A DNA stretch of 64,000 nt from Hyphomicrobiales bacterium (GTDB lineage: Bacteria; Pseudomonadota; Alphaproteobacteria; Rhizobiales; Methylopilaceae): contig JALHQA010000007.1 of the NCBI GenBank assembly GCA_022842205.1, forward strand, positions 124,001 through 188,000, read 5' to 3'. The translations under genes were made by a program, and so were the position numbers. This document shows positions 1 through 64,000 of this stretch, piece after piece (the stretch's first letter is position 1; every line of letters begins with the position of its first letter). The notes beneath the pieces were generated by a model, which was not told the origin of the DNA, searched no databases, and was given only the letters and a program-made list of their open reading frames with translations.

Positions 1-449
1 TGCTCGTCGAGCGCGGTACGATGACGCGCGAGCGCGCCGACGCGACCTCGATCCGCGCCTATCTCGCCGCCAATCCGCTCGACGCGCCGGCGCTGATGCG
101 GGAGAACAAATCGTACATATTCTTCCGAAAGGACGAAGGACGGCCGGACAGCGAGGGCCCGATCGGCGCGCAGACCGTGCCGGTTTCCGCCGGACGCAGC
201 ATCGCCGTCGACGACGGCATCTGGCCGTATGGACTGCCGGTGTGGATCGAGGCGCGCCTTCCGGCCAAGAAGGGCGAGCTGCTGATGCAGCGCCTGATGA
301 TCGCGCAGGACACCGGCGCGGCGATTCGCGGCCCGGCGCGCGCCGACATCTTCGTCGGAACCGGTCCCGAGGCCGGCAAGATCGCCGGCCGGATCCGCCA
401 TCGCGGCCATTTCATCGTGCTGATGCCGCGGCCCGCGCCGGCCCAATGA
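1..449 (+). CDS. mltA: MltA-type membrane-bound lytic murein transglycosylase, C-terminal part
   Basis: The frame is open from the window edge, so the 5' part of the gene lies outside. About 148 C-terminal residues are visible. They match the MltA catalytic 3D domain: a DDGIWPYGLPVWIEA stretch followed by QDTGAAIRGPARADIFVGTG, which carries the conserved aspartates, including the presumed catalytic one in RADIF. The family cleaves peptidoglycan glycan strands to 1,6-anhydro-muropeptides in the periplasm. In Hyphomicrobiales it often sits beside an Smr-domain gene, as here, 30 bases downstream. Any signal peptide cannot be seen. Confidence 0.88.
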   Translation, partial: LVERGTMTRERADATSIRAYLAANPLDAPALMRENKSYIFFRKDEGRPDSEGPIGAQTVPVSAGRSIAVDDGIWPYGLPVWIEARLPAKKGELLMQRLMIAQDTGAAIRGPARADIFVGTGPEAGKIAGRIRHRGHFIVLMPRPAPAQ

Positions 450-479
450 AAGCCCGGGTGCAATGAAGGCCCAGGAACA

Positions 480-1025
480 ATGAAGGATGGGCCGAAACGT
501 CCGCGCCGCCGCCGCGACCTGTCGCCCGAGGAGCGGGCGCTCTGGGACAAGGTGGCCGAATCGGTCCGGCCGCTGCCCGGCCGCAAGAAAAAGCCGGCTG
601 CCGAGGCAGGCCCGGCGGCCCCGATGAAACCGGTGACCCGCACGGCGCTGCTGGCATCCGCCGCGCCGCGTGCGGAGCCGAGAAAGCCGCCCCCCCTTGC
701 TCCGCTGGAGCCGAAGCTGGCGCGTTCGCTGAAAAAGGGCGCCGCGGTCGATGCAAGGCTCGATCTTCACGGTCTTTATCAGGATCAGGCCCATGGCCGG
801 CTGCTGCGCTTCCTGAAGACCCAGCAGGGCCGGGGGTCGCGGGTCGTTCTGGTCATCACCGGCAAGGGCAAATCCGGCGAGGAGCGGGGCGTGCTGCGCC
901 GCATGGTCCCGATCTGGCTGGCCGAGCCCGCGCTCCGGGAGACCGTCATCGGCTTTTCCGAGGCTTCGGCCGCCCATGGCGGAGCCGGGGCGCTCTATGT
1001 CCGGCTCAGGCGGGAGCGGGGCTAG
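480..1025 (+). CDS. Smr/MutS2-domain protein
   Basis: This is a 181-residue protein with a basic N-terminus (KRPRRRRDLSPEE), a low-complexity Pro/Ala/Lys linker to about residue 85, and a C-terminal Smr domain. The domain starts at the LDLHG motif and continues through VVLVITGKGKSG. Smr domains bind or nick nucleic acids; stand-alone short Smr proteins in Proteobacteria are mostly uncharacterised. It follows mltA with a 30-base gap, so the two may be co-transcribed. A small hairpin with a T-run ends the unit before hisB. Confidence 0.85.
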   Translation: MKDGPKRPRRRRDLSPEERALWDKVAESVRPLPGRKKKPAAEAGPAAPMKPVTRTALLASAAPRAEPRKPPPLAPLEPKLARSLKKGAAVDARLDLHGLYQDQAHGRLLRFLKTQQGRGSRVVLVITGKGKSGEERGVLRRMVPIWLAEPALRETVIGFSEASAAHGGAGALYVRLRRERG

Positions 1026-1082
1026 AGGACGGGCGCGGCGTAGCGCTGCCCGGCCTCACCTGCTAAAGGAGCGCCCATCCCG

Positions 1083-1099
1083 TCCCATTTGATGGGATT
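1083..1099 (+). terminator. short hairpin plus T-run after the Smr gene
   Basis: A six-base stem (TCCCAT/ATGGGA, three-base loop) is followed by a short T-run. It is weak but correctly placed to end the mltA-smr unit. Its presence argues against starting hisB at the upstream in-frame ATG at 1089. Confidence 0.4.
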
Positions 1100-1154
1100 T
1101 TCACCTTTCTCCGGCTTCATGGCGGGCTTGGACCGCCAAGGGATGCGTATTGAA

Positions 1155-1751
1155 ATGACCCGCCGCGCGACGATCGCCCGCAAGACGAACGAAACCGATG
1201 TGACCGTAAGCGTGAACCTCGACGGCGAAGGCCGGGCCGAGATCGCGACCGGCATCGGTTTTTTCGACCATATGCTCGACCTTCTGGCGCGTCATTCGCT
1301 GATCGATCTGTCGGTGGCCGCCAAGGGCGACACCCATGTTGACTTCCACCATACCACGGAGGATGTCGGCATCGCGCTCGGCCAGGCGGTGCGCCAGGCG
1401 CTCGGCGACATGAAGGGCATCACCCGCTATGCCGACATCGCGATGCCGATGGACGAGACGCTGACCCGCGTCGCCATCGATGTGTCCGGCCGGCCGTTCC
1501 TTGTCTTCCGGACCGAGTTCCCGGCGCCGAAGATCGGCGAATTCGACAGCGAACTGGTGCGCGAGTTCTTCCAGGCCTTCGCGACGCACGCCGCGGTGAC
1601 GCTGCATGTCGAGACCTTCTACGGCCTGAACGCCCATCATGTGGCCGAGAGCTGCTTCAAGGGCCTCGCCCGCGTGCTGCGCGCGGCCCTTGCCGTCGAT
1701 CCGCGAACGGCGGATCGTGTCCCCTCGACCAAGGGCAGCCTCGGCGGCTGA
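1155..1751 (+). CDS. hisB: imidazoleglycerol-phosphate dehydratase
   Basis: HisB catalyses the sixth step of histidine synthesis, imidazoleglycerol-phosphate to imidazoleacetol-phosphate. The 198-residue product has the family metal-binding motifs: [26 protein letters not shown]-type (seen as [17 protein letters not shown]), and near the C-terminus [11 protein letters not shown]. The family N-terminus ([16 protein letters not shown]) fits the ATG at 1155, with an AAGGGA motif 12 bases upstream. In-frame ATGs at 1089 and 1143 are possible but would add a non-conserved leader. It is the first his gene of a run to 4703; the bacterial enzyme here is monofunctional. Confidence 0.96.
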
Positions 1752-1758
1752 TTACGAC

Positions 1759-2238
1759 ATGCGTTTGTGGACGGTCCACGAGCCGCGCAATCCGGCCGAC
1801 ACCGGAGAGCGGGCCGACAAAACCATTTTCGTGAAGGACGGCTTTTCATGGCCGGCCTTCATCGTGCCGCTCCCGTGGCTGCTGGTGAAGCGGCTGTGGC
1901 TCGGCACGCTGATCTATGTGCTGATCGCTGTCGCGGCGGGCCTCGCGGGATCCTTTCTGCCGCTGACGGGCGATGCCGGTACGCTGCTCGCCCTGCTGGC
2001 CAATCTCTATGCCGGGCTTGAAGGCAACGATCTCGTGCGCCGCAAACTGGCGCGGCGGGGGGTCGTGCAGGCCGGCAGCGTTCTCGCCAGAACGCGCGAC
2101 GAGGCGGAGGTTCTGTTCTTTGCCGGGCGCGAGGATGCCGGCGAGATGTCCGTACCGGAGCGCCCGCATTCGCGCGCGGCGGCCCGCGCCGGCGGCGATG
2201 TGCTTGGCCTGTTCCCGGAACCGGGGAGCGCGCGGTGA
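1759..2238 (+). CDS. DUF2628 membrane protein in the his operon
   Basis: The 159-residue protein has an N-terminal MRLWTVHEP segment and two hydrophobic segments at about residues 35-75 and 80-100, then a soluble tail. This matches the DUF2628 family. It lies 7 bases after hisB and its stop overlaps the hisH start as GTGA, so it is translationally coupled to the histidine genes. The insertion between hisB and hisH is a recurring Hyphomicrobiales arrangement. No biochemical function is known; the context does not prove a histidine role. The start is ATG 1759, since upstream in-frame sequence overlaps hisB. Confidence 0.8.
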
Positions 2239-2867
2239 GTGTCGTTCTGATCGATTACGGCGCCGGCAATCTCCGCTCGGCGGCCAAGGCGCTGGAGCGC
2301 GCCGGGGCCGAAGTCGAGATCACCTCCGACCCCGAGCGCGTCCGCGCGGCATCGCGCATCGTGCTGCCGGGTGACGGCGCCTTTCCGGATTGCAGGCGCG
2401 GGCTCGACTCCGTCGACGGCATGATCGCGGCTCTCGAAGAGGCCGTACGGACGCGCGGCGTGCCGTTTCTCGGCATCTGCATCGGCATGCAGCTGCTCGC
2501 GACCGAAGGGCTCGAGCACGAGGGCGCGAAAGGGCTGGACTGGATTCCCGGAACCGTCGTGCGCGTCGAGCCGAGGGACAAGGCGCTGAAAGTGCCGCAT
2601 ATGGGCTGGAACACGCTGACGGCGCTGCGCGAGCATGCCCTGCTCGCGGACATTCCGCTCGGGCCGGAGGGTCTGCACGCCTTCTTCCTGCACGCATTTC
2701 ATTTTGTTCCCACGCACAGCGCCGACGTTCTGGCGACCGCCGATTATGGCGGGCCGGTAACGGCCGTCATCGCCCGTAACAACATCGCCGGCACGCAGTT
2801 CCATCCGGAAAAGAGCCAGGCGCTCGGGTTGAAGCTGATCGAGAACTTCCTGAGGTGGCAGCCGTGA
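2235..2867 (+). CDS. hisH: imidazole glycerol phosphate synthase, glutamine amidotransferase subunit
   Basis: HisH hydrolyses glutamine and feeds ammonia to HisF. The class I amidotransferase triad is visible: nucleophile Cys in GICIGMQLL, and His/Glu in [10 protein letters not shown]. The N-terminus [13 protein letters not shown] is typical. The protein is 210 residues, as expected. The GTG start at 2235 overlaps the DUF2628 stop and the stop overlaps hisA, so the subunits are produced as one coupled unit. Confidence 0.97.
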
Positions 2868-3595
2868 TCGTCTATCCCGCGATCGATCTCAAGCAAGGTG
2901 AGGTCGTGCGCCTGAAACAGGGCGACATGGACCAGGCGACAGTCTACGGCTCCGATCCCGCGAAAGTGGCGAAGGGGTTCGAGGAGACGGGATTCGCATG
3001 GGTCCATGTCGTCGATCTCGACGGCGCGTTCGCCGGGCAGGCGATGAACCTGTCCGCGGTCGAGGCGGTGCTGGACGCCGTGTCCATACCGGTGCAGCTC
3101 GGCGGCGGCATCCGGACCATGGACGCGGTCGAAGGCTGGCTGACGCGCGGCATTTCGCGCGTCATCCTCGGCACGGCCGCGGTGCGCGATCCGGATTTCG
3201 TCAGGCGCGCGGCGAAGGAGTTTCCCGGCAAGGTCGCGGTCGGCATCGACGCGCGCGGCGGCAAGGTCGCGGTCGAGGGCTGGGCGGAAGTCTCGGAACT
3301 GACCGCGCTCGATCTGGCCAAACGCTTCGAGGACGCCGGCATCGCGGCCATCATCTATACGGATATCGGGCGCGACGGGCTCTTGAAGGGTCTCGACATC
3401 GACGGCACGCGGGCGCTGGCGGAAGCGGTGTCCATACCGGTCATCGCCTCGGGCGGGCTGGCCGGGATCGCCGACATCGAGGCGCTGCTGCGACCGGAGA
3501 ACCGCATCATTTCCGGCACCATCGCCGGGCGCGCGCTCTATGACGGTCGGCTCGATGCGAAAGCGGCGCTGAGCCTGATCCGGGAGACGGCGTGA
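2864..3595 (+). CDS. hisA: ProFAR isomerase (HisA)
   Basis: HisA is the TIM-barrel isomerase converting ProFAR to PRFAR. Family motifs are [15 protein letters not shown] at the N-terminus, [18 protein letters not shown] and, near the C-terminus, VIASGGLAG. The half-barrel duplication is visible in the two catalytic Asp-bearing strands (AIDLK and YTDIGRDG). I take the GTG at 2864, which overlaps the hisH TGA as GTGA and gives the canonical [10 protein letters not shown] start. A GTG at 2855 would add three residues. The product is 243 residues. Confidence 0.97.
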
Positions 3596-4377
3596 TGTCG
3601 CTGAAGGTCCGCATCATTCCCTGCCTCGACGTCAAGGACGGCCGTGTCGTCAAGGGCGTGAAGTTCGTCGACCTGGTCGATGCCGGTGATCCGGTCGAGG
3701 TCGCGAAGGCCTATGACGCGGCGGGCGCGGACGAGCTCTGCTTTCTCGACATCACCGCAAGTCACGAAGAGCGCGCCATCCTGCTCGATGTCGTCGCCCG
3801 CACCGCGGAGAACTGCTTCATGCCGGTGACAGTCGGCGGCGGCGTACGTACTGTCGAGGATGTGCGCAATCTCATGCTGGCCGGTGCCGACAAGGTGTCG
3901 ATAAACTCCGCCGCGGTGGCCGACCGCGCGATCGTCGGCCGCGCCGCCGACAAGTTCGGCGCGCAGGCGATCGTCGTCGCCGTCGACGCCAAGTCGGTCG
4001 CGCCGGGAAAATGGGAAATCTTCACCCACGGCGGGCGTCGCCCAACCGGGATCGACGTCATCGACTACGCGAGGGAGGTCGCCGCGCTCGGCGCCGGGGA
4101 GATTCTCCTGACATCGATGGACCGTGACGGCACCAAGGACGGCTACGACCTTGCCCTGACGCGCGCGGTGGCGGACGCGGTGCCGGTGCCGGTCGTGGCG
4201 TCGGGCGGCGTCGGCACGCTCGGGCATTTCGTCGATGGCGTGCGCGAGGGCCATGCCAGCGCGGTGCTGGCGGCGAGCGTTTTCCATTTCGGCACCTTTT
4301 CGGTGCAGGATGTGAAGGCCCATATGGCGGGGGCCGGCATTCCGGTCCGGCGCGATCCGGCAAGGGCCAGGGGATAA
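3595..4377 (+). CDS. hisF: imidazole glycerol phosphate synthase, cyclase subunit
   Basis: HisF cyclises PRFAR with HisH-supplied ammonia into IGP and AICAR. The 260-residue TIM barrel starts [20 protein letters not shown], with the catalytic Asp in CLDVKDG and the second in [21 protein letters not shown] and VVASGGVG are the phosphate-binding loops. The ATG at 3595 overlaps the hisA stop as TGATG; a GTG at 3592 is a less likely start. Confidence 0.97.
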
Positions 4378-4382
4378 AGGGC

Positions 4383-4703
4383 ATGAGCGAATTCGACCTT
4401 TCCGCCCTTGAGCGTCTCGTCGCGGAGCGGGCCGCGGCCGACCCTGCGGCGTCATATACCCGTCAACTTCTTGACTCCGGCGTCGAGAGATGCGCGAAAA
4501 AGCTTGGCGAGGAAGGGGTTGAGGCTGCTCTCGCCGCGGTCATGAACGACCGTGAGGGGCTGACCAAGGAATCGGCCGACGTGCTGTTCCATCTGCTGGT
4601 GCTGCTGCGCGCGCGCGGCATTCCCCTTGCCGACGTCTATGCCGAACTGAAGTCGCGGATGGCCCAGTCGGGCCTCGCGGAAAAGGCTGCGCGGCGCGGG
4701 TAA
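4383..4703 (+). CDS. hisE: phosphoribosyl-ATP diphosphatase
   Basis: HisE removes pyrophosphate from phosphoribosyl-ATP in step two of histidine synthesis. The 106-residue all-alpha protein has the MazG-like metal motif [14 protein letters not shown] and [13 protein letters not shown]. It starts 6 bases after hisF, and its stop overlaps coaA as TAATG. HisI (the cyclohydrolase) is not fused to it and is not in the window. A second HisE-like gene lies at 50078-50431. Confidence 0.95.
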
Positions 4704-5665
4704 TGGGGAAGACGATGGACGCTCTCGCCGCAAAACCGGAATCGCCCTACCGGGTTTTCTCCCGCGACGAATGGGCAAGGCTGCGCGCCGACACGCCGAT
4801 GACGCTGAGCGAGGCCGATATCGCGCGCCTCGTTTCGCTCGATGACCCGGTCGATCTCAAGGAGGTCGAGCAGATCTATCTGCCGATCTCGCGTCTTCTG
4901 GCGCTCTATGTCGAGGCCACGCAGGGGCTGTTCAAGGCGACGCGCAATTTCCTCGGCACCAACGGCGCCAAGGTCCCCTACATCATCGGCATCGGCGGCT
5001 CGGTCGCGGTCGGCAAGTCGACCACCTCGCGCCTGCTGCAGGCGCTGCTGCTGCGCTGGCCGAAGACGCCGAAGGTCGATCTGGTGACGACCGACGGGTT
5101 TCTTCTGCCGAACGCGGTGCTGGAAACCGAAGGCCTGATGCATCGCAAGGGCTTTCCCGAAAGCTACGATCTCTCCGCGCTGCTGCGTTTCATGTCGGAT
5201 GTGAAAGCCGGCAAAGGCCGCGTCTCGGCGCCGGTCTATTCGCATCTGACCTATGACGTCGTGCCGGGCGCCGAGGTCGTCGTCGACAATCCCGACATTC
5301 TCATCCTTGAGGGCCTGAACGTGCTGCAGGCCGGACGCGCCAGGGGCGCCAAGGCGATGCCGTTCGTGTCGGATTTCTTCGATTTCTCGATCTTCATCGA
5401 CGCCGACGAGAAGCTGATCCACGACTGGTATGTCGAACGCTTCCTGCATCTCAGGCAGGGCGCATTCCGCGATCCGCAGAGCTTCTTCAACCGCTACGCG
5501 TCCCTGCCGGAAGAGAAGGCGAAGGAGCTTGCCGAAAAGCTGTGGGCGGCGATCAACCTGCCGAACCTGCGCGACAACATCATCCCGACGCGCCAGCGCG
5601 CCAGCCTCGTGCTGCGCAAGGGCGCCGACCACAGAGTTGAGGAAGTCGCGCTGAGGAAGCTGTAG
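4703..5665 (+). CDS. coaA: type I pantothenate kinase
   Basis: CoaA phosphorylates pantothenate, the first and usually rate-limiting step of coenzyme A synthesis. The 320-residue protein has the P-loop [18 protein letters not shown] at about residues 98-115, followed by [11 protein letters not shown] and the RKGFPESYD motif of the family. It is fused translationally to the his operon (TAATG overlap with hisE), a linkage common in Hyphomicrobiales. It ends just before a complex palindromic intergenic repeat. Confidence 0.96.
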
Positions 5666-5669
5666 TTTA

Positions 5670-5796
5670 CCTCTCCCATCGGGAGAGGTCGGCAAGCGGC
5701 GGAGCCGCTGCCGGGTGAGGGGATAGCCCTCGCAATACCCTAGGCCCTCACCCCGCTCGTGCTTCGCACGAGTTGCCCTCTCCCCGCGGGAGAGGG
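5670..5796. repeat. intergenic composite palindromic repeat
   Basis: A nested set of inverted repeats fills the gap between two convergent genes. It contains CCTCTCCC/GGGAGAGG (5670-5688), GGGTGAGGG facing CCCTCACCC (5713-5753), a CTCGTG-CTTCG-CACGAG hairpin (5756-5772) and CCCTCTCCC/GGGAGAGGG (5776-5796). The outer arms can also pair with each other. This composition matches the CCCTCTCCC-type intergenic palindromes dispersed in many GC-rich proteobacterial genomes. It probably also serves as a bidirectional terminator for coaA and the gene at 5799. Confidence 0.75.
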
Positions 5797-5798
5797 AT

Positions 5799-6386
5799 TC
5801 ACCGCACCACCAGCACCGTCTCCGGTCCGAGCAGCGGCAGAAGCCGCTCCATGTCGCGCCGCCGCAGCGCCACGCAGCCTTCGGTCGGCGTGAAACCCGG
5901 CCGGGCGAGATGCATGAAGATGGCCGAGCCGCGCCCGGCAATCCGCGGCGCGTCGTTCCAGCCGAGTTCGACCACATAGTCGTAGAGATCGTCGTCGCGC
6001 CACATCTTCTCGTGGCTCGCCGCGCAGGGCGCGCGGACCGGCCGGTTGTAGTTGCGGTCACCCGGCGCATCGACCCAGAGATCGTCCTTGCGGGTCGCAC
6101 GGACCGGCAGGAACGTCCTCGGTGCCCGCATCTTGTCGGCGCGGTACCACAGGCCGCGCAGGGGCAGATGGCCCGTCGGCGTCGCGCCGTCGCCTTCCCG
6201 CTTCCAGGCCGAGATGCCCGAGCGCCCCAAAGCGACCGGAAAACGTAGCGGACCGGCGCGCAAAGTGCCGCGCCGGTGATCGAAAACGCTGCGGGCGACG
6301 TATATATGTGGAAGAGGTCTGGCCAATGTGGACGGGCCCTGCTGTCCGGCAGAGCGTGCTTGCGCGGCGCGCCGGGCGTGGTTCAC
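5799..6386 (-). CDS. L,D-transpeptidase (YkuD) family protein
   Basis: The C-terminal half carries the YkuD catalytic signature: GSAIFMHLARPG with the catalytic His, then PTEGCVALRR with the nucleophile Cys (the usual SHGC is TEGC here). Upstream are FPVALGRSGI and GDGATPTGHLPL, typical of this subgroup. Such enzymes form 3-3 peptidoglycan crosslinks or attach lipoproteins. No clear signal peptide is seen, and the start is uncertain. The ATG at 6386 gives 195 residues but the first 25 or so are not conserved-looking, and it lies 50 bases from the divergent cenR start. Confidence 0.75.
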   Translation of the reverse strand: MNHARRAAQARSAGQQGPSTLARPLPHIYVARSVFDHRRGTLRAGPLRFPVALGRSGISAWKREGDGATPTGHLPLRGLWYRADKMRAPRTFLPVRATRKDDLWVDAPGDRNYNRPVRAPCAASHEKMWRDDDLYDYVVELGWNDAPRIAGRGSAIFMHLARPGFTPTEGCVALRRRDMERLLPLLGPETVLVVR

Positions 6387-6436
6387 TTTATCGCGGCGGG
6401 GTTTCCTCCCGCCGCTTCGGCGCAGGGAGGCATGAA

Positions 6437-7123
6437 ATGGCGGCGGCGCGCAAGATTCTCGTCGTCGAGGACGATGCCGATTTGCGGCAGGCTCTGGTCG
6501 AGCAACTCGCCCTTCACGACGAATTCGAGCCGCTCGGGGCGAGCACGGCCACCGAGGCCGCGGCGACGCTGAAAAATGCCCATGTCGATCTCGTTCTGAT
6601 GGATGTCGGCCTGCCCGACCGCGATGGCCGCGAGGCGCTGAAGGACATGCGCGCCGACGGCTACCGGGGTCCGGTCATCATGCTGACCGGTCACGACACC
6701 GAAGCCGACACCATCCAGGGGCTGGAAGCCGGCGCCAACGACTATGTCGCCAAGCCCTTTCGTTTCGCCGTTCTTCTCGCCCGCATCCGCGCCCAGCTCC
6801 GGAGCTTCGAGGCCAGCGAGGATGCTGTTCTGTCGATCGGCCCCTATACGTTCCGCCCGGCGACCAAGCTCTTGACCAATGACCGCGGTTCGAAAGTGCG
6901 TCTGACGGAAAAGGAGACCTCGATCCTCCGCTATCTCTACCGCGCGCAGGGCAAGGTGATCGGCCGCGACGAGCTTTTGCAGGAAGTCTGGGGCTACAAC
7001 GCCGGCGTCTCGACCCATACGCTCGAGACCCATATCTACCGTCTGCGCCAGAAGATCGAGAAGGACCCGTCGAGCGCGGCCCTGCTCGTGACCGAGGCCG
7101 GCGGCTACAAGCTCGTGCCGTGA
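6437..7123 (+). CDS. cenR: OmpR-type response regulator, CenR/OtpR-like
   Basis: The 228-residue protein has a receiver domain with acid pocket VVEDD, phosphoacceptor Asp56 (LVLMDVGLPD), and a Lys in AKPF, followed by a winged-helix DNA-binding domain (LTEKETSILRYL, RDELLQEVWGY, THTLETHIYRLRQKIE). The ATG at 6437 follows AGGGAGG by six bases. The neighbour encodes a cyclic-nucleotide-binding-fold protein and then xthA, the order I associate with Brucella OtpR (CenR), a regulator of cell-envelope homeostasis. The orthology is inferred from context and memory; the OmpR-family assignment is certain. Confidence 0.78.
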   Translation: MAAARKILVVEDDADLRQALVEQLALHDEFEPLGASTATEAAATLKNAHVDLVLMDVGLPDRDGREALKDMRADGYRGPVIMLTGHDTEADTIQGLEAGANDYVAKPFRFAVLLARIRAQLRSFEASEDAVLSIGPYTFRPATKLLTNDRGSKVRLTEKETSILRYLYRAQGKVIGRDELLQEVWGYNAGVSTHTLETHIYRLRQKIEKDPSSAALLVTEAGGYKLVP

Positions 7124-7166
7124 GCACGGGATTTATCGGGCATGTTTACGCAAAGGCACCTTCCCG

Positions 7167-7622
7167 GTGAGCCTTGAGGACAATATCCGCGCGCTGGAGC
7201 GCACGCCGGTTCTCGCCGATATCGGCCGCGAGGCGCTGCGCCTTCTTGCCTTTTCCATCGAACAGAAGCGGCTCGGCCCGCGCGAGGTGCTCTTTGGCAT
7301 CGGGGACGAGGCGGACTGCGCCTATGTCGTGGTGTCGGGGCGCATCGGCCTTGCCGGCCAGAGCGGCGAGGTGCGCATGGTCGGGCCGGGCACGCTGATC
7401 GGCGAGATGGCGCTCATCGTACCGACAACGCGGCCATGCGATGCGCTCGCCGCCGACAGCGCGCACCTCCTGGTCATTCCACGCACGCTGTTCCGCCGGG
7501 TACTGGAGGAATTTCCGCAGATCGCCCAGGTGCTGCGTCAGCGCCTGGTCGCGAAAATGCGCGAGGAATTCGAAGGGCTGGAACAGATCCGCGAAAGCCT
7601 CAGCCGTCTGCCCGGCGGCTGA
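7167..7622 (+). CDS. cyclic nucleotide-binding domain protein
   Basis: This is a 151-residue single-domain protein. The cNMP-binding beta-roll is seen in FGIGDEADCAYVVVSGRIGL and GPGTLIGEMALIVPTTRPCDALA, which is the phosphate-binding cassette with Glu and Arg positions. There is no helix-turn-helix, so it is not a Crp/Fnr transcription factor. It follows cenR by 43 bases with a GTG start and is likely co-transcribed; in Brucella the equivalent gene is annotated as a cAMP-dependent kinase regulatory-subunit-like protein. A modulatory role with the regulator is possible but unproven. Confidence 0.82.
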   Translation: MSLEDNIRALERTPVLADIGREALRLLAFSIEQKRLGPREVLFGIGDEADCAYVVVSGRIGLAGQSGEVRMVGPGTLIGEMALIVPTTRPCDALAADSAHLLVIPRTLFRRVLEEFPQIAQVLRQRLVAKMREEFEGLEQIRESLSRLPGG

Positions 7623-7628
7623 ATCCAC

Positions 7629-8432
7629 TCAGACATCGAACTCCGCGACGATCGGCACATGATCGGACGGCCGTTCCCAGCCGCGCGCGGGGCGCAGGAT
7701 GTCGGTCGGGCCGATGGCGGATTTCATGTCCTCCGACACCCAGACATGGTCGAGCCGCCGGCCGCGATTCGAGGCCGCCCAGTCATGGGCGCGGTAGCTC
7801 CACCATGTGTAGACCCGCTCCGGCTCCGGCATATTGGTACGCACGGCATCGATCCATCCGCCTTCGCCGATGACGGCGGAGAGGCGCTCGGTTTCCGCGG
7901 GCGTATGGCTGACGACGCGGAGCATCTGTTTGTGGCTCCAGACATCGTCGGGCAGCGGCGCGACATTTAGATCGCCGACGAGGATCGCGCGCGTCGCCGC
8001 CGTCTCGCCGCTCCATGTCCGCATCTCATCGAGATAGGCGAGCTTGTGGGCAAATTTCTCGTTGAGCTCGGGATCGGGAACGTCGCCGCCGGCCGGTACG
8101 TAGAAATTGTGCAGCGAGACGCCGTTGGCCTTGCCGCCGTCGAACGTGACGCGGATATGGCGCGCGTCCTCCTTGCCGCCGAAGCGGAAGCGGCCGACCT
8201 CGGCGAACGGAATCTTCGAGAGCACCGCGACGCCGTGATAGCCCTTCTGGCAGGTCATGGCGGCATGTACATACCCACGGGCGTTGAATTCCTTCAGCGG
8301 AAACTGATCCTCCTGGCACTTGGTCTCCTGCAGGCAGATGACATCGGGGCTCGTCTCATCAAGCAGGCGCTCGACGAGACCGATGCGCAGGCGCACGGAA
8401 TTGATGTTCCAGGAAGCGATTTTCAGCGGCAT
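7629..8432 (-). CDS. xthA: exodeoxyribonuclease III
   Basis: XthA is the AP endonuclease/3'-exonuclease of base excision repair. The 267-residue protein has the EEP-fold motifs KIASWNINSVR, CLQETKCQ (catalytic Glu), GDLNVAPLPDDVW (Asp/Asn pair), RLDHVWVS and SDHVPIVAEF (catalytic Asp-His). The ATG at 8432 begins the canonical MPLKIASWNIN; sequence upstream in the same frame is not conserved. It converges on the cNMP gene with a six-base gap. Confidence 0.95.
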   Translation of the reverse strand: MPLKIASWNINSVRLRIGLVERLLDETSPDVICLQETKCQEDQFPLKEFNARGYVHAAMTCQKGYHGVAVLSKIPFAEVGRFRFGGKEDARHIRVTFDGGKANGVSLHNFYVPAGGDVPDPELNEKFAHKLAYLDEMRTWSGETAATRAILVGDLNVAPLPDDVWSHKQMLRVVSHTPAETERLSAVIGEGGWIDAVRTNMPEPERVYTWWSYRAHDWAASNRGRRLDHVWVSEDMKSAIGPTDILRPARGWERPSDHVPIVAEFDV

Positions 8433-8520
8433 GGCGATTTCGAAACGGAGGGACGCCGAGGGAGTAAAGCGTTCGCGCGCGCGATGCCACCCTTTATGTC
8501 CGGCCGTGTCGAAGTCGAGG

Positions 8521-8558
8521 AAAAAGCAAAGCGCCCGGCCGGGGGGAGACCGGGCGCC
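8521..8558 (-). terminator. intrinsic terminator of lolA
   Basis: Read on the minus strand, an eight-base GC stem (GCGCCCGG/CCGGGCGC, 8531-8538 with 8550-8557) is followed by TTTGCTTTTT. It lies 185 bases downstream of the lolA stop, in the 310-base gap between xthA and lolA. The rest of that gap holds no gene I can support. Confidence 0.7.
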
Positions 8559-8741
8559 CAACGCTTTGTCTGCGTTTCCGCCGGGAGGGTTGGCCGGCGG
8601 TTGCAACAACGCCCGTGGAGACGGGGGCACCACTGGGGGTGGGCGTGCTGCTTGTATGGTCACCTATACGCTTGCGGCCACAATTCAACGACTCGCGCGA
8701 TCACGACCGCGTGAGTGCAATTCACGGTTACACAGAGGTGG

Positions 8742-9869
8742 TTAGTTGCGCCTGATGTCGCGCGAATAATCGACCGCGAACAGCTTGTCGTCGGGCTTGG
8801 TCGACGTGTCGAGTTCCGACAGCGCAACGGTCGTGTTGAGGCCCTGCGGGTCGGTGATCGTCCACTGTTTGAGCTCGTATTTCACACCGTCCTCGGTGCC
8901 GAACACGATCAGAATCCGTGCCTTGCCGCCGAAGGTCGTCTCTTCCTCGATGGCGACCGAGACGAGGCCGGGCTCCTCATAGACCGCGATCACCTTGGAG
9001 TCGCGGGCGAGGTCTAGGTTCTTGTCGAGCAGGAATTTCAGCGGCGTCTGGTTGAGGGGATAGACGTCCTGGGTCGCCAGCTTGCGGTCGCGCACGACGA
9101 GCGATTTGCCGTCGGCGATGATGTCGGTGGTCGACGGCCGCTGATAGTAGAAGCGCACCTTGCCCGGCTTCATCAGGAAGAACTTGCCGTCGGCGCGCGA
9201 GCCGTCGGGCCCGATCTGCGTGAAATTGCCGACAAGTGTCGAGATGCCGTTGAAGTAGGAATTCACCTTCCGCAGCGTTTTCTTGTCGTCGTTCGGCTGG
9301 TCCGGATCCACGGCGGCCATATCCGCGCCGGGCGCCGGCTCGATGTCGGACGGCGGCGGCAGCGGTTCGGGCTGCGCAAGATCGAGCGGCGCGCCGGGTT
9401 CGGGCGATGCTGTCTCGGACGGCGTCAGCGCCGCGGTCGATGCTGGATCGGCCGGCGTGTCGTCGGAGGTGGAGGGGGACGGCGCGGCCGCGCTCTGCGC
9501 CGGCGTCATCGGTTCGGCGACCGGTGCCACCGCAACGGGCGGTTCTGCAACGGGCGGTTCTGGCGCGGGGGACGGTGCGGCCGCCAGCGGCTGTTCGGCC
9601 GGAGCCGGAATCTCGGCAGGCTGCGCGGAAACCGGGACCGGAGCAGGCTGCGCCGCCACTGGGGCTACGGTCATCTGCGGCGGTCGCGGTCGCGGCATTG
9701 GTACGGGCTGGGGCACGTTCCGGGGCGCCGCGCGCGGCGCGCTCCGGGGAGCTGCCTGGGGCGCCGCCTGAGGCGTGCCCTGGGAAAATATCTGGGCGGA
9801 CGCCGGCCACGCCGCGTACGCGCCCAGAACGACGGCGGCAGACAGACGAAGAACGGACCGAAGAATCAT
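8742..9869 (-). CDS. lolA: LolA-like outer-membrane lipoprotein carrier with long Pro/Ala linker
   Basis: The 375-residue protein has a signal peptide (MILRSVLRLSAAVVLGAY, cleavage near AWPASAQ), a Pro/Ala-rich low-complexity stretch of about 150 residues, and a C-terminal LolA-type domain from about residue 190 (VNSYFNGISTLVGNFTQ, MKPGKVRFYYQ). LolA ferries lipoproteins through the periplasm to the outer membrane. The long linker is unusual compared with the usual 200-residue chaperone. The ATG at 9869 has a GGGGAG site; an upstream ATG at 9881 is less likely. It lies downstream of ftsK on the same strand, a common arrangement. Confidence 0.85.
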   Translation of the reverse strand: MILRSVLRLSAAVVLGAYAAWPASAQIFSQGTPQAAPQAAPRSAPRAAPRNVPQPVPMPRPRPPQMTVAPVAAQPAPVPVSAQPAEIPAPAEQPLAAAPSPAPEPPVAEPPVAVAPVAEPMTPAQSAAAPSPSTSDDTPADPASTAALTPSETASPEPGAPLDLAQPEPLPPPSDIEPAPGADMAAVDPDQPNDDKKTLRKVNSYFNGISTLVGNFTQIGPDGSRADGKFFLMKPGKVRFYYQRPSTTDIIADGKSLVVRDRKLATQDVYPLNQTPLKFLLDKNLDLARDSKVIAVYEEPGLVSVAIEEETTFGGKARILIVFGTEDGVKYELKQWTITDPQGLNTTVALSELDTSTKPDDKLFAVDYSRDIRRN

Positions 9870-9961
9870 CAAACTCCCCAAGCGCGGCTCACATAGACGC
9901 GCTTCGTGGCGATAAAGCGGTCGCGCCCGCCAGCTTACACAGCAAAAAATTACAGGCCCGA

Positions 9962-12553
9962 TCAGAAGTTGGCCGCGCGATCATTGCTCTCGAGGAGAAT
10001 CTCGCGCTTGCCGGCATGGTTGGCGGGGCTGACGACCCCCTCCTCTTCCATGCGCTCGACGATCGACGCCGCCTTGTTATAGCCGATTTGCAGGCGGCGC
10101 TGGATATAGCTTGTCGAACATTTCTTGTCGCGCAGCACGATTGCGACCGCCTGGTCGTAAAGGTCGCCGCCTTCCGAGCCGAACGCGCCCTTGTCGAACA
10201 CCGAGCCGTCCTCGCCGCCCTCTTCCTCGTCGATCGTGACGGCGTCGAGATAGGCCGGCGCGCCCTGCGCCTTGAGATGACGCACGACCTTCTCGACCTC
10301 GGCGTCGGAGCAGAACGGGCCGTGGACGCGCGAGATGCGGCCGCCGCCGGCCATATGGAGCATGTCGCCCTGGCCGAGCAGCTGCTCGGCGCCCTGCTCG
10401 CCGAGAATCGTGCGGCTGTCGATCTTGGAGGTGACCTGGAAGGAGATGCGTGTCGGGAAATTGGCCTTGATCGTGCCGGTGATGACGTCGACAGAGGGGC
10501 GCTGCGTCGCCATGACGATATGGATGCCGGCGGCGCGGGCCATCTGCGCGAGGCGCTGGATCGCGCCTTCGATCTCCTTGCCGGCGACCATCATGAGGTC
10601 GGCCATTTCGTCGACGATGACGACGATATAGGGGAGCTTTTCAAGCTCCATCTCTTCGGATTCGTAGATTGCCTCGCCGGTCTTCTTGTCGAATCCCGTC
10701 TGTACGGTGCGGTGGATGACCTCGCCCTTCTTCGCCGCTTCTTCCATGCGGGCGTTGAAGCCGTCGATGTTGCGCACGCCGACCTTGGACATTTTCTTGT
10801 AGCGCTCTTCCATCTCGCGCACGGCCCATTTCAGCGCGATGACGGCTTTTTTCGGATCGGTGACGACCGGCGCAAGAAGATGCGGAATGCCGTCGTATAC
10901 CGACAGTTCCAGCATTTTCGGATCGATCATGATGAGGCGGCATTCCTCCGGCGTCAGCTTGTACAGCAGGCTGAGGATCATCGTGTTGATGGCGACCGAT
11001 TTGCCCGAGCCGGTGGTGCCGGCGATGAGCAGGTGCGGCATGCGCGCAAGCTCGGCGATCACCGGTTCGCCGCCGATGGTCTTGCCGAGGCACAGCGGCA
11101 GGCGCATCGAGGTTTCCTCGAATGCGTCGGCGGCGAGAAGTTCGCGCAAGTACACGGTCTCGCGTTTCGGGTTGGGCAGTTCGATGCCGATGACATTGCG
11201 GCCGGGCACGACCGCGACGCGCGCGGCGGTGGCGCTCATCGAGCGGGCAATGTCGTCGGCAAGCCCGATGACGCGTGAGGCCTTGATGCCGGCGGCGGGT
11301 TCGAGTTCGTACAGCGTAACGACAGGGCCCGGGCGCACATCGATGATCTCGCCCTTGACGCCGTAATCTTCCAGCACGCCTTCGAGCATGCGGGCGTTTT
11401 CCTCGAGTTCGCCCTTGGAAAGCTGGCCGCCGGTCTGCTTCTTCGGCGCGGCAAGGAGGTTGAGCGCCGGCGTCTCGTAGGTATCGGGGTCGTAGGGTGC
11501 GGCGGTGGCGCGGCGGACAAGGCGGCGCGATTTCGTCCGCCGGGCCGTGTCGTCTTCCTCGTCTTCGTCTTCTTCGTCCTCGTCCTCGTCCTCTTCCGCT
11601 TCTTCCTCGTCGTCGTCCTCGCTCTCGACCTCGTAGCCTTCGTCGTCGAGGCGCCGGAGAAGATCGCGCATGCCGACGCGCCCGGCGTCATGCTCGGTGT
11701 GCAGGAAGGCGCCGCCGCGCAGCATGCGGGCAAGGCCGCTCTTCAGCGCCAGCCAGTAATGGACGATCAGGCCGAACGGCGCGAAGGCGAAGCCGCGCTC
11801 TTCTTCCTCCATCTCGACCATGCGGCGGCGCGGCCGGATGTCGTCCTCTTCCCCGGCCTCCTCTTCCTCTTCTTCCTCTTCTTCGTCCTCGTCGTCCTCG
11901 GGCTCCTCTTCTTCCTCCTCTTCCTCGTCGGCGACGGCCGGGAGGCGGCGCTGCAGGCGCGTCAGTTCCGGCATGTCGTCGCGGAAGCCGAACCCGGCGG
12001 CGACGAAAGCGAAGAACGTGCCCAGGCTGCCGATGCCGACGGCGATCGCCGTCGCGACATCGCCGGTGGCGGGCACCAGAACGCCGAAGGAGCGGGCAAG
12101 GCTGTCGCCGACAAAACCGCCGAGACCCGTCGGCAGCGGCCAGCTCGCGGTTTCGGGAATGGCGGCGCAGGCGAAAGCGCCGCAGATGACGGCGGCCGTC
12201 CAGGCGAGGAGCCGCATCTTCTCGCGGTCGAAGACGCGCCGGAACAGCAGGCGCCAGCCCCACGCGGCCGCGGGAAACAGCAGGACGAGGCTGGCGAGGC
12301 CGAGCCCCTGCATCAGCATGTCGGCGACGAACGCACCGGGGCGACCGAGGAAATTGCGCGCTTCGCCGTCGACGGCGTTGTTGAAACTGGGATCCTGCGC
12401 CGACCAGCCGAGCAGCGCGACCGCGGCCAGCACGACGACCGCGATCAGAGCGAGGCCGAGTGCCTCGAAGCCGCGCCGGACCAGCGCCTCCCGCATCTCA
12501 TCGGGAACCGTGCGCTTTCGTCTGACTCCACTGCGGTAAACGAGCGCCCGCAC
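9962..12553 (-). CDS. ftsK: DNA translocase FtsK
   Basis: FtsK anchors at the septum and pumps chromosomal DNA during division. The 863-residue protein has about four N-terminal membrane segments (to roughly residue 190), a linker with two very acidic tracts, then the RecA-like motor with Walker A GTTGSGKS, Walker [13 protein letters not shown] and the [10 protein letters not shown] motif. The C-terminal gamma winged helix that reads KOPS is present ([18 protein letters not shown]). I start it at GTG 12553, which follows GGCGGGAGG; an ATG at 12589 is the alternative and would place the site inside the gene. Confidence 0.95.
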
Positions 12554-12673
12554 GCAACAACCTCCCGCCGCCCGTGAACTGGAGATCAAGAATTAAGAGC
12601 AAGGCGTAAAGGGGTGTTTAACTGTGCGGGTTGCAGCCGGCCGCGGGCTCGCGGCAGACACTAAAAACACAAC

Positions 12674-12702
12674 AAAAACCCGGGCGGTTGCCCGCCCGGG
12701 TT
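12674..12702 (-). terminator. strong intrinsic terminator of amtB
   Basis: A perfect eleven-base inverted repeat (AACCCGGGCGG/CCGCCCGGGTT, four-base loop) sits 22 bases after the amtB stop. On the minus strand it runs into TTTTTGTTGTG, a textbook Rho-independent terminator. Confidence 0.9.
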
Positions 12703-12723
12703 GATGGTGGAACGTCTGCCCGA

Positions 12724-14079
12724 TCAGATCGAGTAGCCGCGCTCGCCGTGCAGGGCGATGTCGAGGCCCTCGCGCTCGACCTCGGCCGAGACACGCAGGC
12801 CGATGGTGAGATCGACGATCTTGTACAGGATGTACGAGACGATGCCGCCGTAGACGATGGTGATGACGACGCCGACGGTCTGGATGTAGACCTGCGAGCC
12901 CATCGAGTAGCCGTCGACCCCGACGCCGCCGAGAGCCGGTGCGACGAGGATGCCGGTGCCGATCGAGCCGAGGATGCCGCCGATGCCGTGGATGCCGAAG
13001 ACATCGAGCGAGTCGTCATAGCCGAGCGCGTTCTTCACCGTGGTGGAGAAGAAGTAGCAGACGATGCCGGCGATGAAGCCGAGCACGATCGAGCCCACCG
13101 GGCCGACGAGGCCGGCCGCCGGGGTGATCGCAACGAGGCCGGCGATGACGCCGGACACGCCGCCGAGCAGTGAGGCCTTGCCGCGCGCGATCTTCTCGAT
13201 CAGGAGCCAGCCGATGGCGGCACCCGCCGTCGCGACGATCGTGTTGAGCAGCGCCAGAGCCGCGCCGCCGGTCGCTTCGAGGTTCGAACCGGCGTTGAAG
13301 CCGATCCAGCCGACGAAGAGAATCGCGGCGCCGATCAGCGTAATGACCAGCGAATGCGGAGCGAGAACTTCCTTGCCGTAGCCGATGCGCGGGCCGACGA
13401 CATAGGCGCCGACGAGAGCCGCGATACCGGCATTGATGTGGACGACGGTGCCGCCGGCGAAATCAAGCGCGCCCATCGCGAACAGGTAGCCTTCCGAGTA
13501 CCACACCATGTGGGCGATCGGCAGGTACACGAACGTGCCCCACAGCAGGCAGAACAGCACGATGGCGGAGGTCTTCACCCGCTCCACGAGGCCGCCGATG
13601 ATGAGGCACGGCGTCAGCGCGAAGAAGGTCGCCTGGAAGGCGATGAAGACATATTCCGGGATCACGACGCCGTCCGAGAAGGTGGCGGCGGTCGAGTCGG
13701 CGGTAATGCCCGACAGGAAGAGGCGGCTGGTGCCGCCGATGAACCAGTCGGCGACCGAGCCGGCGTTCAGGGCGAACGAGTAGCCGTAGACGATCCAGGC
13801 GACGAACAGCACCGAGGCCACCGCAACCGTCTGTACAAGGACCGACAGCACGTTCTTGGCGCGGACAAGGCCGCCGTAGAACAGCGCGATGCCCGGGAAG
13901 ATCATGAACAGGACGAGCGTCGTGGCGACGATCATCCAGGACGTATCGCCCTTGTCGGGCACCGGTGCCGCCGCTTCGGCCGCGGGCGCCGCAGCGTCCT
14001 GAGCCAGCGACGGCTCAATGGCCAGAAGGCCGAGCGCCACGACCGGCAGCGCCAGACGGGCAAATTTGGAAAGATTCAT
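12724..14079 (-). CDS. amtB: ammonium transporter AmtB
   Basis: The 451-residue protein has a cleavable signal peptide (MNLSKFARLALPVVALGLLA) followed by an Ala/Pro-rich stretch and eleven predicted membrane helices of the Amt fold. Recognisable motifs are ALFYGGLVRAKN and the HINAGIAALVGA segment bearing the first pore His. FGIHGIGGILGSIGTGI carries the second His, and the C-terminal tail contacts PII. It is 40 bases downstream of glnK in a glnK-amtB unit, the usual nitrogen-scavenging pair. The start at 14079 has a GGAG site; the in-frame ATG at 14130 would precede the signal peptide. Confidence 0.96.
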   Translation of the reverse strand: MNLSKFARLALPVVALGLLAIEPSLAQDAAAPAAEAAAPVPDKGDTSWMIVATTLVLFMIFPGIALFYGGLVRAKNVLSVLVQTVAVASVLFVAWIVYGYSFALNAGSVADWFIGGTSRLFLSGITADSTAATFSDGVVIPEYVFIAFQATFFALTPCLIIGGLVERVKTSAIVLFCLLWGTFVYLPIAHMVWYSEGYLFAMGALDFAGGTVVHINAGIAALVGAYVVGPRIGYGKEVLAPHSLVITLIGAAILFVGWIGFNAGSNLEATGGAALALLNTIVATAGAAIGWLLIEKIARGKASLLGGVSGVIAGLVAITPAAGLVGPVGSIVLGFIAGIVCYFFSTTVKNALGYDDSLDVFGIHGIGGILGSIGTGILVAPALGGVGVDGYSMGSQVYIQTVGVVITIVYGGIVSYILYKIVDLTIGLRVSAEVEREGLDIALHGERGYSI

Positions 14080-14119
14080 GGAAGGAACTCCGGAGAAAAG
14101 AGAGGCGGGACGGTCGGGC

Positions 14120-14506
<387 letters not shown>

Positions 14507-14712
14507 TCAAAATGCCGACGCGTGGACACGCTTCCAGGCGGATCGGCCCCATGACGTATTCAAGGCCCGTGCCAGCCGCCCCCGAACGGTAAAGATCGCG
14601 TTAACTAATTGTGTTCCCCCTGTGGCAACAGGGGTGAGGACAGCCCAGACGGGGTGCAGCTGATTAAAAGTTGCGCAAAAGAATCGGCCAAGCCGCGCCT
14701 AAAAAACAGGCA

Positions 14713-15573
14713 TTACTTGCGGCGGGTGCGTATGAGGCCTTCTTGGGCGACCGAGGCGACGAGATCGCCGCCGCGGCTGTAAATCTGGCCGCGGGTGAAG
14801 CCGCGGCCATTTCCCGAGAACGGCGAGTCCTGGACATAGAGCAGCCAGTCGTCGGCGCGGAACGGCTGATGAAGCCACAGCGCGTGATCGAGGCTGGCGG
14901 CCAGAATGTCCTTGGAGAAGATGCTGGTGCCGTGCGGTACGAGCGCGGTGTCGAGCAGCGTCATGTCGCTGGCATAGCCGAGCACGCATTGATGGATGCG
15001 CGGATCGTCCGGCAGCGTTCCAGCGGCCTTGATCCAGATCGAGCGTCGCGCCTCGCGCGGCTGGCGCCCGAGATAGGCTTCGAGGTCGACCGGCTTCAGC
15101 TCGATCGGGCGCGGCAGCGAGAAATAGGCCTGCATGGCCGGCGGCAGCCGGTCGCGATGGGCGGCCATCAGCTCCTTTTCGCCCGGCAGGCTCTCCGGCG
15201 GCGGCACATCCGGCATCGGGAACTCGTGCGAAAACCCCTCTTCGGCGATCTGGAACGAGACCGAGGTGAAGAAGATCGGCCGGCCGTGCTGGATCGCGAC
15301 CACCCGGCGGGTGGTGAAGGAGCCGCCGTCGCGGATGCGCTCCACATCATAGAGAATGGGCGCCGAGGCATCTCCTTCGAGCAGGAAATAGGCGTGCATC
15401 GAATGCGGCTGGCGGTTCTCCACCGTGCGCGAGGCCGCCACCAGCGCCTGACCGATGACCTGACCGCCGAACACGCGGTTCCACGGCGTCTGGATCGACA
15501 CGCCGCGAAAGATATTTTCCTCGATTTTTTCGAGATCGAGGATCGACAGGAGATTTGCGAGGGCGTCGGACAT
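14713..15573 (-). CDS. tesB: acyl-CoA thioesterase II
   Basis: TesB hydrolyses medium- and long-chain acyl-CoAs. The 286-residue double-hotdog protein starts NLLSILDLEKIEENIFRG and has RVFGGQVIGQALVAA, the HSMHAYFLLEGD motif, and in the second hotdog the catalytic Asp in SLDHALWLHQPF with DDWLLY and SGNGRGFTRGQI. It is divergent from the hydroxylase gene at 15653. It has no obvious partner genes. Confidence 0.93.
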   Translation of the reverse strand: MSDALANLLSILDLEKIEENIFRGVSIQTPWNRVFGGQVIGQALVAASRTVENRQPHSMHAYFLLEGDASAPILYDVERIRDGGSFTTRRVVAIQHGRPIFFTSVSFQIAEEGFSHEFPMPDVPPPESLPGEKELMAAHRDRLPPAMQAYFSLPRPIELKPVDLEAYLGRQPREARRSIWIKAAGTLPDDPRIHQCVLGYASDMTLLDTALVPHGTSIFSKDILAASLDHALWLHQPFRADDWLLYVQDSPFSGNGRGFTRGQIYSRGGDLVASVAQEGLIRTRRK

Positions 15574-15652
15574 ATGTTCTTTCGCGGCGGGCGCTTACGA
15601 GAGACCTTGCCGCCCGCATCGTCAAGCGAGCGGCAGGCCGAAGGCACATGAA

Positions 15653-16861
15653 ATGACGACGAGCCAGACGGCGGATGTGGTGATCGCGGGCGCGGGCTTC
15701 GCCGGGCTGGCGCTCGGCGCGGCACTGGCGCGGGCCGGTCTCGACGTCGCCATCTGCGATCCGGCGCTGGCAAAAGGCGCAGGCCGCGACCCGCGTGCCT
15801 CGGCGCTCGTTCCGGGCTCGCGCCATCTCCTGGCGACGCTCGGCGCCTGGGAGGCGATGGCGCCCGAAGCGCAGCCGGTGGCGCGGATGGAGATTTCCGA
15901 CGCGCGCCTTGCCGAGGTGTTGCGGCCGGTGCTGCTGACATTCGACGGCGGCGAGGACGCCGTCGCGCACATCGTGCCGAACGCCGTCATTCGCGCGGCG
16001 CTGCTCGCGACCGCGGAACAGGCCGGTGCGCGGTTTGTACCGACAGTGGTATCAGGATCGGAATGTTCCGGCGCGCGGGCGCGTGCGGTTCTCGCCGACG
16101 GCTCGGAGATCGCGGCATCGCTGCTCGTCGCCGCCGAGGGCGCGGCCTCGCCGCTGCGCAGCCGGGCGAAGATAAAGATGCAGGGCTGGCGCTACGATCA
16201 GGCGGCGCTGGTGACGACCGTGAAGCTGGAGCGGCCGCATGACGGCGTCGCGATCCAGCATTTCCTCGAAGGCGGCCCGTTCGCGCTGCTGCCGCTGCCG
16301 GGCGGCAGGGCGAGCGTGGTCTGGTCCGAGCGCCGGCTTGAGGCGCAGCGTATTGACACACTGGACGATGCGGCGTTCATCGCGGCGCTGCAGGAGCGCG
16401 CCGGCTTCCGCTTCGGCGATCTGAAACTCGACGGGCCGCGCGGCATGCGGCCGCTGGAACTCAGGATTGCCTCCAGCTTTATCGGCGAACGGCTCGCGCT
16501 GATCGGCGATGCCGCCCATGTCGTGCATCCGCTTGCCGGCCAGGGCATGAATATCGGTTTCCGCGATGTCGCGGCGCTGGCGGAATGCATCACCGATGCG
16601 GCGCGGCTCGGCGGCGACATCGGCGCGAAGGATGTATTGACGCGCTACGAGCGCTGGCGGCGTTTCGACACGGCGGCGATGCTGATGGCGATGGACGGGC
16701 TGTTGAAGCTGTTCACCCTGCCCGGCTCCGCCGCGCGGCTTGTGCGCGATGCCGGCATGGGCGCGTTCGACCGCCTGCCGGGCGTCAAGGGCGCGGTGAT
16801 GAAAGCAGCGGCGGGACTGTCGGGCGATGTGCCGCGGCTTCTGAAGGGCGAATCTCTGTGA
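15653..16861 (+). CDS. UbiH/UbiF/VisC-family FAD-dependent hydroxylase
   Basis: The 402-residue protein has the FAD Rossmann fingerprint VVIAGAGFAGLALGAALARAG, a DPRASAL segment, and the second FAD motif LIGDAAHVVHPLAGQGMNIGF. This combination is the UbiH/COQ6 monooxygenase family, which hydroxylates the ubiquinone ring. Which carbon it acts on cannot be told here; alphaproteobacteria often use broad-specificity members (for example UbiL). It stands alone and converges on the trm112-like gene across a palindrome. Confidence 0.88.
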   Translation: MTTSQTADVVIAGAGFAGLALGAALARAGLDVAICDPALAKGAGRDPRASALVPGSRHLLATLGAWEAMAPEAQPVARMEISDARLAEVLRPVLLTFDGGEDAVAHIVPNAVIRAALLATAEQAGARFVPTVVSGSECSGARARAVLADGSEIAASLLVAAEGAASPLRSRAKIKMQGWRYDQAALVTTVKLERPHDGVAIQHFLEGGPFALLPLPGGRASVVWSERRLEAQRIDTLDDAAFIAALQERAGFRFGDLKLDGPRGMRPLELRIASSFIGERLALIGDAAHVVHPLAGQGMNIGFRDVAALAECITDAARLGGDIGAKDVLTRYERWRRFDTAAMLMAMDGLLKLFTLPGSAARLVRDAGMGAFDRLPGVKGAVMKAAAGLSGDVPRLLKGESL

Positions 16862-16864
16862 CCC

Positions 16865-16913
16865 CATCCTGAGCCGGACTCGGCACGCGCGCTCACGCGC
16901 GCGGCTCAGGATG
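16865..16913. repeat. intergenic inverted repeat with CATCCTGAG arms
   Basis: A perfect twelve-base inverted repeat (CATCCTGAGCCG, 16865-16876, with CGGCTCAGGATG, 16902-16913) encloses a GC-rich centre that itself can fold. It lies between two convergent genes and can form a cruciform or act as a bidirectional terminator. The arm sequence resembles a dispersed palindrome common in Hyphomicrobiales intergenic regions. Confidence 0.7.
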
Positions 16914-16919
16914 AGGCGC

Positions 16920-17135
16920 TCAGTCCTTCAACGCCCGCGCCTCTTCCGGCAGCATGATCGGAATGCCGTCGCGGATCGGGTAGGCGAGCTTGGCCGGCCG
17001 CGAGATCAGCTCCTGCTTTTCGGCGTCATATTCCAGAGTCGCCTTGGTCAGCGGGCAGACGAGGATTTCGAGCAGTTTCGGATCGATCTTGCCGTGCTGG
17101 GGCGTGTCTGTCGGCATGGGGCTCTCGTCTGTCAT
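16920..17135 (-). CDS. Trm112-like (YcaR family) small protein
   Basis: The 71-residue protein has the Trm112/YcaR core: [38 protein letters not shown]. In other organisms these small zinc-ribbon-like proteins partner methyltransferases or act in lipid A or glycosylation clusters; the bacterial role is unsettled. Only one clear Cys of the ribbon is visible. The start overlaps the preceding gene's stop as TAATG, so it is translationally coupled to the Lon-N gene. Confidence 0.85.
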
Positions 17136-17803
17136 TACTGCAGGCTGGTCTCGGCGTCGCCGCGCGTCTTGAGGTCCATCTCGGTGACGGCGACGAGGAT
17201 TTCAGCGCGGGTCTTGAGGTCGGGCGCTTCCAGCAGCGCCTGCTTTTCGCGCGCGCCATAGGGCGACATCATCGACAGCGCGTTGACCAAAGCCTCGTTG
17301 GAGGCGCCGCGGATTCCCGACCAGTCGGCGTCGAGCTGATTGGCCTCGAGATAGGCCTTCAGCGTGCGCATCAGCGCATGACGGTCGACCGCCTCCTCGC
17401 CCGCGCCCGGCACGAAATCCTCGGCGAACGGGCCGAAATCCGGCCGCACCTGGCGATAGGGCGTCGCGGCCACGACTTCCTCGGCAAGGCGGAAGCGGGC
17501 GACGCCGGTCAGTGTCACGAGGTAGCGTCCGTCGCCCGACTCCTGAAAGCCGGTGATGCGCCCGGCGCAGCCGATCTCGACCAGCGGCGGATGCGCGGCG
17601 TCCTCGGGGGCGTCGAATTCCGGCTGGATCATGCCGACCAGCCGCGAGCCGGCAAGCGCATCGTCGAACATCTGCAGATAGCGCGGCTCGAAAATATTGA
17701 GCGGCATCTCGCCGCGCGGCAGAAGCAGCACCGACGACAGGGGAAATACCGGCAGTACCTCCGGCAGATCGGCGGGCGAGCGGTAGGCGAGATTGATCGG
17801 CAT
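17135..17803 (-). CDS. Lon N-terminal (LON substrate-binding) domain protein
   Basis: The 222-residue protein begins [30 protein letters not shown], the PUA-like Lon N-domain signature, and has no ATPase or protease domain. Such proteins are conserved beside a thioredoxin-TPR gene in Hyphomicrobiales. Substrate recognition or protein quality control is inferred only. It lies between cnoX (15-base gap) and the trm112-like gene (overlap), so all three are probably one unit. Confidence 0.87.
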
Positions 17804-17818
17804 CGCCTTTGTCCGTAC

Positions 17819-18721
17819 TTACGAGAACAGGATCGAGGACAGCCGGCGGCGTCCGCCGACGGTTGCCTCGTCGGCCGGTCCCCAGGCTTCGAACAGCTGC
17901 ACGAGCGCCTTGCGCGCGCCATCCTCGTTCCACTCGCGGTTCCTGCGAACGACCTCGAGAAGATGATCGACCGCTTCTTCCTTGCGGCCGGCGGCGGCGA
18001 GCGCCACGGCAAGATCGTGCCGCGCCTGATGATCGGTCGGATCCTTTGCGACGGCCATTTCCAGTGCGTCGAGTTCGCCGGCGTCCGGCGCGTTCTCGGC
18101 CAGCGCGATCTGCGCCGCGACGGCGGCAATGGCGGGGTCCGTCGCCTTGTCGGGCGGGACGGAGGCAAGCATCTGTTTCGCGCCGTCGAGATCGCCGGCG
18201 GCGAGCTGGACGCGGATCAGCCCGGCGATCGCGCGCACCTCCTGCGGGGCCTGCGCGAGAATGCCGCCGAAAATTTCGGCCGCGCCCGGCAGGTCGCCGG
18301 CAGTGAAATGTTTCTCGGCTTCTTCCAGCAGCGGCGCGATGGCGGCGGCGTCGAGCGGCTTGGTCAGACGGTCGATGAACGCCTTGATCTGGCTTTCCGG
18401 CTGCACGCCCATGAAGCCGTCGACCGGCTGGCCGTCGATGAAGGCGATGACCGAGGGCAGCGACTTGATGCCGAGCTGTCCGGCGATGGTGGGATGCTCG
18501 TCGGTGTTCATCTTGACGAGCTTCACCTTGCCGCCGGCCTCGCGCACGGCTTTTTCGAGCACCGGCGCAAGCTGCTTGCACGGGCCGCACCACGGCGCCC
18601 AGAAATCGACCAGCACGGGGCGGTTGCGGCTTTCGGTGACGACGTCGCGGCCGAAATCCTTGGTTGTGGTGTCGATGACAAGCCCGTCCATGCCGGGCGC
18701 CTGTGCCTCGCTCAAGCTCAT
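17819..18721 (-). CDS. cnoX: thioredoxin-TPR chaperedoxin (CnoX type)
   Basis: The 300-residue protein has an N-terminal thioredoxin domain with an intact WCGPCK active site (PVLVDFWAPWCGPCKQLAP) and then TPR-like helical repeats from about residue 135. This is the CnoX (YbbN) architecture, a holdase that protects proteins from oxidation and hands them to GroEL. The redox-active CxxC, unlike the single Cys in Escherichia coli, suggests real thiol activity. The ATG at 18721 has a GGGAGA site. Confidence 0.88.
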   Translation of the reverse strand: MSLSEAQAPGMDGLVIDTTTKDFGRDVVTESRNRPVLVDFWAPWCGPCKQLAPVLEKAVREAGGKVKLVKMNTDEHPTIAGQLGIKSLPSVIAFIDGQPVDGFMGVQPESQIKAFIDRLTKPLDAAAIAPLLEEAEKHFTAGDLPGAAEIFGGILAQAPQEVRAIAGLIRVQLAAGDLDGAKQMLASVPPDKATDPAIAAVAAQIALAENAPDAGELDALEMAVAKDPTDHQARHDLAVALAAAGRKEEAVDHLLEVVRRNREWNEDGARKALVQLFEAWGPADEATVGGRRRLSSILFS

Positions 18722-18877
18722 AAATCTCTCCCGGAAGCCGATACCGGCATTCCGCATAGATGGGATGCGCGTCGCGCGCGGGCAATGCCGCGTGATACGC
18801 CGCCATACACAGCATCGCAACCCGCGACCGGGCGGTCCTCTTGGCGTTCGAGCGATACGGCGCTTAGACTTGGTCCC

Positions 18878-19384
18878 ATGAGTACGCTTGTTATCGACAT
18901 CCGTCCCGCCCGCGTCAGCGACGCCCGCGCCATCGCCGAGGTTCACGACGAGGCCTGGCGCTACGCTTATCGCGGCATCATTCCTGGGCGCGAACTCGAA
19001 CGCATGGTGGAACGCCGGGGCCCGGTGTGGTGGGAAAGCGCCATCCAGCGCGGTTCGCGCATCGTGGTGCTGACGGCGGGCGAGGAGATCGCGGGCTATG
19101 CCAGCTTCGGCAGGAACCGCGCGGCAATGCTGGCGGCCAAGGGCGAAATCTACGAGATCTATGTCCGTCCGCATTTCCAGGGTATAGGCCTCGGCCGGAA
19201 ACTGTTTTCCGCCTGCCGCGCCGACATGGCGACACGCGGCGTCGGCGGACTTGCGGTGTGGGCGCTGGCGGACAATGAGCGCGCCTGCGCCTTCTATCGC
19301 TCAATGGGCGGCGCGGCCTCGGCGCGCGGCTCCGAAAGCTTCGGCGGCACCACCCTCGACAAGGTCGCCTTCGTCTGGCCGTAG
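18878..19384 (+). CDS. GNAT family N-acetyltransferase
   Basis: The 168-residue protein has the GNAT fold: an N-terminal IRPARVSDARAIAEVHDEAW strand-helix, then EIYEIYVRPHFQGIGLGRKL, whose Gln/Gly-x-Gly loop binds acetyl-CoA, and a C-terminal NERACAFYRSMGG motif. The substrate cannot be predicted. It is divergent from cnoX; start codon ATG 18878 is preceded by only 156 bases of intergenic DNA. Confidence 0.88.
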   Translation: MSTLVIDIRPARVSDARAIAEVHDEAWRYAYRGIIPGRELERMVERRGPVWWESAIQRGSRIVVLTAGEEIAGYASFGRNRAAMLAAKGEIYEIYVRPHFQGIGLGRKLFSACRADMATRGVGGLAVWALADNERACAFYRSMGGAASARGSESFGGTTLDKVAFVWP

Positions 19385-19465
19385 GCGTCCGAGACTGAGA
19401 CATCGGCGCGTCTTGCGGCGCGGCGCGCTCCGGTCTAGGTCCGGCGCGACTTTTCCGGAGTATCC

Positions 19466-20008
19466 ATGCGCATCGAAGCCATTGCCATCGGCAACAACCC
19501 GCCCGACGACGTCAATGTCCTGATCGAGATTCCGATCGGCGGCGAGCCCATCAAATACGAGCTCGACAAGGCGTCGGGCACGCTCTTCGTCGATCGCTTC
19601 CTCTACACCTCGATGCGCTATCCGGGGAATTACGGCTTCGTGCCGCACACGCTGTCGGAAGACGGCGATCCGATCGACGTCCTGGTCGCCAACACCCGCG
19701 CCATCGTGCCGGGCGCGGTCATCAATTGCCGCCCGGTCGGCGTGCTGAAGATGGAAGACGAGAAGGGCGGCGACGAGAAGGTCGTCGCCGTGCCGTCGCT
19801 GTCGCTGACGCGCCGTTACGAGAAGGTCAAGAACGCATCCGACCTGCCGGAGATCACGCTCGAGCAGATCGCCCACTTCTTCCAGCACTACAAGGATCTG
19901 GAATCGACCAAGTGGTCGCGCCTTGTCGGCTGGGGCCAGGCCGACGAGGCCAAGCGTATGATCGTCGAGGCGATCGAGCGTGCGAAAAAGGCGGGTAGTC
20001 CGGCCTAA
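19466..20008 (+). CDS. ppa: inorganic pyrophosphatase
   Basis: This is the soluble family I enzyme that pulls biosynthetic reactions forward by hydrolysing pyrophosphate. The 180-residue protein has the signature [11 protein letters not shown] with three metal-binding Asp residues, and KYELDK, GFVPHTL and [11 protein letters not shown]. The length is typical for the bacterial hexameric enzyme. It stands alone. Its stop overlaps the stop of the convergent TSUP gene by a few bases. Confidence 0.97.
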
Positions 20009-20754
20009 AGTCGCCCGATGAGCGCGGGCACGGCGCTCGCCAGCATCGCAATTCCCGCCAGCGTGAGGACCGTCAGCACGGTCTGGCGGAAGCGCTGCTC
20101 GCTCAGCCCGACATAGAACCGCGCCCCGGCGAGGACAGGTACGGTCACCGCCAGCGCCACCAGTGCATACAGCGGCAGCGCGACGGCCTGCGCCATGCCG
20201 GTCGCGAAATAGGCGGCCATCGTCGCGGTCAGCATCGCAAGATTGAAATTCTGGATCACCGCGCGCTGGGTGTCCTTGTCCATGCCGCGCAGCGTGCACC
20301 ACAATGTCGGTACGGCGCCGGTGAACCCGCCGAGCCCGCCCATGACGCCGCCGATCAGGCCGACCAGCGCGTCGGCGATGCGTCCGCCGAAGCGGATGCG
20401 CGGCATGTCGCGCACGAACAGCATGGCCGGGCACCACAATACGAGGAACGTGCCGAGCGCCGCCTTGAACATCGCGATATCGAGCGGGGGCAGCAGAAAG
20501 ACGCCGAGCGGAATGCCGGCGAACCCGCCGAGAATGAACGGCGCAAGCAGAGCGAGGCTGAATCCGCGCCGCATGGTGACGGCGGCGATGATCTGCCCGA
20601 CCAGTCCGCCGAACACCGCCAGCACCGCGGCGAGGCCGGGCTCCACCATCCACGCCCAGACCGACAGGGCGGTCAGTCCGAAGCCGAATCCGGACAGGCC
20701 CTGGACGAATCCGGCGATCACCGCTCCGAGCGCGATGATCGCGATCATCTCCAT
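20005..20754 (-). CDS. TSUP (TauE/SafE) family permease
   Basis: The 249-residue protein is almost wholly hydrophobic with about eight membrane segments and the family motifs [13 protein letters not shown] near the N-terminus and [19 protein letters not shown] in the second half. TSUP proteins export sulfite, sulfoacetate or other organosulfur anions; the substrate here is unknown. It lies 10 bases downstream of folD on the same strand, so it may be co-transcribed although the functions look unrelated. Confidence 0.88.
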
Positions 20755-20764
20755 GGCCGGAGTG

Positions 20765-21640
20765 TCAGAACCGCGGCGCGGGCTTGCCTGCCGCCCAGCA
20801 GGCCGCCTTCAGCGTATTGGCAAGCAGGCAGGCGATGGTCATCGGGCCGACGCCGCCCGGTACCGGGGTGATCGCGCCGGCGACCTCGCTGCAGTCGGCG
20901 AACGCGACATCGCCGACGAGTTTCGTCTTGCCTGGCACCGAGCCCGCGACGCGGTTGATGCCGACATCGATGACGGTCGCGCCGGGCTTGATCCAGTGGC
21001 GCTTCACGAGTTCGGCGCGGCCGACCGCGGCGACGAGAAGATCGGCGCGGGCGCAGACCTCGTCGAGATCCCGCGTTTTCGAATGGGCGACGGTGACGGT
21101 CGCGCTTTCCTGGATCAGAAGCTGCGCCACCGGCTTGCCGACGATGTTGGAGCGGCCGAGCACGACGGCGTCGAGACCCTCGAGAGACGTATGTACGGTT
21201 TTTGCCAGCAGGATGCAGCCCTGCGGCGTGCAGGGCACCAGCGAATCCTGCCCGATGCCGAGACGGCCGACATTCAGCGGATGGAAGCCGTCGACATCCT
21301 TCATCGGATCGATGGCGCGGATGACGAGATCTGGATCGATATGGTCGGGCAGCGGCAGCTGGACCAGAATGCCGTGTACGGACGGATCGGCGTTCAGCTT
21401 CTCCACGAGTTTCAGCAGGTCCGCTTCCGGCGTGGCGTCCGGCAGGCGGTGCTCGAACGAGAGGAGGCCCGCCTCTTCCGTCTGCTTCACCTTGTTGCGG
21501 ACATAGACCTGGCTCGCCGGGTTGTCGCCGACGAGGACCGCGGCGAGGCCGGGCTTCAGCCCGAGCTTTTTCGCCTCGTCCGCGACGCGGGCGCGGATCG
21601 TCTCCGCCAGCGCCTTGCCGTCGATGATCTCAGCACTCAT
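20765..21640 (-). CDS. folD: bifunctional methylene-THF dehydrogenase/cyclohydrolase
   Basis: FolD interconverts 5,10-methylene-, methenyl- and 10-formyl-tetrahydrofolate. The 291-residue protein has [13 protein letters not shown] with the catalytic YxxxK, VQLPLPDH, the NADP-binding Rossmann segment [17 protein letters not shown] and the C-terminal [13 protein letters not shown]. Its start overlaps the DUF167 stop as ATGA. The gene order yggT-DUF167-folD is conserved in Hyphomicrobiales. Confidence 0.97.
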
Positions 21641-21819
21641 GCGTTCTTGCCTTTCACAGCCTCTGCGAGCCGGGCGGCCAACAAGGCGCCCTCGCCCGCG
21701 ATGTCGAATGTTTTTAGCCGGGCGCGTCCGCCCTTTGGCGTCACGCGGACGAAGATGCGAAGGCCGTCGGCAGTCGTGCGCGAGGCGCTCGGATCATGAA
21801 TCTGGTCAGTAGCCGCCAA
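21637..21819 (-). pseudogene. DUF167 (YggU) gene with an in-frame internal deletion
   Basis: The 60-codon frame retains both ends of a DUF167 protein but not its middle. It keeps the N-terminal strand ([15 protein letters not shown]) and joins it directly to the C-terminal part ([19 protein letters not shown]). Normal members are about 100 residues and contain a conserved central PxDGxAN-type region that is absent here. The frame is open, with a TTG start, and still overlaps yggT and folD in the conserved position. It is best read as a decaying gene, or a minimal remnant kept for translational coupling to folD. Confidence 0.65.
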
Positions 21820-22087
21820 CCCACAGAACCAGCTTCTTCAGGAACATCAGCAAGAGAATCAGAATGACCGGGGAAATATCGATGCCGCCGAGATTGGGCA
21901 GCACGCGGCGGATCGGCGCCAGCGCCGGCTCGGTGAGGCGGACCAGAATGTCCCAGATACGGCCGACGACCGGATTGCGCGGGTTCAGGACGTTGAAGGC
22001 GATCAGCCAGCTCAGGACGGCCGTGATGATGATGACCAGGACAAACAGGTCGATGACCTGGATGATAAGCCAGCTGAACGGATCCAT
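21806..22087 (-). CDS. YggT family membrane protein
   Basis: The 93-residue protein has the two-transmembrane YggT layout: a hydrophobic helix (LIIQVIDLFVLVIIITAVLS), the conserved loop NPVVGRIWDILVRLTEPALAPIRRVLP, and a second helix ending in LLMFLKKLVLW. Family members are linked to osmotic/ion homeostasis and to cell division or SepF-like contexts in other phyla; no function is proven. The ATG at 22087 follows GGGGGG closely; longer starts are poorly supported. Confidence 0.88.
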   Translation of the reverse strand: MDPFSWLIIQVIDLFVLVIIITAVLSWLIAFNVLNPRNPVVGRIWDILVRLTEPALAPIRRVLPNLGGIDISPVILILLLMFLKKLVLWVGGY

Positions 22088-22215
22088 GATCCCCCCTTGG
22101 CCGCGGAAAATCACGCGGGTGCCGCAGTTTGTACGCGGCGCGCGGGGCCGCTTCAAGAGTGACGCGGAGCTTGCTTGACCTCGTGCGGGGCCGGACGTAA
22201 AACCCCGCCTCCTTT

Positions 22216-22291
<76 letters not shown>

Positions 22292-22414
22292 AATTTTCCT
22301 CCCTTCGATCCGCCGAGAGGCCGCGTCTCCCGCCGCGACCACCGGAATGTGACTTTCCGCCGGTTCGCCGATGTGGATCAATTGCCGTCCTGATACAGGA
22401 CTTGGGAGGAAGCC

Positions 22415-22648
22415 ATGAAGGCAGTGCTCGCGACCGCAATTTTGCTGGCATTGGTCAGCCCAGCCGCGGCAAACCAGTGTCCCCAACTCATGAACGAGGT
22501 GGACGCCAAGCTGCAGACCACGCAGATTTCGGCCGCCGACAAAACCAAGGTGACAAAGCTGCGCCAGGAAGGCGAGGCCGCCCACAAGGCTGGCGATCAC
22601 GCCAAGTCCGAAGCGGCGCTGAACGAGGCGCTCGGCCTGCTCAAATAG
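22415..22648 (+). CDS. small periplasmic protein of unknown function
   Basis: The 77-residue protein has a clear signal peptide (MKAVLATAILLALVSPAAA, cleavage before NQCP) and a small helical mature domain of about 58 residues with one Cys and many Lys, Glu and Ala. The mature helix-turn-helix sequence (KVTKLRQEGEAAHKAGDHAKSEAALNEAL is split by two Gly/Asp turns) resembles a single TPR-like hairpin. The ATG has a GGAGG site 6 bases upstream. I do not recognise the family; it lies alone between tRNA-Ala and the PPC gene. Confidence 0.75.
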   Translation: MKAVLATAILLALVSPAAANQCPQLMNEVDAKLQTTQISAADKTKVTKLRQEGEAAHKAGDHAKSEAALNEALGLLK

Positions 22649-22714
22649 GCCGCTTCGCGTTCGTCCGGAACAGGACGCATTTGTAGGTACAGCAGCGCGG
22701 CTGCGATGCTCGTC

Positions 22715-23158
22715 TCAACCGGCGGACGGCGCGATGAGCGCGAGGCCGTTTGCCGGATCGCGCGCCTTCCTCAGCCAGACCGGTGATTCCGTAACGACGA
22801 TTTCGAGCGTCGGCCGCACATGGCCCTCGTCGAGATGGCCGGCGAGCGCCGTTCCGTCGCGGCGGCCGAGCACGACATGGGCATGTACGGCGGGCTTGCC
22901 GTCCGGCCCGATCGCGACATCGCCGCCGAACGCCGCGACCTCGACCTGCTCGTCGACCGGGATCGGCAGATAGGCCTTGCTCTCCCAGTCGAAATAGCTG
23001 ATGCGCGCGCGGCGGAACGCGCCAATGGCGGAGAATTGCGCGGTGCGGATGTTCTCGCTGGCGCAGAAATCCCCGAGACAGGACATAACCTCGTCGCCGT
23101 CTTCGAGGATCACGGCGAAGACGCGCTCGCCGTCGGTGTGAAGAAGCCTTGTTTGCAT
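22715..23158 (-). CDS. PPC domain (DUF296) protein
   Basis: The 147-residue protein is a single PPC domain, recognised by MQTRLLHTDGERVFAVILEDGDEV, the FSAIGAFRRARISYFDW segment and HAHVVLGRRDG, with a C-terminal ITES-like VVTESP. Plant members are attached to AT-hook motifs; bacterial stand-alone copies form trimers of unknown ligand. The His pair in HAHVVLG is the conserved metal-site region. No operon partners are apparent. Confidence 0.85.
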   Translation of the reverse strand: MQTRLLHTDGERVFAVILEDGDEVMSCLGDFCASENIRTAQFSAIGAFRRARISYFDWESKAYLPIPVDEQVEVAAFGGDVAIGPDGKPAVHAHVVLGRRDGTALAGHLDEGHVRPTLEIVVTESPVWLRKARDPANGLALIAPSAG

Positions 23159-23225
23159 GACGGGATAAAAGGCGGCCGGGCGGATTGGTTCCGTGGGAAG
23201 CAGTTCCTCGGAGCGAGGTGACGCT

Positions 23226-24185
23226 CTACTCCGCCGCGTTCGGCAGCGCCGGGGCGCGGCGTTCGGCGCGGATGATGCCGCCGGGATAGGTGCGGTGGGC
23301 GTCGGCGTCGGCGCAGACGACGACGCGATTGCGGCCGGCGGCTTTCGCCTCGTAGAGCGCGACGTCGGCGCGCTTCAGCATGGCGTCGACGGCATCGCCC
23401 GGCTGGAACGCCGAGACGCCGAAGCTGCAGGTCAGCTTTACCTCGCCCTTCGCGCTCGGGAAGCTCAGCGCCATGATCAGCGCCCGCAGACCCTCGGCGA
23501 CGACCTGCGCCTCATGGGCGTTCTTGCCTTCGAGCACGATGGCGAATTCCTCGCCGCCGAGCCGGCCGAACACCGCGCCGTCGATGCGGTTGGCCGCGGT
23601 CGAGACGCCGCGCAGCACGTTGTCGCCGACATCGTGGCCGTAGCCATCGTTGATTTTCTTGAAGTGGTCGATATCCATCATGATCGCCGACAGCGGCACG
23701 CCCGCGGCGGCGCGGGCGCAGGCTTCCCCGGCCGCCTGGAAGAACGCGCGGCGGTTGAAGGCGCCCGTCAGCGGGTCGGTCTGTGCCATGTTGATGAGAT
23801 CGCGCTGCATCGTCGTCAGGCGTGCGGCGGCCCGCAGGCGCGCATAAAGCTCGTCGGCGGCGGGCGGCTTGCCGATGAAGTCGTCGGCCCCGGAATCGAG
23901 CGCCTCGATGAGATGGCCGCGCTCGTAATTCGACGACATGACGATGATGTAGAGGGGACGGCGGTCGCCGGCGACGATGCGGGCCTGCCAGCAGAGCTCG
24001 AGCCCCGACATGGTGTCGCCGAGTTCGACCGACGTCAGCAGCGCCTCGATGCGCGTGTCCTCGGCAAGATAGGTAAGCGCCTGGATTTCATCGGTAAACG
24101 CATGCACGCCGTGGCCGTCGGCTTCGAGAAGCCGCGACACGATCTTGAGGGCTGTTCGGCTGGGATCGACCAGCAGAATGCGCAT
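23226..24185 (-). CDS. receiver-GGDEF diguanylate cyclase with non-canonical receiver
   Basis: The 319-residue protein has a receiver-like domain (residues 1-120) and a GGDEF domain (about 130-300) with an active-site GGEEF at 210-214 and the DPLTGAFNRRAF and MMDIDHFKKINDGYGHDVGD motifs. It should therefore make c-di-GMP. The receiver lacks the phosphoacceptor Asp: the expected position is Ser52 in LLTSVELG, while Lys106 (GKPP) remains. No RxxD inhibitory site is seen five residues before GGEEF. It sits 77 bases from the next gene, an EAL protein, on the same strand. Confidence 0.88.
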   Translation of the reverse strand: MRILLVDPSRTALKIVSRLLEADGHGVHAFTDEIQALTYLAEDTRIEALLTSVELGDTMSGLELCWQARIVAGDRRPLYIIVMSSNYERGHLIEALDSGADDFIGKPPAADELYARLRAAARLTTMQRDLINMAQTDPLTGAFNRRAFFQAAGEACARAAAGVPLSAIMMDIDHFKKINDGYGHDVGDNVLRGVSTAANRIDGAVFGRLGGEEFAIVLEGKNAHEAQVVAEGLRALIMALSFPSAKGEVKLTCSFGVSAFQPGDAVDAMLKRADVALYEAKAAGRNRVVVCADADAHRTYPGGIIRAERRAPALPNAAE

Positions 24186-24261
24186 TTCCCCACCTCCCGG
24201 ACGTATCCCGAGGGTATGCCGCTCCCCTTAAGTTAGACTAAAGCCGATGGCAGAAACCTCG

Positions 24262-25905
24262 TCAAAGCGGTCCGCCGCTACCGAACAGCGCGCCCTGCAA
24301 ATAGTCGATCCCCATGTCGCGCAGCAGGCGGGCGGTTTCCTCGTCCTCCACCTTCTCGGCCACGGTGCGGAAGCCGATGTCGCGCGCCAGCCCGGCGATG
24401 GCACGGACAAAGGCGCGGTCTTCCGGCACGCGCGTTATCCCGGCGACGAAATCGCCGTCGATCTTGACGAGATCGACGCCGAGCGCCCGCAGCGTGCGGA
24501 ATGAGGTCTGCCCCGCGCCGAAATCATCGAGCGCGACGCGCACGCCCTGACCGCGCAGCGCCGCGACGAAGTCGGAGCCGGCGTGAAGTTCGCCGGGCGC
24601 GGCCGTCTCGGTGATCTCGACCAGAAGGCGCGGGCCGATTGTGGGATGGCTGCCGAGGAGCTCCATCAGCCGGTCGCGCCATTCGTCATCCGTCGTCGTT
24701 TCGGCCGAGACGTTGAAGGCGATCGAGGGGACGGGATTTTCCGCCATGGTGGAGATGACGAGATCGAGAACGCGGCGGTCGAGCAGATGCACGAGGCCGA
24801 GCTTCTCCGCCGCCTCGATATGCCCGGAGATCGCACGCGCCGAACCGTCCTCGTCGCGAATGCGGGCGAGCGCCTCGTACCAGGCGGTTTCGGAGGTATG
24901 GGCGTCGACGACCGGCTGGAAGACGAGATCGAGCCGGCCGGCATTCAGCGCCGCGATCAGTTCCTCGGCAAGCTGTACATATCGCCGCCGCTGGTCCTCG
25001 CGCGCCTGCGAGGGCGCGAAGGCGAGAAAAGCCCCACGCTTCTTGCGGCGGATTTCCGCGAGGGTCTCGGAGGCGCGCGCCACCATCTCGACCTGGCTTG
25101 CGGCATGGCGCGGCCCGACGATTCCCGCGGCCGTGACACGGACGCCGACCGGCCCGGCGGAGGTTTGGACCGGCGCGTCGTGCACGGCGTCCATGAAGCG
25201 CCTTGCGGCGACCTGAAGTTCGCTCAGCGAGCAATTGGCCAGCGCCAAGCCAAAGATCGTGGTCGAGAAGCGGCCGAGCGCATCGCCCGCGCGCATTTTC
25301 TCGCGCAGCCGCTTGGCGACGCCGGCAATCAGATCGTCGGGCGTCGTGTCGCCGAGCGCTTCGTTGACCGCGCCGATATTTTCGACCGCGACGAGGAGGA
25401 AGCCGCAGCTTGTCTGGTAGCGCCGCGCGTCCGACAGCATGTTGTCGAGAACGTCGAGCAGGCGCAGGCGATTGAGCGTTCCGGTGAGGCTGTCGAAACG
25501 TGTCTGTACGGCAAGGCGCTGGTCGCTTTCATGGCGCCCGGTGACGACGCGGATCAGGCCGCGCACATGAGCGGGGCGGCCGTCCGTTCCGGCGAACCAG
25601 TGGCCGACATCCTCGATCCAGACGAGCCGCGGGGCGCCGTCGCGGCCCGGCACCCGCAGCGCGTATTCGATTTCGTAGCCGACGCCCTTGCCTTCGTCGC
25701 GCGCGGTCGCGCCGAACACGGTCGAAGTGCGTGTCGTCATCGCTTCCGGATCGGTGCCGGCGGACCACGCCGCGCCAGTGTCGATCGTACCGAGAACGGC
25801 AAGGGGCCGCGGCACCGCCGGGGACCATGCGATCCGGTCGGACGCGATGTCCCAGTCATAGGCCGCGGCATCGACGCCGCCGAGGATCTCGGAAATGTCC
25901 GGCAT
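24262..25905 (-). CDS. PAS-degenerate GGDEF-EAL c-di-GMP phosphodiesterase
   Basis: The 547-residue protein has an N-terminal PAS-like region, a degenerate GGDEF domain whose signature reads GRFSTTIFGLAL instead of RxGGDEF, and a C-terminal EAL domain. The EAL domain keeps its key residues: YEALARI, FNVSAET, EITETA, VALDDFGAG, VKIDGDF and the last Glu in VAEKVEDEE. It should thus hydrolyse c-di-GMP while its GGDEF half is at most regulatory. The ATG at 25905 is preferred; the frame continues upstream to a TTG at 25950. It is adjacent to the receiver-GGDEF gene downstream, so opposing activities may be paired. Confidence 0.88.
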   Translation of the reverse strand: MPDISEILGGVDAAAYDWDIASDRIAWSPAVPRPLAVLGTIDTGAAWSAGTDPEAMTTRTSTVFGATARDEGKGVGYEIEYALRVPGRDGAPRLVWIEDVGHWFAGTDGRPAHVRGLIRVVTGRHESDQRLAVQTRFDSLTGTLNRLRLLDVLDNMLSDARRYQTSCGFLLVAVENIGAVNEALGDTTPDDLIAGVAKRLREKMRAGDALGRFSTTIFGLALANCSLSELQVAARRFMDAVHDAPVQTSAGPVGVRVTAAGIVGPRHAASQVEMVARASETLAEIRRKKRGAFLAFAPSQAREDQRRRYVQLAEELIAALNAGRLDLVFQPVVDAHTSETAWYEALARIRDEDGSARAISGHIEAAEKLGLVHLLDRRVLDLVISTMAENPVPSIAFNVSAETTTDDEWRDRLMELLGSHPTIGPRLLVEITETAAPGELHAGSDFVAALRGQGVRVALDDFGAGQTSFRTLRALGVDLVKIDGDFVAGITRVPEDRAFVRAIAGLARDIGFRTVAEKVEDEETARLLRDMGIDYLQGALFGSGGPL

Positions 25906-25973
25906 CCGCGCACTCTGCTCCAGAGGCCTTAAAAAAATCTGCGCGTTCAATTCGATAGCGGCTGGCCGCCAAT

Positions 25974-25990
25974 CGTTAACAGGCGTTAAC
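25974..25990. promoter_or_regulatory. CGTTAAC direct repeat in a divergent promoter region
   Basis: Two copies of CGTTAAC start ten bases apart, one helical turn. They lie between the EAL gene (minus) and the small gene at 26004 (plus). The TTAA half-sites resemble CtrA boxes, but their spacing is six bases rather than seven. Protein binding is inferred. Confidence 0.35.
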
Positions 25991-26003
25991 TAAGCGGTGA
26001 AAT

Positions 26004-26375
26004 TTGCTGCAACAATGGCGTGTCAGGCCCCATATCTGCAGGGAAGGACACGTCACCAACAAGGCGTCCCGAAACGGGACGAGCGTACAAGAAGTGTCTG
26101 GCAAGGAACGTCATTTCGCCGAGGAACTGGAGCGGGCAACAGCCGTCGCCCTGCCGTCCGCGGTTGTGCCGGAGGCCGAGCCGGGTTCGACGCTGGCGCG
26201 CCGTTTCCGTCCCAACGCCAATATCGTGACCCAGCTCTGGGCGGCGAAGCTCGACGCGCCGCAGGCGCGGGCGCGCCGGAGAGCCGGCTCGCAGGAAGGC
26301 GTCGCCGCCTATGGCGAGGCCGGGCAGACCATCATCAAGGGCCGTCGGCGCTGCGGGCCGAGCTGGGCCGCCTGA
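26004..26375 (+). CDS. small basic hypothetical protein, start uncertain
   Basis: The frame is open from a TTG at 26004 to 26375 (123 codons) with no in-frame ATG or GTG at a good position. The C-terminal two thirds (FAEELERATAVALP, RRFRPNANIVTQLWAAK, ARARRRAGSQEGVAAYGE) look like a real alphaproteobacterial small protein with a basic, Ala/Arg-rich tail. I do not recognise a domain. A short T-tailed hairpin follows its end. It is divergent from the EAL gene. Confidence 0.55.
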   Translation: MLQQWRVRPHICREGHVTNKASRNGTSVQEVSGKERHFAEELERATAVALPSAVVPEAEPGSTLARRFRPNANIVTQLWAAKLDAPQARARRRAGSQEGVAAYGEAGQTIIKGRRRCGPSWAA

Positions 26376-26391
26376 CCTTCCCGCAGAAACG

Positions 26392-26418
26392 AAAAAGGCC
26401 GGCGGTGAGCCGGCCTTT
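26392..26418. terminator. bidirectional terminator between rpmF and the small gene
   Basis: A ten-base inverted repeat (AAAGGCCGGC/GCCGGCCTTT, five-base loop) is flanked by A-rich sequence on the left and TTTG on the right. It can terminate rpmF on the minus strand, where the tail is TTTTTC, and the small gene on the plus strand. Confidence 0.8.
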
Positions 26419-26441
26419 GTCATTGAAAACGTGAGGTATTT

Positions 26442-26627
26442 TTAGACGTCCGCCTTCGGCGTGATGACCTGGCGGCCTTTGTACATGCCGGTCTTGAGGT
26501 CGAGGTGGTGCGGGCGGCGCAGCTCGCCGGAATCCTTGTCCTCGATATAGGTCGGGGCGGCGAGCGCATCGGCCGAGCGGCGCATGCCGCGGCGCGACGG
26601 CGAGGTTTTTCGTTTCGGAACGGCCAT
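26442..26627 (-). CDS. rpmF: 50S ribosomal protein L32
   Basis: The 61-residue basic protein begins [18 protein letters not shown], the L32 signature, and continues with [21 protein letters not shown]. The Cys residues of zinc-type L32 are absent, so it is the Cys-less form seen in many alphaproteobacteria. It lies 125 bases downstream of mtgA on the same strand, a pairing common in the order. ATG 26627 is used; upstream sequence of the same frame is not conserved. Confidence 0.95.
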
Positions 26628-26751
26628 CGAAATTCTCCGGAAAACAAGCGGCGCGGAACTCGTCCGCGCCGGATTGGCCGTGCTGATAGCAAAGACGGCG
26701 GCGAAAGACCAGAGCGGACGGCTCAAAAACCGAAGCCGCAGCTGCACCCCA

Positions 26752-27474
26752 TCAAAAGCCGAGGCAGGACGTGTCGCCCTCCCGCGTCATGATGCGGCCG
26801 GCGCGCCGGGTCAGGCGCGGCCCCGGGCGCGCGGTGTTGCGGACGATGGGGTTGGGCAGCGCGGCGGCGAGGATCGAGGCCTCGCGCTGTGTCAGGGCGC
26901 TGGCGGGTTTGCGAAAAGCGCGCCGCGCCGCGGCTTCGGCGCCGAATATGCCGTTCGGGCCCCATTCGGCTACGTTCAGATAGACTTCCATGATCCGGCG
27001 CTTGCTCCAGGCGAGTTCCAGCCAGTGGGCGAGCGCGATCTCGACCGGCTTGCGGATCACGGCGGGCTCGGGGAACAGAAAGAGATTTTTCGCCACCTGC
27101 ATGGTGATGGTCGAGGCGCCGCGCTGGGGCCCGCGCGGATCCGACAGCACTTCGAGGATCGCGCCCCAATCGACGCCCGTGTGCGCGCAGAAGAACGCAT
27201 CCTCCGAGGCGATGACGGCCCGCGGCAGGTTCTCGCTGATCGCGGACATCGGCACCCAGTCGCGCGTTACCGGGCGCAAGGTTGCCCAGCGCGCCAGCAT
27301 CAACGTCGAGACCGGGGGCACGAAGGCGTAAACAGCTGTCAGCACGAGGGGAATCGAGATGACGATGACGAGCGCCTGAGCGATGCGCGCGCGCCAGCCG
27401 GTACGGCGGCGCGGTTGGGCGCGGTCCTCCGGTGCCGGACGATCGTCGCGGCGGATGCCCCAGTCGAGACTCAT
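26752..27474 (-). CDS. mtgA: monofunctional peptidoglycan glycosyltransferase
   Basis: MtgA polymerises lipid II into glycan strands without a transpeptidase domain. The 240-residue protein has a cytoplasmic basic N-terminus, one membrane anchor ([18 protein letters not shown]) and the GT51 motifs: [17 protein letters not shown] with the catalytic Glu, [14 protein letters not shown], and [15 protein letters not shown] with the second Glu-bearing region. Length and layout match the family. Confidence 0.95.
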
Positions 27475-27647
27475 GGCGTCCTGCAGTTAAGGTCCGGGTC
27501 AGCCTAGCGGCCCCGGGCGCCTGCGTGAAAGCACAAATCAGCGCAGCGGTTAAAGCGCGCGCCGAAGGCCAAGCCGCGACGCGGCCAGATTCACCGGCGG
27601 GAACCGCGCGTGTATGTATGGCGTGGTGTGCGGGAGGCGGCGGAGTT

Positions 27648-28907
27648 CTATTCCGCGGCCTGCACCGGCTGCTTGCTGCCGTCGACGCCGAAGCGGCGCG
27701 CGACATAGTCCTCGACCATCTGCGTGAAATCGGCGGCAAGCGTTGCGCCGCGCAATGTCGTTACTTTTTCGCCGTCGATGAAAACCGGAGCGCTCGGGCT
27801 TTCGCCCGTGCCCGGCAGCGAGATGCCGATATCGGCGTGCTTCGACTCGCCCGGCCCGTTGACGATGCAGCCCATCACCGCGACGTTCAGCGTCTCGACG
27901 CCGGGATAGGTTTTCTTCCATTCCGGCATGCGGTTGATGATGTAGCCCTGGATGTCGCGCGCGAGTTCCTGGAACGTCGTGGACGTGGTGCGGCCGCAGC
28001 CGGGGCAGGCCGCGACGAGCGGCACGAAGGTGCGGAAGCCCATGGTCTGCAGGATTTCCTGCGCGACGGTGACCTCTTTCGTGCGGTCGCCGCCGGGTTC
28101 CGGCGTCAGCGAAATGCGGATCGTGTCGCCGACACCCTGCTGAAGAATGACGCCGAGCGCGGCCGCCGACGCGACGATGCCCTTCGAGCCCATGCCGGCT
28201 TCGGTGAGACCGACATGCAGCGCGTAATCACAGCGCGCGGCGAGGTCGAGATAGGTCGCGACCACATCCTGCACGTTGGAAATCTTGGTCGAGATGATGA
28301 TCTTGTCGCGGCCCATGCCGAGTTCCTCGGCGCGGGCAGCGGAATTCAGCACGGAGCGGATCAGCGCCTCGCGCGTCACCGCGCGCGCGTCGAGCGGATT
28401 TTCGCTCTTCGAATTCTCGTCCATCATTGCGGTCAGCATTTCGCCGTCGAGCGAGCCCCAATTGCCGCCGATGCGCACGGGCTTGTCGTGCTTCAGCGCC
28501 ATCTCGATGATCTGCGAGAACTGCTTGTCCTTCTTCTCCTTGAAGCCGACATTGCCCGGATTGATGCGATATTTCGCCAGCGCCTCGGCGCAGGCCGGGT
28601 GATCGGCGAGCAGCTTGTGGCCGATGTAATGGAAGTCGCCGACCAGCGGCACCGCGACGCCCATGCGGTCGAGCTTTTCGCGGATATGCGGCACGCCGGC
28701 GGCGGCCTCGTCGCGGTCGACGGTGATGCGGACGATCTCCGAGCCGGCGCGGGCGAGCGCCGCGACCTGTCTGACGGTGCCGTCGACATCGGCGGTGTCG
28801 GTGTTGGTCATCGACTGCACGACGACCGGATTGCCGCCGCCCACCGTGACATTGCCGACCTTGACCCCAACCGACTGGCGGCGGCGATCCCTGATTTCGA
28901 CGTCCAT
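27648..28907 (-). CDS. ispG: (E)-4-hydroxy-3-methylbut-2-enyl-diphosphate synthase
   Basis: IspG is the [4Fe-4S] enzyme of the MEP isoprenoid pathway, turning MEcPP into HMBPP with flavodoxin. The 419-residue protein has a TIM-barrel N-terminal part ([22 protein letters not shown]), and the cluster-binding cysteines in [11 protein letters not shown] and in [19 protein letters not shown]. The N-terminal [10 protein letters not shown] is typical. It stands alone, about 80 bases from zur on the same strand. Confidence 0.97.
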
Positions 28908-28985
28908 TTCGTCTTCCTTAAAATCCGTGCACCGGGGGCACAGATGTGCCCGCCGAGACTATTCAAAAAATCCTATAACAAAAGA

Positions 28986-29456
28986 TCACAGCGCCGTCGC
29001 GCGGCGGCAGGCCGCGCATTCACCCGCGATCTCGACAAACTGGCCACGGGCCGAAAAGCCCGCTTTGGCCGCGACATCGGCCAGCAGGCCGCCGATCTCG
29101 GCGCCCGAGGCCTCGACGGCGGCTCCGCATCTCCCACATAGCAGGAAAACTACGACATCCGCGTGGCCATGGGCATGGTCGCAGGCCACAAATGCGTTCC
29201 GGCTCTCGATTTTGTGCGCAAGTCCTTGGCCCAGAAGGAAGTCCAGCGCCCGATAGACGGTGATCGGAGCCGGCCGGCGGGCGCCCTTTTCCGCGATATG
29301 CTCAATAAGGTCATAAGCCCCGAGGGGCTGCGGGCTGGCCGCCAGGATTTCGAGCACCCGCGCCCGCATGGGCGTCAGGCGCTCGCCGCGTTCCGCACAG
29401 AGCCTTTCGGCGCGTTCCAGCGCCGAGCCGTGGTCGTGATGATGAGCATGGGCCAC
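28986..29456 (-). CDS. zur: Zur-like Fur-family zinc regulator with His-rich N-terminus
   Basis: The 156-residue protein has a Fur winged helix (RLTPMRARVLEIL, GAYDLIEHIAE, APITVYRALDFLLGQG), a metal-sensing region (VACDHAHGHADVVVFLLCGRCG with His and CxxC) and a second CxxC near the end (ECAACRR). The N-terminus MAHAHHHDHG is an extra His cluster. Zur rather than Fur is suggested by the CxxC pairs and the HAHGHAD motif. No zinc uptake genes are in the window. Confidence 0.85.
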   Translation of the reverse strand: MAHAHHHDHGSALERAERLCAERGERLTPMRARVLEILAASPQPLGAYDLIEHIAEKGARRPAPITVYRALDFLLGQGLAHKIESRNAFVACDHAHGHADVVVFLLCGRCGAAVEASGAEIGGLLADVAAKAGFSARGQFVEIAGECAACRRATAL

Positions 29457-29501
29457 GGCCGATATGTAACAATGTTCAGGCGATTTGCCACCCGAGGGGC
29501 G

Positions 29502-30452
29502 TCAGCCGCGCGCCGCGATCGCCGCGCAGCCGGTCAGCGCCGGGGTCTGCGCGGTGATGACAACGGTGGCGATGTCGGAGATCAGCCCCTCATGGGGCTT
29601 CTTCGCCGAAAAATCGCGCCGGAACTTCTGCACATCCATCAGGTCGAGAACCTTGGGCAGGACGCCGCCGCCGATATAGACGCCGCCGCGGGCGACGAAG
29701 GTCAGCGCCATGTCGCCGGAAAACCGCGCCAGCGCGGCGAAGAACAGGTCCATGACCTCGCGGGCGCGCGCCTCGCCCGCGCGCGCGGCATCCGAAATCG
29801 CGCGGCCGTCGCGCGGTGCCAGGTCGAGGCCGTCAAGTTCGGCGATAGCGGCGTCGAGACGTTCGATGCCTTCGCCGGACACGACCTGTTCCGCCGACAC
29901 GCGGCCGAACTTGCGGCGCAGCACGGCAAAAACCGCCGCTTCCCGGTCGCCCTGGTCGGCGAATTCGATATGGCCGGCTTCCGTCGGCACGACGAGCCAG
30001 CGTCCGTCCGTGTAGACGAGGCCGGCGACCCCGAGCCCGGTGCCCGGGCCGAGCACGATCTTGGTTGCGTCCGGACGGGGATGGCCGGGGCCCAGCGGCT
30101 CGAGTTCGTCGATATGGGGCAGGGCTTCCGCGAGCGCGGCGAAGTCGTTCGCGACCTCGACCGTCGACAGCCCGGCCTCGCGCGCGAGATCGCCGGGACG
30201 GAAGGTCCAGCCGCTGCGGTTGGTGAGGCTGACGACATCGTCCCTGATCGGCCCCGCGATCGCGAGCACCGCGCGTTGCGGCACGAGGTTGACCGATTTG
30301 ATGTAGCCGCGCATGGCATCGTGCAGCCCGGAGAAGTCCTCGTTCTTCATCACCTGGATGTAGAGCGGCGCGAGTTCGCCGGCGCGCACGAGGCCGAAGC
30401 GGCTGTTGGTGCCGCCGATATCGCCGACAAGAACAAGATCAGGAAGAACCAT
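29502..30452 (-). CDS. glk: glucokinase (Glk family)
   Basis: The 316-residue enzyme has the phosphate-1 motif LVLVGDIGGTNSRFGLV, the adenosine-binding GPGTGLGVAGLVY, the substrate loop PTEAGHIEFA and the C-terminal ARGGVYIGGGVLPK segment, all of the bacterial glucokinase family rather than ROK kinases. It phosphorylates cytosolic glucose for the Entner-Doudoroff or glycolytic path. It is divergent from the RluA gene at 30495 with a 42-base gap, and 45 bases from zur on the same strand. Confidence 0.95.
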   Translation of the reverse strand: MVLPDLVLVGDIGGTNSRFGLVRAGELAPLYIQVMKNEDFSGLHDAMRGYIKSVNLVPQRAVLAIAGPIRDDVVSLTNRSGWTFRPGDLAREAGLSTVEVANDFAALAEALPHIDELEPLGPGHPRPDATKIVLGPGTGLGVAGLVYTDGRWLVVPTEAGHIEFADQGDREAAVFAVLRRKFGRVSAEQVVSGEGIERLDAAIAELDGLDLAPRDGRAISDAARAGEARAREVMDLFFAALARFSGDMALTFVARGGVYIGGGVLPKVLDLMDVQKFRRDFSAKKPHEGLISDIATVVITAQTPALTGCAAIAARG

Positions 30453-30494
30453 GGGTCTGCTTAGCACAACGCCCCAACCCGCCGAAGAGATGCA

Positions 30495-31226
30495 ATGGCT
30501 GGCGGCATGACCGACGCGGACGTACAGGCGCGCGTTCTCTATCGCGATGCCCTGATGCTGGTGCTCGACAAGCCGGCCGGAATCGCGGTGCATGCCGGCG
30601 GCGCGGTGCGCGGAAGAACGCTCGACCAGTATTTCGATGCGCTGCGCTACGGCCTGCCGCGGCGGCCCGAACTCGCGCACCGGCTCGACCGCGAGACATC
30701 CGGCTGTCTCGTGCTCGGGCGCCATGCGCGTTCGATCGCCGATCTCAACCTGATGTTCCGCGAGGGCGCGGTCGGGAAAATCTATCTGGCGGTCGTGGCC
30801 GGCGCGCCGCCAGACGACGAAGGGCGGATCGAGCTGAAGATCGGCCCTAAGGACAAGGAGCGCGGCTGGCACCAGAAGGTCGACGAGGAGAAGGGGCTGC
30901 CGGCGCTGACGACCTACCGGGTGCTGGGGCGGGCGAAGGACCACGCGCTGGTCGAACTCAACCTGCACACCGGCCGCACCCATCAGCTCCGCGTCCACAT
31001 GGCGGGCATCGGCTGCCCGATCCTCGGCGACCGTATTTACGGCGGCCCGGCTTCGACAGGCGGCCCGATGCTGCATCTGCATTCCTGGCGCGTGACGGTG
31101 CCGCTCTACAAAAAGCGCCCGCCGGTCGAAGTCGAGGCGCCGTTGCCGCCGCACATTCTCGAAACGCTCGGAAATCTCGGGCTCGGGCTCGGCGATTTGG
31201 CAAGCTCGCGCGTTAAGGCACGTTGA
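30495..31226 (+). CDS. RluA-family pseudouridine synthase
   Basis: The 243-residue protein has the RluA catalytic motif AHRLDRETSGCLVLGRH with the nucleophile Asp. It also has MLVLDKPAGIAVHAGG, the LHTGRTHQLRVHMA substrate-binding motif and the GCPILGDRIYGG signature. There is no S4 domain. It isomerises uridines in rRNA or tRNA; the exact target position is not evident. The ATG at 30495 follows a short intergenic region. Confidence 0.93.
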   Translation: MAGGMTDADVQARVLYRDALMLVLDKPAGIAVHAGGAVRGRTLDQYFDALRYGLPRRPELAHRLDRETSGCLVLGRHARSIADLNLMFREGAVGKIYLAVVAGAPPDDEGRIELKIGPKDKERGWHQKVDEEKGLPALTTYRVLGRAKDHALVELNLHTGRTHQLRVHMAGIGCPILGDRIYGGPASTGGPMLHLHSWRVTVPLYKKRPPVEVEAPLPPHILETLGNLGLGLGDLASSRVKAR

Positions 31227-31248
31227 CCCTTTCGGAAAGCTCTTCACG

Positions 31249-32151
31249 ATGCGCGTTGTTGTCCTCCTGAATGCCCGCGCCGGAACGCTCAACACCGGCG
31301 CGGTGCAAAATCCCCGCGACATCGTCGCGGCCGCGTTCCGCGAGGCCGGTCACCAGGCGGAGGTCCATCTCGTCGAGCCGGACGAGATGGACTCACGCCT
31401 GGAAGAGGCGGCGGCGTCCGATGCGGAGGCCATCGTGGTCGGCGGCGGCGACGGCACGTTCAGCCACGCGCTGTCGAAGCTCGCGGACAGCGGCAAGGCC
31501 CTCGGCCTCATTCCGCTCGGAACGGTGAATCTGATGGGCCGCGACATGTATGCACAGGCCGGCAATGTGCAGGCGGGCGATCTGGCGGCGACGGCGGCGG
31601 CGCTGGCGCAGGGAGAGGTCAGGAAAATCGATCTCGCCACGATCAATGGCCGCCCGTTCCACACGCTGTGCGGCCTCGGCTATTTCGCGCGCGTCGCCAG
31701 GGAACGCGAGGAAACGCGCTATGATTTTCCGGGCGGACGCGCGGTCAGCGTCGCCGTCTCGATCTGGAAGTCCGTGACCAAGGCCGGCCGCACGCGGCTT
31801 ACCATCCGGGCCGGCGACCGCACGATCTCGACGCGCGCCTATGCCGTGCTCGTCACCTCGAACCGGATCGGCGAGGACTGGCGGCGCCAGCGCCTCGATG
31901 AAGGCGTGCTCGAACTCCACCTGATGCGCGCCGCGCATTTTGCCGGCCGCGCCAAAGCGGGGTTCGAACTTCTGTCCGGACGCTGGCGCGAGGGGGAGGC
32001 CATAGAGAGCATGGCCGCCGACACGATCGAAATCGCATCGAGCCGTCCGCGCCTCTGGGTCGCGGTCGACGGCGAGCTTCGCCGCGAGGAGATGCCGCTG
32101 CGCTTTGCCGTCGAACGGGCGAAAGTGCCCGTGCTCCTGCCGCGCGCGTAA
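31249..32151 (+). CDS. diacylglycerol kinase-catalytic domain protein
   Basis: The 300-residue protein has the DAGK/LCB-kinase catalytic fold: VVVLLNARAGTLN, the nucleotide-binding VVGGGDGTFSHALS and the second signature GLIPLGTVNLMGRDM. The usual GTGNDFAR is thus replaced by GTVNLMGRDM. Substrate may be diacylglycerol, phytosphingosine-like or other lipids. It follows the RluA gene by 22 bases and abuts the convergent kinase gene stop-to-stop inside a 16-base palindrome. Confidence 0.88.
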   Translation: MRVVVLLNARAGTLNTGAVQNPRDIVAAAFREAGHQAEVHLVEPDEMDSRLEEAAASDAEAIVVGGGDGTFSHALSKLADSGKALGLIPLGTVNLMGRDMYAQAGNVQAGDLAATAAALAQGEVRKIDLATINGRPFHTLCGLGYFARVAREREETRYDFPGGRAVSVAVSIWKSVTKAGRTRLTIRAGDRTISTRAYAVLVTSNRIGEDWRRQRLDEGVLELHLMRAAHFAGRAKAGFELLSGRWREGEAIESMAADTIEIASSRPRLWVAVDGELRREEMPLRFAVERAKVPVLLPRA

Positions 32152-33843
32152 TTACGCGCCAAGCTCCACCCGGCCGGGATGGGCGGTGGCGGCGCCCTGC
32201 AGCGGGATGGCGATCAGCGCGACGTCGTCGGACGGATAGGCGAGCGAGGCTCCTATCTGGCTGCGATAGGCGTGGACCAGGCGCGCGGCCAGCCCGGTCG
32301 CCGGCTGGGCATCGGCGATGCTGCGGCTTTCGATCTCGATGTCGAGCACCCCGGGCTCGCTGCGGCGGGCCAGAATGGTGATCGGGTGGTCGGCGGCATC
32401 GGCGCGCTCGAGCACCGGGGTGATCAGTTCCGAAACGAGAAGCCCGAGCGGCACCGCCTGATCGAGGTCGAGCCAGATCGGTTCTTCCGGCCCTTCCACC
32501 TTGATGGGCGGTGCCCCCATGCCGAAGCTCTGGCGGAGCTGGCTGACGATGTCGCGCATGAGATCGATGGTCGAGACATGGCCGATCTCGCCCGTCGCGT
32601 AGCTTGCCTTGTAGGCCGCCGCCATCGCCAGCACCCTGTCTTCCGGCACGCGCAGCAGCATGCGCAGCCGCTGCGGCAGTTCGCGCCGCTGCAGCGCCAG
32701 CAGGCTTGCGATCATCTGGAAATTGTTCTTCACGCGATGATGCAGTTCGCGCAGGAGCGCGTTCTTGCCGGCCAGCGCTTCCTCCAGCGCCGTCGAGCGC
32801 TCCTGTACATGCTGCGCCATGTCGTTGATGGCGGCGCCAAGATCGGACAGTTCGGCCGGAGCGGCTTCCAGCATGGCGATGCGCGGAGCATAATCGCCAC
32901 GCGCATAGGATGCGGAGACCTGACGGAAACGGGCGATCCAGCGCAGGACGAGCCGGTCGATGCCGGCAAAGATCGCGAGAATGCCGAGCAGCAGCATCAG
33001 CAGCGGCGCGCCCAAAGCGAGAAGAAACCGCATCCAGTCGGTGGCCTGGATCGCCGACATCGGCGTTGCAAGGACGACGCTCGACAGCGTGCCGCGCACC
33101 GGCGCGACCGCGTAGAGAAAAGGAAGACCGGCGCGCGTCGGCAGTGCCAGGCCGACCCCCGGTTCGTCCACCGCCCTCGTCGGCAGCACTTCGGCGGGAC
33201 GCCAGTCCTGGCCTTCGCGGCCGCCGATGAACTCCGAAACAACGACGCCGCCGGAGCGGATCAGCGCAAGCGCGCCGATTTCCTTGCTGTCAGGGTCGTT
33301 CGGCAGAAAGATCGCGTCGAATACATCGCGCCGCAAAAGCAGGCCGATGGCGCGCCGTTCGGTCGGCGTGTCGAACGCCCGCGAGATAAGAACGATGTCG
33401 TCGGTGCGTGGAATCTGCTCGGGAAGGAACACCGTGTCGCCGACATCCTCGGTATTGCGGATGGCGCGCAGAAGCGCCGAGCGGCTTTCGGTAGAGACAT
33501 CGGTGTTTCCATAGGAACACAGAACGCCGCCATCCGGCCCCGAGACGATGATGCCGGTATATTCGGGACGAAGCTGCAGCGTCGACCGCAGGTGATCCGT
33601 GCAGTTCGGGCCGGCCGAGGCGACCTCGGGATTGGCGCCAAGCGTATCGGCGACGCCCTCGGCGATACCGAGCGTCAGGCCGGCGCGCATGGCGATCAGT
33701 TCCGCGCGCTGGACGAGCGCGAATTCCCGCTGGGTCGTTTCGGCGTCGCGCCCCTTGATCGTCGCGCCGATGGCAAGCGCCGCCGCGGGCAGGTTCGCCA
33801 GAACCAGCAGAAGCGCGAGGCGGCTTCTCAGACTGCTCCGCAC
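32152..33843 (-). CDS. HWE/HisKA_2 histidine-kinase-like protein with degenerate ATP-binding domain
   Basis: The 563-residue protein has a membrane segment at residues 8-28, a periplasmic sensor region of about 240 residues, a second membrane segment near 274-296, a HAMP-like linker, and a HisKA_2 domain with phosphoacceptor His368 in LLRELHHRVKNNFQ. The ATP-binding part is abnormal. The N-box reads SELITPVLERA, with Pro476 where Asn is expected, and no DxGxG box follows (residues 501-523 read DIEIESRSIADAQPATGLAA). It is the third gene of nepR-ecfG-kinase and probably acts on PhyR, but kinase activity is doubtful. Confidence 0.85.
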   Translation of the reverse strand: MRSSLRSRLALLLVLANLPAAALAIGATIKGRDAETTQREFALVQRAELIAMRAGLTLGIAEGVADTLGANPEVASAGPNCTDHLRSTLQLRPEYTGIIVSGPDGGVLCSYGNTDVSTESRSALLRAIRNTEDVGDTVFLPEQIPRTDDIVLISRAFDTPTERRAIGLLLRRDVFDAIFLPNDPDSKEIGALALIRSGGVVVSEFIGGREGQDWRPAEVLPTRAVDEPGVGLALPTRAGLPFLYAVAPVRGTLSSVVLATPMSAIQATDWMRFLLALGAPLLMLLLGILAIFAGIDRLVLRWIARFRQVSASYARGDYAPRIAMLEAAPAELSDLGAAINDMAQHVQERSTALEEALAGKNALLRELHHRVKNNFQMIASLLALQRRELPQRLRMLLRVPEDRVLAMAAAYKASYATGEIGHVSTIDLMRDIVSQLRQSFGMGAPPIKVEGPEEPIWLDLDQAVPLGLLVSELITPVLERADAADHPITILARRSEPGVLDIEIESRSIADAQPATGLAARLVHAYRSQIGASLAYPSDDVALIAIPLQGAATAHPGRVELGA

Positions 33844-33865
33844 GGTTCCTCTTCAGGTGCCGGAA

Positions 33866-34435
33866 TCAGCGCGAGGCTCCCCCGGTCGTTATCATTGCCG
33901 CCTGCAGGTCGGCGTCCGGCCCGAACTCGGACGATGTCTGTACGGAAAGGTTCCGCGTCAGCGCGCTGCGCGCGCGATTGACCCGGCTCTTGATGGTACC
34001 GACCGCCACGCCGCAGATATCGGCCGCCTCCTCATAGGAAAAACCCGACGCGCCGACAAGGATGAGGGCTTCGCGCTGATCGGACGGGAGCTTGGAGAGC
34101 GCGGCGCGGAAGTCCTGCAGGTCCATATGACCCGCCTGCGACGGGTGCACCACAAGGCGCGCGGAGAACATGCCGTCGGCGTCCTGCACCTCGCGGCGTC
34201 TTTTGCGGTGTTCGGAGTAATAGACATTGCGCAGGATGGTGAACATCCAGGCGCGCATATTGGTGCCCTCGGTGAACGAGCCGAGATTGGACCACGCCTT
34301 GACGAGCGCCTCCTGAACGAGGTCGTCGGCCTTGTCCATCTGACCGCAGAGCGACACCGCGAAAGCACGCAAGGACGGAATCTGCTCCAGCAGTTCTTCC
34401 TTGACCGACTTGCTGGCTTCGGAGCGTGACGTCAT
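33866..34435 (-). CDS. ecfG: EcfG-type ECF sigma factor
   Basis: This is the alternative sigma factor of the alphaproteobacterial general stress response. The 189-residue protein has region 2 (ADDLVQEALVKAW, RAWMFTILRNVYYSEHRKRRRE) and region 4 (ALSKLPSDQREALILVGASGFSYEEAADICGVAVGTIKSR), and no region 1.1 or 3. NepR holds it inactive until phosphorylated PhyR displaces NepR. The start overlaps the nepR stop as ATGA. An exact EcfG promoter lies upstream of nepR, so the pair is autoregulated. Confidence 0.97.
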   Translation of the reverse strand: MTSRSEASKSVKEELLEQIPSLRAFAVSLCGQMDKADDLVQEALVKAWSNLGSFTEGTNMRAWMFTILRNVYYSEHRKRRREVQDADGMFSARLVVHPSQAGHMDLQDFRAALSKLPSDQREALILVGASGFSYEEAADICGVAVGTIKSRVNRARSALTRNLSVQTSSEFGPDADLQAAMITTGGASR

Positions 34436-34677
34436 TTACCGCCGCCTTCCGCTTCCGGCTTGTCTTCCTTGCTTTCAAGCTGCTTGAGCAGATCGAGAAA
34501 GCGGTCCGGCACATCCTGGCCGAGAATGTCGTCGTAGGAGGCCTTGAGATGGCGGCCGATATGCGCCTGCAGCTCGGAATCGATTTCCGGACTGCCGCCC
34601 CGCCCCTGACTGTGGTCTTGCACCGACTGATCCTTACCTGTGTGCTGCGGCGGCTTGCCTGGCCGTTCCTGCATCAT
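34432..34677 (-). CDS. nepR: anti-sigma factor NepR
   Basis: The 81-residue NepR has the conserved helical core EIDSELQAHIGRHLKASYDDILGQDVPDRFLDLLKQLE, interrupted here only by the usual loop, and a Gly/Pro-rich flexible N-terminal tail. It binds EcfG regions 2 and 4, or the PhyR sigma-like domain. The start is ATG 34677 (with a second ATG at 34674); an AGGGGG site precedes it. It is translationally coupled to ecfG and divergent from phyR. Confidence 0.95.
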   Translation of the reverse strand: MMQERPGKPPQHTGKDQSVQDHSQGRGGSPEIDSELQAHIGRHLKASYDDILGQDVPDRFLDLLKQLESKEDKPEAEGGGK

Positions 34678-34732
34678 GCGTCCCCCTTTCGCGCCCCTCG
34701 ATACTTTTTCCGGCGCGCGCCCAACGGGTCAA

Positions 34733-34757
34733 AACGCGTGCTCTGTCAGATTGTTCC
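34733..34757 (-). promoter_or_regulatory. EcfG-dependent promoter of nepR-ecfG
   Basis: On the minus strand, GGAAC (34757-34753), exactly 16 bases, then CGTT (34736-34733) match the EcfG consensus GGAAC-N16/17-CGTT. The expected transcription start is near 34727, giving an untranslated leader of about 50 bases before nepR. This implies positive autoregulation. Confidence 0.9.
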
Positions 34758-34842
34758 AAATTTGCCTGAAACTTTTCCGCTCGCACGACGTTCTCCAGCT
34801 TGTTACCGTCGTTCCAGGCGACGAAGAGGGGACCTGTTATTC

Positions 34843-35646
34843 ATGCAAATCGCGCCCATTATCGCGGCACAGTTGCCGTTTCTGCGCCGCTACGCCCGCG
34901 CCCTGACCGGCAGCCAGCACTCCGGCGACACCTATGTCGCCGCGGCGCTGGAAACGCTGGTGGCCGATCCCAGCCTTTTTCCGACCGACATTGAGCCGCG
35001 CCTCGCCGTCTATGAAGTGTTCACCCGCATATGGTCGTCCATCCGGGTCAATCTGGAAGGCGCCGGAAGCGCCGCGGACACCGCGGCGACGCGGACGCTC
35101 GACGCGCTCCCGCCACGGTCGCGACAGGTATTTCTGCTCGTTTCGGTTGAGGGTTTCTCCACAGCGGATACCGCCCGCATCCTCGGCATCACCGAGGACG
35201 AGGTGACGGCGGCGATCGACGACACCGGCCGGGAGCTTGCGAGCCTCGTGGCGACCGATGTTCTCATCATCGAGGACGAGCCGATCATCGCCATGGATCT
35301 CGAGGCGCTGGTCGAGAGCCTCGGCCATCGGGTGTGCGGCGTCGCCCGCACCCAGAAAGAAGCGGTGGCGCTGGCGGCGAAGACCCAGCCGGGCCTGGTG
35401 CTCGCCGACATCCAGCTCGCCGACGGCTCCTCGGGCCTTGATGCCGTGAACGACATCCTGACCGAGTTCGATGTGCCGGTGATCTTCATCACCGCCTATC
35501 CCGAGCGGCTTCTGACCGGGGAGCGCCCCGAGCCGGTGTTCCTGATCTCGAAGCCGTTCCAGACGCAGACGGTGAAGGCGATCGTCAGCCAGGCGCTGTT
35601 CTTCGGCACCCGCGCCCGCAAGCGCCCGGCGGCCGCGGCCGTCTGA
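34843..35646 (+). CDS. phyR: anti-anti-sigma response regulator PhyR
   Basis: The 267-residue protein joins an N-terminal sigma-like domain (residues 1-130: LRRYARALTGSQHSGDTYV, LPPRSRQVFLLVSVEGFS) to a C-terminal receiver (residues 138-255). The receiver has acid pocket IIEDEP, phosphoacceptor Asp189 (LVLADIQLADGSSG), Thr217 and Lys237 (SKPF). Once phosphorylated, the sigma-like domain captures NepR. It is divergent from nepR-ecfG. The ATG follows GAGGGG; the open frame extends further upstream but only the 34843 start gives the conserved N-terminus. Confidence 0.96.
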   Translation: MQIAPIIAAQLPFLRRYARALTGSQHSGDTYVAAALETLVADPSLFPTDIEPRLAVYEVFTRIWSSIRVNLEGAGSAADTAATRTLDALPPRSRQVFLLVSVEGFSTADTARILGITEDEVTAAIDDTGRELASLVATDVLIIEDEPIIAMDLEALVESLGHRVCGVARTQKEAVALAAKTQPGLVLADIQLADGSSGLDAVNDILTEFDVPVIFITAYPERLLTGERPEPVFLISKPFQTQTVKAIVSQALFFGTRARKRPAAAAV

Positions 35647-35673
35647 TCGTCTCTCTGCTTCCTTCACACCAAT

Positions 35674-35704
35674 AAAAAACGCCGGGCTTCCGCCCGGCGT
35701 TTCC
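35674..35704. terminator. bidirectional terminator between phyR and the PRC-barrel gene
   Basis: A ten-base inverted repeat (AACGCCGGGC/GCCCGGCGTT, TTCC loop) has an A-run on its left and TTCCTTG on its right. It ends phyR on the plus strand and, with a six-T tail, the PRC-barrel gene on the minus strand. Confidence 0.88.
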
Positions 35705-35722
35705 TTGTGTGCGTCAGGACTG

Positions 35723-36565
35723 TTACGGCGCGGCCGGAGCCGTGGGAGCCGGGGCCGTGGGGGCCGGGGCCGCCGGAGGCGCCATCTCGCCGCCGGGAAC
35801 AGTCGAGCTTTCAGCGCCCGGGTTGGCAGCCGCGCCACCCGATGTGCTCAGCGCGATCTGCGGCTCGGCAGGCGTGCCGGAGATCGTGAGCTTCTCGAAC
35901 GCAACTTCCTCGACCTTGTTGCCAAGACCCAGCGAACCGCGATCGATCAGGACGGCCGCGGCCTTGTTGCCCTCGAAGCGGATATCGGAAACCGAGGCCT
36001 TGTCCTCTTCCGCGCCGACGCTCGCGCCGACGAGGTTGGACGCCGGCCACAGTTCGGCGCCGGAGGCCGCGGGCGCCGGTGCCGGCGCGGCGCTGCCGTC
36101 AGCCGGTGCGGCACCGGTCGAGGCGCGGCCGGTCTCCGCTTCGGGATACTCATATTGCGGCAGGCCCTCGAGCGCCGCCGTGTTGAGCTGGCCGATCATC
36201 AGCTTGCCGTCGGTGACCTGCGGCAGCTCGGACACATCGTATGTACGATACGTCTTGCCGATGCCGACGAGGCCGCCGTGCGAGATGACGAGCGACTTCA
36301 GAGCGCCGCTCGAATCGATGAGGATATCGGCGACGGCGCCGACCGATTCGTCGCCCTCGCCGACGACATCGGCGCCCTTGATGTTGCTGAACAGGTTCGG
36401 ATCGGTTTTGGCTTCGGCGGTCGCGGCCGGAGCGGCCATGCCGGGCGAGGCCGGAGCGGTCGCGGCCGGCGGCGCGGCGCTGTCCGCGGGAGGCGATGTC
36501 TGTGCGGACGCGAAGGTCGTAAGGGCCGCAAGCGCGGCACCGGAAAGGAGCAGCCGTTTCAGCAT
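35723..36565 (-). CDS. exported PRC-barrel domain protein
   Basis: The 280-residue protein has a signal peptide (MLKRLLLSGAALAALTTFASA), an Ala/Pro linker, a PRC-barrel-like domain (FSNIKGADVVGEGDESVGAVADILID, GLVGIGKTYRTYDVSEL) at about residues 55-140, a second barrel-like repeat (GASVGAEEDKASVSDIRFEG) near 170-250, and a Pro/Ala-rich tail. PRC barrels bind RNA or act as adaptor modules; exported two-barrel forms are common in alphaproteobacteria and of unknown role. The neighbouring GSR locus and a near-consensus EcfG promoter suggest stress control. Confidence 0.82.
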   Translation of the reverse strand: MLKRLLLSGAALAALTTFASAQTSPPADSAAPPAATAPASPGMAAPAATAEAKTDPNLFSNIKGADVVGEGDESVGAVADILIDSSGALKSLVISHGGLVGIGKTYRTYDVSELPQVTDGKLMIGQLNTAALEGLPQYEYPEAETGRASTGAAPADGSAAPAPAPAASGAELWPASNLVGASVGAEEDKASVSDIRFEGNKAAAVLIDRGSLGLGNKVEEVAFEKLTISGTPAEPQIALSTSGGAAANPGAESSTVPGGEMAPPAAPAPTAPAPTAPAAP

Positions 36566-36633
36566 GAAAATTACCTCCAGAAAGGTGTTCGGGGGCACGC
36601 CGCGGGACGCGAGTCATGCCTTCCTGCGGGGTC

Positions 36634-36658
36634 AACGCGAAGCCGCGGCGAAAGTTCG
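36634..36658 (-). promoter_or_regulatory. candidate EcfG promoter of the PRC-barrel gene
   Basis: CGAAC (36658-36654), 16 bases and CGTT (36637-36634) sit upstream of the PRC-barrel gene on its strand. The spacing and -10 element fit EcfG, but the first -35 base is C instead of G. The predicted leader is about 60 bases. Confidence 0.45.
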
Positions 36659-36774
36659 CCGGATTTTTACCGCAACCGGTGTGGAACCATGACGCGTGCG
36701 GGAATTTCGCGTACGCATTTGACGGCGCACGGGCCGCCGCCTTAAGCCTCCCCGTGAAGTGGAGAGTTCAGCAA

Positions 36775-37698
36775 ATGGATGTGCTCGCGATTGTCCTGCC
36801 CGTCTTCGGAATGATGGGCGTCGGACTCGTTGCGGCAAAGACCGGGCTCGTCTCGGACCGCGCCAGCGACGGTCTTGCCGACTATGTTTTCGCGATCGCG
36901 GTGCCGGTTCTGATCTTCCGCATGCTCTCCGACAGCACGGCGTCGCTGACGGGCAGCCCATGGGGTTACTGGATAAGCTATTTCGCCGGCGCGGCGGTTG
37001 CCTGGGCGATCGCCATGATCATCGCGCGGCGGGTTTTCGACCGCGACGGCCGCGAGGCGGTGATTCACGGTTTCTGCTCGGCGCAGTCCAACACGGTGCT
37101 TGTCGGCATTCCGCTCATTCTGCAGGCCTATGGCGAAGCCGGCGCGGTGCCGCTGTTTCTTTTGCTCGCCGTGCACCTGCCGCTGATGATGGGCGCCGCA
37201 TCGCTGATGATCGAGACGGCAGGCGGCGAAAGTGGCGGCGTCCGGCGTTTCGTCAAGACACTCGCGACCCATCCGATCGTGCTGGCGCTGGTTGCCGGCG
37301 TCATCGCCCATGTCGCGGGTTTTCGTATTCCGGATGTCGTGAGGCCGGTGACGGACGGCATCGCGTCCTCGGCATCACCGGTCGCGCTCGTGGCGATGGG
37401 GCTTGCGCTGTCGCGCTACGGGCTTACGTCCGACCCGTGGGCCGCGGCGGTCTCGAGCGCTCTGAAACTTGTGGTCCACCCCGCCATGGTGTGGCTGTTG
37501 GGTATGTACGTTTTCAGGCTCGATCCGGTCTTTGTCGGCGTCGGCGTTCTGTTCGCCGCCCTGCCCTCCGGCGTCAACGGCTATCTTGTCGCGGCCCGCT
37601 ACAACACGGGCGAAGCCTTCGCCTCCAACGCCGTGGCGCTGTCGACCCTTTTTTCCGTCGGCACGGTGACGTTCTGGCTGTTCGTGCTCGGGAAATAA
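36775..37698 (+). CDS. AEC (auxin efflux carrier) family transporter
   Basis: The 307-residue membrane protein has about ten predicted helices in the two five-helix halves of the AEC family. Markers are VLPVFGMMGVGLVAAKTGL at the start, GFCSAQSNTVLVGIPLILQAYGE, and the second-half ALPSGVNGYLVAARYNTGEAFAS. Substrates of bacterial members include malate and malonate, but none can be assigned. ATG 36775 follows GTGGAGAG; longer in-frame sequence is not conserved. It ends one base before the stop of convergent gluQRS. Confidence 0.9.
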   Translation: MDVLAIVLPVFGMMGVGLVAAKTGLVSDRASDGLADYVFAIAVPVLIFRMLSDSTASLTGSPWGYWISYFAGAAVAWAIAMIIARRVFDRDGREAVIHGFCSAQSNTVLVGIPLILQAYGEAGAVPLFLLLAVHLPLMMGAASLMIETAGGESGGVRRFVKTLATHPIVLALVAGVIAHVAGFRIPDVVRPVTDGIASSASPVALVAMGLALSRYGLTSDPWAAAVSSALKLVVHPAMVWLLGMYVFRLDPVFVGVGVLFAALPSGVNGYLVAARYNTGEAFASNAVALSTLFSVGTVTFWLFVLGK

Positions 37699-38547
37699 TC
37701 AGAGGCCGACATGGCGGCGAATGTCCGCCGGTGAGGCGCCGGTGGCGCGCAGCGTTCTCAGGCTTTCTGCCCCTTCGCTCTTCGACAGTTTCCTGCCGTC
37801 CTTGTCCATGATGAGGCGGTGGTGCCGGTAGACCGGTGCCGGCAGGCCGAGCAGGTCCTGCAGCAGGCGATGAACGGCGGTCGCAAAATAAAGGTCCTTG
37901 CCGCGCACGACATGGGTGACGCCTTGCGCGGCGTCGTCGAGAACGACGGCGAGATGATAGCTTGTCGGTACATCGCGTCGCGCCAGCACGACATCGCCCC
38001 ACGCGGCCGGATCGGCAACGACCTCGATCTCCCTGCCGTTGTCGCCGAACTCGTGCCAGGAGACGGGCGCGGGGACACAAGCCCGCGCCTTTTCCATGTC
38101 GAGCCGCAATACGTAGGAATCGCCTCGCCTGATGCGGTCGGCGCGTTCCGCGGCGGTGAGTGCGCGGCAAATACCGGGATAAAGCGGCACGCCGTCCGGG
38201 TCGCGCGGACCGTCCGCCGCCGCGGCGCGGATATCTCCCCGGGTGCAGAAACAGGGATAGAGCAGGCCGCGCCGGTTCAGCGTGTCGAGGGCGGCCGCGT
38301 GTTCGGCGAGGTGTTCGGATTGCCGACGTACCGGCTTTTCCCAGTCAAGGCCGAGCCAGGCGAGATCGTCGAGGATCGCGGCCTCGAAACTCGGTGTCGA
38401 GCGGCCGGGGTCGATGTCCTCGATGCGAACGAGAAAGCGTCCGCCGGCCTCGCGCGCGAGATCGCGGTTGAGAATGGCCGACAGGGCGTGCCCCAGATGG
38501 AGTTGCCCGTTGGGGCTTGGCGCGAAACGGAAAACGGAGCGTGTCAT
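37699..38547 (-). CDS. gluQRS: glutamyl-queuosine tRNA(Asp) synthetase
   Basis: GluQRS is a truncated glutamyl-tRNA synthetase that attaches glutamate to queuosine-34 of tRNA-Asp. The 282-residue protein has the class I motifs RFAPSPNGQLHLGHA (HIGH type) and GRKLSKSEGAE (KMSKS type), LLYPCFCTR with the zinc-site Cys residues, and no anticodon-binding domain. It presumes that the organism makes queuosine, whose genes are not in the window. Confidence 0.94.
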   Translation of the reverse strand: MTRSVFRFAPSPNGQLHLGHALSAILNRDLAREAGGRFLVRIEDIDPGRSTPSFEAAILDDLAWLGLDWEKPVRRQSEHLAEHAAALDTLNRRGLLYPCFCTRGDIRAAAADGPRDPDGVPLYPGICRALTAAERADRIRRGDSYVLRLDMEKARACVPAPVSWHEFGDNGREIEVVADPAAWGDVVLARRDVPTSYHLAVVLDDAAQGVTHVVRGKDLYFATAVHRLLQDLLGLPAPVYRHHRLIMDKDGRKLSKSEGAESLRTLRATGASPADIRRHVGL

Positions 38548-38588
38548 GATCTTGCGCCAAACTGTGCGCTGTGCTGGCTGAACGCAGG

Positions 38589-39251
38589 ATGAAGACGAAG
38601 ACGCCGAAACTCCCGCCGGCCATCACCAATACGCGGCAGCTCAACCGGCATCTCGATGCGCTGGTGGCCATTGCGCCGGAATTTGCCGGCATCCGCATCG
38701 CGGCGGGCAAGATTCCGATCCGCTGGCTCGACCCCGGCTACCACGGCCTTGTCTGGGTCGTGCTCGGCCAGCAGATTTCGGTGGCGGCGGCCAAGGCCAT
38801 ACTCGCGCGTCTCGAAGCCGCGCTCGGCGACATCACGCCGAAGACCGCGCTGAAGGCCAGCGACGAGGTTCTGCGTGCGGCCGGTCTGTCGGGCCAGAAG
38901 ATCTCGACGCTGCGCGAAAGCGCCCGCGCGGTGAAGGCGGGACTCGATTTCGATGCGCTGAAGGGGATGGAGGCGGAACAGGCCATCGCGACGCTGACCG
39001 CGGTCAAGGGCATCGGGCGCTGGACCGCCGAGGTCTATCTTCTTTTCGCGCTCGGCCATCCCGATATATTCCCCGCCGGCGATCTCGCGCTGCAGGAATC
39101 CGCCCGGCTGGCCTTCGGCCTCGAAGCCCGGCCGAAGGAGAAGGAGCTTTTGTCGCGCGCGGAAGACTGGCGCCCCCATCGCGCCGCTGCGGCGCGCCTG
39201 CTATGGGCCTATTACCGTGTCGCCAAGCAGCGCGACGCAACGCCGGTGTGA
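38589..39251 (+). CDS. alkA: DNA-3-methyladenine glycosylase (AlkA-like HhH-GPD)
   Basis: The 220-residue protein has the HhH-GPD fold: the VVLGQQISVAAAKAIL helix, the helix-hairpin-helix LTAVKGIGRWTAEVYLLF and the catalytic Asp in IFPAGDLALQ. No C-terminal iron-sulfur cluster is present, so it is an alkylated-base glycosylase rather than endonuclease III. Only the second half of E. coli AlkA is represented, as in the short DNA-3-methyladenine glycosylase II group. Start ATG 38589 is preferred over the GTG at 38571. It overlaps creA by a few bases. Confidence 0.9.
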   Translation: MKTKTPKLPPAITNTRQLNRHLDALVAIAPEFAGIRIAAGKIPIRWLDPGYHGLVWVVLGQQISVAAAKAILARLEAALGDITPKTALKASDEVLRAAGLSGQKISTLRESARAVKAGLDFDALKGMEAEQAIATLTAVKGIGRWTAEVYLLFALGHPDIFPAGDLALQESARLAFGLEARPKEKELLSRAEDWRPHRAAAARLLWAYYRVAKQRDATPV

Positions 39252-39763
39252 TGATGCGATTTATGCTGTCCCTGCTTGCCGCCGCCGTGACCGTGCTTTC
39301 CTTTGCGCCCGCGTCCGCCAATGACGACCCGGAACTGCTGTTCAAGAAGTCCACTGTCTGGCGTTTCCTGTCGCCCGACGCCAAGCTCGCGGTCTACGCG
39401 ATCGACGATCCGCTGGTCGAGAACGTCGCATGCCATTTCACCTTGCCGGAAATCGGCGGCTGGAAAGGTTGGGCCGGTTTCGCCGAGGAGCGTTCGGAGA
39501 CCTCGATCTCGTGCCGCCAGATCGGGCCGGTGACCTTCAAGGGAAAATTCGAACAGGGCGATCAGGCGTTCCGCGAACGCCGCTCGCTGTTCTTCAAGAA
39601 GGTGCAGATCGTCCGGGGCTGTGACCCCAAGCGCAACACGTTGGTATATCTCATTTATTCCGATCGGGTGATCGAAGGCTCGCCGCAGAATTCGACCTCC
39701 TCGGTTCCCATCATGCCCTGGGGCGATGCCCCGGCGCCCCGCTGCGAAGACTTTCTGGAGTAA
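39251..39763 (+). CDS. creA: CreA family periplasmic protein
   Basis: The 170-residue protein has a signal peptide (MMRFMLSLLAAAVTVLSFAPASA) and a mature CreA-like domain (LDPEDD-less, but with IDDPLVENVACHFTLPEIGGWKGW, SISCRQIGP and VQIVRGCDPKRNTLVYLIYSDR). CreA proteins are conserved in Proteobacteria with no established biochemical role; three Cys residues are candidates for disulfide or metal roles. The start overlaps the alkA stop as TGATG, and the esterase gene follows two bases downstream. Confidence 0.87.
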   Translation: MMRFMLSLLAAAVTVLSFAPASANDDPELLFKKSTVWRFLSPDAKLAVYAIDDPLVENVACHFTLPEIGGWKGWAGFAEERSETSISCRQIGPVTFKGKFEQGDQAFRERRSLFFKKVQIVRGCDPKRNTLVYLIYSDRVIEGSPQNSTSSVPIMPWGDAPAPRCEDFLE

Positions 39764-39765
39764 AA

Positions 39766-40410
39766 ATGGCCCTCGACGGACCTCGCCTTGCCGCGGCAAG
39801 CGGCACCACGAAATCGCTCGTCATCTTTCTCCATGGCTACGGCGCCGACGGCAACGATCTGATCGGCCTCGGCCGCGAATGGGCGTCCGCCCTGCCCGAC
39901 ACCGAATTCGTTTCGCCGCATGCGCCGGAACCCTGCGTCCAGAATCCGGCCGGGCGGCAGTGGTGGGATCTGCAGGTCCGCAGCGATGCCGAGCGCTGGG
40001 CCGGGCTGAACCGCTCCGGCCCCCTGCTCGACGCCTTCATTTCCGCCGAGATCGAGCGGGCGAAGGTTGTGCCCGCCAAGGCGGCGCTGGTCGGCTTTTC
40101 GCAGGGCACGATGATGGCGTTGCATGTCGGCCTGCGCCGCCCCGAACCTTTGGCGGGTATTATCGGCTATTCCGGCATCCTCGCCGGCGCCGAACACCTG
40201 AAGGACGAGATCAAGACCCGGCCGCCGGTGTTTCTGGCGCATGGCACGATGGATCAGGTGATCCCGGTCGACGCCCTGGTGTCCTCGGTCGAGGCGTTGG
40301 CCGAGAACGAGGTGCCCCGCTCCTGGCATGTCGCCCATGGCATGGCGCACGGCATCGACCGCACCGGTCTGGCGCTGGGCGCCCAGTTCCTGCAAAAGCA
40401 TTTTGGATAA
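39766..40410 (+). CDS. alpha/beta-hydrolase, carboxylesterase/phospholipase type
   Basis: The 214-residue hydrolase has the YpfH-like carboxylesterase fold with SLVIFLHGYGADGNDLIGL oxyanion loop, nucleophile Ser in ALVGFSQGTMM, acid Asp in LAHGTMDQVIPVDA and His in HGMAHGIDRTG. It likely cleaves short-chain acyl esters in the cytosol. It follows creA by two bases, so alkA-creA-esterase form a probable operon of unrelated functions. Confidence 0.88.
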   Translation: MALDGPRLAAASGTTKSLVIFLHGYGADGNDLIGLGREWASALPDTEFVSPHAPEPCVQNPAGRQWWDLQVRSDAERWAGLNRSGPLLDAFISAEIERAKVVPAKAALVGFSQGTMMALHVGLRRPEPLAGIIGYSGILAGAEHLKDEIKTRPPVFLAHGTMDQVIPVDALVSSVEALAENEVPRSWHVAHGMAHGIDRTGLALGAQFLQKHFG

Positions 40411-40536
40411 CGGCCTGTGATCACCACAAAATATGGGGTGGCTTCACAAGGGCGACACATGAAAATATACACTGTGTCCCAGCAATGGGAATGAGCGTCG
40501 GGTCAGGGACGGCGCCGGTCGGACTGGAGCGTTTTT

Positions 40537-41094
40537 GTGAACGTTCACGTATCCCCTGACGCCTGCCCCGCGCTCGTGCTCAACGCGGATTACAGGCCCC
40601 TGTCCTATTACCCGCTGTCGCTGTGGTCCTGGCAGGATTCGATCAAGGCCATCTTCCTCGACCGCGTGAACGTGCTGTCGACTTACGAGAAGACGGTGCA
40701 TTCGCCGAGCTTCGAGATGAAGCTGCCGTCGGTCGTGTGCCTCAAGAGCTATATCAAGCCGGCGCGCAACCCGGCGTTCACGCGGTTCAACGTCTTCCTG
40801 CGCGACCGCTTCACCTGTCAGTACTGCGGCTCGCGCGACGACCTGACCTTCGACCATCTCGTGCCCCGCTCGAAGGGCGGCATGACGACCTGGGACAATG
40901 TCGTGACCGCCTGTTCGCCGTGCAATCTCGCCAAGGGCGGCCTGATGCCGGACCAGTGCGGCATGTCGCCCTGGCAGCACCCGTTCCAGCCGTCCATACA
41001 CGATCTGCACCAGAACGGCCGGCTGTTCCCGCCGAACTACCTGCACGACAGCTGGCTCGATTTTCTGTACTGGGATACCGAACTCGAGCCGTGA
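40537..41094 (+). CDS. HNH endonuclease family protein
   Basis: The 185-residue protein has a single HNH zinc finger: CQYCGSRDDLTFDHLVPRSKGG with the catalytic His, followed by WDNVVTACSPCNLAKGG with the second Cys pair. A conserved N-terminal domain (ALVLNADYRPLSYYPLSLWSWQDS) precedes it. This stand-alone HNH protein is widespread in alphaproteobacteria next to housekeeping genes, with no phage or restriction partners here. The start is GTG 40537. Confidence 0.87.
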   Translation: MNVHVSPDACPALVLNADYRPLSYYPLSLWSWQDSIKAIFLDRVNVLSTYEKTVHSPSFEMKLPSVVCLKSYIKPARNPAFTRFNVFLRDRFTCQYCGSRDDLTFDHLVPRSKGGMTTWDNVVTACSPCNLAKGGLMPDQCGMSPWQHPFQPSIHDLHQNGRLFPPNYLHDSWLDFLYWDTELEP

Positions 41095-41103
41095 TGCCCG
41101 GCG

Positions 41104-41565
41104 TCAGCGCCGCGTGCCGAAGGCCGCGATGGCGGCGCAGGCTGTACAGACAACGGCGCTCCAGCCGGCGAAGCTGAGGCCGAACATCCGCCAGGTCGCC
41201 TCGTCGCACGGCACGATGCGGGTGTTTTTCAGATCCTCCAGCAGATTGCCGCCGCCGACCGTCGCCGCGCCCGCGCCGCAGGATGACGGGCCGGCCCAGA
41301 AATCCCATTCGATGCCGGCATGGTAGACGCCGAACACGGCGTTCGCCGCGAAGACAAGCGCCACCAGCCAGAGCAGCGCGCGGCTGCCGGTCATCGCGGC
41401 GACCAGCGCCAGCGGAACGCCGGCGTAATAGGCCCAGCGCTGCCACAGGCAGAGCTGGCAGGGCTGATAGCCGAGCACGTGCTGGAAATAGAGCGCCGCG
41501 CCGAGCGCGCCGGTGGCGATGGCGGCAACGAGAAGTCCGGACATGCGCGGCAGAGGAGACGTCAT
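41104..41565 (-). CDS. dsbB: disulfide bond formation protein B
   Basis: DsbB reoxidises DsbA and passes electrons to quinone. The 153-residue protein has four membrane segments, the first periplasmic Cys pair in YQPCQLCLWQRW, and a second periplasmic loop with SSCGAGA and IVPCDEATW carrying the second pair. The arrangement is complete. It lies three bases downstream of the DedA-like gene on the same strand, so the pair is one unit. Confidence 0.9.
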   Translation of the reverse strand: MTSPLPRMSGLLVAAIATGALGAALYFQHVLGYQPCQLCLWQRWAYYAGVPLALVAAMTGSRALLWLVALVFAANAVFGVYHAGIEWDFWAGPSSCGAGAATVGGGNLLEDLKNTRIVPCDEATWRMFGLSFAGWSAVVCTACAAIAAFGTRR

Positions 41566-41567
41566 GG

Positions 41568-42149
41568 TCAGAAGAGATATTTTATCGCAACGAAGCCGCC
41601 GACAAGCGCGACGAGAAACAATACCGTCACGAGTTCGAGACGCTTCTCGATGAAGTGGCGGATCGGTTCGCCATAGGTTTTCAGCAGTGCGGCGATGATG
41701 AAAAAGCGGGCGCCGCGCGTGATCACCGACAGCACGACGAACCACAGGAAGTCATAACCGGCGAGGCCCGACGCGATCGTGACCAGCTTGTAGGGGATCG
41801 GCGTCAGGCCCTTGATCAGGATGATCCAGGCGCCCCAGTCGCGATAGGCGGCGCGGAACGCCTCCATCTTGTCTTCATAGCCGTAGAGCGAGATCAGCCA
41901 CTGGCCGATGCTGTCATAAAGAAGGGCGCCGATCAGATAGCCGAAAATGCCGCCGAGAACCGATGTGAGCGTGCACCAGGCCGCGATCTGGAACGCCTTG
42001 TCGCGGTTCGCCAGCACGACCGGCACAAGCACGACATCCGGCGGGATCGGAAAGAACGAGGATTCCGCGAACGAGATCGCGCCGAGCGCGCGGATGGCGC
42101 GCGGCCCCTCGGCAAGGCGCATGGTCCAGTCGTAGAGCGGGCGAAGCAT
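41568..42149 (-). CDS. YqaA/DedA-type VTT-domain membrane protein
   Basis: The 193-residue protein has the SNARE-associated (VTT/DedA) domain: FAESSFFPIPPDVVLVPVVLANRDKAFQ, ILIKGLTPIPYKLVTIASGLAG and about four to five membrane segments. The re-entrant Gly/Pro-rich loops are those of the short YqaA subfamily. DedA proteins flip lipids such as undecaprenyl phosphate or phosphatidylethanolamine in some bacteria; the substrate here is unknown. It is immediately upstream of dsbB. Confidence 0.88.
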   Translation of the reverse strand: MLRPLYDWTMRLAEGPRAIRALGAISFAESSFFPIPPDVVLVPVVLANRDKAFQIAAWCTLTSVLGGIFGYLIGALLYDSIGQWLISLYGYEDKMEAFRAAYRDWGAWIILIKGLTPIPYKLVTIASGLAGYDFLWFVVLSVITRGARFFIIAALLKTYGEPIRHFIEKRLELVTVLFLVALVGGFVAIKYLF

Positions 42150-42216
42150 TCGGCGGGTCCGGTGGGCGGCAAAGTCCTAGCCGCTCCGGCACGCCCCGTC
42201 CATCAGCGCGTCGCGG

Positions 42217-42711
42217 CTACTTCAATGACACTTCCGCGACCTTGTCGCGGTAGTCCTTCTTCGGGTCGGCGCCGAGCAGCATTTTCAGGCCCGCGAACAG
42301 GCTGTTCTCGTTCAGCCAGATCTCGGCGCTTTCGGTGTCGAAGCGGACGAGCTGGAGTTTCGGATCGTCCTTGCCGCCCTTGAACCAGGCGGCGACGAAC
42401 GGATTCCACAGCCGCTCGATGACGAGCCTGTCGTGGTCGAGAGCGAGCGCGCCATGGATGCAGGCGAACAGCTCGTGATCCTTCGATACGAAATGGCCGA
42501 TGCCGCGCCCGCCCTTGCCGATCGCCCTGACGATGCCGTTGTCGTTGGCGGTGAAGAACCAGATCGGTCCGCGGCCGTCATGACGGTCGTCGAGCTGCGC
42601 TGTCATCGGCTGCGCATGGCCGTCCTCCGCGCCCTCGACGCCGAGCATCAGCGTCATGTCCTTTTTCAGCGCGGCCCAGAATTTCGCCTCGAGCTCGGTT
42701 TTCGTCGCCAT
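42217..42711 (-). CDS. general-stress-protein-26-like pyridoxamine phosphate oxidase fold protein
   Basis: The 164-residue protein is a split-barrel flavin-binding fold: KDMTLMLGVEGAEDGHAQPM, IWFFTANDNGIVRAI, and ERLWNPFVAAWFKGGKDDPKLQLVRFD. The WNPFVAAWF segment is typical of the general stress protein 26 group (YdaG-like). Substrate is unknown. It has an exact EcfG promoter directly upstream, so it is a predicted member of the PhyR/NepR/EcfG regulon. Confidence 0.88.
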   Translation of the reverse strand: MATKTELEAKFWAALKKDMTLMLGVEGAEDGHAQPMTAQLDDRHDGRGPIWFFTANDNGIVRAIGKGGRGIGHFVSKDHELFACIHGALALDHDRLVIERLWNPFVAAWFKGGKDDPKLQLVRFDTESAEIWLNENSLFAGLKMLLGADPKKDYRDKVAEVSLK

Positions 42712-42732
42712 GGTCGTCTCCTCGCGAAGCAG

Positions 42733-42757
42733 AACGGGTGGCGGCCTGGCTTGTTCC
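42733..42757 (-). promoter_or_regulatory. EcfG-dependent promoter of the stress flavoprotein gene
   Basis: On the minus strand, GGAAC (42757-42753), 16 bases and CGTT (42736-42733) match the EcfG consensus exactly. The expected start is about 16 bases before the gene's ATG at 42711, leaving room for its GAGGAG ribosome-binding site. Confidence 0.85.
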
Positions 42758-42809
42758 GGCGGAAGGCGGCTTGCCTAGATGTGCCGGGCGGGGTTATCTC
42801 CCGCGCTCC

Positions 42810-42896
42810 GCGGGCGTGGCGGAACTGGTAGACGCAGGGGACTCAAAATCCCCCGTTCGCAAGAATATGTCGGTTCGAGTCCGACCGCCCGCACCA
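42810..42896 (+). tRNA. tRNA-Leu (CAA)
   Basis: The 87 bases form a class II cloverleaf with encoded CCA. The acceptor is GCGGGCG/CGCCCGC, the anticodon stem GGGGA/TCCCC encloses CTCAAAA (anticodon CAA, codon UUG), a long variable arm is present, and the T loop is TTCGAGT. Confidence 0.95.
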
Positions 42897-43083
42897 TCCG
42901 GCGCCCGGCATCCCGCCGTGTTTTTCGAATTTGACCCGATAACGGCAAGGTCCGTTCACGTTGCCCGCCGCCCGAGGAGCGTGGGGTGCGAACACCAGTT
43001 GACGACGCAAGGGCGCGGGTCTTCACTCATTACGTGCGGTGTGTTCCGCCAATACCGGCCGGACGCCTCACAAGGAGGCTTCC

Positions 43084-43650
43084 ATGCCTGCAACCCAAGC
43101 GCTCGGAAAACCGGGCATTACCGAAACCGTGCGTGCCGGATGGGGCTGGTTTCTGGCTCTCGGCATTGTCCTTGTCATCGGCGGAAGCCTCGCGATCCTG
43201 CTGCCGGTCGCATCCACCCTGGCGACCAGCCTTTTCCTCGGCGCAATCCTGTTCGTCGGCGGCGTTTTCCAGATCATCCATGCCTTTCAGGTAAAGACAT
43301 GGGGCGGCTTCTTCTGGGACCTGATCGTCGGCATCGTCCAGCTCGCGGGCGGCATCATCGTCTACATGAACCCGTTCGCGGGCGCCGTCACGCTGACCGT
43401 CCTTATCGCCGCGGTGTTCTTCGCGCAGGGCGTGACCCAGACCTTCCTCGCCTTCAAGGTGCGCCCGCATGACGGCTGGGGCTGGCTGCTGGCGTCGGGC
43501 CTCATCGCCGTCATCGTCGCGGTGATGCTGATGATGCGGTTCCCGGCGGCCAGCGTCACGGCGCCGGGCATCCTTGCCGGAATCTCGATCCTGTTCTCCG
43601 GCTTCAGCTATGTGATGATCGCCCTCGCCGCGCGGCGTCTGACGGCGTGA
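43084..43650 (+). CDS. HdeD family (DUF308) membrane protein
   Basis: The 188-residue protein has about six membrane helices and the duplicated DUF308 repeats (GWGWFLALGIVLVIGGSLAILLPV, GGVFQIIHAFQVKTWGGF, VTQTFLAFKVRPHDGWGW). HdeD of E. coli is linked to acid resistance; these homologues have no proven role. The ATG at 43084 follows AAGGAGG. I found no EcfG promoter before it. Confidence 0.88.
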   Translation: MPATQALGKPGITETVRAGWGWFLALGIVLVIGGSLAILLPVASTLATSLFLGAILFVGGVFQIIHAFQVKTWGGFFWDLIVGIVQLAGGIIVYMNPFAGAVTLTVLIAAVFFAQGVTQTFLAFKVRPHDGWGWLLASGLIAVIVAVMLMMRFPAASVTAPGILAGISILFSGFSYVMIALAARRLTA

Positions 43651-43654
43651 GGCA

Positions 43655-44071
43655 TCATGCGTCCGGCGTATAGCCGGACGCAAATTCCGCCGACGGCGGG
43701 ATCGGCTTTATGACGTCGATCAGAACGCCGTTGGGGTCCTCGGTGATGAAATGGCGCTGGCCGAACGCCTCGTCGCGCAGCGTGACGAGGATCGGCAGCC
43801 CCGCCTTCCGCGCCTGTTCGTAGACGGCGTCGGGGTCCTCGACCTCAAAATTGAGGATCAGGCCCTGCGCCGACTTTCGCGCCTTCTCCGGCACCGTCTC
43901 GTGGCGGAAATCGAGGATCGCGAGATTGACCGCGGGATCGTCCGACGACTGCAGATGCACATACCAGTCGGCCGTAAACAGCGGCGTGAAGCCGAAATGC
44001 GCCTGATAGAACGCGGCCGTTCCGGCGACATCGCCGGTCATGATGACAGGGTAATAGCTCGTCGTCTTCAT
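43655..44071 (-). CDS. VOC (glyoxalase/bleomycin resistance) family protein
   Basis: The 138-residue protein has the two beta-alpha-beta-beta-beta units of the VOC fold ([62 protein letters not shown]) but no convincing full metal triad is evident. Members include dioxygenases, resistance proteins and many unknowns. Its start overlaps the upstream MFS stop as ATGA, so it is translationally coupled to an efflux-type transporter, perhaps acting on the same compound. Confidence 0.85.
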
Positions 44072-45630
44072 GCGATGGTCTCCACAAGGCTGGTGTCGCG
44101 GTCGCGGCCGGGCCGGTCGTGCGGGCCGCGCAATGCCGTCGCGGCGAAGAGTGCAACGGCGAATGTCAATACGGCGCTGACCGCCGAGGTGACGGCGAAA
44201 GCGTGGGCGAAGGCATCGCGCGCGGCGCCGAGCAGCGCGGGCCCGGTTTCGGGCGGCAGCGCCTTTGCCGCCTCGAACGCGCCATCGAGCGTGCGGCGCG
44301 CCATGTCGGCGACCTCGGCGGGAATGCCGTCGGGCAGGCGCTCGAGCAGTCCGCGATAGATCGCGACGAATAATGAGCCGAGAACGGCGATGCCCGTCGC
44401 GCCGCCGAGTTCGAAACTTGTTTCCGACACTCCCGAAGCCTGTCCCGCCTTTTCCGGCGCGACCGACGACATCACGAGATCGGTCGTCAGCGTCGCGACC
44501 GGCGAGAATCCGAGGCTGCAGAGCACGAGTCCGAACAGCACCGCAAGCGCGCCGAACGGCTCGACCAGTGCCATGACGCTGAAGCCGAGCGCGGTGAGCA
44601 CGAAGCCCGAGGCGATGATAAGCGACGGGCGGAAGCGCTGGGCCAGGGCCGGCGTCACCAGCGAACTCAGCGCGAAGATGATGCCCGACGGTGCAACCCA
44701 GATCCCGGCCTCCAGCGGCGACATGCCGAGCGCGAGCTGCAGGTATTGCGCGATGAAGAAGAAAGCGCCGAACAGCGTGAACAGACCCGCCATGTTGACG
44801 ACGAGCGAGGAACGCACGGCCGGCACCTGGAACAGCGACATGTCGATCAGGGGATCGTCCATACGATATTGCCGGCGCACGAACAGAACGCTCAGGAGCA
44901 GGCCGACGGCAAGCGCAACAAGGGCCGCGGGGTTGACGCCCTGGACCGCGATGTCCTTCAGGCTCCAGATGATCGCGAGCACGGCGGCGACCGACTGGGC
45001 GGCGCTGAGCGGATCGAGCCTGTGGGGTTTCTCGTCGCGGTACTCCGGCAGAAGGAACGGCGCGAGGACGAGCAGCAGCGCCATGATTGGCACGTTGATG
45101 ATGAAGACCGACCCCCACCAGAAATGCTCGAGCAGGAAGCCGCCGACCAGCGGGCCGATGGCGCCGCCGGCCGAAAAGCCCGCGACCCAGACGCCGATGG
45201 CGAAGGTGCGCTCCCGGTCTTCGAGGAACATGTTGCGGATGAGCGAGAGGGTCGACGGCGCGAGCGTCGCGGCCGAAATGCCGAGCAGGGCGCGCGCGAG
45301 GATCAGAAGTTCCGCGGTCGGCGCGAAGGCGGCGATCAGCGAGGTCACGCCAAAGCAGGCCGCGCCGATCATCAGCAGCTTGCGGCGCCCGATGCGATCG
45401 CCGAGCGTGCCCATGGTGATGAGCGCGCCGGCAACCATGAAGCCGTAAATGTCCATGATCCAGAGCGCCTGTACGGCCGTCGGGTCGAGGTCGGCGGAGA
45501 GGTGCGGAATCGCGAGATTGAGCACCGTGAGATCCATCGAGTAGATGACGCACGGCAGCAGGATCGTGGCGAGGCCGATCCATTCGCGCGCGGTGGCCTT
45601 GGGGCGGGCAGTCAGGGGCGTCGGTGACAT
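44068..45630 (-). CDS. DHA2-type MFS transporter
   Basis: The 520-residue protein has about fourteen membrane segments of the DHA2 (drug:H+ antiporter 2) family. It carries the motif A-like [20 protein letters not shown], the antiporter motif C-type [21 protein letters not shown], and the family-typical [22 protein letters not shown]. It is likely an efflux pump for small lipophilic or quaternary compounds (SmvA-like). It overlaps the downstream VOC gene and is ten bases from the GST gene. Confidence 0.9.
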
Positions 45631-45640
45631 GATCGGGATC

Positions 45641-46258
45641 TCAGGACGCCGGGGTGTGCGGGAAGGGGTCGCGCCAGGCGTCGAGCGCGATGAGGCTGTC
45701 GTGCCAGCGGCGGATGTGATCGAGGCCCTCAAGCGGCACCCAGACCTCGTTGAGCATGGGAAGCGTCACGCCGAGTGCGAAGTCGGCAATGGTCAGGTCG
45801 TCGCCGAGCACATAGCGGTTTTCCCGCAAATGGCTGTCGAGAATACGTCCGTACGCCGCGAGGTACTGGCCGGCTTCGGCGACCGCGTCCGGATCGGGGC
45901 TTCCGAGACCGAATTTGGATTTCACGCTGTACTCGAAATAGATCGCGCCGGCATAGCGCGTGAAATGATCGGCGTCCCAGCTGAGCCAGCGCAGGAGCTC
46001 GATCTCCTCGCCGTCGGGCCACAGCGGCGAATGCGCCCTTTTCGCGAGGTAACCCATGATGGCGTTCGCCTCCCAAAGAGACAGATCGCCATCCGTCAGT
46101 ACGGGAACCTTGGCGTTGGGATTCATGGCGTGATAGCCGGGCGTCTTGTGTTCACCGTTCGCGAGATCGACATGGATGAACTCGACGGGGGCCTCGACGA
46201 GGCGAGCCACCGCGCATGCCTTGCGCGGGTTCATGACCTCGGCGTAGTAGAGTTTCAT
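45641..46258 (-). CDS. glutathione S-transferase family protein
   Basis: The 205-residue protein has an N-terminal thioredoxin-like GST domain (MKLYYAEVMNPRKACAVARL, NAKVPVLTDGDLSLWEANAIMGYLA with the GSH-binding cis-Pro and Ser/Thr/Asn positions) and a C-terminal helical domain (GDDLTIADFALGV). It may use glutathione to detoxify electrophiles. ATG 46258 is used; a GTG at 46267 overlaps the SRPBCC stop and is also possible. It belongs to the arsR-SRPBCC-GST unit. Confidence 0.87.
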   Translation of the reverse strand: MKLYYAEVMNPRKACAVARLVEAPVEFIHVDLANGEHKTPGYHAMNPNAKVPVLTDGDLSLWEANAIMGYLAKRAHSPLWPDGEEIELLRWLSWDADHFTRYAGAIYFEYSVKSKFGLGSPDPDAVAEAGQYLAAYGRILDSHLRENRYVLGDDLTIADFALGVTLPMLNEVWVPLEGLDHIRRWHDSLIALDAWRDPFPHTPAS

Positions 46259-46263
46259 GATCG

Positions 46264-46713
46264 TCACCCGATCCTGTCCGCAAGCACGTGTTCCAGTTTG
46301 CCGAGCGCCTGCGTCCAGCCATAGCTATGACCTTCCTTCGCAGCTTCGTCGGCGAAGCGCTCGTGGAAGAGTGTAAGCATGGCTCCTTCGCCGTCCGGCT
46401 TGATTGTGACGGTGACGCGGGATTCGCGTTCGGGCATCGTGATCCAGGCCCAGGAGAATTCGAGCCGTTCGCCGGGGATGACGGCCTCGTAGGTACCGGA
46501 GACGTCGTGGGTCTCGCCGTCGGTCGCCTTCATGCGGACGCGGAAGCGGCCGCCGACACGCACATCGGCCTCGGCGTGGAACACGGTGCAGTTGTCCGGT
46601 CCGAACCAGTGCATCAGCATCTCGGGGTCGGTCCAGGCCTGGTAGACAAGCGCGGGCGGTGCGGCGAGGCGCTTCTTGATGGTGAGGCTCGGCTTCACGA
46701 TCGGCAGTGTCAC
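46264..46713 (-). CDS. SRPBCC/AHSA1 domain protein
   Basis: The 149-residue protein has the START-like AHSA1 fold: LAAPPALVYQAWTDPEMLMHWFGPDNC, VGGRFRVRMKATDGE, GTYEAVIPGERLEFSW and LTLFHERFADEAAKEGHSYGWTQAL. The family binds hydrophobic ligands or cochaperones; those downstream of an ArsR regulator are common and of unknown function. Its GTG start overlaps the arsR stop. Confidence 0.86.
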   Translation of the reverse strand: MTLPIVKPSLTIKKRLAAPPALVYQAWTDPEMLMHWFGPDNCTVFHAEADVRVGGRFRVRMKATDGETHDVSGTYEAVIPGERLEFSWAWITMPERESRVTVTIKPDGEGAMLTLFHERFADEAAKEGHSYGWTQALGKLEHVLADRIG

Positions 46714-47057
46714 TTCTTCGTCTCCCGCTTCTTCGCTTCAAGAAACTTCGCCAGCCGCTCGAGGCTCATCTCCCAGAACCTCTGATACTGAACCAGCCAT
46801 TTCATGGCGTCCTCCATCGGCGCGGCGTTTATGCGGCACGAGACGGTGCGGCCGGTCTTCTCGCGCGTGATGAGACCTGCGTCGGACAGTACGTCGAGAT
46901 GCTTCATCACCGCCGGCAGCGACATCGGCAGCGGCCGGGCCAGCTCCGACACCGACAGGTCTTCGCCGCTTTCCAGCCGCGCCAGCAAGGCCCGCCGCGT
47001 GGGGTCGGACAAGGCGGCAAAGGTGCGGTCGAGCGCGGGCTCCTGAAACTTAACCAT
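46710..47057 (-). CDS. ArsR-family transcriptional repressor
   Basis: The 115-residue protein has the ArsR winged helix (DRTFAALSDPTRRALLARL, DLSVSELARPLPMSLPAVMKHLDVLSDAGLI, REKTGRTVSCRIN). It lacks the Cys-Val-Cys metal motif of arsenic/cadmium sensors, so its effector is probably not a thiophilic metal. It forms an operon with the SRPBCC and GST genes by start/stop overlaps. An operator palindrome overlaps its own start codon, implying autoregulation. Confidence 0.9.
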   Translation of the reverse strand: MVKFQEPALDRTFAALSDPTRRALLARLESGEDLSVSELARPLPMSLPAVMKHLDVLSDAGLITREKTGRTVSCRINAAPMEDAMKWLVQYQRFWEMSLERLAKFLEAKKRETKK

Positions 47058-47094
47058 TAGGTTAAGTATTAGGCGAGCCCGCCCAGCGTGTCAA
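47049..47094 (-). promoter_or_regulatory. sigma-70 promoter and ArsR operator at the arsR start codon
   Basis: On the minus strand, TTGACA (47094-47089), 17 bases and TAATAC (47071-47066) form a near-consensus housekeeping promoter. A perfect palindrome, CTTAACC-ATTA-GGTTAAG (47049-47066), covers the end of the -10 and the start codon at 47057-47055. The transcript should begin within a few bases of the ATG, so it is nearly leaderless. The -35 overlaps the end of the flavin reductase gene. Confidence 0.8.
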
Positions 47095-47645
47095 TCAAGC
47101 ATTTCGGGTTTGAATCTCTTTCTCAGATTCGCCGTGCGTGCGGACACCGCAAAGATGCCATCGCCCGAGTAATGGATCATGTGCGGCAGGCGCGGCGATT
47201 TCGGCACATGCGCCTTCAGCACATCGAACACGAACAGGCTGTAGCGGCTGATGAGGCGCGTGTCCGCGAGGCGGCATTCGAGGTTGGCGAAACACTCGCC
47301 GATCAGCGGCGCCCTGACGCGCTCGGCGGGCTGCGCGGTGAGGCCGAACTCGGCGAACTTGTCGATCTCGGCGCCGGTCGTGTTGCCGATGCCGACCACG
47401 GTTTTCGCCATATCCGCTGTCGGCACGTTGATGACGCATTCGCGGCTTTTGCGGATCAGATCGAAACTGTGGTTCTGGTCCCAGATGAAGCAGCCGATGA
47501 CGCCATAGCCCATCATCATGTGCCAGCCGCAGGTCATGATGTCGGTTTCGCCCTTCAAGGCCGACGAGATCAGGATGACGGGCCCCGGCTCGATGAACCG
47601 GCGCACCTTGTCGACGGGAAAGTCGTGCTTCTTGCGGACAGCCAT
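47091..47645 (-). CDS. flavin reductase-like domain protein
   Basis: The 184-residue protein has a split-barrel FMN-binding flavin reductase fold: PGPVILISSALKGETDIMTCGWHMMM, SFDLIRKSRECVINVP, TTGAEIDKFAEFGLT and ECRLADTRLIS. Such proteins supply reduced flavin to monooxygenases or reduce other acceptors. No monooxygenase lies nearby. The ATG 47645 follows GAGG; it runs in the same direction as the arsR operon, which starts inside its 3' end. Confidence 0.86.
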   Translation of the reverse strand: MAVRKKHDFPVDKVRRFIEPGPVILISSALKGETDIMTCGWHMMMGYGVIGCFIWDQNHSFDLIRKSRECVINVPTADMAKTVVGIGNTTGAEIDKFAEFGLTAQPAERVRAPLIGECFANLECRLADTRLISRYSLFVFDVLKAHVPKSPRLPHMIHYSGDGIFAVSARTANLRKRFKPEMLD

Positions 47646-47784
47646 GACGTACCTCAGCGAAGGCAATTAGGGCACGGATCGCGGCGGAACACTCATCAAT
47701 CGCCGTGGTGCAGCCATCAGCTTTCGTCGCTTGACATCGGCGCCGCGCAGAGGCGCTCTCAACCGTCGCACCGGGACCGGATTC

Positions 47785-49041
47785 ATGCTCCTCGCCAGAC
47801 GCCTCGGTCAGAATTACGCCTTCGTTGTTGTCGCCGTCATTTTCGCCTGCCTGCTGGTGTCCGCCGGCTCGCGCGGCGCGCCGGGGGTGCTGATCCTGCC
47901 GCTGGAAGAGGCGTTCGGCTGGTCGCGCGCACACATTTCCCTCGGCGCGGCGGTCGGCATTTTCCTCTACGGGCTGGTGGGCCCGTTCGCGGTCGCGCTG
48001 ATGGACCGGTTCGGCCTGCGCCGCACGCTGATCGGCGCGCTGGCGCTGCTGTCGGCCGCGATGCTGCTCAGCACGCAGATGAGCGCGCCCTGGCATTTCA
48101 TGCTGACGGTTGGCGTGATGGCCGGCCTTGCCTCGGGCTGCATGGCGGTCGTGCTCGGCGCGTTCGTGACCAACCGCTGGTTCGCCAGGCATCGCGGGCT
48201 TGCGATGGGTGTCCTGACATCGGCGACGGCGACCGGAACACTGATCTTCGTGCCCGGCATGGCGGCGCTGTCATCGATCGACTGGCGGTATGTCGTGCTC
48301 GCGGTCGCCGTGGCGCCGGCGCTGCTCATTCCTCTCGTGTATTTCTTCGTGCCGGAACGCCCCGCATCGGTCGGCCTGCGCCGTTACGGCGCGACCGAGG
48401 ACGATGCCGAACCTTCCTTGCCGCCCGAGGGACCGCTGGCGGCGGCGCTCGGCGTGCTCGGCCGCGCTGTACGCACGCGCGTGTTCTGGTATCTGTTCGC
48501 GACCTTCTTCATCTGCGGCTTCACGACCAACGGACTTGTCGGCACGCATCTGATCGCGCTGTGCGGCGACAACGGCATCCCGGAAGTGCAGGCGGCGGGC
48601 CTTCTGGCGGCGATGGGCGTGTTCGACCTGATCGGCACCACGCTGTCGGGCTGGCTGACCGACCGCTACGACCCCCGCAAGCTGCTGTTCGTCTATTACG
48701 GCCTGCGCGGCCTGTCGCTGATCTATCTGCCGTTCTCAAGCTTCTCGTTCTATGAACTGTCAGTCTTCGCGGTGTTTTACGGCCTCGACTGGATCGCGAC
48801 CGTGCCGCCGACGCTGCGCCTGACGAACGAGGCGTTCGGCGACCGCGCGGGCCCGCTTGTGTTCGGCTGGATCGTTGCGGGTCATCAGGTCGGCGCGGCG
48901 AGCGCCGCCTTCCTCGCCGGATATCTGCGCAGCGTGCAGGGCGATTATCTCATGGCCTTCGTCATCGCGGGAGCAACCGGAATCATGGCCGCGGTGATCG
49001 CACTGATGATCCGGCCGCGTGCGGCCGCCGTTGCCGCCTGA
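47785..49041 (+). CDS. MFS transporter, oxalate/formate antiporter-like
   Basis: The 418-residue protein has about twelve membrane segments and MFS motifs such as GPFAVALMDRFGLRRTLIGALALL, a substrate-type segment SAPWHFMLTVGVMAGLASG and GWLTDRYDPRKLLFVYYGLRGLS in the second half. Its closest recognisable group is the monocarboxylate/oxalate-formate antiporter-like family. Substrate is unknown. ATG 47785 is used, following CGGGA. Confidence 0.87.
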   Translation: MLLARRLGQNYAFVVVAVIFACLLVSAGSRGAPGVLILPLEEAFGWSRAHISLGAAVGIFLYGLVGPFAVALMDRFGLRRTLIGALALLSAAMLLSTQMSAPWHFMLTVGVMAGLASGCMAVVLGAFVTNRWFARHRGLAMGVLTSATATGTLIFVPGMAALSSIDWRYVVLAVAVAPALLIPLVYFFVPERPASVGLRRYGATEDDAEPSLPPEGPLAAALGVLGRAVRTRVFWYLFATFFICGFTTNGLVGTHLIALCGDNGIPEVQAAGLLAAMGVFDLIGTTLSGWLTDRYDPRKLLFVYYGLRGLSLIYLPFSSFSFYELSVFAVFYGLDWIATVPPTLRLTNEAFGDRAGPLVFGWIVAGHQVGAASAAFLAGYLRSVQGDYLMAFVIAGATGIMAAVIALMIRPRAAAVAA

Positions 49042-49113
49042 GTCAATTGCCCGCCGCCACTTGAACGCGCGCCCGGCGGGACCATATCGCGTGCGGACGT
49101 GGAGGGTCCGCCG

Positions 49114-49506
49114 ATGAACGCCTATGCATCCGCCTCGGGCTTCGCGCGTACGCAACGCACGCTGAACCATGCCGAGCGCCTGGCGCGGGTGACGCGCCTC
49201 GCGCGCCTGATGGACACGGCGATCGTCATTCCCGGCACGCGCATCCGGCTCGGCGCCGACGCGGTGCTCGGCCTTGCGCCCGGCGTTGGCGACCTGATAG
49301 CCAAGATCGCCTCCGCGTACATACTCTACGAGGCGCACCAGATGGGCCTGCCGAAGCACAAGCTTCTGCGCATGGGCGGCAATGTGCTGGTCGATCTCGT
49401 GTTCGGATCGGTGCCGGTCGCCGGCGATGTGTTCGACGTGTTCTGGCGCGCGAACATGCGCAACATCAAGATCCTGCGCGACCATGTGGAAAAGGGCGCG
49501 CTCTGA
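49114..49506 (+). CDS. DUF4112 membrane protein
   Basis: The 130-residue protein has the DUF4112 signature: LDTAI-like LMDTAIVIPGTRIRLGADAVLGLAPGVGDLIAKIASAYIL (shown in two parts with a break at GLAPG) and LVDLVFGSVPVAGDVFDVFWRANMRN. Two hydrophobic segments are present. Function is unknown. ATG 49114 follows GGAGG. It converges on the CBS gene across a hairpin. Confidence 0.83.
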   Translation: MNAYASASGFARTQRTLNHAERLARVTRLARLMDTAIVIPGTRIRLGADAVLGLAPGVGDLIAKIASAYILYEAHQMGLPKHKLLRMGGNVLVDLVFGSVPVAGDVFDVFWRANMRNIKILRDHVEKGAL

Positions 49507-49513
49507 GGAGTGG

Positions 49514-49536
49514 ACGCCGGCCGCAAGGGCCGGCGT
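49514..49536. terminator. hairpin between convergent genes
   Basis: A nine-base stem (ACGCCGGCC/GGCCGGCGT, five-base loop) sits between the convergent DUF4112 and CBS genes. It has only a short T-run on the plus strand, so its strength as a terminator is uncertain. Confidence 0.5.
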
Positions 49537-49548
49537 TTAGCGTGTTGG

Positions 49549-49995
49549 CTAACGAGGAAACGGTGCGGAAACTGCGGCCGGACGCGAAATCGCCGCCAGG
49601 CTTTCTCCGATGGATTCCTCCTCGTCCTCTTCCATCGTGACGGCAAGATCGCCGATCGACACGATGCCGACGAGCCGCTTGTCGCGGCTGACAACCGGCA
49701 GCCGGCGCAGCTGGATCTCACCCATATTGCGGGCGACGTCGTCACAATCGTCGTCTTCAAAACAGTATTTGACGTCATCGGTCATGACGTCCGCCACCGT
49801 CGCGTCGGGGCCGAGGCCTTCGGCGACGCCGCGAATGGCGATGTCGCGATCGGTGATCATGCCGATCAGCCGTTCGGAATTGGAAACCGGCAGAACGCCG
49901 CAATCGAGCGCCGCCATCACCCGCGCCGCGTCGGCCAGCGTGTCGTCCGGACTCGCGATGCGCACATCGCGCGTCATAACTTCGCTAATTTTCAT
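49549..49995 (-). CDS. tandem CBS-domain protein
   Basis: The 148-residue protein is a single pair of CBS domains. The first (MKISEVMTRDVRIASPDDTLADAARVMAALDCGVLPV) and second (TVADVMTDDVKYCFEDDDCDDVARNM) repeats each end with a VGIVSIGDLA- or IGMITDRDIA-type strand. Such proteins bind adenosyl ligands and act as energy or stress sensors. An exact EcfG promoter lies upstream, so it is a predicted GSR regulon member. Start ATG 49995 follows GGGGAG. Confidence 0.9.
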   Translation of the reverse strand: MKISEVMTRDVRIASPDDTLADAARVMAALDCGVLPVSNSERLIGMITDRDIAIRGVAEGLGPDATVADVMTDDVKYCFEDDDCDDVARNMGEIQLRRLPVVSRDKRLVGIVSIGDLAVTMEEDEEESIGESLAAISRPAAVSAPFPR

Positions 49996-50046
49996 CGCCG
50001 GTTCTCCCCTGTCCGCAAATCGGGCGCACACAGGCGCCCGCGAATC

Positions 50047-50072
50047 AACGTCGGGTCAGGATGGAGAGTTCC
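50047..50072 (-). promoter_or_regulatory. EcfG-dependent promoter of the CBS gene
   Basis: On the minus strand, GGAAC (50072-50068), 17 bases and CGTT (50050-50047) match the EcfG consensus exactly. The predicted leader is about 45 bases before ATG 49995. It lies just after the stop of the HisE-like gene. Confidence 0.87.
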
Positions 50073-50077
50073 GGCGT

Positions 50078-50431
50078 TCAGCGTGGACGCTGCAGGGCCG
50101 AGACGGGGATGTGCTGGCCGCCTTTGGGCAGTTTCTCGGCGATGCCGTAGAGCTTTTCGCGGCGATCCATCTCGCTCCAGACATCGTCAGGCGTGAGGTC
50201 CGATGCCGCCCACAGCACCGCGAGATTGTAGATGAGGTCGGCGCTCTCGCGGATCAGGGCGTCGCGGTTGCCGGTAACGGCGTCGAGCGATACCTCGACC
50301 GCCTCCTCCGCCACCTTCTTCGCCATCTTGCCGAGGCCCTCACGCATCAGGCGGGCCGTCCGCGAGCTCTCAAGGTCCGCATCGCGGGCCTCAAGGATGG
50401 AGGAATACAGGCGCTGGATCGAATCGGTCAT
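50078..50431 (-). CDS. second HisE-like phosphoribosyl-ATP pyrophosphatase
   Basis: The 117-residue protein matches the PRA-PH/HisE fold: LGKMAKKVAEEAVEVSLDAVTGNRDALIRESADLIYNLAVLW (shown in parts), with the same EExxE metal-binding motif as the operon hisE but a distinct sequence and a longer C-terminal tail (LYGIAEKLPKGGQHIP). It may be a redundant HisE or a MazG-like nucleotide hydrolase. ATG 50431 follows GCGAG; an ATG at 50443 is also possible. Confidence 0.78.
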   Translation of the reverse strand: MTDSIQRLYSSILEARDADLESSRTARLMREGLGKMAKKVAEEAVEVSLDAVTGNRDALIRESADLIYNLAVLWAASDLTPDDVWSEMDRREKLYGIAEKLPKGGQHIPVSALQRPR

Positions 50432-50493
50432 GTCACTCGCCATCGGAAGCGGAGACAGTGTCACACACCAGCGCATTATAGGAAAATTAACAA

Positions 50494-50508
50494 TTAACGT
50501 TCGGTTAA
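50494..50508. promoter_or_regulatory. CtrA-type box TTAA-N7-TTAA
   Basis: TTAA (50494-50497), seven bases and TTAA followed by C match the CtrA consensus, with an extra TTAA half-site at 50487-50490. The site lies in the AT-rich gap between the divergent HisE-like and CNNM/CorC genes. Confidence 0.5.
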
Positions 50509-50605
50509 CGTATTTGGCTGCCGTCATGATGCTCGCTCAACCGGCGGGGGATGCTGCATAATGGGTCGTGGCGCCGCGATGCGCCTGCCTGTCCACTGCT
50601 TCGGG

Positions 50606-51919
50606 ATGAAAATGCCTCTCTTTGAAAGCGCGATCATTCTTGCGCTCATTCTGCTCAACGGTTTTTTCGCCATGTCCGAACTCGCCGTCGTCTCGGCGCG
50701 CACGGCGCGGCTGCAGCCCCTGGCCCGCAACGGCAACAGGAAGGCGGCGCGGGCGCTGAAGCTCGCCGAGGACCCTGGCCGGTTTCTGTCGTCGGTGCAG
50801 ATCGGCATCACTTTGATCGGCATCCTCACCGGCGCCTATGGCGGCGCCACCATCGCGGAGGGCCTCGCCAGCGAGTTCGCCCAGATTCCGGCCATCGCGC
50901 GCTATGCCGCGCCGCTGTCGGTCGCCGCCGTTGTCGTCGTCATCACCTATCTGTCACTCGTGCTCGGCGAACTCGTGCCCAAGCGCATCGCTCTCGCCGC
51001 GCCCGAGCGCATCGCCATGTTCGTGTCCGGGCCGCTTGTGCTGGTCGCCGCCATCGGCAAGCCGATCGTCTCGCTGCTCAGCGTTTCCGGCAGTGCCGTC
51101 CTCAAACTGCTGCGGATCAAGGAAAGCGACAAGGACGCGGTCACGGAAGAGGAAGTCCGCACCGTCATCGCCGAAGGCACGGCCTCCGGCGTCATCGATC
51201 CGGTCGAGCACAAGATGCTGGAAGGCGTGCTCAGGCTTGCCGACCGTCCGGTGCGCGCCATCATGGTGCCGCGTCCGGACATCGTCTGGATCGACATCGA
51301 AGACAGCGAAGAGGAGGTCCGCGCCGACCTGATGGCGACCTCGACCTCGCGCATCGTCGTCGCCAGGGGCGGCAATGTCGACGAGCCGCTCGGCATCGTG
51401 CGCAAAAAGGATCTTCTGACGCGCATGCTGCGCGGCGAGCCGATGAACATCAAGAACGCGCTGATCCAGCCCCTCTACGTGCCGGAAAGCGTGTCGGTCC
51501 TGACATTGCTGAACATGTTCAAGACACAGCCCGCGCATTTGGCGCTGGTTGTCGACGAGTTCGGCGCGGTGGAGGGTCTCGTCACGCCCACGGACGTGCT
51601 CGAGGCGATCGCCGGGGATCTTGCCCAGCACCAGATCGGCGAAACGCAGGAAATCTTCGCGCGCGGCGACGGCACCTATCTCATCGACGGCGCGACCTCG
51701 CTCGACGACCTCGACCAGACGCTCGGCATCAAGGTCGACGAGGACGAGGATTTCCATACCGTCGCCGGACTGGTGCTCAACGCCCTCGGCCGCATCCCGA
51801 CGGCGGGCGAGCGTATCCGCATTGGCAAATGGGAAGTCGAGGTGCTCGATATGGATGGGCGCCGTATCGACAAACTGCTGTTTGCGCCGGCCGATTCGGT
51901 GCCGCCGGCGGCCGGATAA
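50606..51919 (+). CDS. CNNM/CorC-type transporter-associated protein
   Basis: The 437-residue protein has an N-terminal DUF21/CNNM domain with about three to four membrane segments (IILALILLNGFFAMSELAVVS), a CBS pair (MVPRPDIVWIDIED, PLYVPESVSVLTLLNMF, FGAVEGLVTPTDVLEAI) and a C-terminal CorC_HlyC domain (GATSLDDLDQTLGIKVDEDEDFHTVAGLVLNALGRIPTAGE). Such proteins are linked to Mg2+ or cation homeostasis and are often mis-called hemolysins. ATG 50606 is preferred; 50561 is a longer option. Confidence 0.9.
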   Translation: MKMPLFESAIILALILLNGFFAMSELAVVSARTARLQPLARNGNRKAARALKLAEDPGRFLSSVQIGITLIGILTGAYGGATIAEGLASEFAQIPAIARYAAPLSVAAVVVVITYLSLVLGELVPKRIALAAPERIAMFVSGPLVLVAAIGKPIVSLLSVSGSAVLKLLRIKESDKDAVTEEEVRTVIAEGTASGVIDPVEHKMLEGVLRLADRPVRAIMVPRPDIVWIDIEDSEEEVRADLMATSTSRIVVARGGNVDEPLGIVRKKDLLTRMLRGEPMNIKNALIQPLYVPESVSVLTLLNMFKTQPAHLALVVDEFGAVEGLVTPTDVLEAIAGDLAQHQIGETQEIFARGDGTYLIDGATSLDDLDQTLGIKVDEDEDFHTVAGLVLNALGRIPTAGERIRIGKWEVEVLDMDGRRIDKLLFAPADSVPPAAG

Positions 51920-52053
51920 GCGCAGCTGCACGAGCTTTGTGCATTTGCCTATGCGGTAACCGGCAAATGCCGCCCGAAACCGCTTGTGCCTAAATTTGAG
52001 CCGCTTAAGCTGGCAGGCATGTTCCAAGCGGGCGGCTCAGGCTGCGGGTTGTC

Positions 52054-53475
52054 ATGAGCAACCCTTCTTTCGACGAGATGGTTGGCCGTGAAGGCGCGTG
52101 CCGCGATGCCTATCGCATCTTCAAGGCCTGGCTGAAATCCGCGCCGCAGGCGCTGCTCGAAGGCCGCCGCGAGGAGGCCGAGTTGCTCTTCCGCAAGGTC
52201 GGCATCACCTTCGCCGTCTATGGCGACGAGGAGGGGGAAGAGAAGATCATCCCCTTCGACATCGTGCCGCGCATCCTGACGGCCGGTGAATGGGGAAAGC
52301 TGTCGCGCGGGCTCGAGCAGCGCGTGCGCGCACTGAACCTGTTTCTGAAGGACATCTATGGCCCGCGCGAGATTCTTCGCGCCGGCGTCGTGCCCTCCGA
52401 CCTTGTATTCCAGAATCCCTATTATCGTCCGCAGATGAACAATGTCGTGCCGCCGGGCGGCGTGTATGTGCAGGTCGCGGGCATCGACGTCGTGCGCACC
52501 GACGAGGACGGGTTTTTCGTTCTCGAAGACAATCTCCGGACTCCGTCGGGCGTGTCCTACATGCTCGAGGGCCGCGAGATCATGATGCGGCTTTTCCCCG
52601 ATCTCGTGGCGCAGCAGCGGATTCTTCCGATCGACAATTACGCCAACGAGCTTCTGAACACGCTCAAGAGCATGGCGCCCGCGGGCGCGCCGGCCGATCC
52701 CACGGTCGCGGTGCTGACGCCCGGCCAGTTCAACAGCGCCTATTACGAGCATTCGTTTCTCGCCGACCGGCTCGGCGTGTATCTGGTCGAGGGCCGCGAC
52801 CTCTTCGTGCGCGACGACATGGTGTACATGCGCACGACCCGGGGTGCGGAGCGCGTGCATGTCATCTATTCGCGGCTCGACGACGATTTTCTCGATCCGC
52901 TGGCGTTCCGCCCGGATTCGGCGCTCGGCGCGCCGGGCCTGATTGCGGCCTACCGCGCCGGAAATGTCACGATCTGCAATTCGCCCGGCACCGGCGTTGC
53001 CGACGACAAGGCGATCTACTCCTATGTGCCGGACATAATAAGATTTTATCTCGGCGAGGAGCCGCTGCTGAAGAATGTGCCGACATGGCGCTGCCGCGAG
53101 GAGGAGGGGCTCAATTACGTCCTCGACCATCTTGACGAGCTCGTGGTGAAGGAAGTGCACGGCTCCGGAGGCTACGGCATGCTGGTCGGCCCGCATGCGA
53201 CGAAGGAGGCGTGCGCGGATTTCCGTCAGCGCATTCTCGCCAATCCCGCCAACTACATTGCCCAGCCGACGCTCGCGCTCTCGACCTGCCCGGTGCTCGC
53301 CAATGGCGGCCTCGAGCCGCGTCATGTCGATCTTCGCCCGTTCGTGCTCTACGGGCGCGACGGGGTGCGCATCGTCCCGGGCGGCCTGACACGGGTCGCC
53401 TTGAAAGAAGGATCGCTGGTCGTCAATTCGAGCCAGGGCGGCGGCACCAAAGACACCTGGGTGCTGAGCGAGTGA
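52054..53475 (+). CDS. circularly permuted ATP-grasp protein (peptide ligase-like)
   Basis: The 473-residue protein is a circularly permuted ATP-grasp of the DUF404/DUF407 type, with the landmarks AGEWGKLSRGLEQRVRALNLFLKDIYG, FFVLEDNLRTPSGVSYMLEGRE (the nucleotide loop), FVRDDMVYMRTTRGAERVHVIYSRLDDDF, and the C-terminal VVKEVHGSGGYGMLVGPHATKE and HVDLRPFVLYG metal-binding residues. It is predicted to form amide bonds on a carboxylate. It starts the four-gene Anbu operon; the next gene follows eight bases after its stop. Confidence 0.93.
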   Translation: MSNPSFDEMVGREGACRDAYRIFKAWLKSAPQALLEGRREEAELLFRKVGITFAVYGDEEGEEKIIPFDIVPRILTAGEWGKLSRGLEQRVRALNLFLKDIYGPREILRAGVVPSDLVFQNPYYRPQMNNVVPPGGVYVQVAGIDVVRTDEDGFFVLEDNLRTPSGVSYMLEGREIMMRLFPDLVAQQRILPIDNYANELLNTLKSMAPAGAPADPTVAVLTPGQFNSAYYEHSFLADRLGVYLVEGRDLFVRDDMVYMRTTRGAERVHVIYSRLDDDFLDPLAFRPDSALGAPGLIAAYRAGNVTICNSPGTGVADDKAIYSYVPDIIRFYLGEEPLLKNVPTWRCREEEGLNYVLDHLDELVVKEVHGSGGYGMLVGPHATKEACADFRQRILANPANYIAQPTLALSTCPVLANGGLEPRHVDLRPFVLYGRDGVRIVPGGLTRVALKEGSLVVNSSQGGGTKDTWVLSE

Positions 53476-53482
53476 CCTTTCC

Positions 53483-54427
53483 GTGCTGAGCCGCGACGCA
53501 GATAGTTTGTACTGGCTCTCCCGCTATGTGGAGCGCGCCGAGAACACGGCGCGCATTCTCGACGTTGCCTACAGGCTTGCCGCCATGCCGGCATCCTACG
53601 GGCCCAGCGACGGCAATGAGTGGGAATCGGCGCTGCTGGCGGCTTCGGCCCACGATCTGTTCAAGGCGCATTACAGCGAGGCGACCCCGGAGAACGTGGT
53701 CGAGTTTCTCGTGCATTCCGAAGCAAATCCGGTGTCCATACGTAGATGTTTCGAGATGGCGCGGCAGAACGCCCGCGCGGTGCGCGGCTCGATGACATCG
53801 GAAATGTGGGGGGCGATCAACGGCGCATGGCTCGACATGCGCCGGTTCAAGGCGCGCGATTTCAAGCGCGACCGCCTGCCGGAGTTCCTGAACTGGACCA
53901 AGGAAGCGAGCCTCAGATTCGACGGCTCGGCGATGCGCACCATGCTGCGCTCGGATGCCTATTGGTTCACGCGCCTCGGCGTCTATGTCGAGCGTGCGGA
54001 CAACACCGCGCGCGTGCTCGATGTGAAATATCATGTGCTCCTGCCGCGTGAGGCCGAGATCGGCGGCGGCATCGACTATTACCAGTGGGCGGCGATCCTG
54101 CGGTCGGTGTCGGCGCTGGTGTCCTATCAATGGGTCTACCACCAGAACCTCAAGCCCTGGCTCGTCGCCGATTTCCTGATCCTGCGGGAGGAAATGCCGC
54201 GCTCGCTGGCGGCCTGCTATTCGGATCTGGCGCGCCGCCTCGACGAGATCGCGCATCTGTACGGGCGCGCCGGTCCGTCGCAGCGCATCGCCCGCCAGAT
54301 CTATTCGCGCCTGTCGAACGGCCGCATCGAGGACATTTTCCAGGGCGGGCTGCACGAGTTCCTGCGCGATTTCATCGCCGACAACAACCGGCTCGGCGCG
54401 GCGATCGCCGAGCAGTATCTGGTCTGA
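53483..54427 (+). CDS. alpha-E domain protein (DUF403)
   Basis: The 314-residue all-helical protein begins LSRDADSLYWLSRYVERAENTARILDVAYRL (shown in two parts), the alpha-E signature, and repeats the RAENTAR motif as YVERADNTARVLDVKYH near residue 170. It has many conserved Glu residues and no membrane segment. It is always found with circularly permuted ATP-grasp and transglutaminase genes and is a presumed cofactor or accessory in peptide-like conjugate synthesis. GTG start at 53483. Confidence 0.92.
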   Translation: MLSRDADSLYWLSRYVERAENTARILDVAYRLAAMPASYGPSDGNEWESALLAASAHDLFKAHYSEATPENVVEFLVHSEANPVSIRRCFEMARQNARAVRGSMTSEMWGAINGAWLDMRRFKARDFKRDRLPEFLNWTKEASLRFDGSAMRTMLRSDAYWFTRLGVYVERADNTARVLDVKYHVLLPREAEIGGGIDYYQWAAILRSVSALVSYQWVYHQNLKPWLVADFLILREEMPRSLAACYSDLARRLDEIAHLYGRAGPSQRIARQIYSRLSNGRIEDIFQGGLHEFLRDFIADNNRLGAAIAEQYLV

Positions 54428-54431
54428 CGCC

Positions 54432-55250
54432 ATGCGCATCCGCATCCGCCATGACACGACCTACACATATGGCGCGCCGGTCAAATCCGCGATCCAGATT
54501 CTCAGGCTGACGCCGCGCAATCACGAAGGCCAGTTCGTCGCGCGCTGGAAGATCGATATCGACGGCGAGGCGCGCATCGCCCGCCGCGAGGACTGGTACG
54601 GCAACATCACCCATCATCTGACATTGGATGGTCCGATCACCGAAATCGGCATCCGCGTCTCCGGCGAGGTCGAAACGGAAGACCAGGCCGGAGTCGTGCG
54701 CGGCACGGTCGAGCGGTTTCCACCGGGCCTGTTCCTGCGCCAGACGCGTCTGTCGGCGCCGGACCCGGCCATTGTGGATTTTGCCGCATCGGCGGCCGCG
54801 GGACCGCAGGGCCAGCTCGACAAGCTGCACGCGCTGATGCACGCGCTGCACGACCTCGTCACGTTCGACGCGACGGCGACAGATGTCGTGACGACCGCGC
54901 AGGAAGCCTTTCATGCCGGGCAGGGAGTCTGCCAGGACTTCGCCCATATCTTCTGCGGCGCCGCGCGCAGCATCGGCATTCCGGCGCGCTACGTTTCCGG
55001 TTATCTGATGCATACGGGGCAGGTGGAACTCGACGCCAGTCATGCTTGGGCCGAAGTCCATGTCGACGGGCTCGGCTGGGTGTCGTTCGACGCGGCCAAC
55101 GCGATCTGCGCCACCGATCTTTATGTCCGCGTCGCCGTGGGTCTCGATTATCTCGAAGCCGCGCCGGTGCGCGGCTCCTATTACGGCGCCGCCGAGGAAC
55201 GGCTCGACGTGCGGTTGAAAATCGACAGCGCACGTCAGGCGCAGTCCTGA
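54432..55250 (+). CDS. transglutaminase-like cysteine protease/amidase
   Basis: The 272-residue protein has a beta-rich N-terminal domain (MRIRIRHDTTYTYGAPV, LRLTPRNHEGQ) and a transglutaminase-core C-terminal domain with Cys in GQGVCQDFAHIFCGAARS, His in DASHAWAEVHVDG and Asp in GWVSFDAANA. Such proteins hydrolyse or crosslink amides. It follows the alpha-E gene by four bases and precedes the Anbu gene by 30 bases. Confidence 0.93.
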   Translation: MRIRIRHDTTYTYGAPVKSAIQILRLTPRNHEGQFVARWKIDIDGEARIARREDWYGNITHHLTLDGPITEIGIRVSGEVETEDQAGVVRGTVERFPPGLFLRQTRLSAPDPAIVDFAASAAAGPQGQLDKLHALMHALHDLVTFDATATDVVTTAQEAFHAGQGVCQDFAHIFCGAARSIGIPARYVSGYLMHTGQVELDASHAWAEVHVDGLGWVSFDAANAICATDLYVRVAVGLDYLEAAPVRGSYYGAAEERLDVRLKIDSARQAQS

Positions 55251-55280
55251 TAACAATAAAAGAGCGTTTGGGGGAGAGCG

Positions 55281-56027
55281 ATGACCTATTGCGTCGGCAT
55301 ATTGGTGGAGGGCGGGCTCGTCATGATCGGCGATACCCGCACCAATGCCGGGATCGACAACATCGCAACCTTCCGCAAGCTGCACCTGTTCGAGACCCCG
55401 GGCGAGCGCGTGATCGGCATCGCGACCTCCGGCAACCTGTCCATCACCCAATCTGTGCTCTCGCTCGTCAATGAGGGCATGCTCAACCCCGAGACCGGGC
55501 AGGTGGAGACGCTCTACAATGTGCCGACCATGCTCGCCGCCAGCCATCTCATCGGCCGCGCGATGCGCAAGGTCTATGAGCTCGATGGCGCCGCGCTCGA
55601 GGAGCACGGCCTGCATTTCGACATGAAGGTTCTGCTCGGCGGGCAGATCGGCGACCAGGAGCTGCGCCTCTTTCATCTCTATTCCGAAGGCAATTCCATC
55701 GAGGCGACGCCGGACACGCCCTATCTGCAGATCGGCGAGCCGAAATACGGCAAGCCGATTCTCGACCGTGCGATCTCCCATGACGTGGAGGTGCGCGACG
55801 CGCTGAAGATCGGCCTGATCTCGATGGACTCCACGCTGCAGTCCAATCTTTCCGTCGGCCTGCCTGTCGATATTCTCGTCGTCCGCCGCGACGAGCTTCA
55901 GGCTGCGGTGTTTCATCGCATCACCGATCAGGACGCCTATTTCCGCGATCTTCGCGAGCGCTGGTCGACGGCGCTGCGCGCCGCGCATCAGAGCATTCCG
56001 AACCCGCCTTATGCGGAAGTACTATAG
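55281..56027 (+). CDS. Anbu-type proteasome-related peptidase
   Basis: The 248-residue protein has the Ntn-hydrolase proteasome fold of Anbu/BPH peptidases. Thr2 (Thr1 after Met removal) starts MTYCVGILVEGG; counting from it, Asp17 (GDTRTNAG) and Lys32 (FRKLH) complete the catalytic set. The rest (SLVNEGMLNPETG, GLHFDMKVLLGGQIGD, GRAMRKVYELD) matches the family. Anbu forms ring or spiral oligomers of unclear substrate. It ends the ATP-grasp/alpha-E/transglutaminase operon, its usual context in Proteobacteria. Confidence 0.93.
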   Translation: MTYCVGILVEGGLVMIGDTRTNAGIDNIATFRKLHLFETPGERVIGIATSGNLSITQSVLSLVNEGMLNPETGQVETLYNVPTMLAASHLIGRAMRKVYELDGAALEEHGLHFDMKVLLGGQIGDQELRLFHLYSEGNSIEATPDTPYLQIGEPKYGKPILDRAISHDVEVRDALKIGLISMDSTLQSNLSVGLPVDILVVRRDELQAAVFHRITDQDAYFRDLRERWSTALRAAHQSIPNPPYAEVL

Positions 56028-56124
56028 GCACAAGACTGTAACTACCCTTGCGGTCGCGCGCGGCGATCACATGTTTTCCGGGCGCCGGTCCTTGAAACCG
56101 GTCCTGCCTGGAGAATTTTCCGAA

Positions 56125-57207
56125 ATGTCCGATCTTTTTTCACCGATCAATGTCGGCGCAATTTCCGCGAAGAACCGTATCGTCATGGCGCCGCTGACCC
56201 GCGACCGCGCGATCCGCGACGGCCGCATACCGGGACCTCATTCCGCGGCCTACTACCGCCAGCGCGCGTCGGCCGGCTTCATCATCAGCGAAGGCACGCA
56301 GATCAGGCCGGACGGGCAGGGCTATCTCGACACGCCCGGTATCCACTCGAAGGCGCAGATCGAGGCGTGGAAGAAGACGACCGGCGCCGTGCATGAAGCC
56401 GGCGGAAAGATCCTCGCGCAGATCTGGCATGTCGGCCGCGTCTCGCACACCTCGCTGATCCGGACCGCGCCCGTGGCGCCGTCGGCGATCCGCGCCAACA
56501 CCCAGACCTTCACCGAAGCGGGGATGGAGCCGGTGTCGGAGCCGCGCGCGCTGTCGCTCGACGAGATAAAGCAGGTGATCGAGGATTACGGCACGGCGGC
56601 GAGAAACGCCCGCGAGGCCGGGTTCGACGGTGTCGAGATTCATGGTGCCAACGGCTATCTGGTCGATCAGTTCCTGCGTGACGGCGCCAACAAGCGTACG
56701 GACATTTACGGCGGTCCGATCGAGAACCGCGTCCGCTTCATGGCCGAGGTTGTCGATTCCGTCTCTGCTGCGATCGGCGCCGATCGCACCGGCATCCGCC
56801 TGTCGCCCGTCACCCCGGCGAGCGATCTTCAGGACAGCGATCCGCAGCCGCTGTTCGATCTTGCCGTGTCCGAGCTTGCCAAGCGCAATATCGCCTTCCT
56901 ACACATGGTCGAGGGAGCAACGGGCGGTGCACGAGACTTCGTGCCCGGTTTCGATTTCCAGAAGCTCAGAAAGCTGTTCGGCGGCGTCTACATCGCCAAT
57001 AACGGGTATGACCGGCAGATGGCGCTGGACGCGGTTGCGCGCGGCGCCGCCGATATGATCGCTTTCGGGAAACTGTACATATCCAATCCCGATCTCGCCG
57101 AGCGGCTGAAGGCGAACGCGCCGCTCACCGAGCCCGACAAGACGACCTTTTATGGCGGCGGGGCGGAAGGCTATATCGATTATCCGGCTCTCGAAGGCGT
57201 TGCCTGA
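56125..57207 (+). CDS. NADH:flavin oxidoreductase (Old Yellow Enzyme)
   Basis: The 360-residue TIM-barrel FMN enzyme has the OYE motifs FSPINVGAISAKNRIVMAPLTRDRA, IWHVGRVSHTSLI, the catalytic His/Asn pair in FDGVEIHGANGYLVDQFLRDGANKRTD (in parts) and NNGYDRQMALDAV with the FMN phosphate site. It reduces activated alkenes such as N-ethylmaleimide or nitro-esters. ATG 56125 is chosen over longer frames by its GGAG site and family N-terminus. Its last 28 bases overlap the convergent esterase gene. Confidence 0.93.
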   Translation: MSDLFSPINVGAISAKNRIVMAPLTRDRAIRDGRIPGPHSAAYYRQRASAGFIISEGTQIRPDGQGYLDTPGIHSKAQIEAWKKTTGAVHEAGGKILAQIWHVGRVSHTSLIRTAPVAPSAIRANTQTFTEAGMEPVSEPRALSLDEIKQVIEDYGTAARNAREAGFDGVEIHGANGYLVDQFLRDGANKRTDIYGGPIENRVRFMAEVVDSVSAAIGADRTGIRLSPVTPASDLQDSDPQPLFDLAVSELAKRNIAFLHMVEGATGGARDFVPGFDFQKLRKLFGGVYIANNGYDRQMALDAVARGAADMIAFGKLYISNPDLAERLKANAPLTEPDKTTFYGGGAEGYIDYPALEGVA

Positions 57208-58079
57208 ACGAAACGCGCGACATCGTCCAGCACCGGAGCGAGGAAGCGCAGCGGGCCGAGGAGCGCCAGGATCGTGCCGGCATGGCCGCGCCCCGGATAG
57301 GTCTCTTCCTCGACACGCACGCCGTGCGCCCTGAGCCTGGCGCTCAGGCTCATGGTGTTGCGCGGTTTCACCGTCTCGTCCTTGTCGCCGGTTGCGAGGA
57401 AGCTTGGCGGCGCGGCGGCGCTTGCGAATGTCACCGGCTGCGTTTCCGCCCGTCCGGCTCCGCCGAACATGTCGATCAGCCGCGGATCCTCGAGCGGCAG
57501 GAAGTCGTAGGGACCCGACAGCCCGATCAATCCCGCGATGTCGCGCCGCGCGTCGAGGCCTGCGCCGGCGAGCCAGCTCGAATCGAGCGCCAGCATGGCC
57601 GCGATGTGCGCACCGGCCGAATGGCCCATGACGAAGATGCGGCCCGGGTCGCCCCCCAGCTGCGCCGCATTGTCCACGGCCCAGCGCACGGCGGCCGCGC
57701 CGTCTTTCAGGAACTCGGGAAAACCGACGTCGGGATAAAGCCGGTAGTCCGGCACGATCGCGATCATGCCGCGCGAGGCGAGTGCGTTGGCGACGAAACC
57801 GTACTGACTCTTGCCGCCAAACTGCCAGCGCCCGCCGTAGAAGAAGACGACGAGCGGAGCGCCGCGTGCGTGCTTTGGCACCGTGATGTCGAGTGTGCCG
57901 CGCGGGCCGGGCATGAAGGCAACGGACCGCGTGACCGAGGCGCCGCCGCTCGGTGTGATGACACGCAGCAGCAAATCGGCCATCAGCCAGACCCCGGCGG
58001 CGAGAGTAACAAGGATCGCTCCGAGTGTGGCCGCAAAACGCAACCGCCAGGCTTTCGAACGCAGCGGTCGGGGGTGCAT
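57180..58079 (-). CDS. membrane-anchored alpha/beta-hydrolase (esterase)
   Basis: The 299-residue protein has an N-terminal signal-anchor (AATLGAILVTLAAGVWLMADLLL) and an HSL/BD-FAE-type hydrolase domain. Its oxyanion motif reads VFFYGGRWQFGGK rather than HGGG. The nucleophile Ser lies in FVMGHSAGAHIAA and the acid/base residues in TGDKDETVK and GRGHAGT. It probably cleaves small esters in the periplasm. Start ATG 58079 is preferred. It overlaps the 3' end of the OYE gene by 28 bases and is divergent from the DUF2293 gene. Confidence 0.85.
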   Translation of the reverse strand: MHPRPLRSKAWRLRFAATLGAILVTLAAGVWLMADLLLRVITPSGGASVTRSVAFMPGPRGTLDITVPKHARGAPLVVFFYGGRWQFGGKSQYGFVANALASRGMIAIVPDYRLYPDVGFPEFLKDGAAAVRWAVDNAAQLGGDPGRIFVMGHSAGAHIAAMLALDSSWLAGAGLDARRDIAGLIGLSGPYDFLPLEDPRLIDMFGGAGRAETQPVTFASAAAPPSFLATGDKDETVKPRNTMSLSARLRAHGVRVEEETYPGRGHAGTILALLGPLRFLAPVLDDVARFVQATPSRAG

Positions 58080-58106
58080 ATTGAGGTCCGATGCGGGAGA
58101 ACCTGA

Positions 58107-58403
58107 GTGGCACAACGCGCGGATCTTGAAAAGGCGCTCCGCCATCTCGCCCCGCGGATCCCCGAACACGAGTTTGGCGCGGTGATCGATCATGCGCTGG
58201 ACAGTCCGGGGCTGCGGGACGGCGTTCCGGAGACCGCGCTCTGGCTGTCGATGACCGCCTATATCCGGCACCGGTTCACCGATTACGACGCCCTGCTCGA
58301 TGACGGTTACGACGTTGAGTCAGCACGGCATTTCGTGCTTGACGCGACCAATGGGAAGCTTGCCGAATGGGGCGTGAGGCGCAGGATTCCGGCGGGACCC
58401 TAG
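58107..58403 (+). CDS. DUF2293 protein
   Basis: The 98-residue protein matches DUF2293 in its central region: TALWLSMTAYIRHRFTDYDALLDDGYDVESARHFVLDATNGKLAEWG (in parts), with the conserved RHRFTDYD. No function is known. The start is GTG 58107, divergent from the esterase gene by 27 bases. It is followed after 71 bases by the aminotransferase gene on the same strand. Confidence 0.82.
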   Translation: MAQRADLEKALRHLAPRIPEHEFGAVIDHALDSPGLRDGVPETALWLSMTAYIRHRFTDYDALLDDGYDVESARHFVLDATNGKLAEWGVRRRIPAGP

Positions 58404-58474
58404 CCGAAAGGCCGCCTTCGCCCGCCTTGTTTGCGTTTACGAAAATGAGCATCCTCAGCATCGAAAGGCCAAAT

Positions 58475-59796
58475 ATGACCAGCCCCGCAAATGCGCTCGA
58501 CCTGTCGAGCTACTGGATGCCGTTCACCGCGAACCGCCAGTTCAAGAAACAGCCCCGCATCCTCGTCGCCGCCGAGGGCATGCACTACACCCGGGAGGAT
58601 GGCGGCAGGATCATCGATTCATCGGCGGGTCTGTGGTGCGTCAATGCCGGCCACGCCCGTCCCGAGATCGCCGACGCCGTCCAGCGCCAGTTGATGACGC
58701 TGGATTACTCGCCGTCGTTCCAGATGGGCCAGCCCGGCGCGTTCGATCTCGCCGCGCGTCTCGCGCGTCTAGCGCCCAAGGGCCTGGACCGTGTCTTTTT
58801 CACCAATTCCGGCTCGGAATCGGTCGATACCGCGCTCAAGATCGCGCTCGCCTACTGGAAGGCGAAGGGCCAGGGCGGGCGTTTCCGCATCATCGGCCGC
58901 GAGAAGGGCTATAACGGCGTCGGTTTCGGCGGCATTTCGGTCGGAGGTCTCGTCAACAACCGCCGCCAGTTCGCCGGCCAGCTTCTGCCCGCCGTCGATC
59001 ATCTGCCGCACACCTGGGACCTGCAGAAGAACGCGTTCTCGCGCGGACAGCCGGAGCACGGTGTCGAAAAGGCCGACGCGCTGGAAGCGCTGATCGCGCT
59101 GCACGGTGCCGACACCATCGCCGCCGTCATCGTCGAACCCGTGGCGGGCTCCGCCGGAGTGCTGCCGCCGCCCAAAGGCTATCTCGAGCGGCTGCGCGAG
59201 ATCACGGAAAAGCACGGCATTCTGCTGATCTTCGACGAAGTCATTACGGGCTTCGGCCGTGTCGGCGCGCCGTTTGCCGCGGAGCGTTTCGGCGTCACGC
59301 CGGACCTCATCACCTCGGCCAAGGGCATCACCAACGGGGTCCTGCCGATGGGTGCGGTGTTCGTGAGGCGCGAAATCCACGATGCGCTGATGACCGGCCC
59401 CGACAACGCCATGGAATTATTTCACGGCTATACATACTCGGCGCATCCGGTGGCCTGCGCGGCGGCGCTCGCAACGCTCGACATCTACGAGCGCGAGGGC
59501 CTGCTGACGCGCGTCCGGGACATCGAAAAACATTTCGAGGACGCGGTGCATTCGCTGCGTTCGAAACCGCATGTCCTGGATATCCGCAATATCGGCCTGA
59601 TGGGGGCGGTGGAACTGAAACCCCGCGAGGACGGCGTCGGCGCGCGGGCCTACGACCTTCTCGTCGACTGCTTCAATTCCGGACTTCTGATCCGCGTCGC
59701 CGGCGATGTCATCGCCATCTCGCCGCCGCTGATCGTGACGACGGATCAGATCGACGACATCATCGCCCAGCTGGGCGCCGCAATGGATCGTCTCAA

Positions 59797-59800
<4 letters not shown>
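58475..59800 (+). CDS. beta-alanine:pyruvate (omega-amino acid) aminotransferase
   Basis: The 441-residue fold-type I class III PLP enzyme has WMPFTANRQFKKQPRILV, SGLWCVNAGHARPEIADAVQ, NSGSESVDTALKIALAYW, and the PLP Lys in ITSAKGITNGVLPMGAVFV, with LIFDEVITGFGRVG. The combination with the downstream mmsA by an ATGA overlap indicates beta-alanine or omega-amino acid degradation to malonate semialdehyde and then acetyl-CoA. Start ATG 58475 follows AAAGG; an ATG at 58445 is also possible. Confidence 0.93.
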
Positions 59801-61296
<1,496 letters not shown>

Positions 61297-61521
61297 TCAG
61301 ACCTTTTCGATCACGAAGGTCAGTTTACCGGCGCTCTGCGCCGTATCCACGAGAACATCGCCCGTCTCGCGCACAAGATTCGGAATGTCGATCCCTGCCA
61401 GCGGATCGGTCGCGGTGACGGCGATGCGCTCGCCGGGCTTCAGCGTTCGCAGTGCCTTCCCCGTCCTCAGGGCGGGCAGGGGGCATTTCAGCCCGCTGAG
61501 ATCGAGTTCCCTCTTTGTCAT
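61297..61521 (-). CDS. TusA-like sulfurtransferase
   Basis: The 74-residue protein has the SirA/TusA/YeeD fold with the conserved CPxP motif in LDLSGLKCPLPALRTGKAL, whose Cys carries persulfide sulfur, and AVTATDPLAGIDIPNLVRETG. TusA proteins relay sulfur for tRNA thiolation, molybdenum cofactor or sulfur oxidation. It is divergent from the MoeA-like pair, which makes a molybdenum-cofactor link plausible but unproven. Confidence 0.85.
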   Translation of the reverse strand: MTKRELDLSGLKCPLPALRTGKALRTLKPGERIAVTATDPLAGIDIPNLVRETGDVLVDTAQSAGKLTFVIEKV

Positions 61522-61599
61522 GGGCGGAGACTTGCCATCGCGCCGCTCGGCCCGCAAGCCTCGCTTGACCCGCACCGAAGCACTCCGCATTTTGCCGCC

Positions 61600-62727
61600 G
61601 TGACACAGACGCAAAATCCCCGCCTCCCGCAGCTGACCCCGCTCGACACCGCCCTCGAACGACTGTCGGGCCTCGTTCGCGCGGTCCAGCCGCGCGATGT
61701 GCCGGTTATGGAAAGCCGTGGCCGGGTGGCCGCCGCCGATGTGACGGCCTTCGGGGATTTCCCATCCTCGCCGCGTGCACATACGGATGGCTGGGCGGTC
61801 AGTTCAGGCGATCTTGTCGGCGCGAGTTCCTACAGCCCGGCGATTCTGACGCCGCCGCCGTCCTGGGTCGATGCCGGAGACCCGATGCCGGCGGGGGCCG
61901 ACGCCGTGCTGCCGTTCCACGATCTGTCGGAGAGCGTTCCCGGCACGGCGGAAGCCGGCGCGTCCGTGGCGCCCGGCGAGGGCGTGCGGCTGGCCGGTCA
62001 GGATATCGGCGCGAGCCGGGTGGTTGTGTCCGCAGGCGCACGCATCTCGTTTCAGCAGTCCGCCGTCCTGGGTCAGATCGGATTGAGCCGCGTATCAGTA
62101 CGTACTCCGCGTGTGCGTGTCGTCGAGGCGGGCGCGGCGCGCGGCCATGGCCATATTGCCCGGGCCTGGCTTCAGGCACGGGGTGCCGATGTCACGGAGA
62201 TTGTCTCGGGAGACGCCGACAGGCCAGCCCTTGCGGATATCTACCAGCGCGGCGACGCCGATCTCGTGATCTCGATCGGCGGCACGGGCGAAGGCCGTAA
62301 CGACGTTGCCGCCGCCGCGCTTGCCGCTGCCGGAGAGATCGCTGTGCGCGGTGTGGCGCTGCGCCCCGGCACAAGCCTCACATTCGGGCAGGCGGTCGGC
62401 GTTCCGGTGCTGCTGCTGCCCGGCAGGCTCGACGCGCTGTTCGCCGGATTGCTGTCGGTGGGCGCGGTCGCGCTCGGCCGGCTCACCGGGCTGATGGGAG
62501 AACAAGATGCCATTGCGGCGGCGCTAACCGCGAAGGCCAGCTCCGCCATCGGCTTTTCCGAAATCTTTATCGTGACCTTGGAGGGAGACGGCGTACGGCC
62601 CCATCCGCTGAGCGAAGCGGGCTGGGATGTGCTGGCATCGGCTTCCGGCTGGTTTACCGTGCCGCCGGGTTCCGAAGGACTTGCCGCGGGAGACAGGGTG
62701 CAAGTCCGGCCGTTTCAGCCTAGATAA
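61600..62727 (+). CDS. divergent MoeA-like molybdopterin-binding protein
   Basis: The 375-residue protein has the MoeA N-terminal region (LTPLDTALERLSGLV, VMESRGRVAAADVTAF) but a degenerate MoeA signature: the usual SxxDGYA reads HTDGWAV. The central MoaB/Mog-like domain lacks the STGDEL box found in its neighbour (RVRVVEAGAARGHGH instead) while keeping VISIGGTGEGRNDV and LRPGTSLTFGQAVGVPVLLLPGRLDA. It starts at GTG 61600, six bases before the second MoeA-like gene. It is probably a paralogous partner rather than a full MoeA. Confidence 0.82.
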   Translation: MTQTQNPRLPQLTPLDTALERLSGLVRAVQPRDVPVMESRGRVAAADVTAFGDFPSSPRAHTDGWAVSSGDLVGASSYSPAILTPPPSWVDAGDPMPAGADAVLPFHDLSESVPGTAEAGASVAPGEGVRLAGQDIGASRVVVSAGARISFQQSAVLGQIGLSRVSVRTPRVRVVEAGAARGHGHIARAWLQARGADVTEIVSGDADRPALADIYQRGDADLVISIGGTGEGRNDVAAAALAAAGEIAVRGVALRPGTSLTFGQAVGVPVLLLPGRLDALFAGLLSVGAVALGRLTGLMGEQDAIAAALTAKASSAIGFSEIFIVTLEGDGVRPHPLSEAGWDVLASASGWFTVPPGSEGLAAGDRVQVRPFQPR

Positions 62728-62733
62728 GCGCCC

Positions 62734-64000
62734 ATGACGCGCACCCCCTTGCTCGATGCAGTCCGCGCCGCCGCGCGGCAGGAGCAGTTCCTCGACGTCG
62801 TTTCGCGCGATGAGGCCGAGAAGCGCTTCCGCGCCGCCGTGCCGCACGCCGCGCTGGGGGCGGAGAACGTGCGGCTTACGGAAGCGCTTGGCCGGGTGCT
62901 CGCCAAGACGCTCACATCCGCGATCGATCTGCCGCCGTTCGACCGCTCATCGGTCGATGGATTCGCGCTCCGCGCCGGCGATACCGCGGGAGCCTCCGAA
63001 GGCGCCCCGGTGCGCCTGAGACTCAACGGCGAGGTTCTCGCCTGCGGCACGGCCCCGAGACTGACGGTCGAGCAGGGCACGGCGACGGCGATCGCAACGG
63101 GCGGCGTGGTGCCGCGCGGGGCGGATGCGGTCGTCATGATCGAGCACACATCCTTCGACGAGGACGAGACGGGTCCCTATGTCGATGTAAGGCGGCCGGC
63201 GGCCCCTGGCGGCTTTGTGGCCTTCGCCGGATCGGATATCGCGCGCGGCGAGACAATGCTGCGTGAAGGCGCCGTATTGACGTCGCGGGAAATCGGCGTC
63301 CTCGCCGCCTGCGGCCTGCCTGAAGTGCCGGTCGTGCGCCGTCCGCGCGTCGGGATCATTTCAACGGGCGATGAGCTTGTCGCGCCCGGCGCGAAGCTGC
63401 CGTCCGGCGCGATCTACGATTCCAATTCGGCCATCACGGCGGCCGCCGTGCGCGAGAACGGCGGCGAGCCGGTTCTGTTCGGCATCATCCGCGACGACGA
63501 AACGGCGCTGACGGAGACCGTGCGCCGCGCTGTTCTCGAAACCGATCTCGTCGTTCTGTCCGGCGGCACGTCGAAAGGCGCGGGCGATGTTTCGCACCGC
63601 ATCCTGACCGACCTCGAAGGGCCCGGCATCGTCGTGCATGGTGTTGCACTGAAACCGGGCAAGCCGCTCTGCCTCGCCGTGACCGGGACGACGCCGGTCG
63701 TGGTGCTGCCCGGTTTTCCGACCTCGGCGATCTTCACCTTTCACAGCTTCGTGGTGCCGCTGGTGCGCGCGATGGCCGGGCTTCCGCCGGAAGGCGAACA
63801 GAATGTCGAGGCCGGGCTTCCGGTGCGTGTGCCGTCCGAGCTTGGCCGCACCGAATATGTCATGGTCTCGCTCGCCGAGCGCGACGGAGACCTCGTCGCG
63901 TTTCCGCTCGGACGCGGATCGGGGTCGGTCACGGCGTTCTCGCAGGCCGACGGCTTCTTTGCGATCGACGCGCTGGCCGACGCCGCCGATGCCGGCACGC
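62734..64000 (+). CDS. MoeA-type molybdopterin molybdotransferase, cut by the window end
   Basis: The frame is open from ATG 62734 to the window edge (422 codons), so its end is outside. It carries the complete MoeA signatures: LPPFDRSSVDGFALRAGDT, GGVVPRGADAVVMIEHT, VGIISTGDELVAPG and VVLSGGTSKGAGDVSHRI, then GVALKPGKPLCLAV with VLPGFPTSAIFTFHSFVVP. MoeA inserts molybdate into adenylylated molybdopterin. The frame already exceeds a normal MoeA (about 400-410 residues) and continues (DGFFAIDALADAADAGT), so a C-terminal extension, possibly a periplasmic-binding-like module, is likely. Confidence 0.9.
   Translation, partial: MTRTPLLDAVRAAARQEQFLDVVSRDEAEKRFRAAVPHAALGAENVRLTEALGRVLAKTLTSAIDLPPFDRSSVDGFALRAGDTAGASEGAPVRLRLNGEVLACGTAPRLTVEQGTATAIATGGVVPRGADAVVMIEHTSFDEDETGPYVDVRRPAAPGGFVAFAGSDIARGETMLREGAVLTSREIGVLAACGLPEVPVVRRPRVGIISTGDELVAPGAKLPSGAIYDSNSAITAAAVRENGGEPVLFGIIRDDETALTETVRRAVLETDLVVLSGGTSKGAGDVSHRILTDLEGPGIVVHGVALKPGKPLCLAVTGTTPVVVLPGFPTSAIFTFHSFVVPLVRAMAGLPPEGEQNVEAGLPVRVPSELGRTEYVMVSLAERDGDLVAFPLGRGSGSVTAFSQADGFFAIDALADAADAGT

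Follow-up and report, generated by a model that had tools for sequence, protein, structure and literature searches.

At the phyR-nepR-ecfG locus of this Hyphomicrobiales bacterium, a gene that looks like one for a sensor kinase encodes a membrane protein that retains the phosphoacceptor domain of a HisKA_2 kinase and a predicted ATPase fold, but has lost the residues of the ATP site. We think it likely that this protein is a histidine phosphotransferase of the PhyT/PhyK type, derived from a HisKA_2 kinase, that would relay phosphate to PhyR. Because this reading draws its strength from published results on PhyT and PhyK, the protein fits an existing explanation and is best seen as a clear instance of something already known, not as a new system. 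Gene order, motif loss, fold prediction and candidate partners are established in the present analysis. Three points are new: how widely the loss is fixed among relatives, that it apparently happened separately elsewhere as well, and that parts and tails of the dead ATPase domain have been conserved.

Coordinates refer to the window, the whole stretch of 64,000 nucleotides that was analysed (Table 1). The first-pass annotation had placed the gene third in a nepR-ecfG-kinase unit, and reading frame, strand, coordinates and order all agree: nepR and ecfG overlap by four bases, and a 22-base gap follows before the gene itself. GTG stands at the matching start position in four relatives (L010, L039, L040 and L041), and NepR has one match in the whole genome (2.78 Mb, 96.7% complete). 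A convergent gene resembling DAGK_cat lipid kinases (31249-32151, plus strand) ends directly against the stop codon of the phyT-like gene (32152-32154). The sequence GGAAC-N16-CGTT, which we take to be the consensus of EcfG-type promoters, is also present in the other three members of the genus, 857-885 bases upstream of the kinase frame (L010, L039 and L041, the last identical to L011 in this comparison). As a window-wide signal the pattern is weak, with 4 matches against 2.26 expected, and since it is not rare we make the promoter call only because it precedes nepR and is found again in relatives; a search of 1600 upstream bases gave no match at 8 of 15 named loci (L042-L044, L046, L047, L050, L052 and L053).

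Table 1. Features of the locus, with positions in the window
Feature	Position	Strand	Basis or remark
phyR, sigma-like and receiver domains	34843..35646	+	domain matches; divergent from the nepR-ecfG-kinase unit
EcfG-type promoter (putative), GGAAC-N16-CGTT	34733..34757	-	ahead of nepR
nepR, anti-sigma factor	34432..34677	-	PF18557, 58 bits
ecfG, sigma factor	33866..34435	-	domain matches
PhyT/PhyK-type membrane histidine phosphotransferase gene (putative)	32152..33843	-	563 aa, GTG start
Periplasmic sensor, residues 32-270, dCACHE-like in model	33034..33750	-	structure match
HAMP-like linker, residues 299-347	32803..32949	-	Pfam HAMP 21.2 bits, under the cut-off of 25
HisKA_2 dimerisation/phosphotransfer (DHp) domain, residues 366-439	32527..32748	-	Pfam 57.8 bits, cut-off 22.3
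Phosphoacceptor His369 of HRxxN (HRVKN)	32737..32739	-	alignment with EL346
Degenerate ATPase (CA) domain, residues 421-550, Bergerat fold	32194..32583	-	model; no ATP-site residues
Pro476 in place of the N-box Asn	32416..32418	-	alignments with EL346 and the genome's own kinases
Lost DxGxG box	32311..32328	-	alignment with the genome's own HisKA_2 kinase on C3
C-terminal tail HPGRVELGA	32155..32181	-	PGRV[ED][LF]G in 4/4 genus members aligned

The membrane and sensor parts reported at first pass are present: we read the membrane helices from sequence and model, and the modelled periplasmic region resembles the sensors of PctB (5lt9, Z 14.2 over 206 residues) and PctA (5t65, Z 14.1 over 208). 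The protein therefore combines a periplasmic sensor with an HRxxN-bearing DHp domain, as expected for the PhyT/PhyK type. It also matches the Pfam HWE_HK model at 24.1 bits, and no Pfam ATPase (HATPase) domain is matched at E<=1. Yet the ATP-binding domain is not missing as such: the first-pass view that ATP-binding residues are lacking stands for the residues, while the domain itself is retained in an AlphaFold2 model built from 19 sequences (mean pLDDT 80.8, pTM 0.46). There, residues 421-550 have pLDDT values of 82-93 by 10-residue block and match the Bergerat ATPase domains of many kinases at Z about 14, and the best solved match to residues 366-550 is EL346, the blue-light histidine kinase of Erythrobacter litoralis (4r39, 4r3a; Z 16.1, rmsd 4.2, 170 residues aligned). 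The CA-domain fold is thus predicted to survive the loss of the ATP site. EL346 resembles the protein in its DHp and CA structure and differs in having an N-box Asn, a DxGxG box and a light sensor, none of which the protein has. The NCBIfam model for PhyK (NF051872, an equivalog) matches residues 15-530 with an E of 5.7e-47, a full-length similarity that at 160.5 bits falls far below the curated cut-off of 750.

Alignment with a characterised kinase had been proposed as a check on the lost ATP site, and it bears the loss out. Against EL346 the N box aligns as VSEVLTNALQHA versus VSELITPVLERA, with Pro476 at the Asn position, as it also is in alignments with the genome's own kinases, and the D, G and G of the DxGxG box correspond to Ser506, Ser508 and Asp511. 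An intact N-box Asn or G box elsewhere in residues 460-525, which would have counted against this reading, was looked for and is not there; indeed, the 563-residue protein has no Asn beyond residue 374 and no D-x-G within residues 441-563. The phosphoacceptor region is intact, as had been claimed, but by the HRxxN pattern the residue itself is the second of the two His in ELHHRVKNN, His369, and His368 is its neighbour. Relative to an active HisKA_2/HWE kinase, then, the protein keeps the HRxxN phosphoacceptor domain and lacks both the N-box Asn and the DxGxG box. A degenerate ATPase domain is a feature of PhyT only; PhyK keeps a conserved CA domain, which this protein does not.

The loss is shared by the protein's relatives. 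EcfG- and NepR-like frames lie just upstream in all of loci L009-L028 (20 loci) and L039-L053 (15 named loci), two overlapping sets totalling 35 entries from which 31 relatives were read in alignment, and 0 of these 31 carry the N-box Asn or DxGxG, which answers the suggestion that orthologues beside ecfG be surveyed for the same loss. L011-L013 have the same DHp-CA sequences as L041, L039 and L040 and were dropped before alignment, and L137 and L139 repeat L049 and L051. Counted as distinct DHp-CA sequences, 0 of 30 relatives have the N-box Asn, and since the reading frame is also open, chance or sequencing error behind the motif loss can be ruled out. Four distinct proteins of the Methylopila group (L019/L044, L020/L046, L023/L052 and L026/L042) have an Asn immediately ahead of the N-box position (ELLNA) and are without DxGxG. 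Across the order, a profile search of 297 genomes found 27 places, all 27 without the N-box Asn, a count biased by a profile built from Asn-less degenerate proteins. Across the class, a search with a PhyK-based profile, biased in turn by that choice, found matches in 62 of 387 genomes; among the best 30 PhyK-like places, Asn is kept in 26 and Asn together with DxGxG in 24, with L085 and L088 lacking both motifs, L087 and L090 lacking Asn, and L072 and L086 lacking DxGxG only.

A quick maximum-likelihood tree, calculated with the motif columns removed and of moderate support and long branches (L089, L030, L031 and several near-duplicates are omitted), groups the protein with PhyK-like proteins, the majority of which are encoded next to EcfG or PhyR frames, and separates it from the genome's other kinases with support of 93; survey row L091 falls with those paralogues. 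On this tree one change suffices for the loss of both motifs and two for the loss of Asn, which one further lineage (L087 and L090) apparently lost independently. These two PhyK-like proteins (from genomes G361 and G294) are encoded next to a PhyR-like frame, have Ile in place of the N-box Asn and retain part of D-x-G, and perhaps represent a separate intermediate stage of loss.

Three roles had been suggested at first pass for such a protein: phosphatase, phosphotransfer acceptor, or dominant-negative brake on the stress response. Phosphotransfer, as acceptor and then donor, is the role best served by the published precedents. In S. melonis Fr1, the phyR locus encodes PhyT (formerly PhyP), a protein with HRxxN and an ATPase domain that has degenerated, which moves phosphate from SdrG to PhyR via its His (PMC5898713); the authors of that paper suspect a former kinase with a decayed catalytic domain. 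By this description our protein resembles PhyT in its membrane anchor, its place at the phyR locus, its HRxxN DHp domain, its degenerate ATPase domain and the presence of an SdrG-type regulator in the genome, and differs in its surroundings, with three other HWE/HisKA_2 kinases found here against seven Paks in S. melonis Fr1. The same paper calls PhyT-type regulators conserved among alphaproteobacteria and names Bab1_1673 (B. abortus), RpaI_4707 (R. palustris) and RsiC (S. meliloti) as general-stress proteins of the PhyP type, which makes them putative counterparts of our protein. In C. crescentus, according to a second account (PMC5964349), PhyK receives phosphate from MrrA and passes it on to PhyR, and G1/G2 box mutants (ATP-site glycines) complement while H371A does not, the behaviour of a phosphotransferase independent of ATP binding. 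The first-pass generalisation that phosphorylation of PhyR is the normal task of kinases in this family has to be qualified, since PhyK and PhyT bring it about without kinase activity of their own. Not every gene called phyK behaves in this way: the phyK product of Brucella ovis is predicted to be soluble, and earlier Brucella studies concluded that, in the conditions they used, phyK has no part in regulating the stress response (PMC12354254). In our literature search no paper combined Methylopila with the general stress response, and none dealt with close relatives of this gene, though PMC5898713 names the PhyP-type proteins given above.

These precedents also bear on the rival idea that the protein's main work is to remove phosphate from PhyR, as a phosphatase or a drain in which His369 would take the phosphate back and so switch the response off. 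Once a relative of kinases has lost its ATP site, dephosphorylation, transfer and binding are the only activities left to it. PhyP, moreover, was first proposed to be a PhyR phosphatase, and only strains with an impaired stress response yielded its knockout (PMC5898713). Yet an assay with labelled PhyR detected no phosphatase activity of PhyP/PhyT, even if the authors allow a switch in vivo (PMC5898713), and PhyK is needed for activation in C. crescentus (PMC5964349); we regard a mainly phosphatase role as unlikely.

Conservation within the protein speaks to a further possibility, that of a pure brake which sequesters PhyR at the membrane and carries no phosphate. The DHp domain is the best conserved of four regions compared, with a mean pairwise identity in our 19-row alignment (A1) of 79% against 38% for the CA domain; by the same measure, identities within the genus are 92% and 49%. 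This contrast is only moderately special, because paralogous kinases also keep DHp better than CA: two of them in the same genus show 79-95% for DHp and 55-68% for CA, where the same script gives 84-90% and 42-57% for our protein (rows of L098, a presumed orthologue that proved non-orthologous, were set aside in the paralogue comparison). The CA domain therefore appears to evolve only somewhat faster than that of the paralogues. Residues 366-382, comprising HRVKN and its flanks, are invariant in 19/19 rows of A1, and in a 50-row alignment (A2) His369 is invariant in every row and His368 nearly so. A pure binder would not obviously need such a region, and we judge the idea quite improbable, even with a CA shell kept without ATP residues and with PhyT, in unstressed cells, binding PhyR and holding it at the membrane (PMC5898713). 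The part of the brake proposal that this last observation favours, binding of PhyR before stress, is retained in the phosphotransferase reading below.

Two CA residues, Glu472 and Gln529, are invariant in 50/50 rows of A2, in intact and degenerate domains alike, and the CA domain seems for this reason to be kept for something other than ATP. Beyond the ATPase fold, tails like PGRVELGA end L039, L041 and L010, the genus type, and KPxIGM-like tails end proteins of the Methylopila group (L042-L048, L052 and L053). These C-terminal tails, modelled with low confidence, are a possible docking motif, and such lineage-specific tails may bind PhyR or the SdrG-like regulator. We tentatively extend this to a wider idea, one we would not bet on: that ecfG-linked PhyK in part of the order is an obligate ATP-free relay, its former ATPase domain kept as a docking or allosteric module. 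The sensor is less constant. Orthologues of the Methylopila/Hansschlegelia group (L042-L048, L050, L052 and L053), with frames of about 450-505 aa, are without roughly 100 of the sensor residues found here (A1 columns about 120-260), so the part that meets the stimulus has changed and the relay part has not.

A phosphotransferase would depend on other proteins for its phosphate, and the genome holds candidates. Our kinase survey covered the HWE/HisKA_2 families, of which a match of any type occurs in 30 of 61 related genomes (own included). Apart from the gene described here, three places match PF07536 or PF07568, and each has its N box intact: C4 encodes an HWE kinase, and C3 encodes both a HisKA_2 kinase that begins with a receiver-like region and a second HisKA_2 kinase of 240 residues, the N-terminal domains being named by eye. 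A 143-aa receiver-like protein and an apparently membrane-bound frame of 694 aa adjoin the receiver-HisKA_2 kinase, codirectional and almost touching (L093:3361-6931, genome C3:329360-332930, read by eye), possibly another signalling unit able to feed the stress relay. The C4 kinase belongs to the HWE subfamily (71 bits) and combines an intact N box with no canonical DxGxG, and absence of DxGxG is thus not decisive by itself; HWE kinases are active without a canonical DxGxG box. That our protein is itself catalytically active, either through a nucleotide site of unusual make-up or by pairing with an intact kinase in a heterodimer, is very hard to credit, for although its Bergerat fold is retained in the model and the C4 kinase shares the missing DxGxG, its N-box Asn is gone too, with none to replace it after residue 374, whereas the C4 kinase keeps its N box.

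The candidate donor is an SdrG-like single-domain regulator (C4:71574-71942). The exact PFxFATG pattern of SdrG/MrrA had 0 matches in the genome's DNA; a family search with structure comparison then found the regulator, whose best solved matches are 2lpm (1e-26) and SdrG itself (5ieb, 2.5e-19). It carries PFVFMSGYG where SdrG/MrrA have PFxFATG(G/Y), a variant kept as F[MV]SGYG in the other three genus members. Because FMSGY replaces FATG(G/Y), orthology with SdrG is probable and not proven, and the genome can be said to encode, as PhyT/PhyK systems do, an SdrG/MrrA-like single-domain regulator with a variant motif. A match to this regulator (E<=1e-8) occurs in 20/20 genomes with an ecfG-linked copy (own included) versus 14/41 others (Fisher p 2e-7, inflated by common ancestry, with some matches inside longer frames, as in G036).

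For the phosphotransferase that we favour, we propose the following model, in which every phosphotransfer step and the sequestration of PhyR are inferred from relatives. The protein would be unable to charge itself with ATP. Under stress, the SdrG-like regulator would be charged by at least one of the genome's three further HWE/HisKA_2 kinases, or else by a kinase from some other family. The regulator would pass the phosphate to His369, and His369 would pass it to the Asp of PhyR; PhyR would then capture NepR and free EcfG, and EcfG would use the GGAAC-N16-CGTT promoter to transcribe the operon that encodes it. In unstressed cells, PhyR that carries no phosphate is probably bound by the protein at the membrane and so shielded from the kinases, and the periplasmic dCACHE-like domain may tune this sequestration.

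For annotators the locus carries a warning, as the label "sensor histidine kinase" is unsuitable for such genes. For the biology of the stress response, it offers a small system in which a whole relay might be traced, since we found a single NepR, a single SdrG-like regulator and three further HWE/HisKA_2 kinases. The lineage amounts to a natural experiment in which the ATP motifs have gone but His369, a handful of further residues and the fold have stayed, a state of affairs that lends itself to domain swaps.
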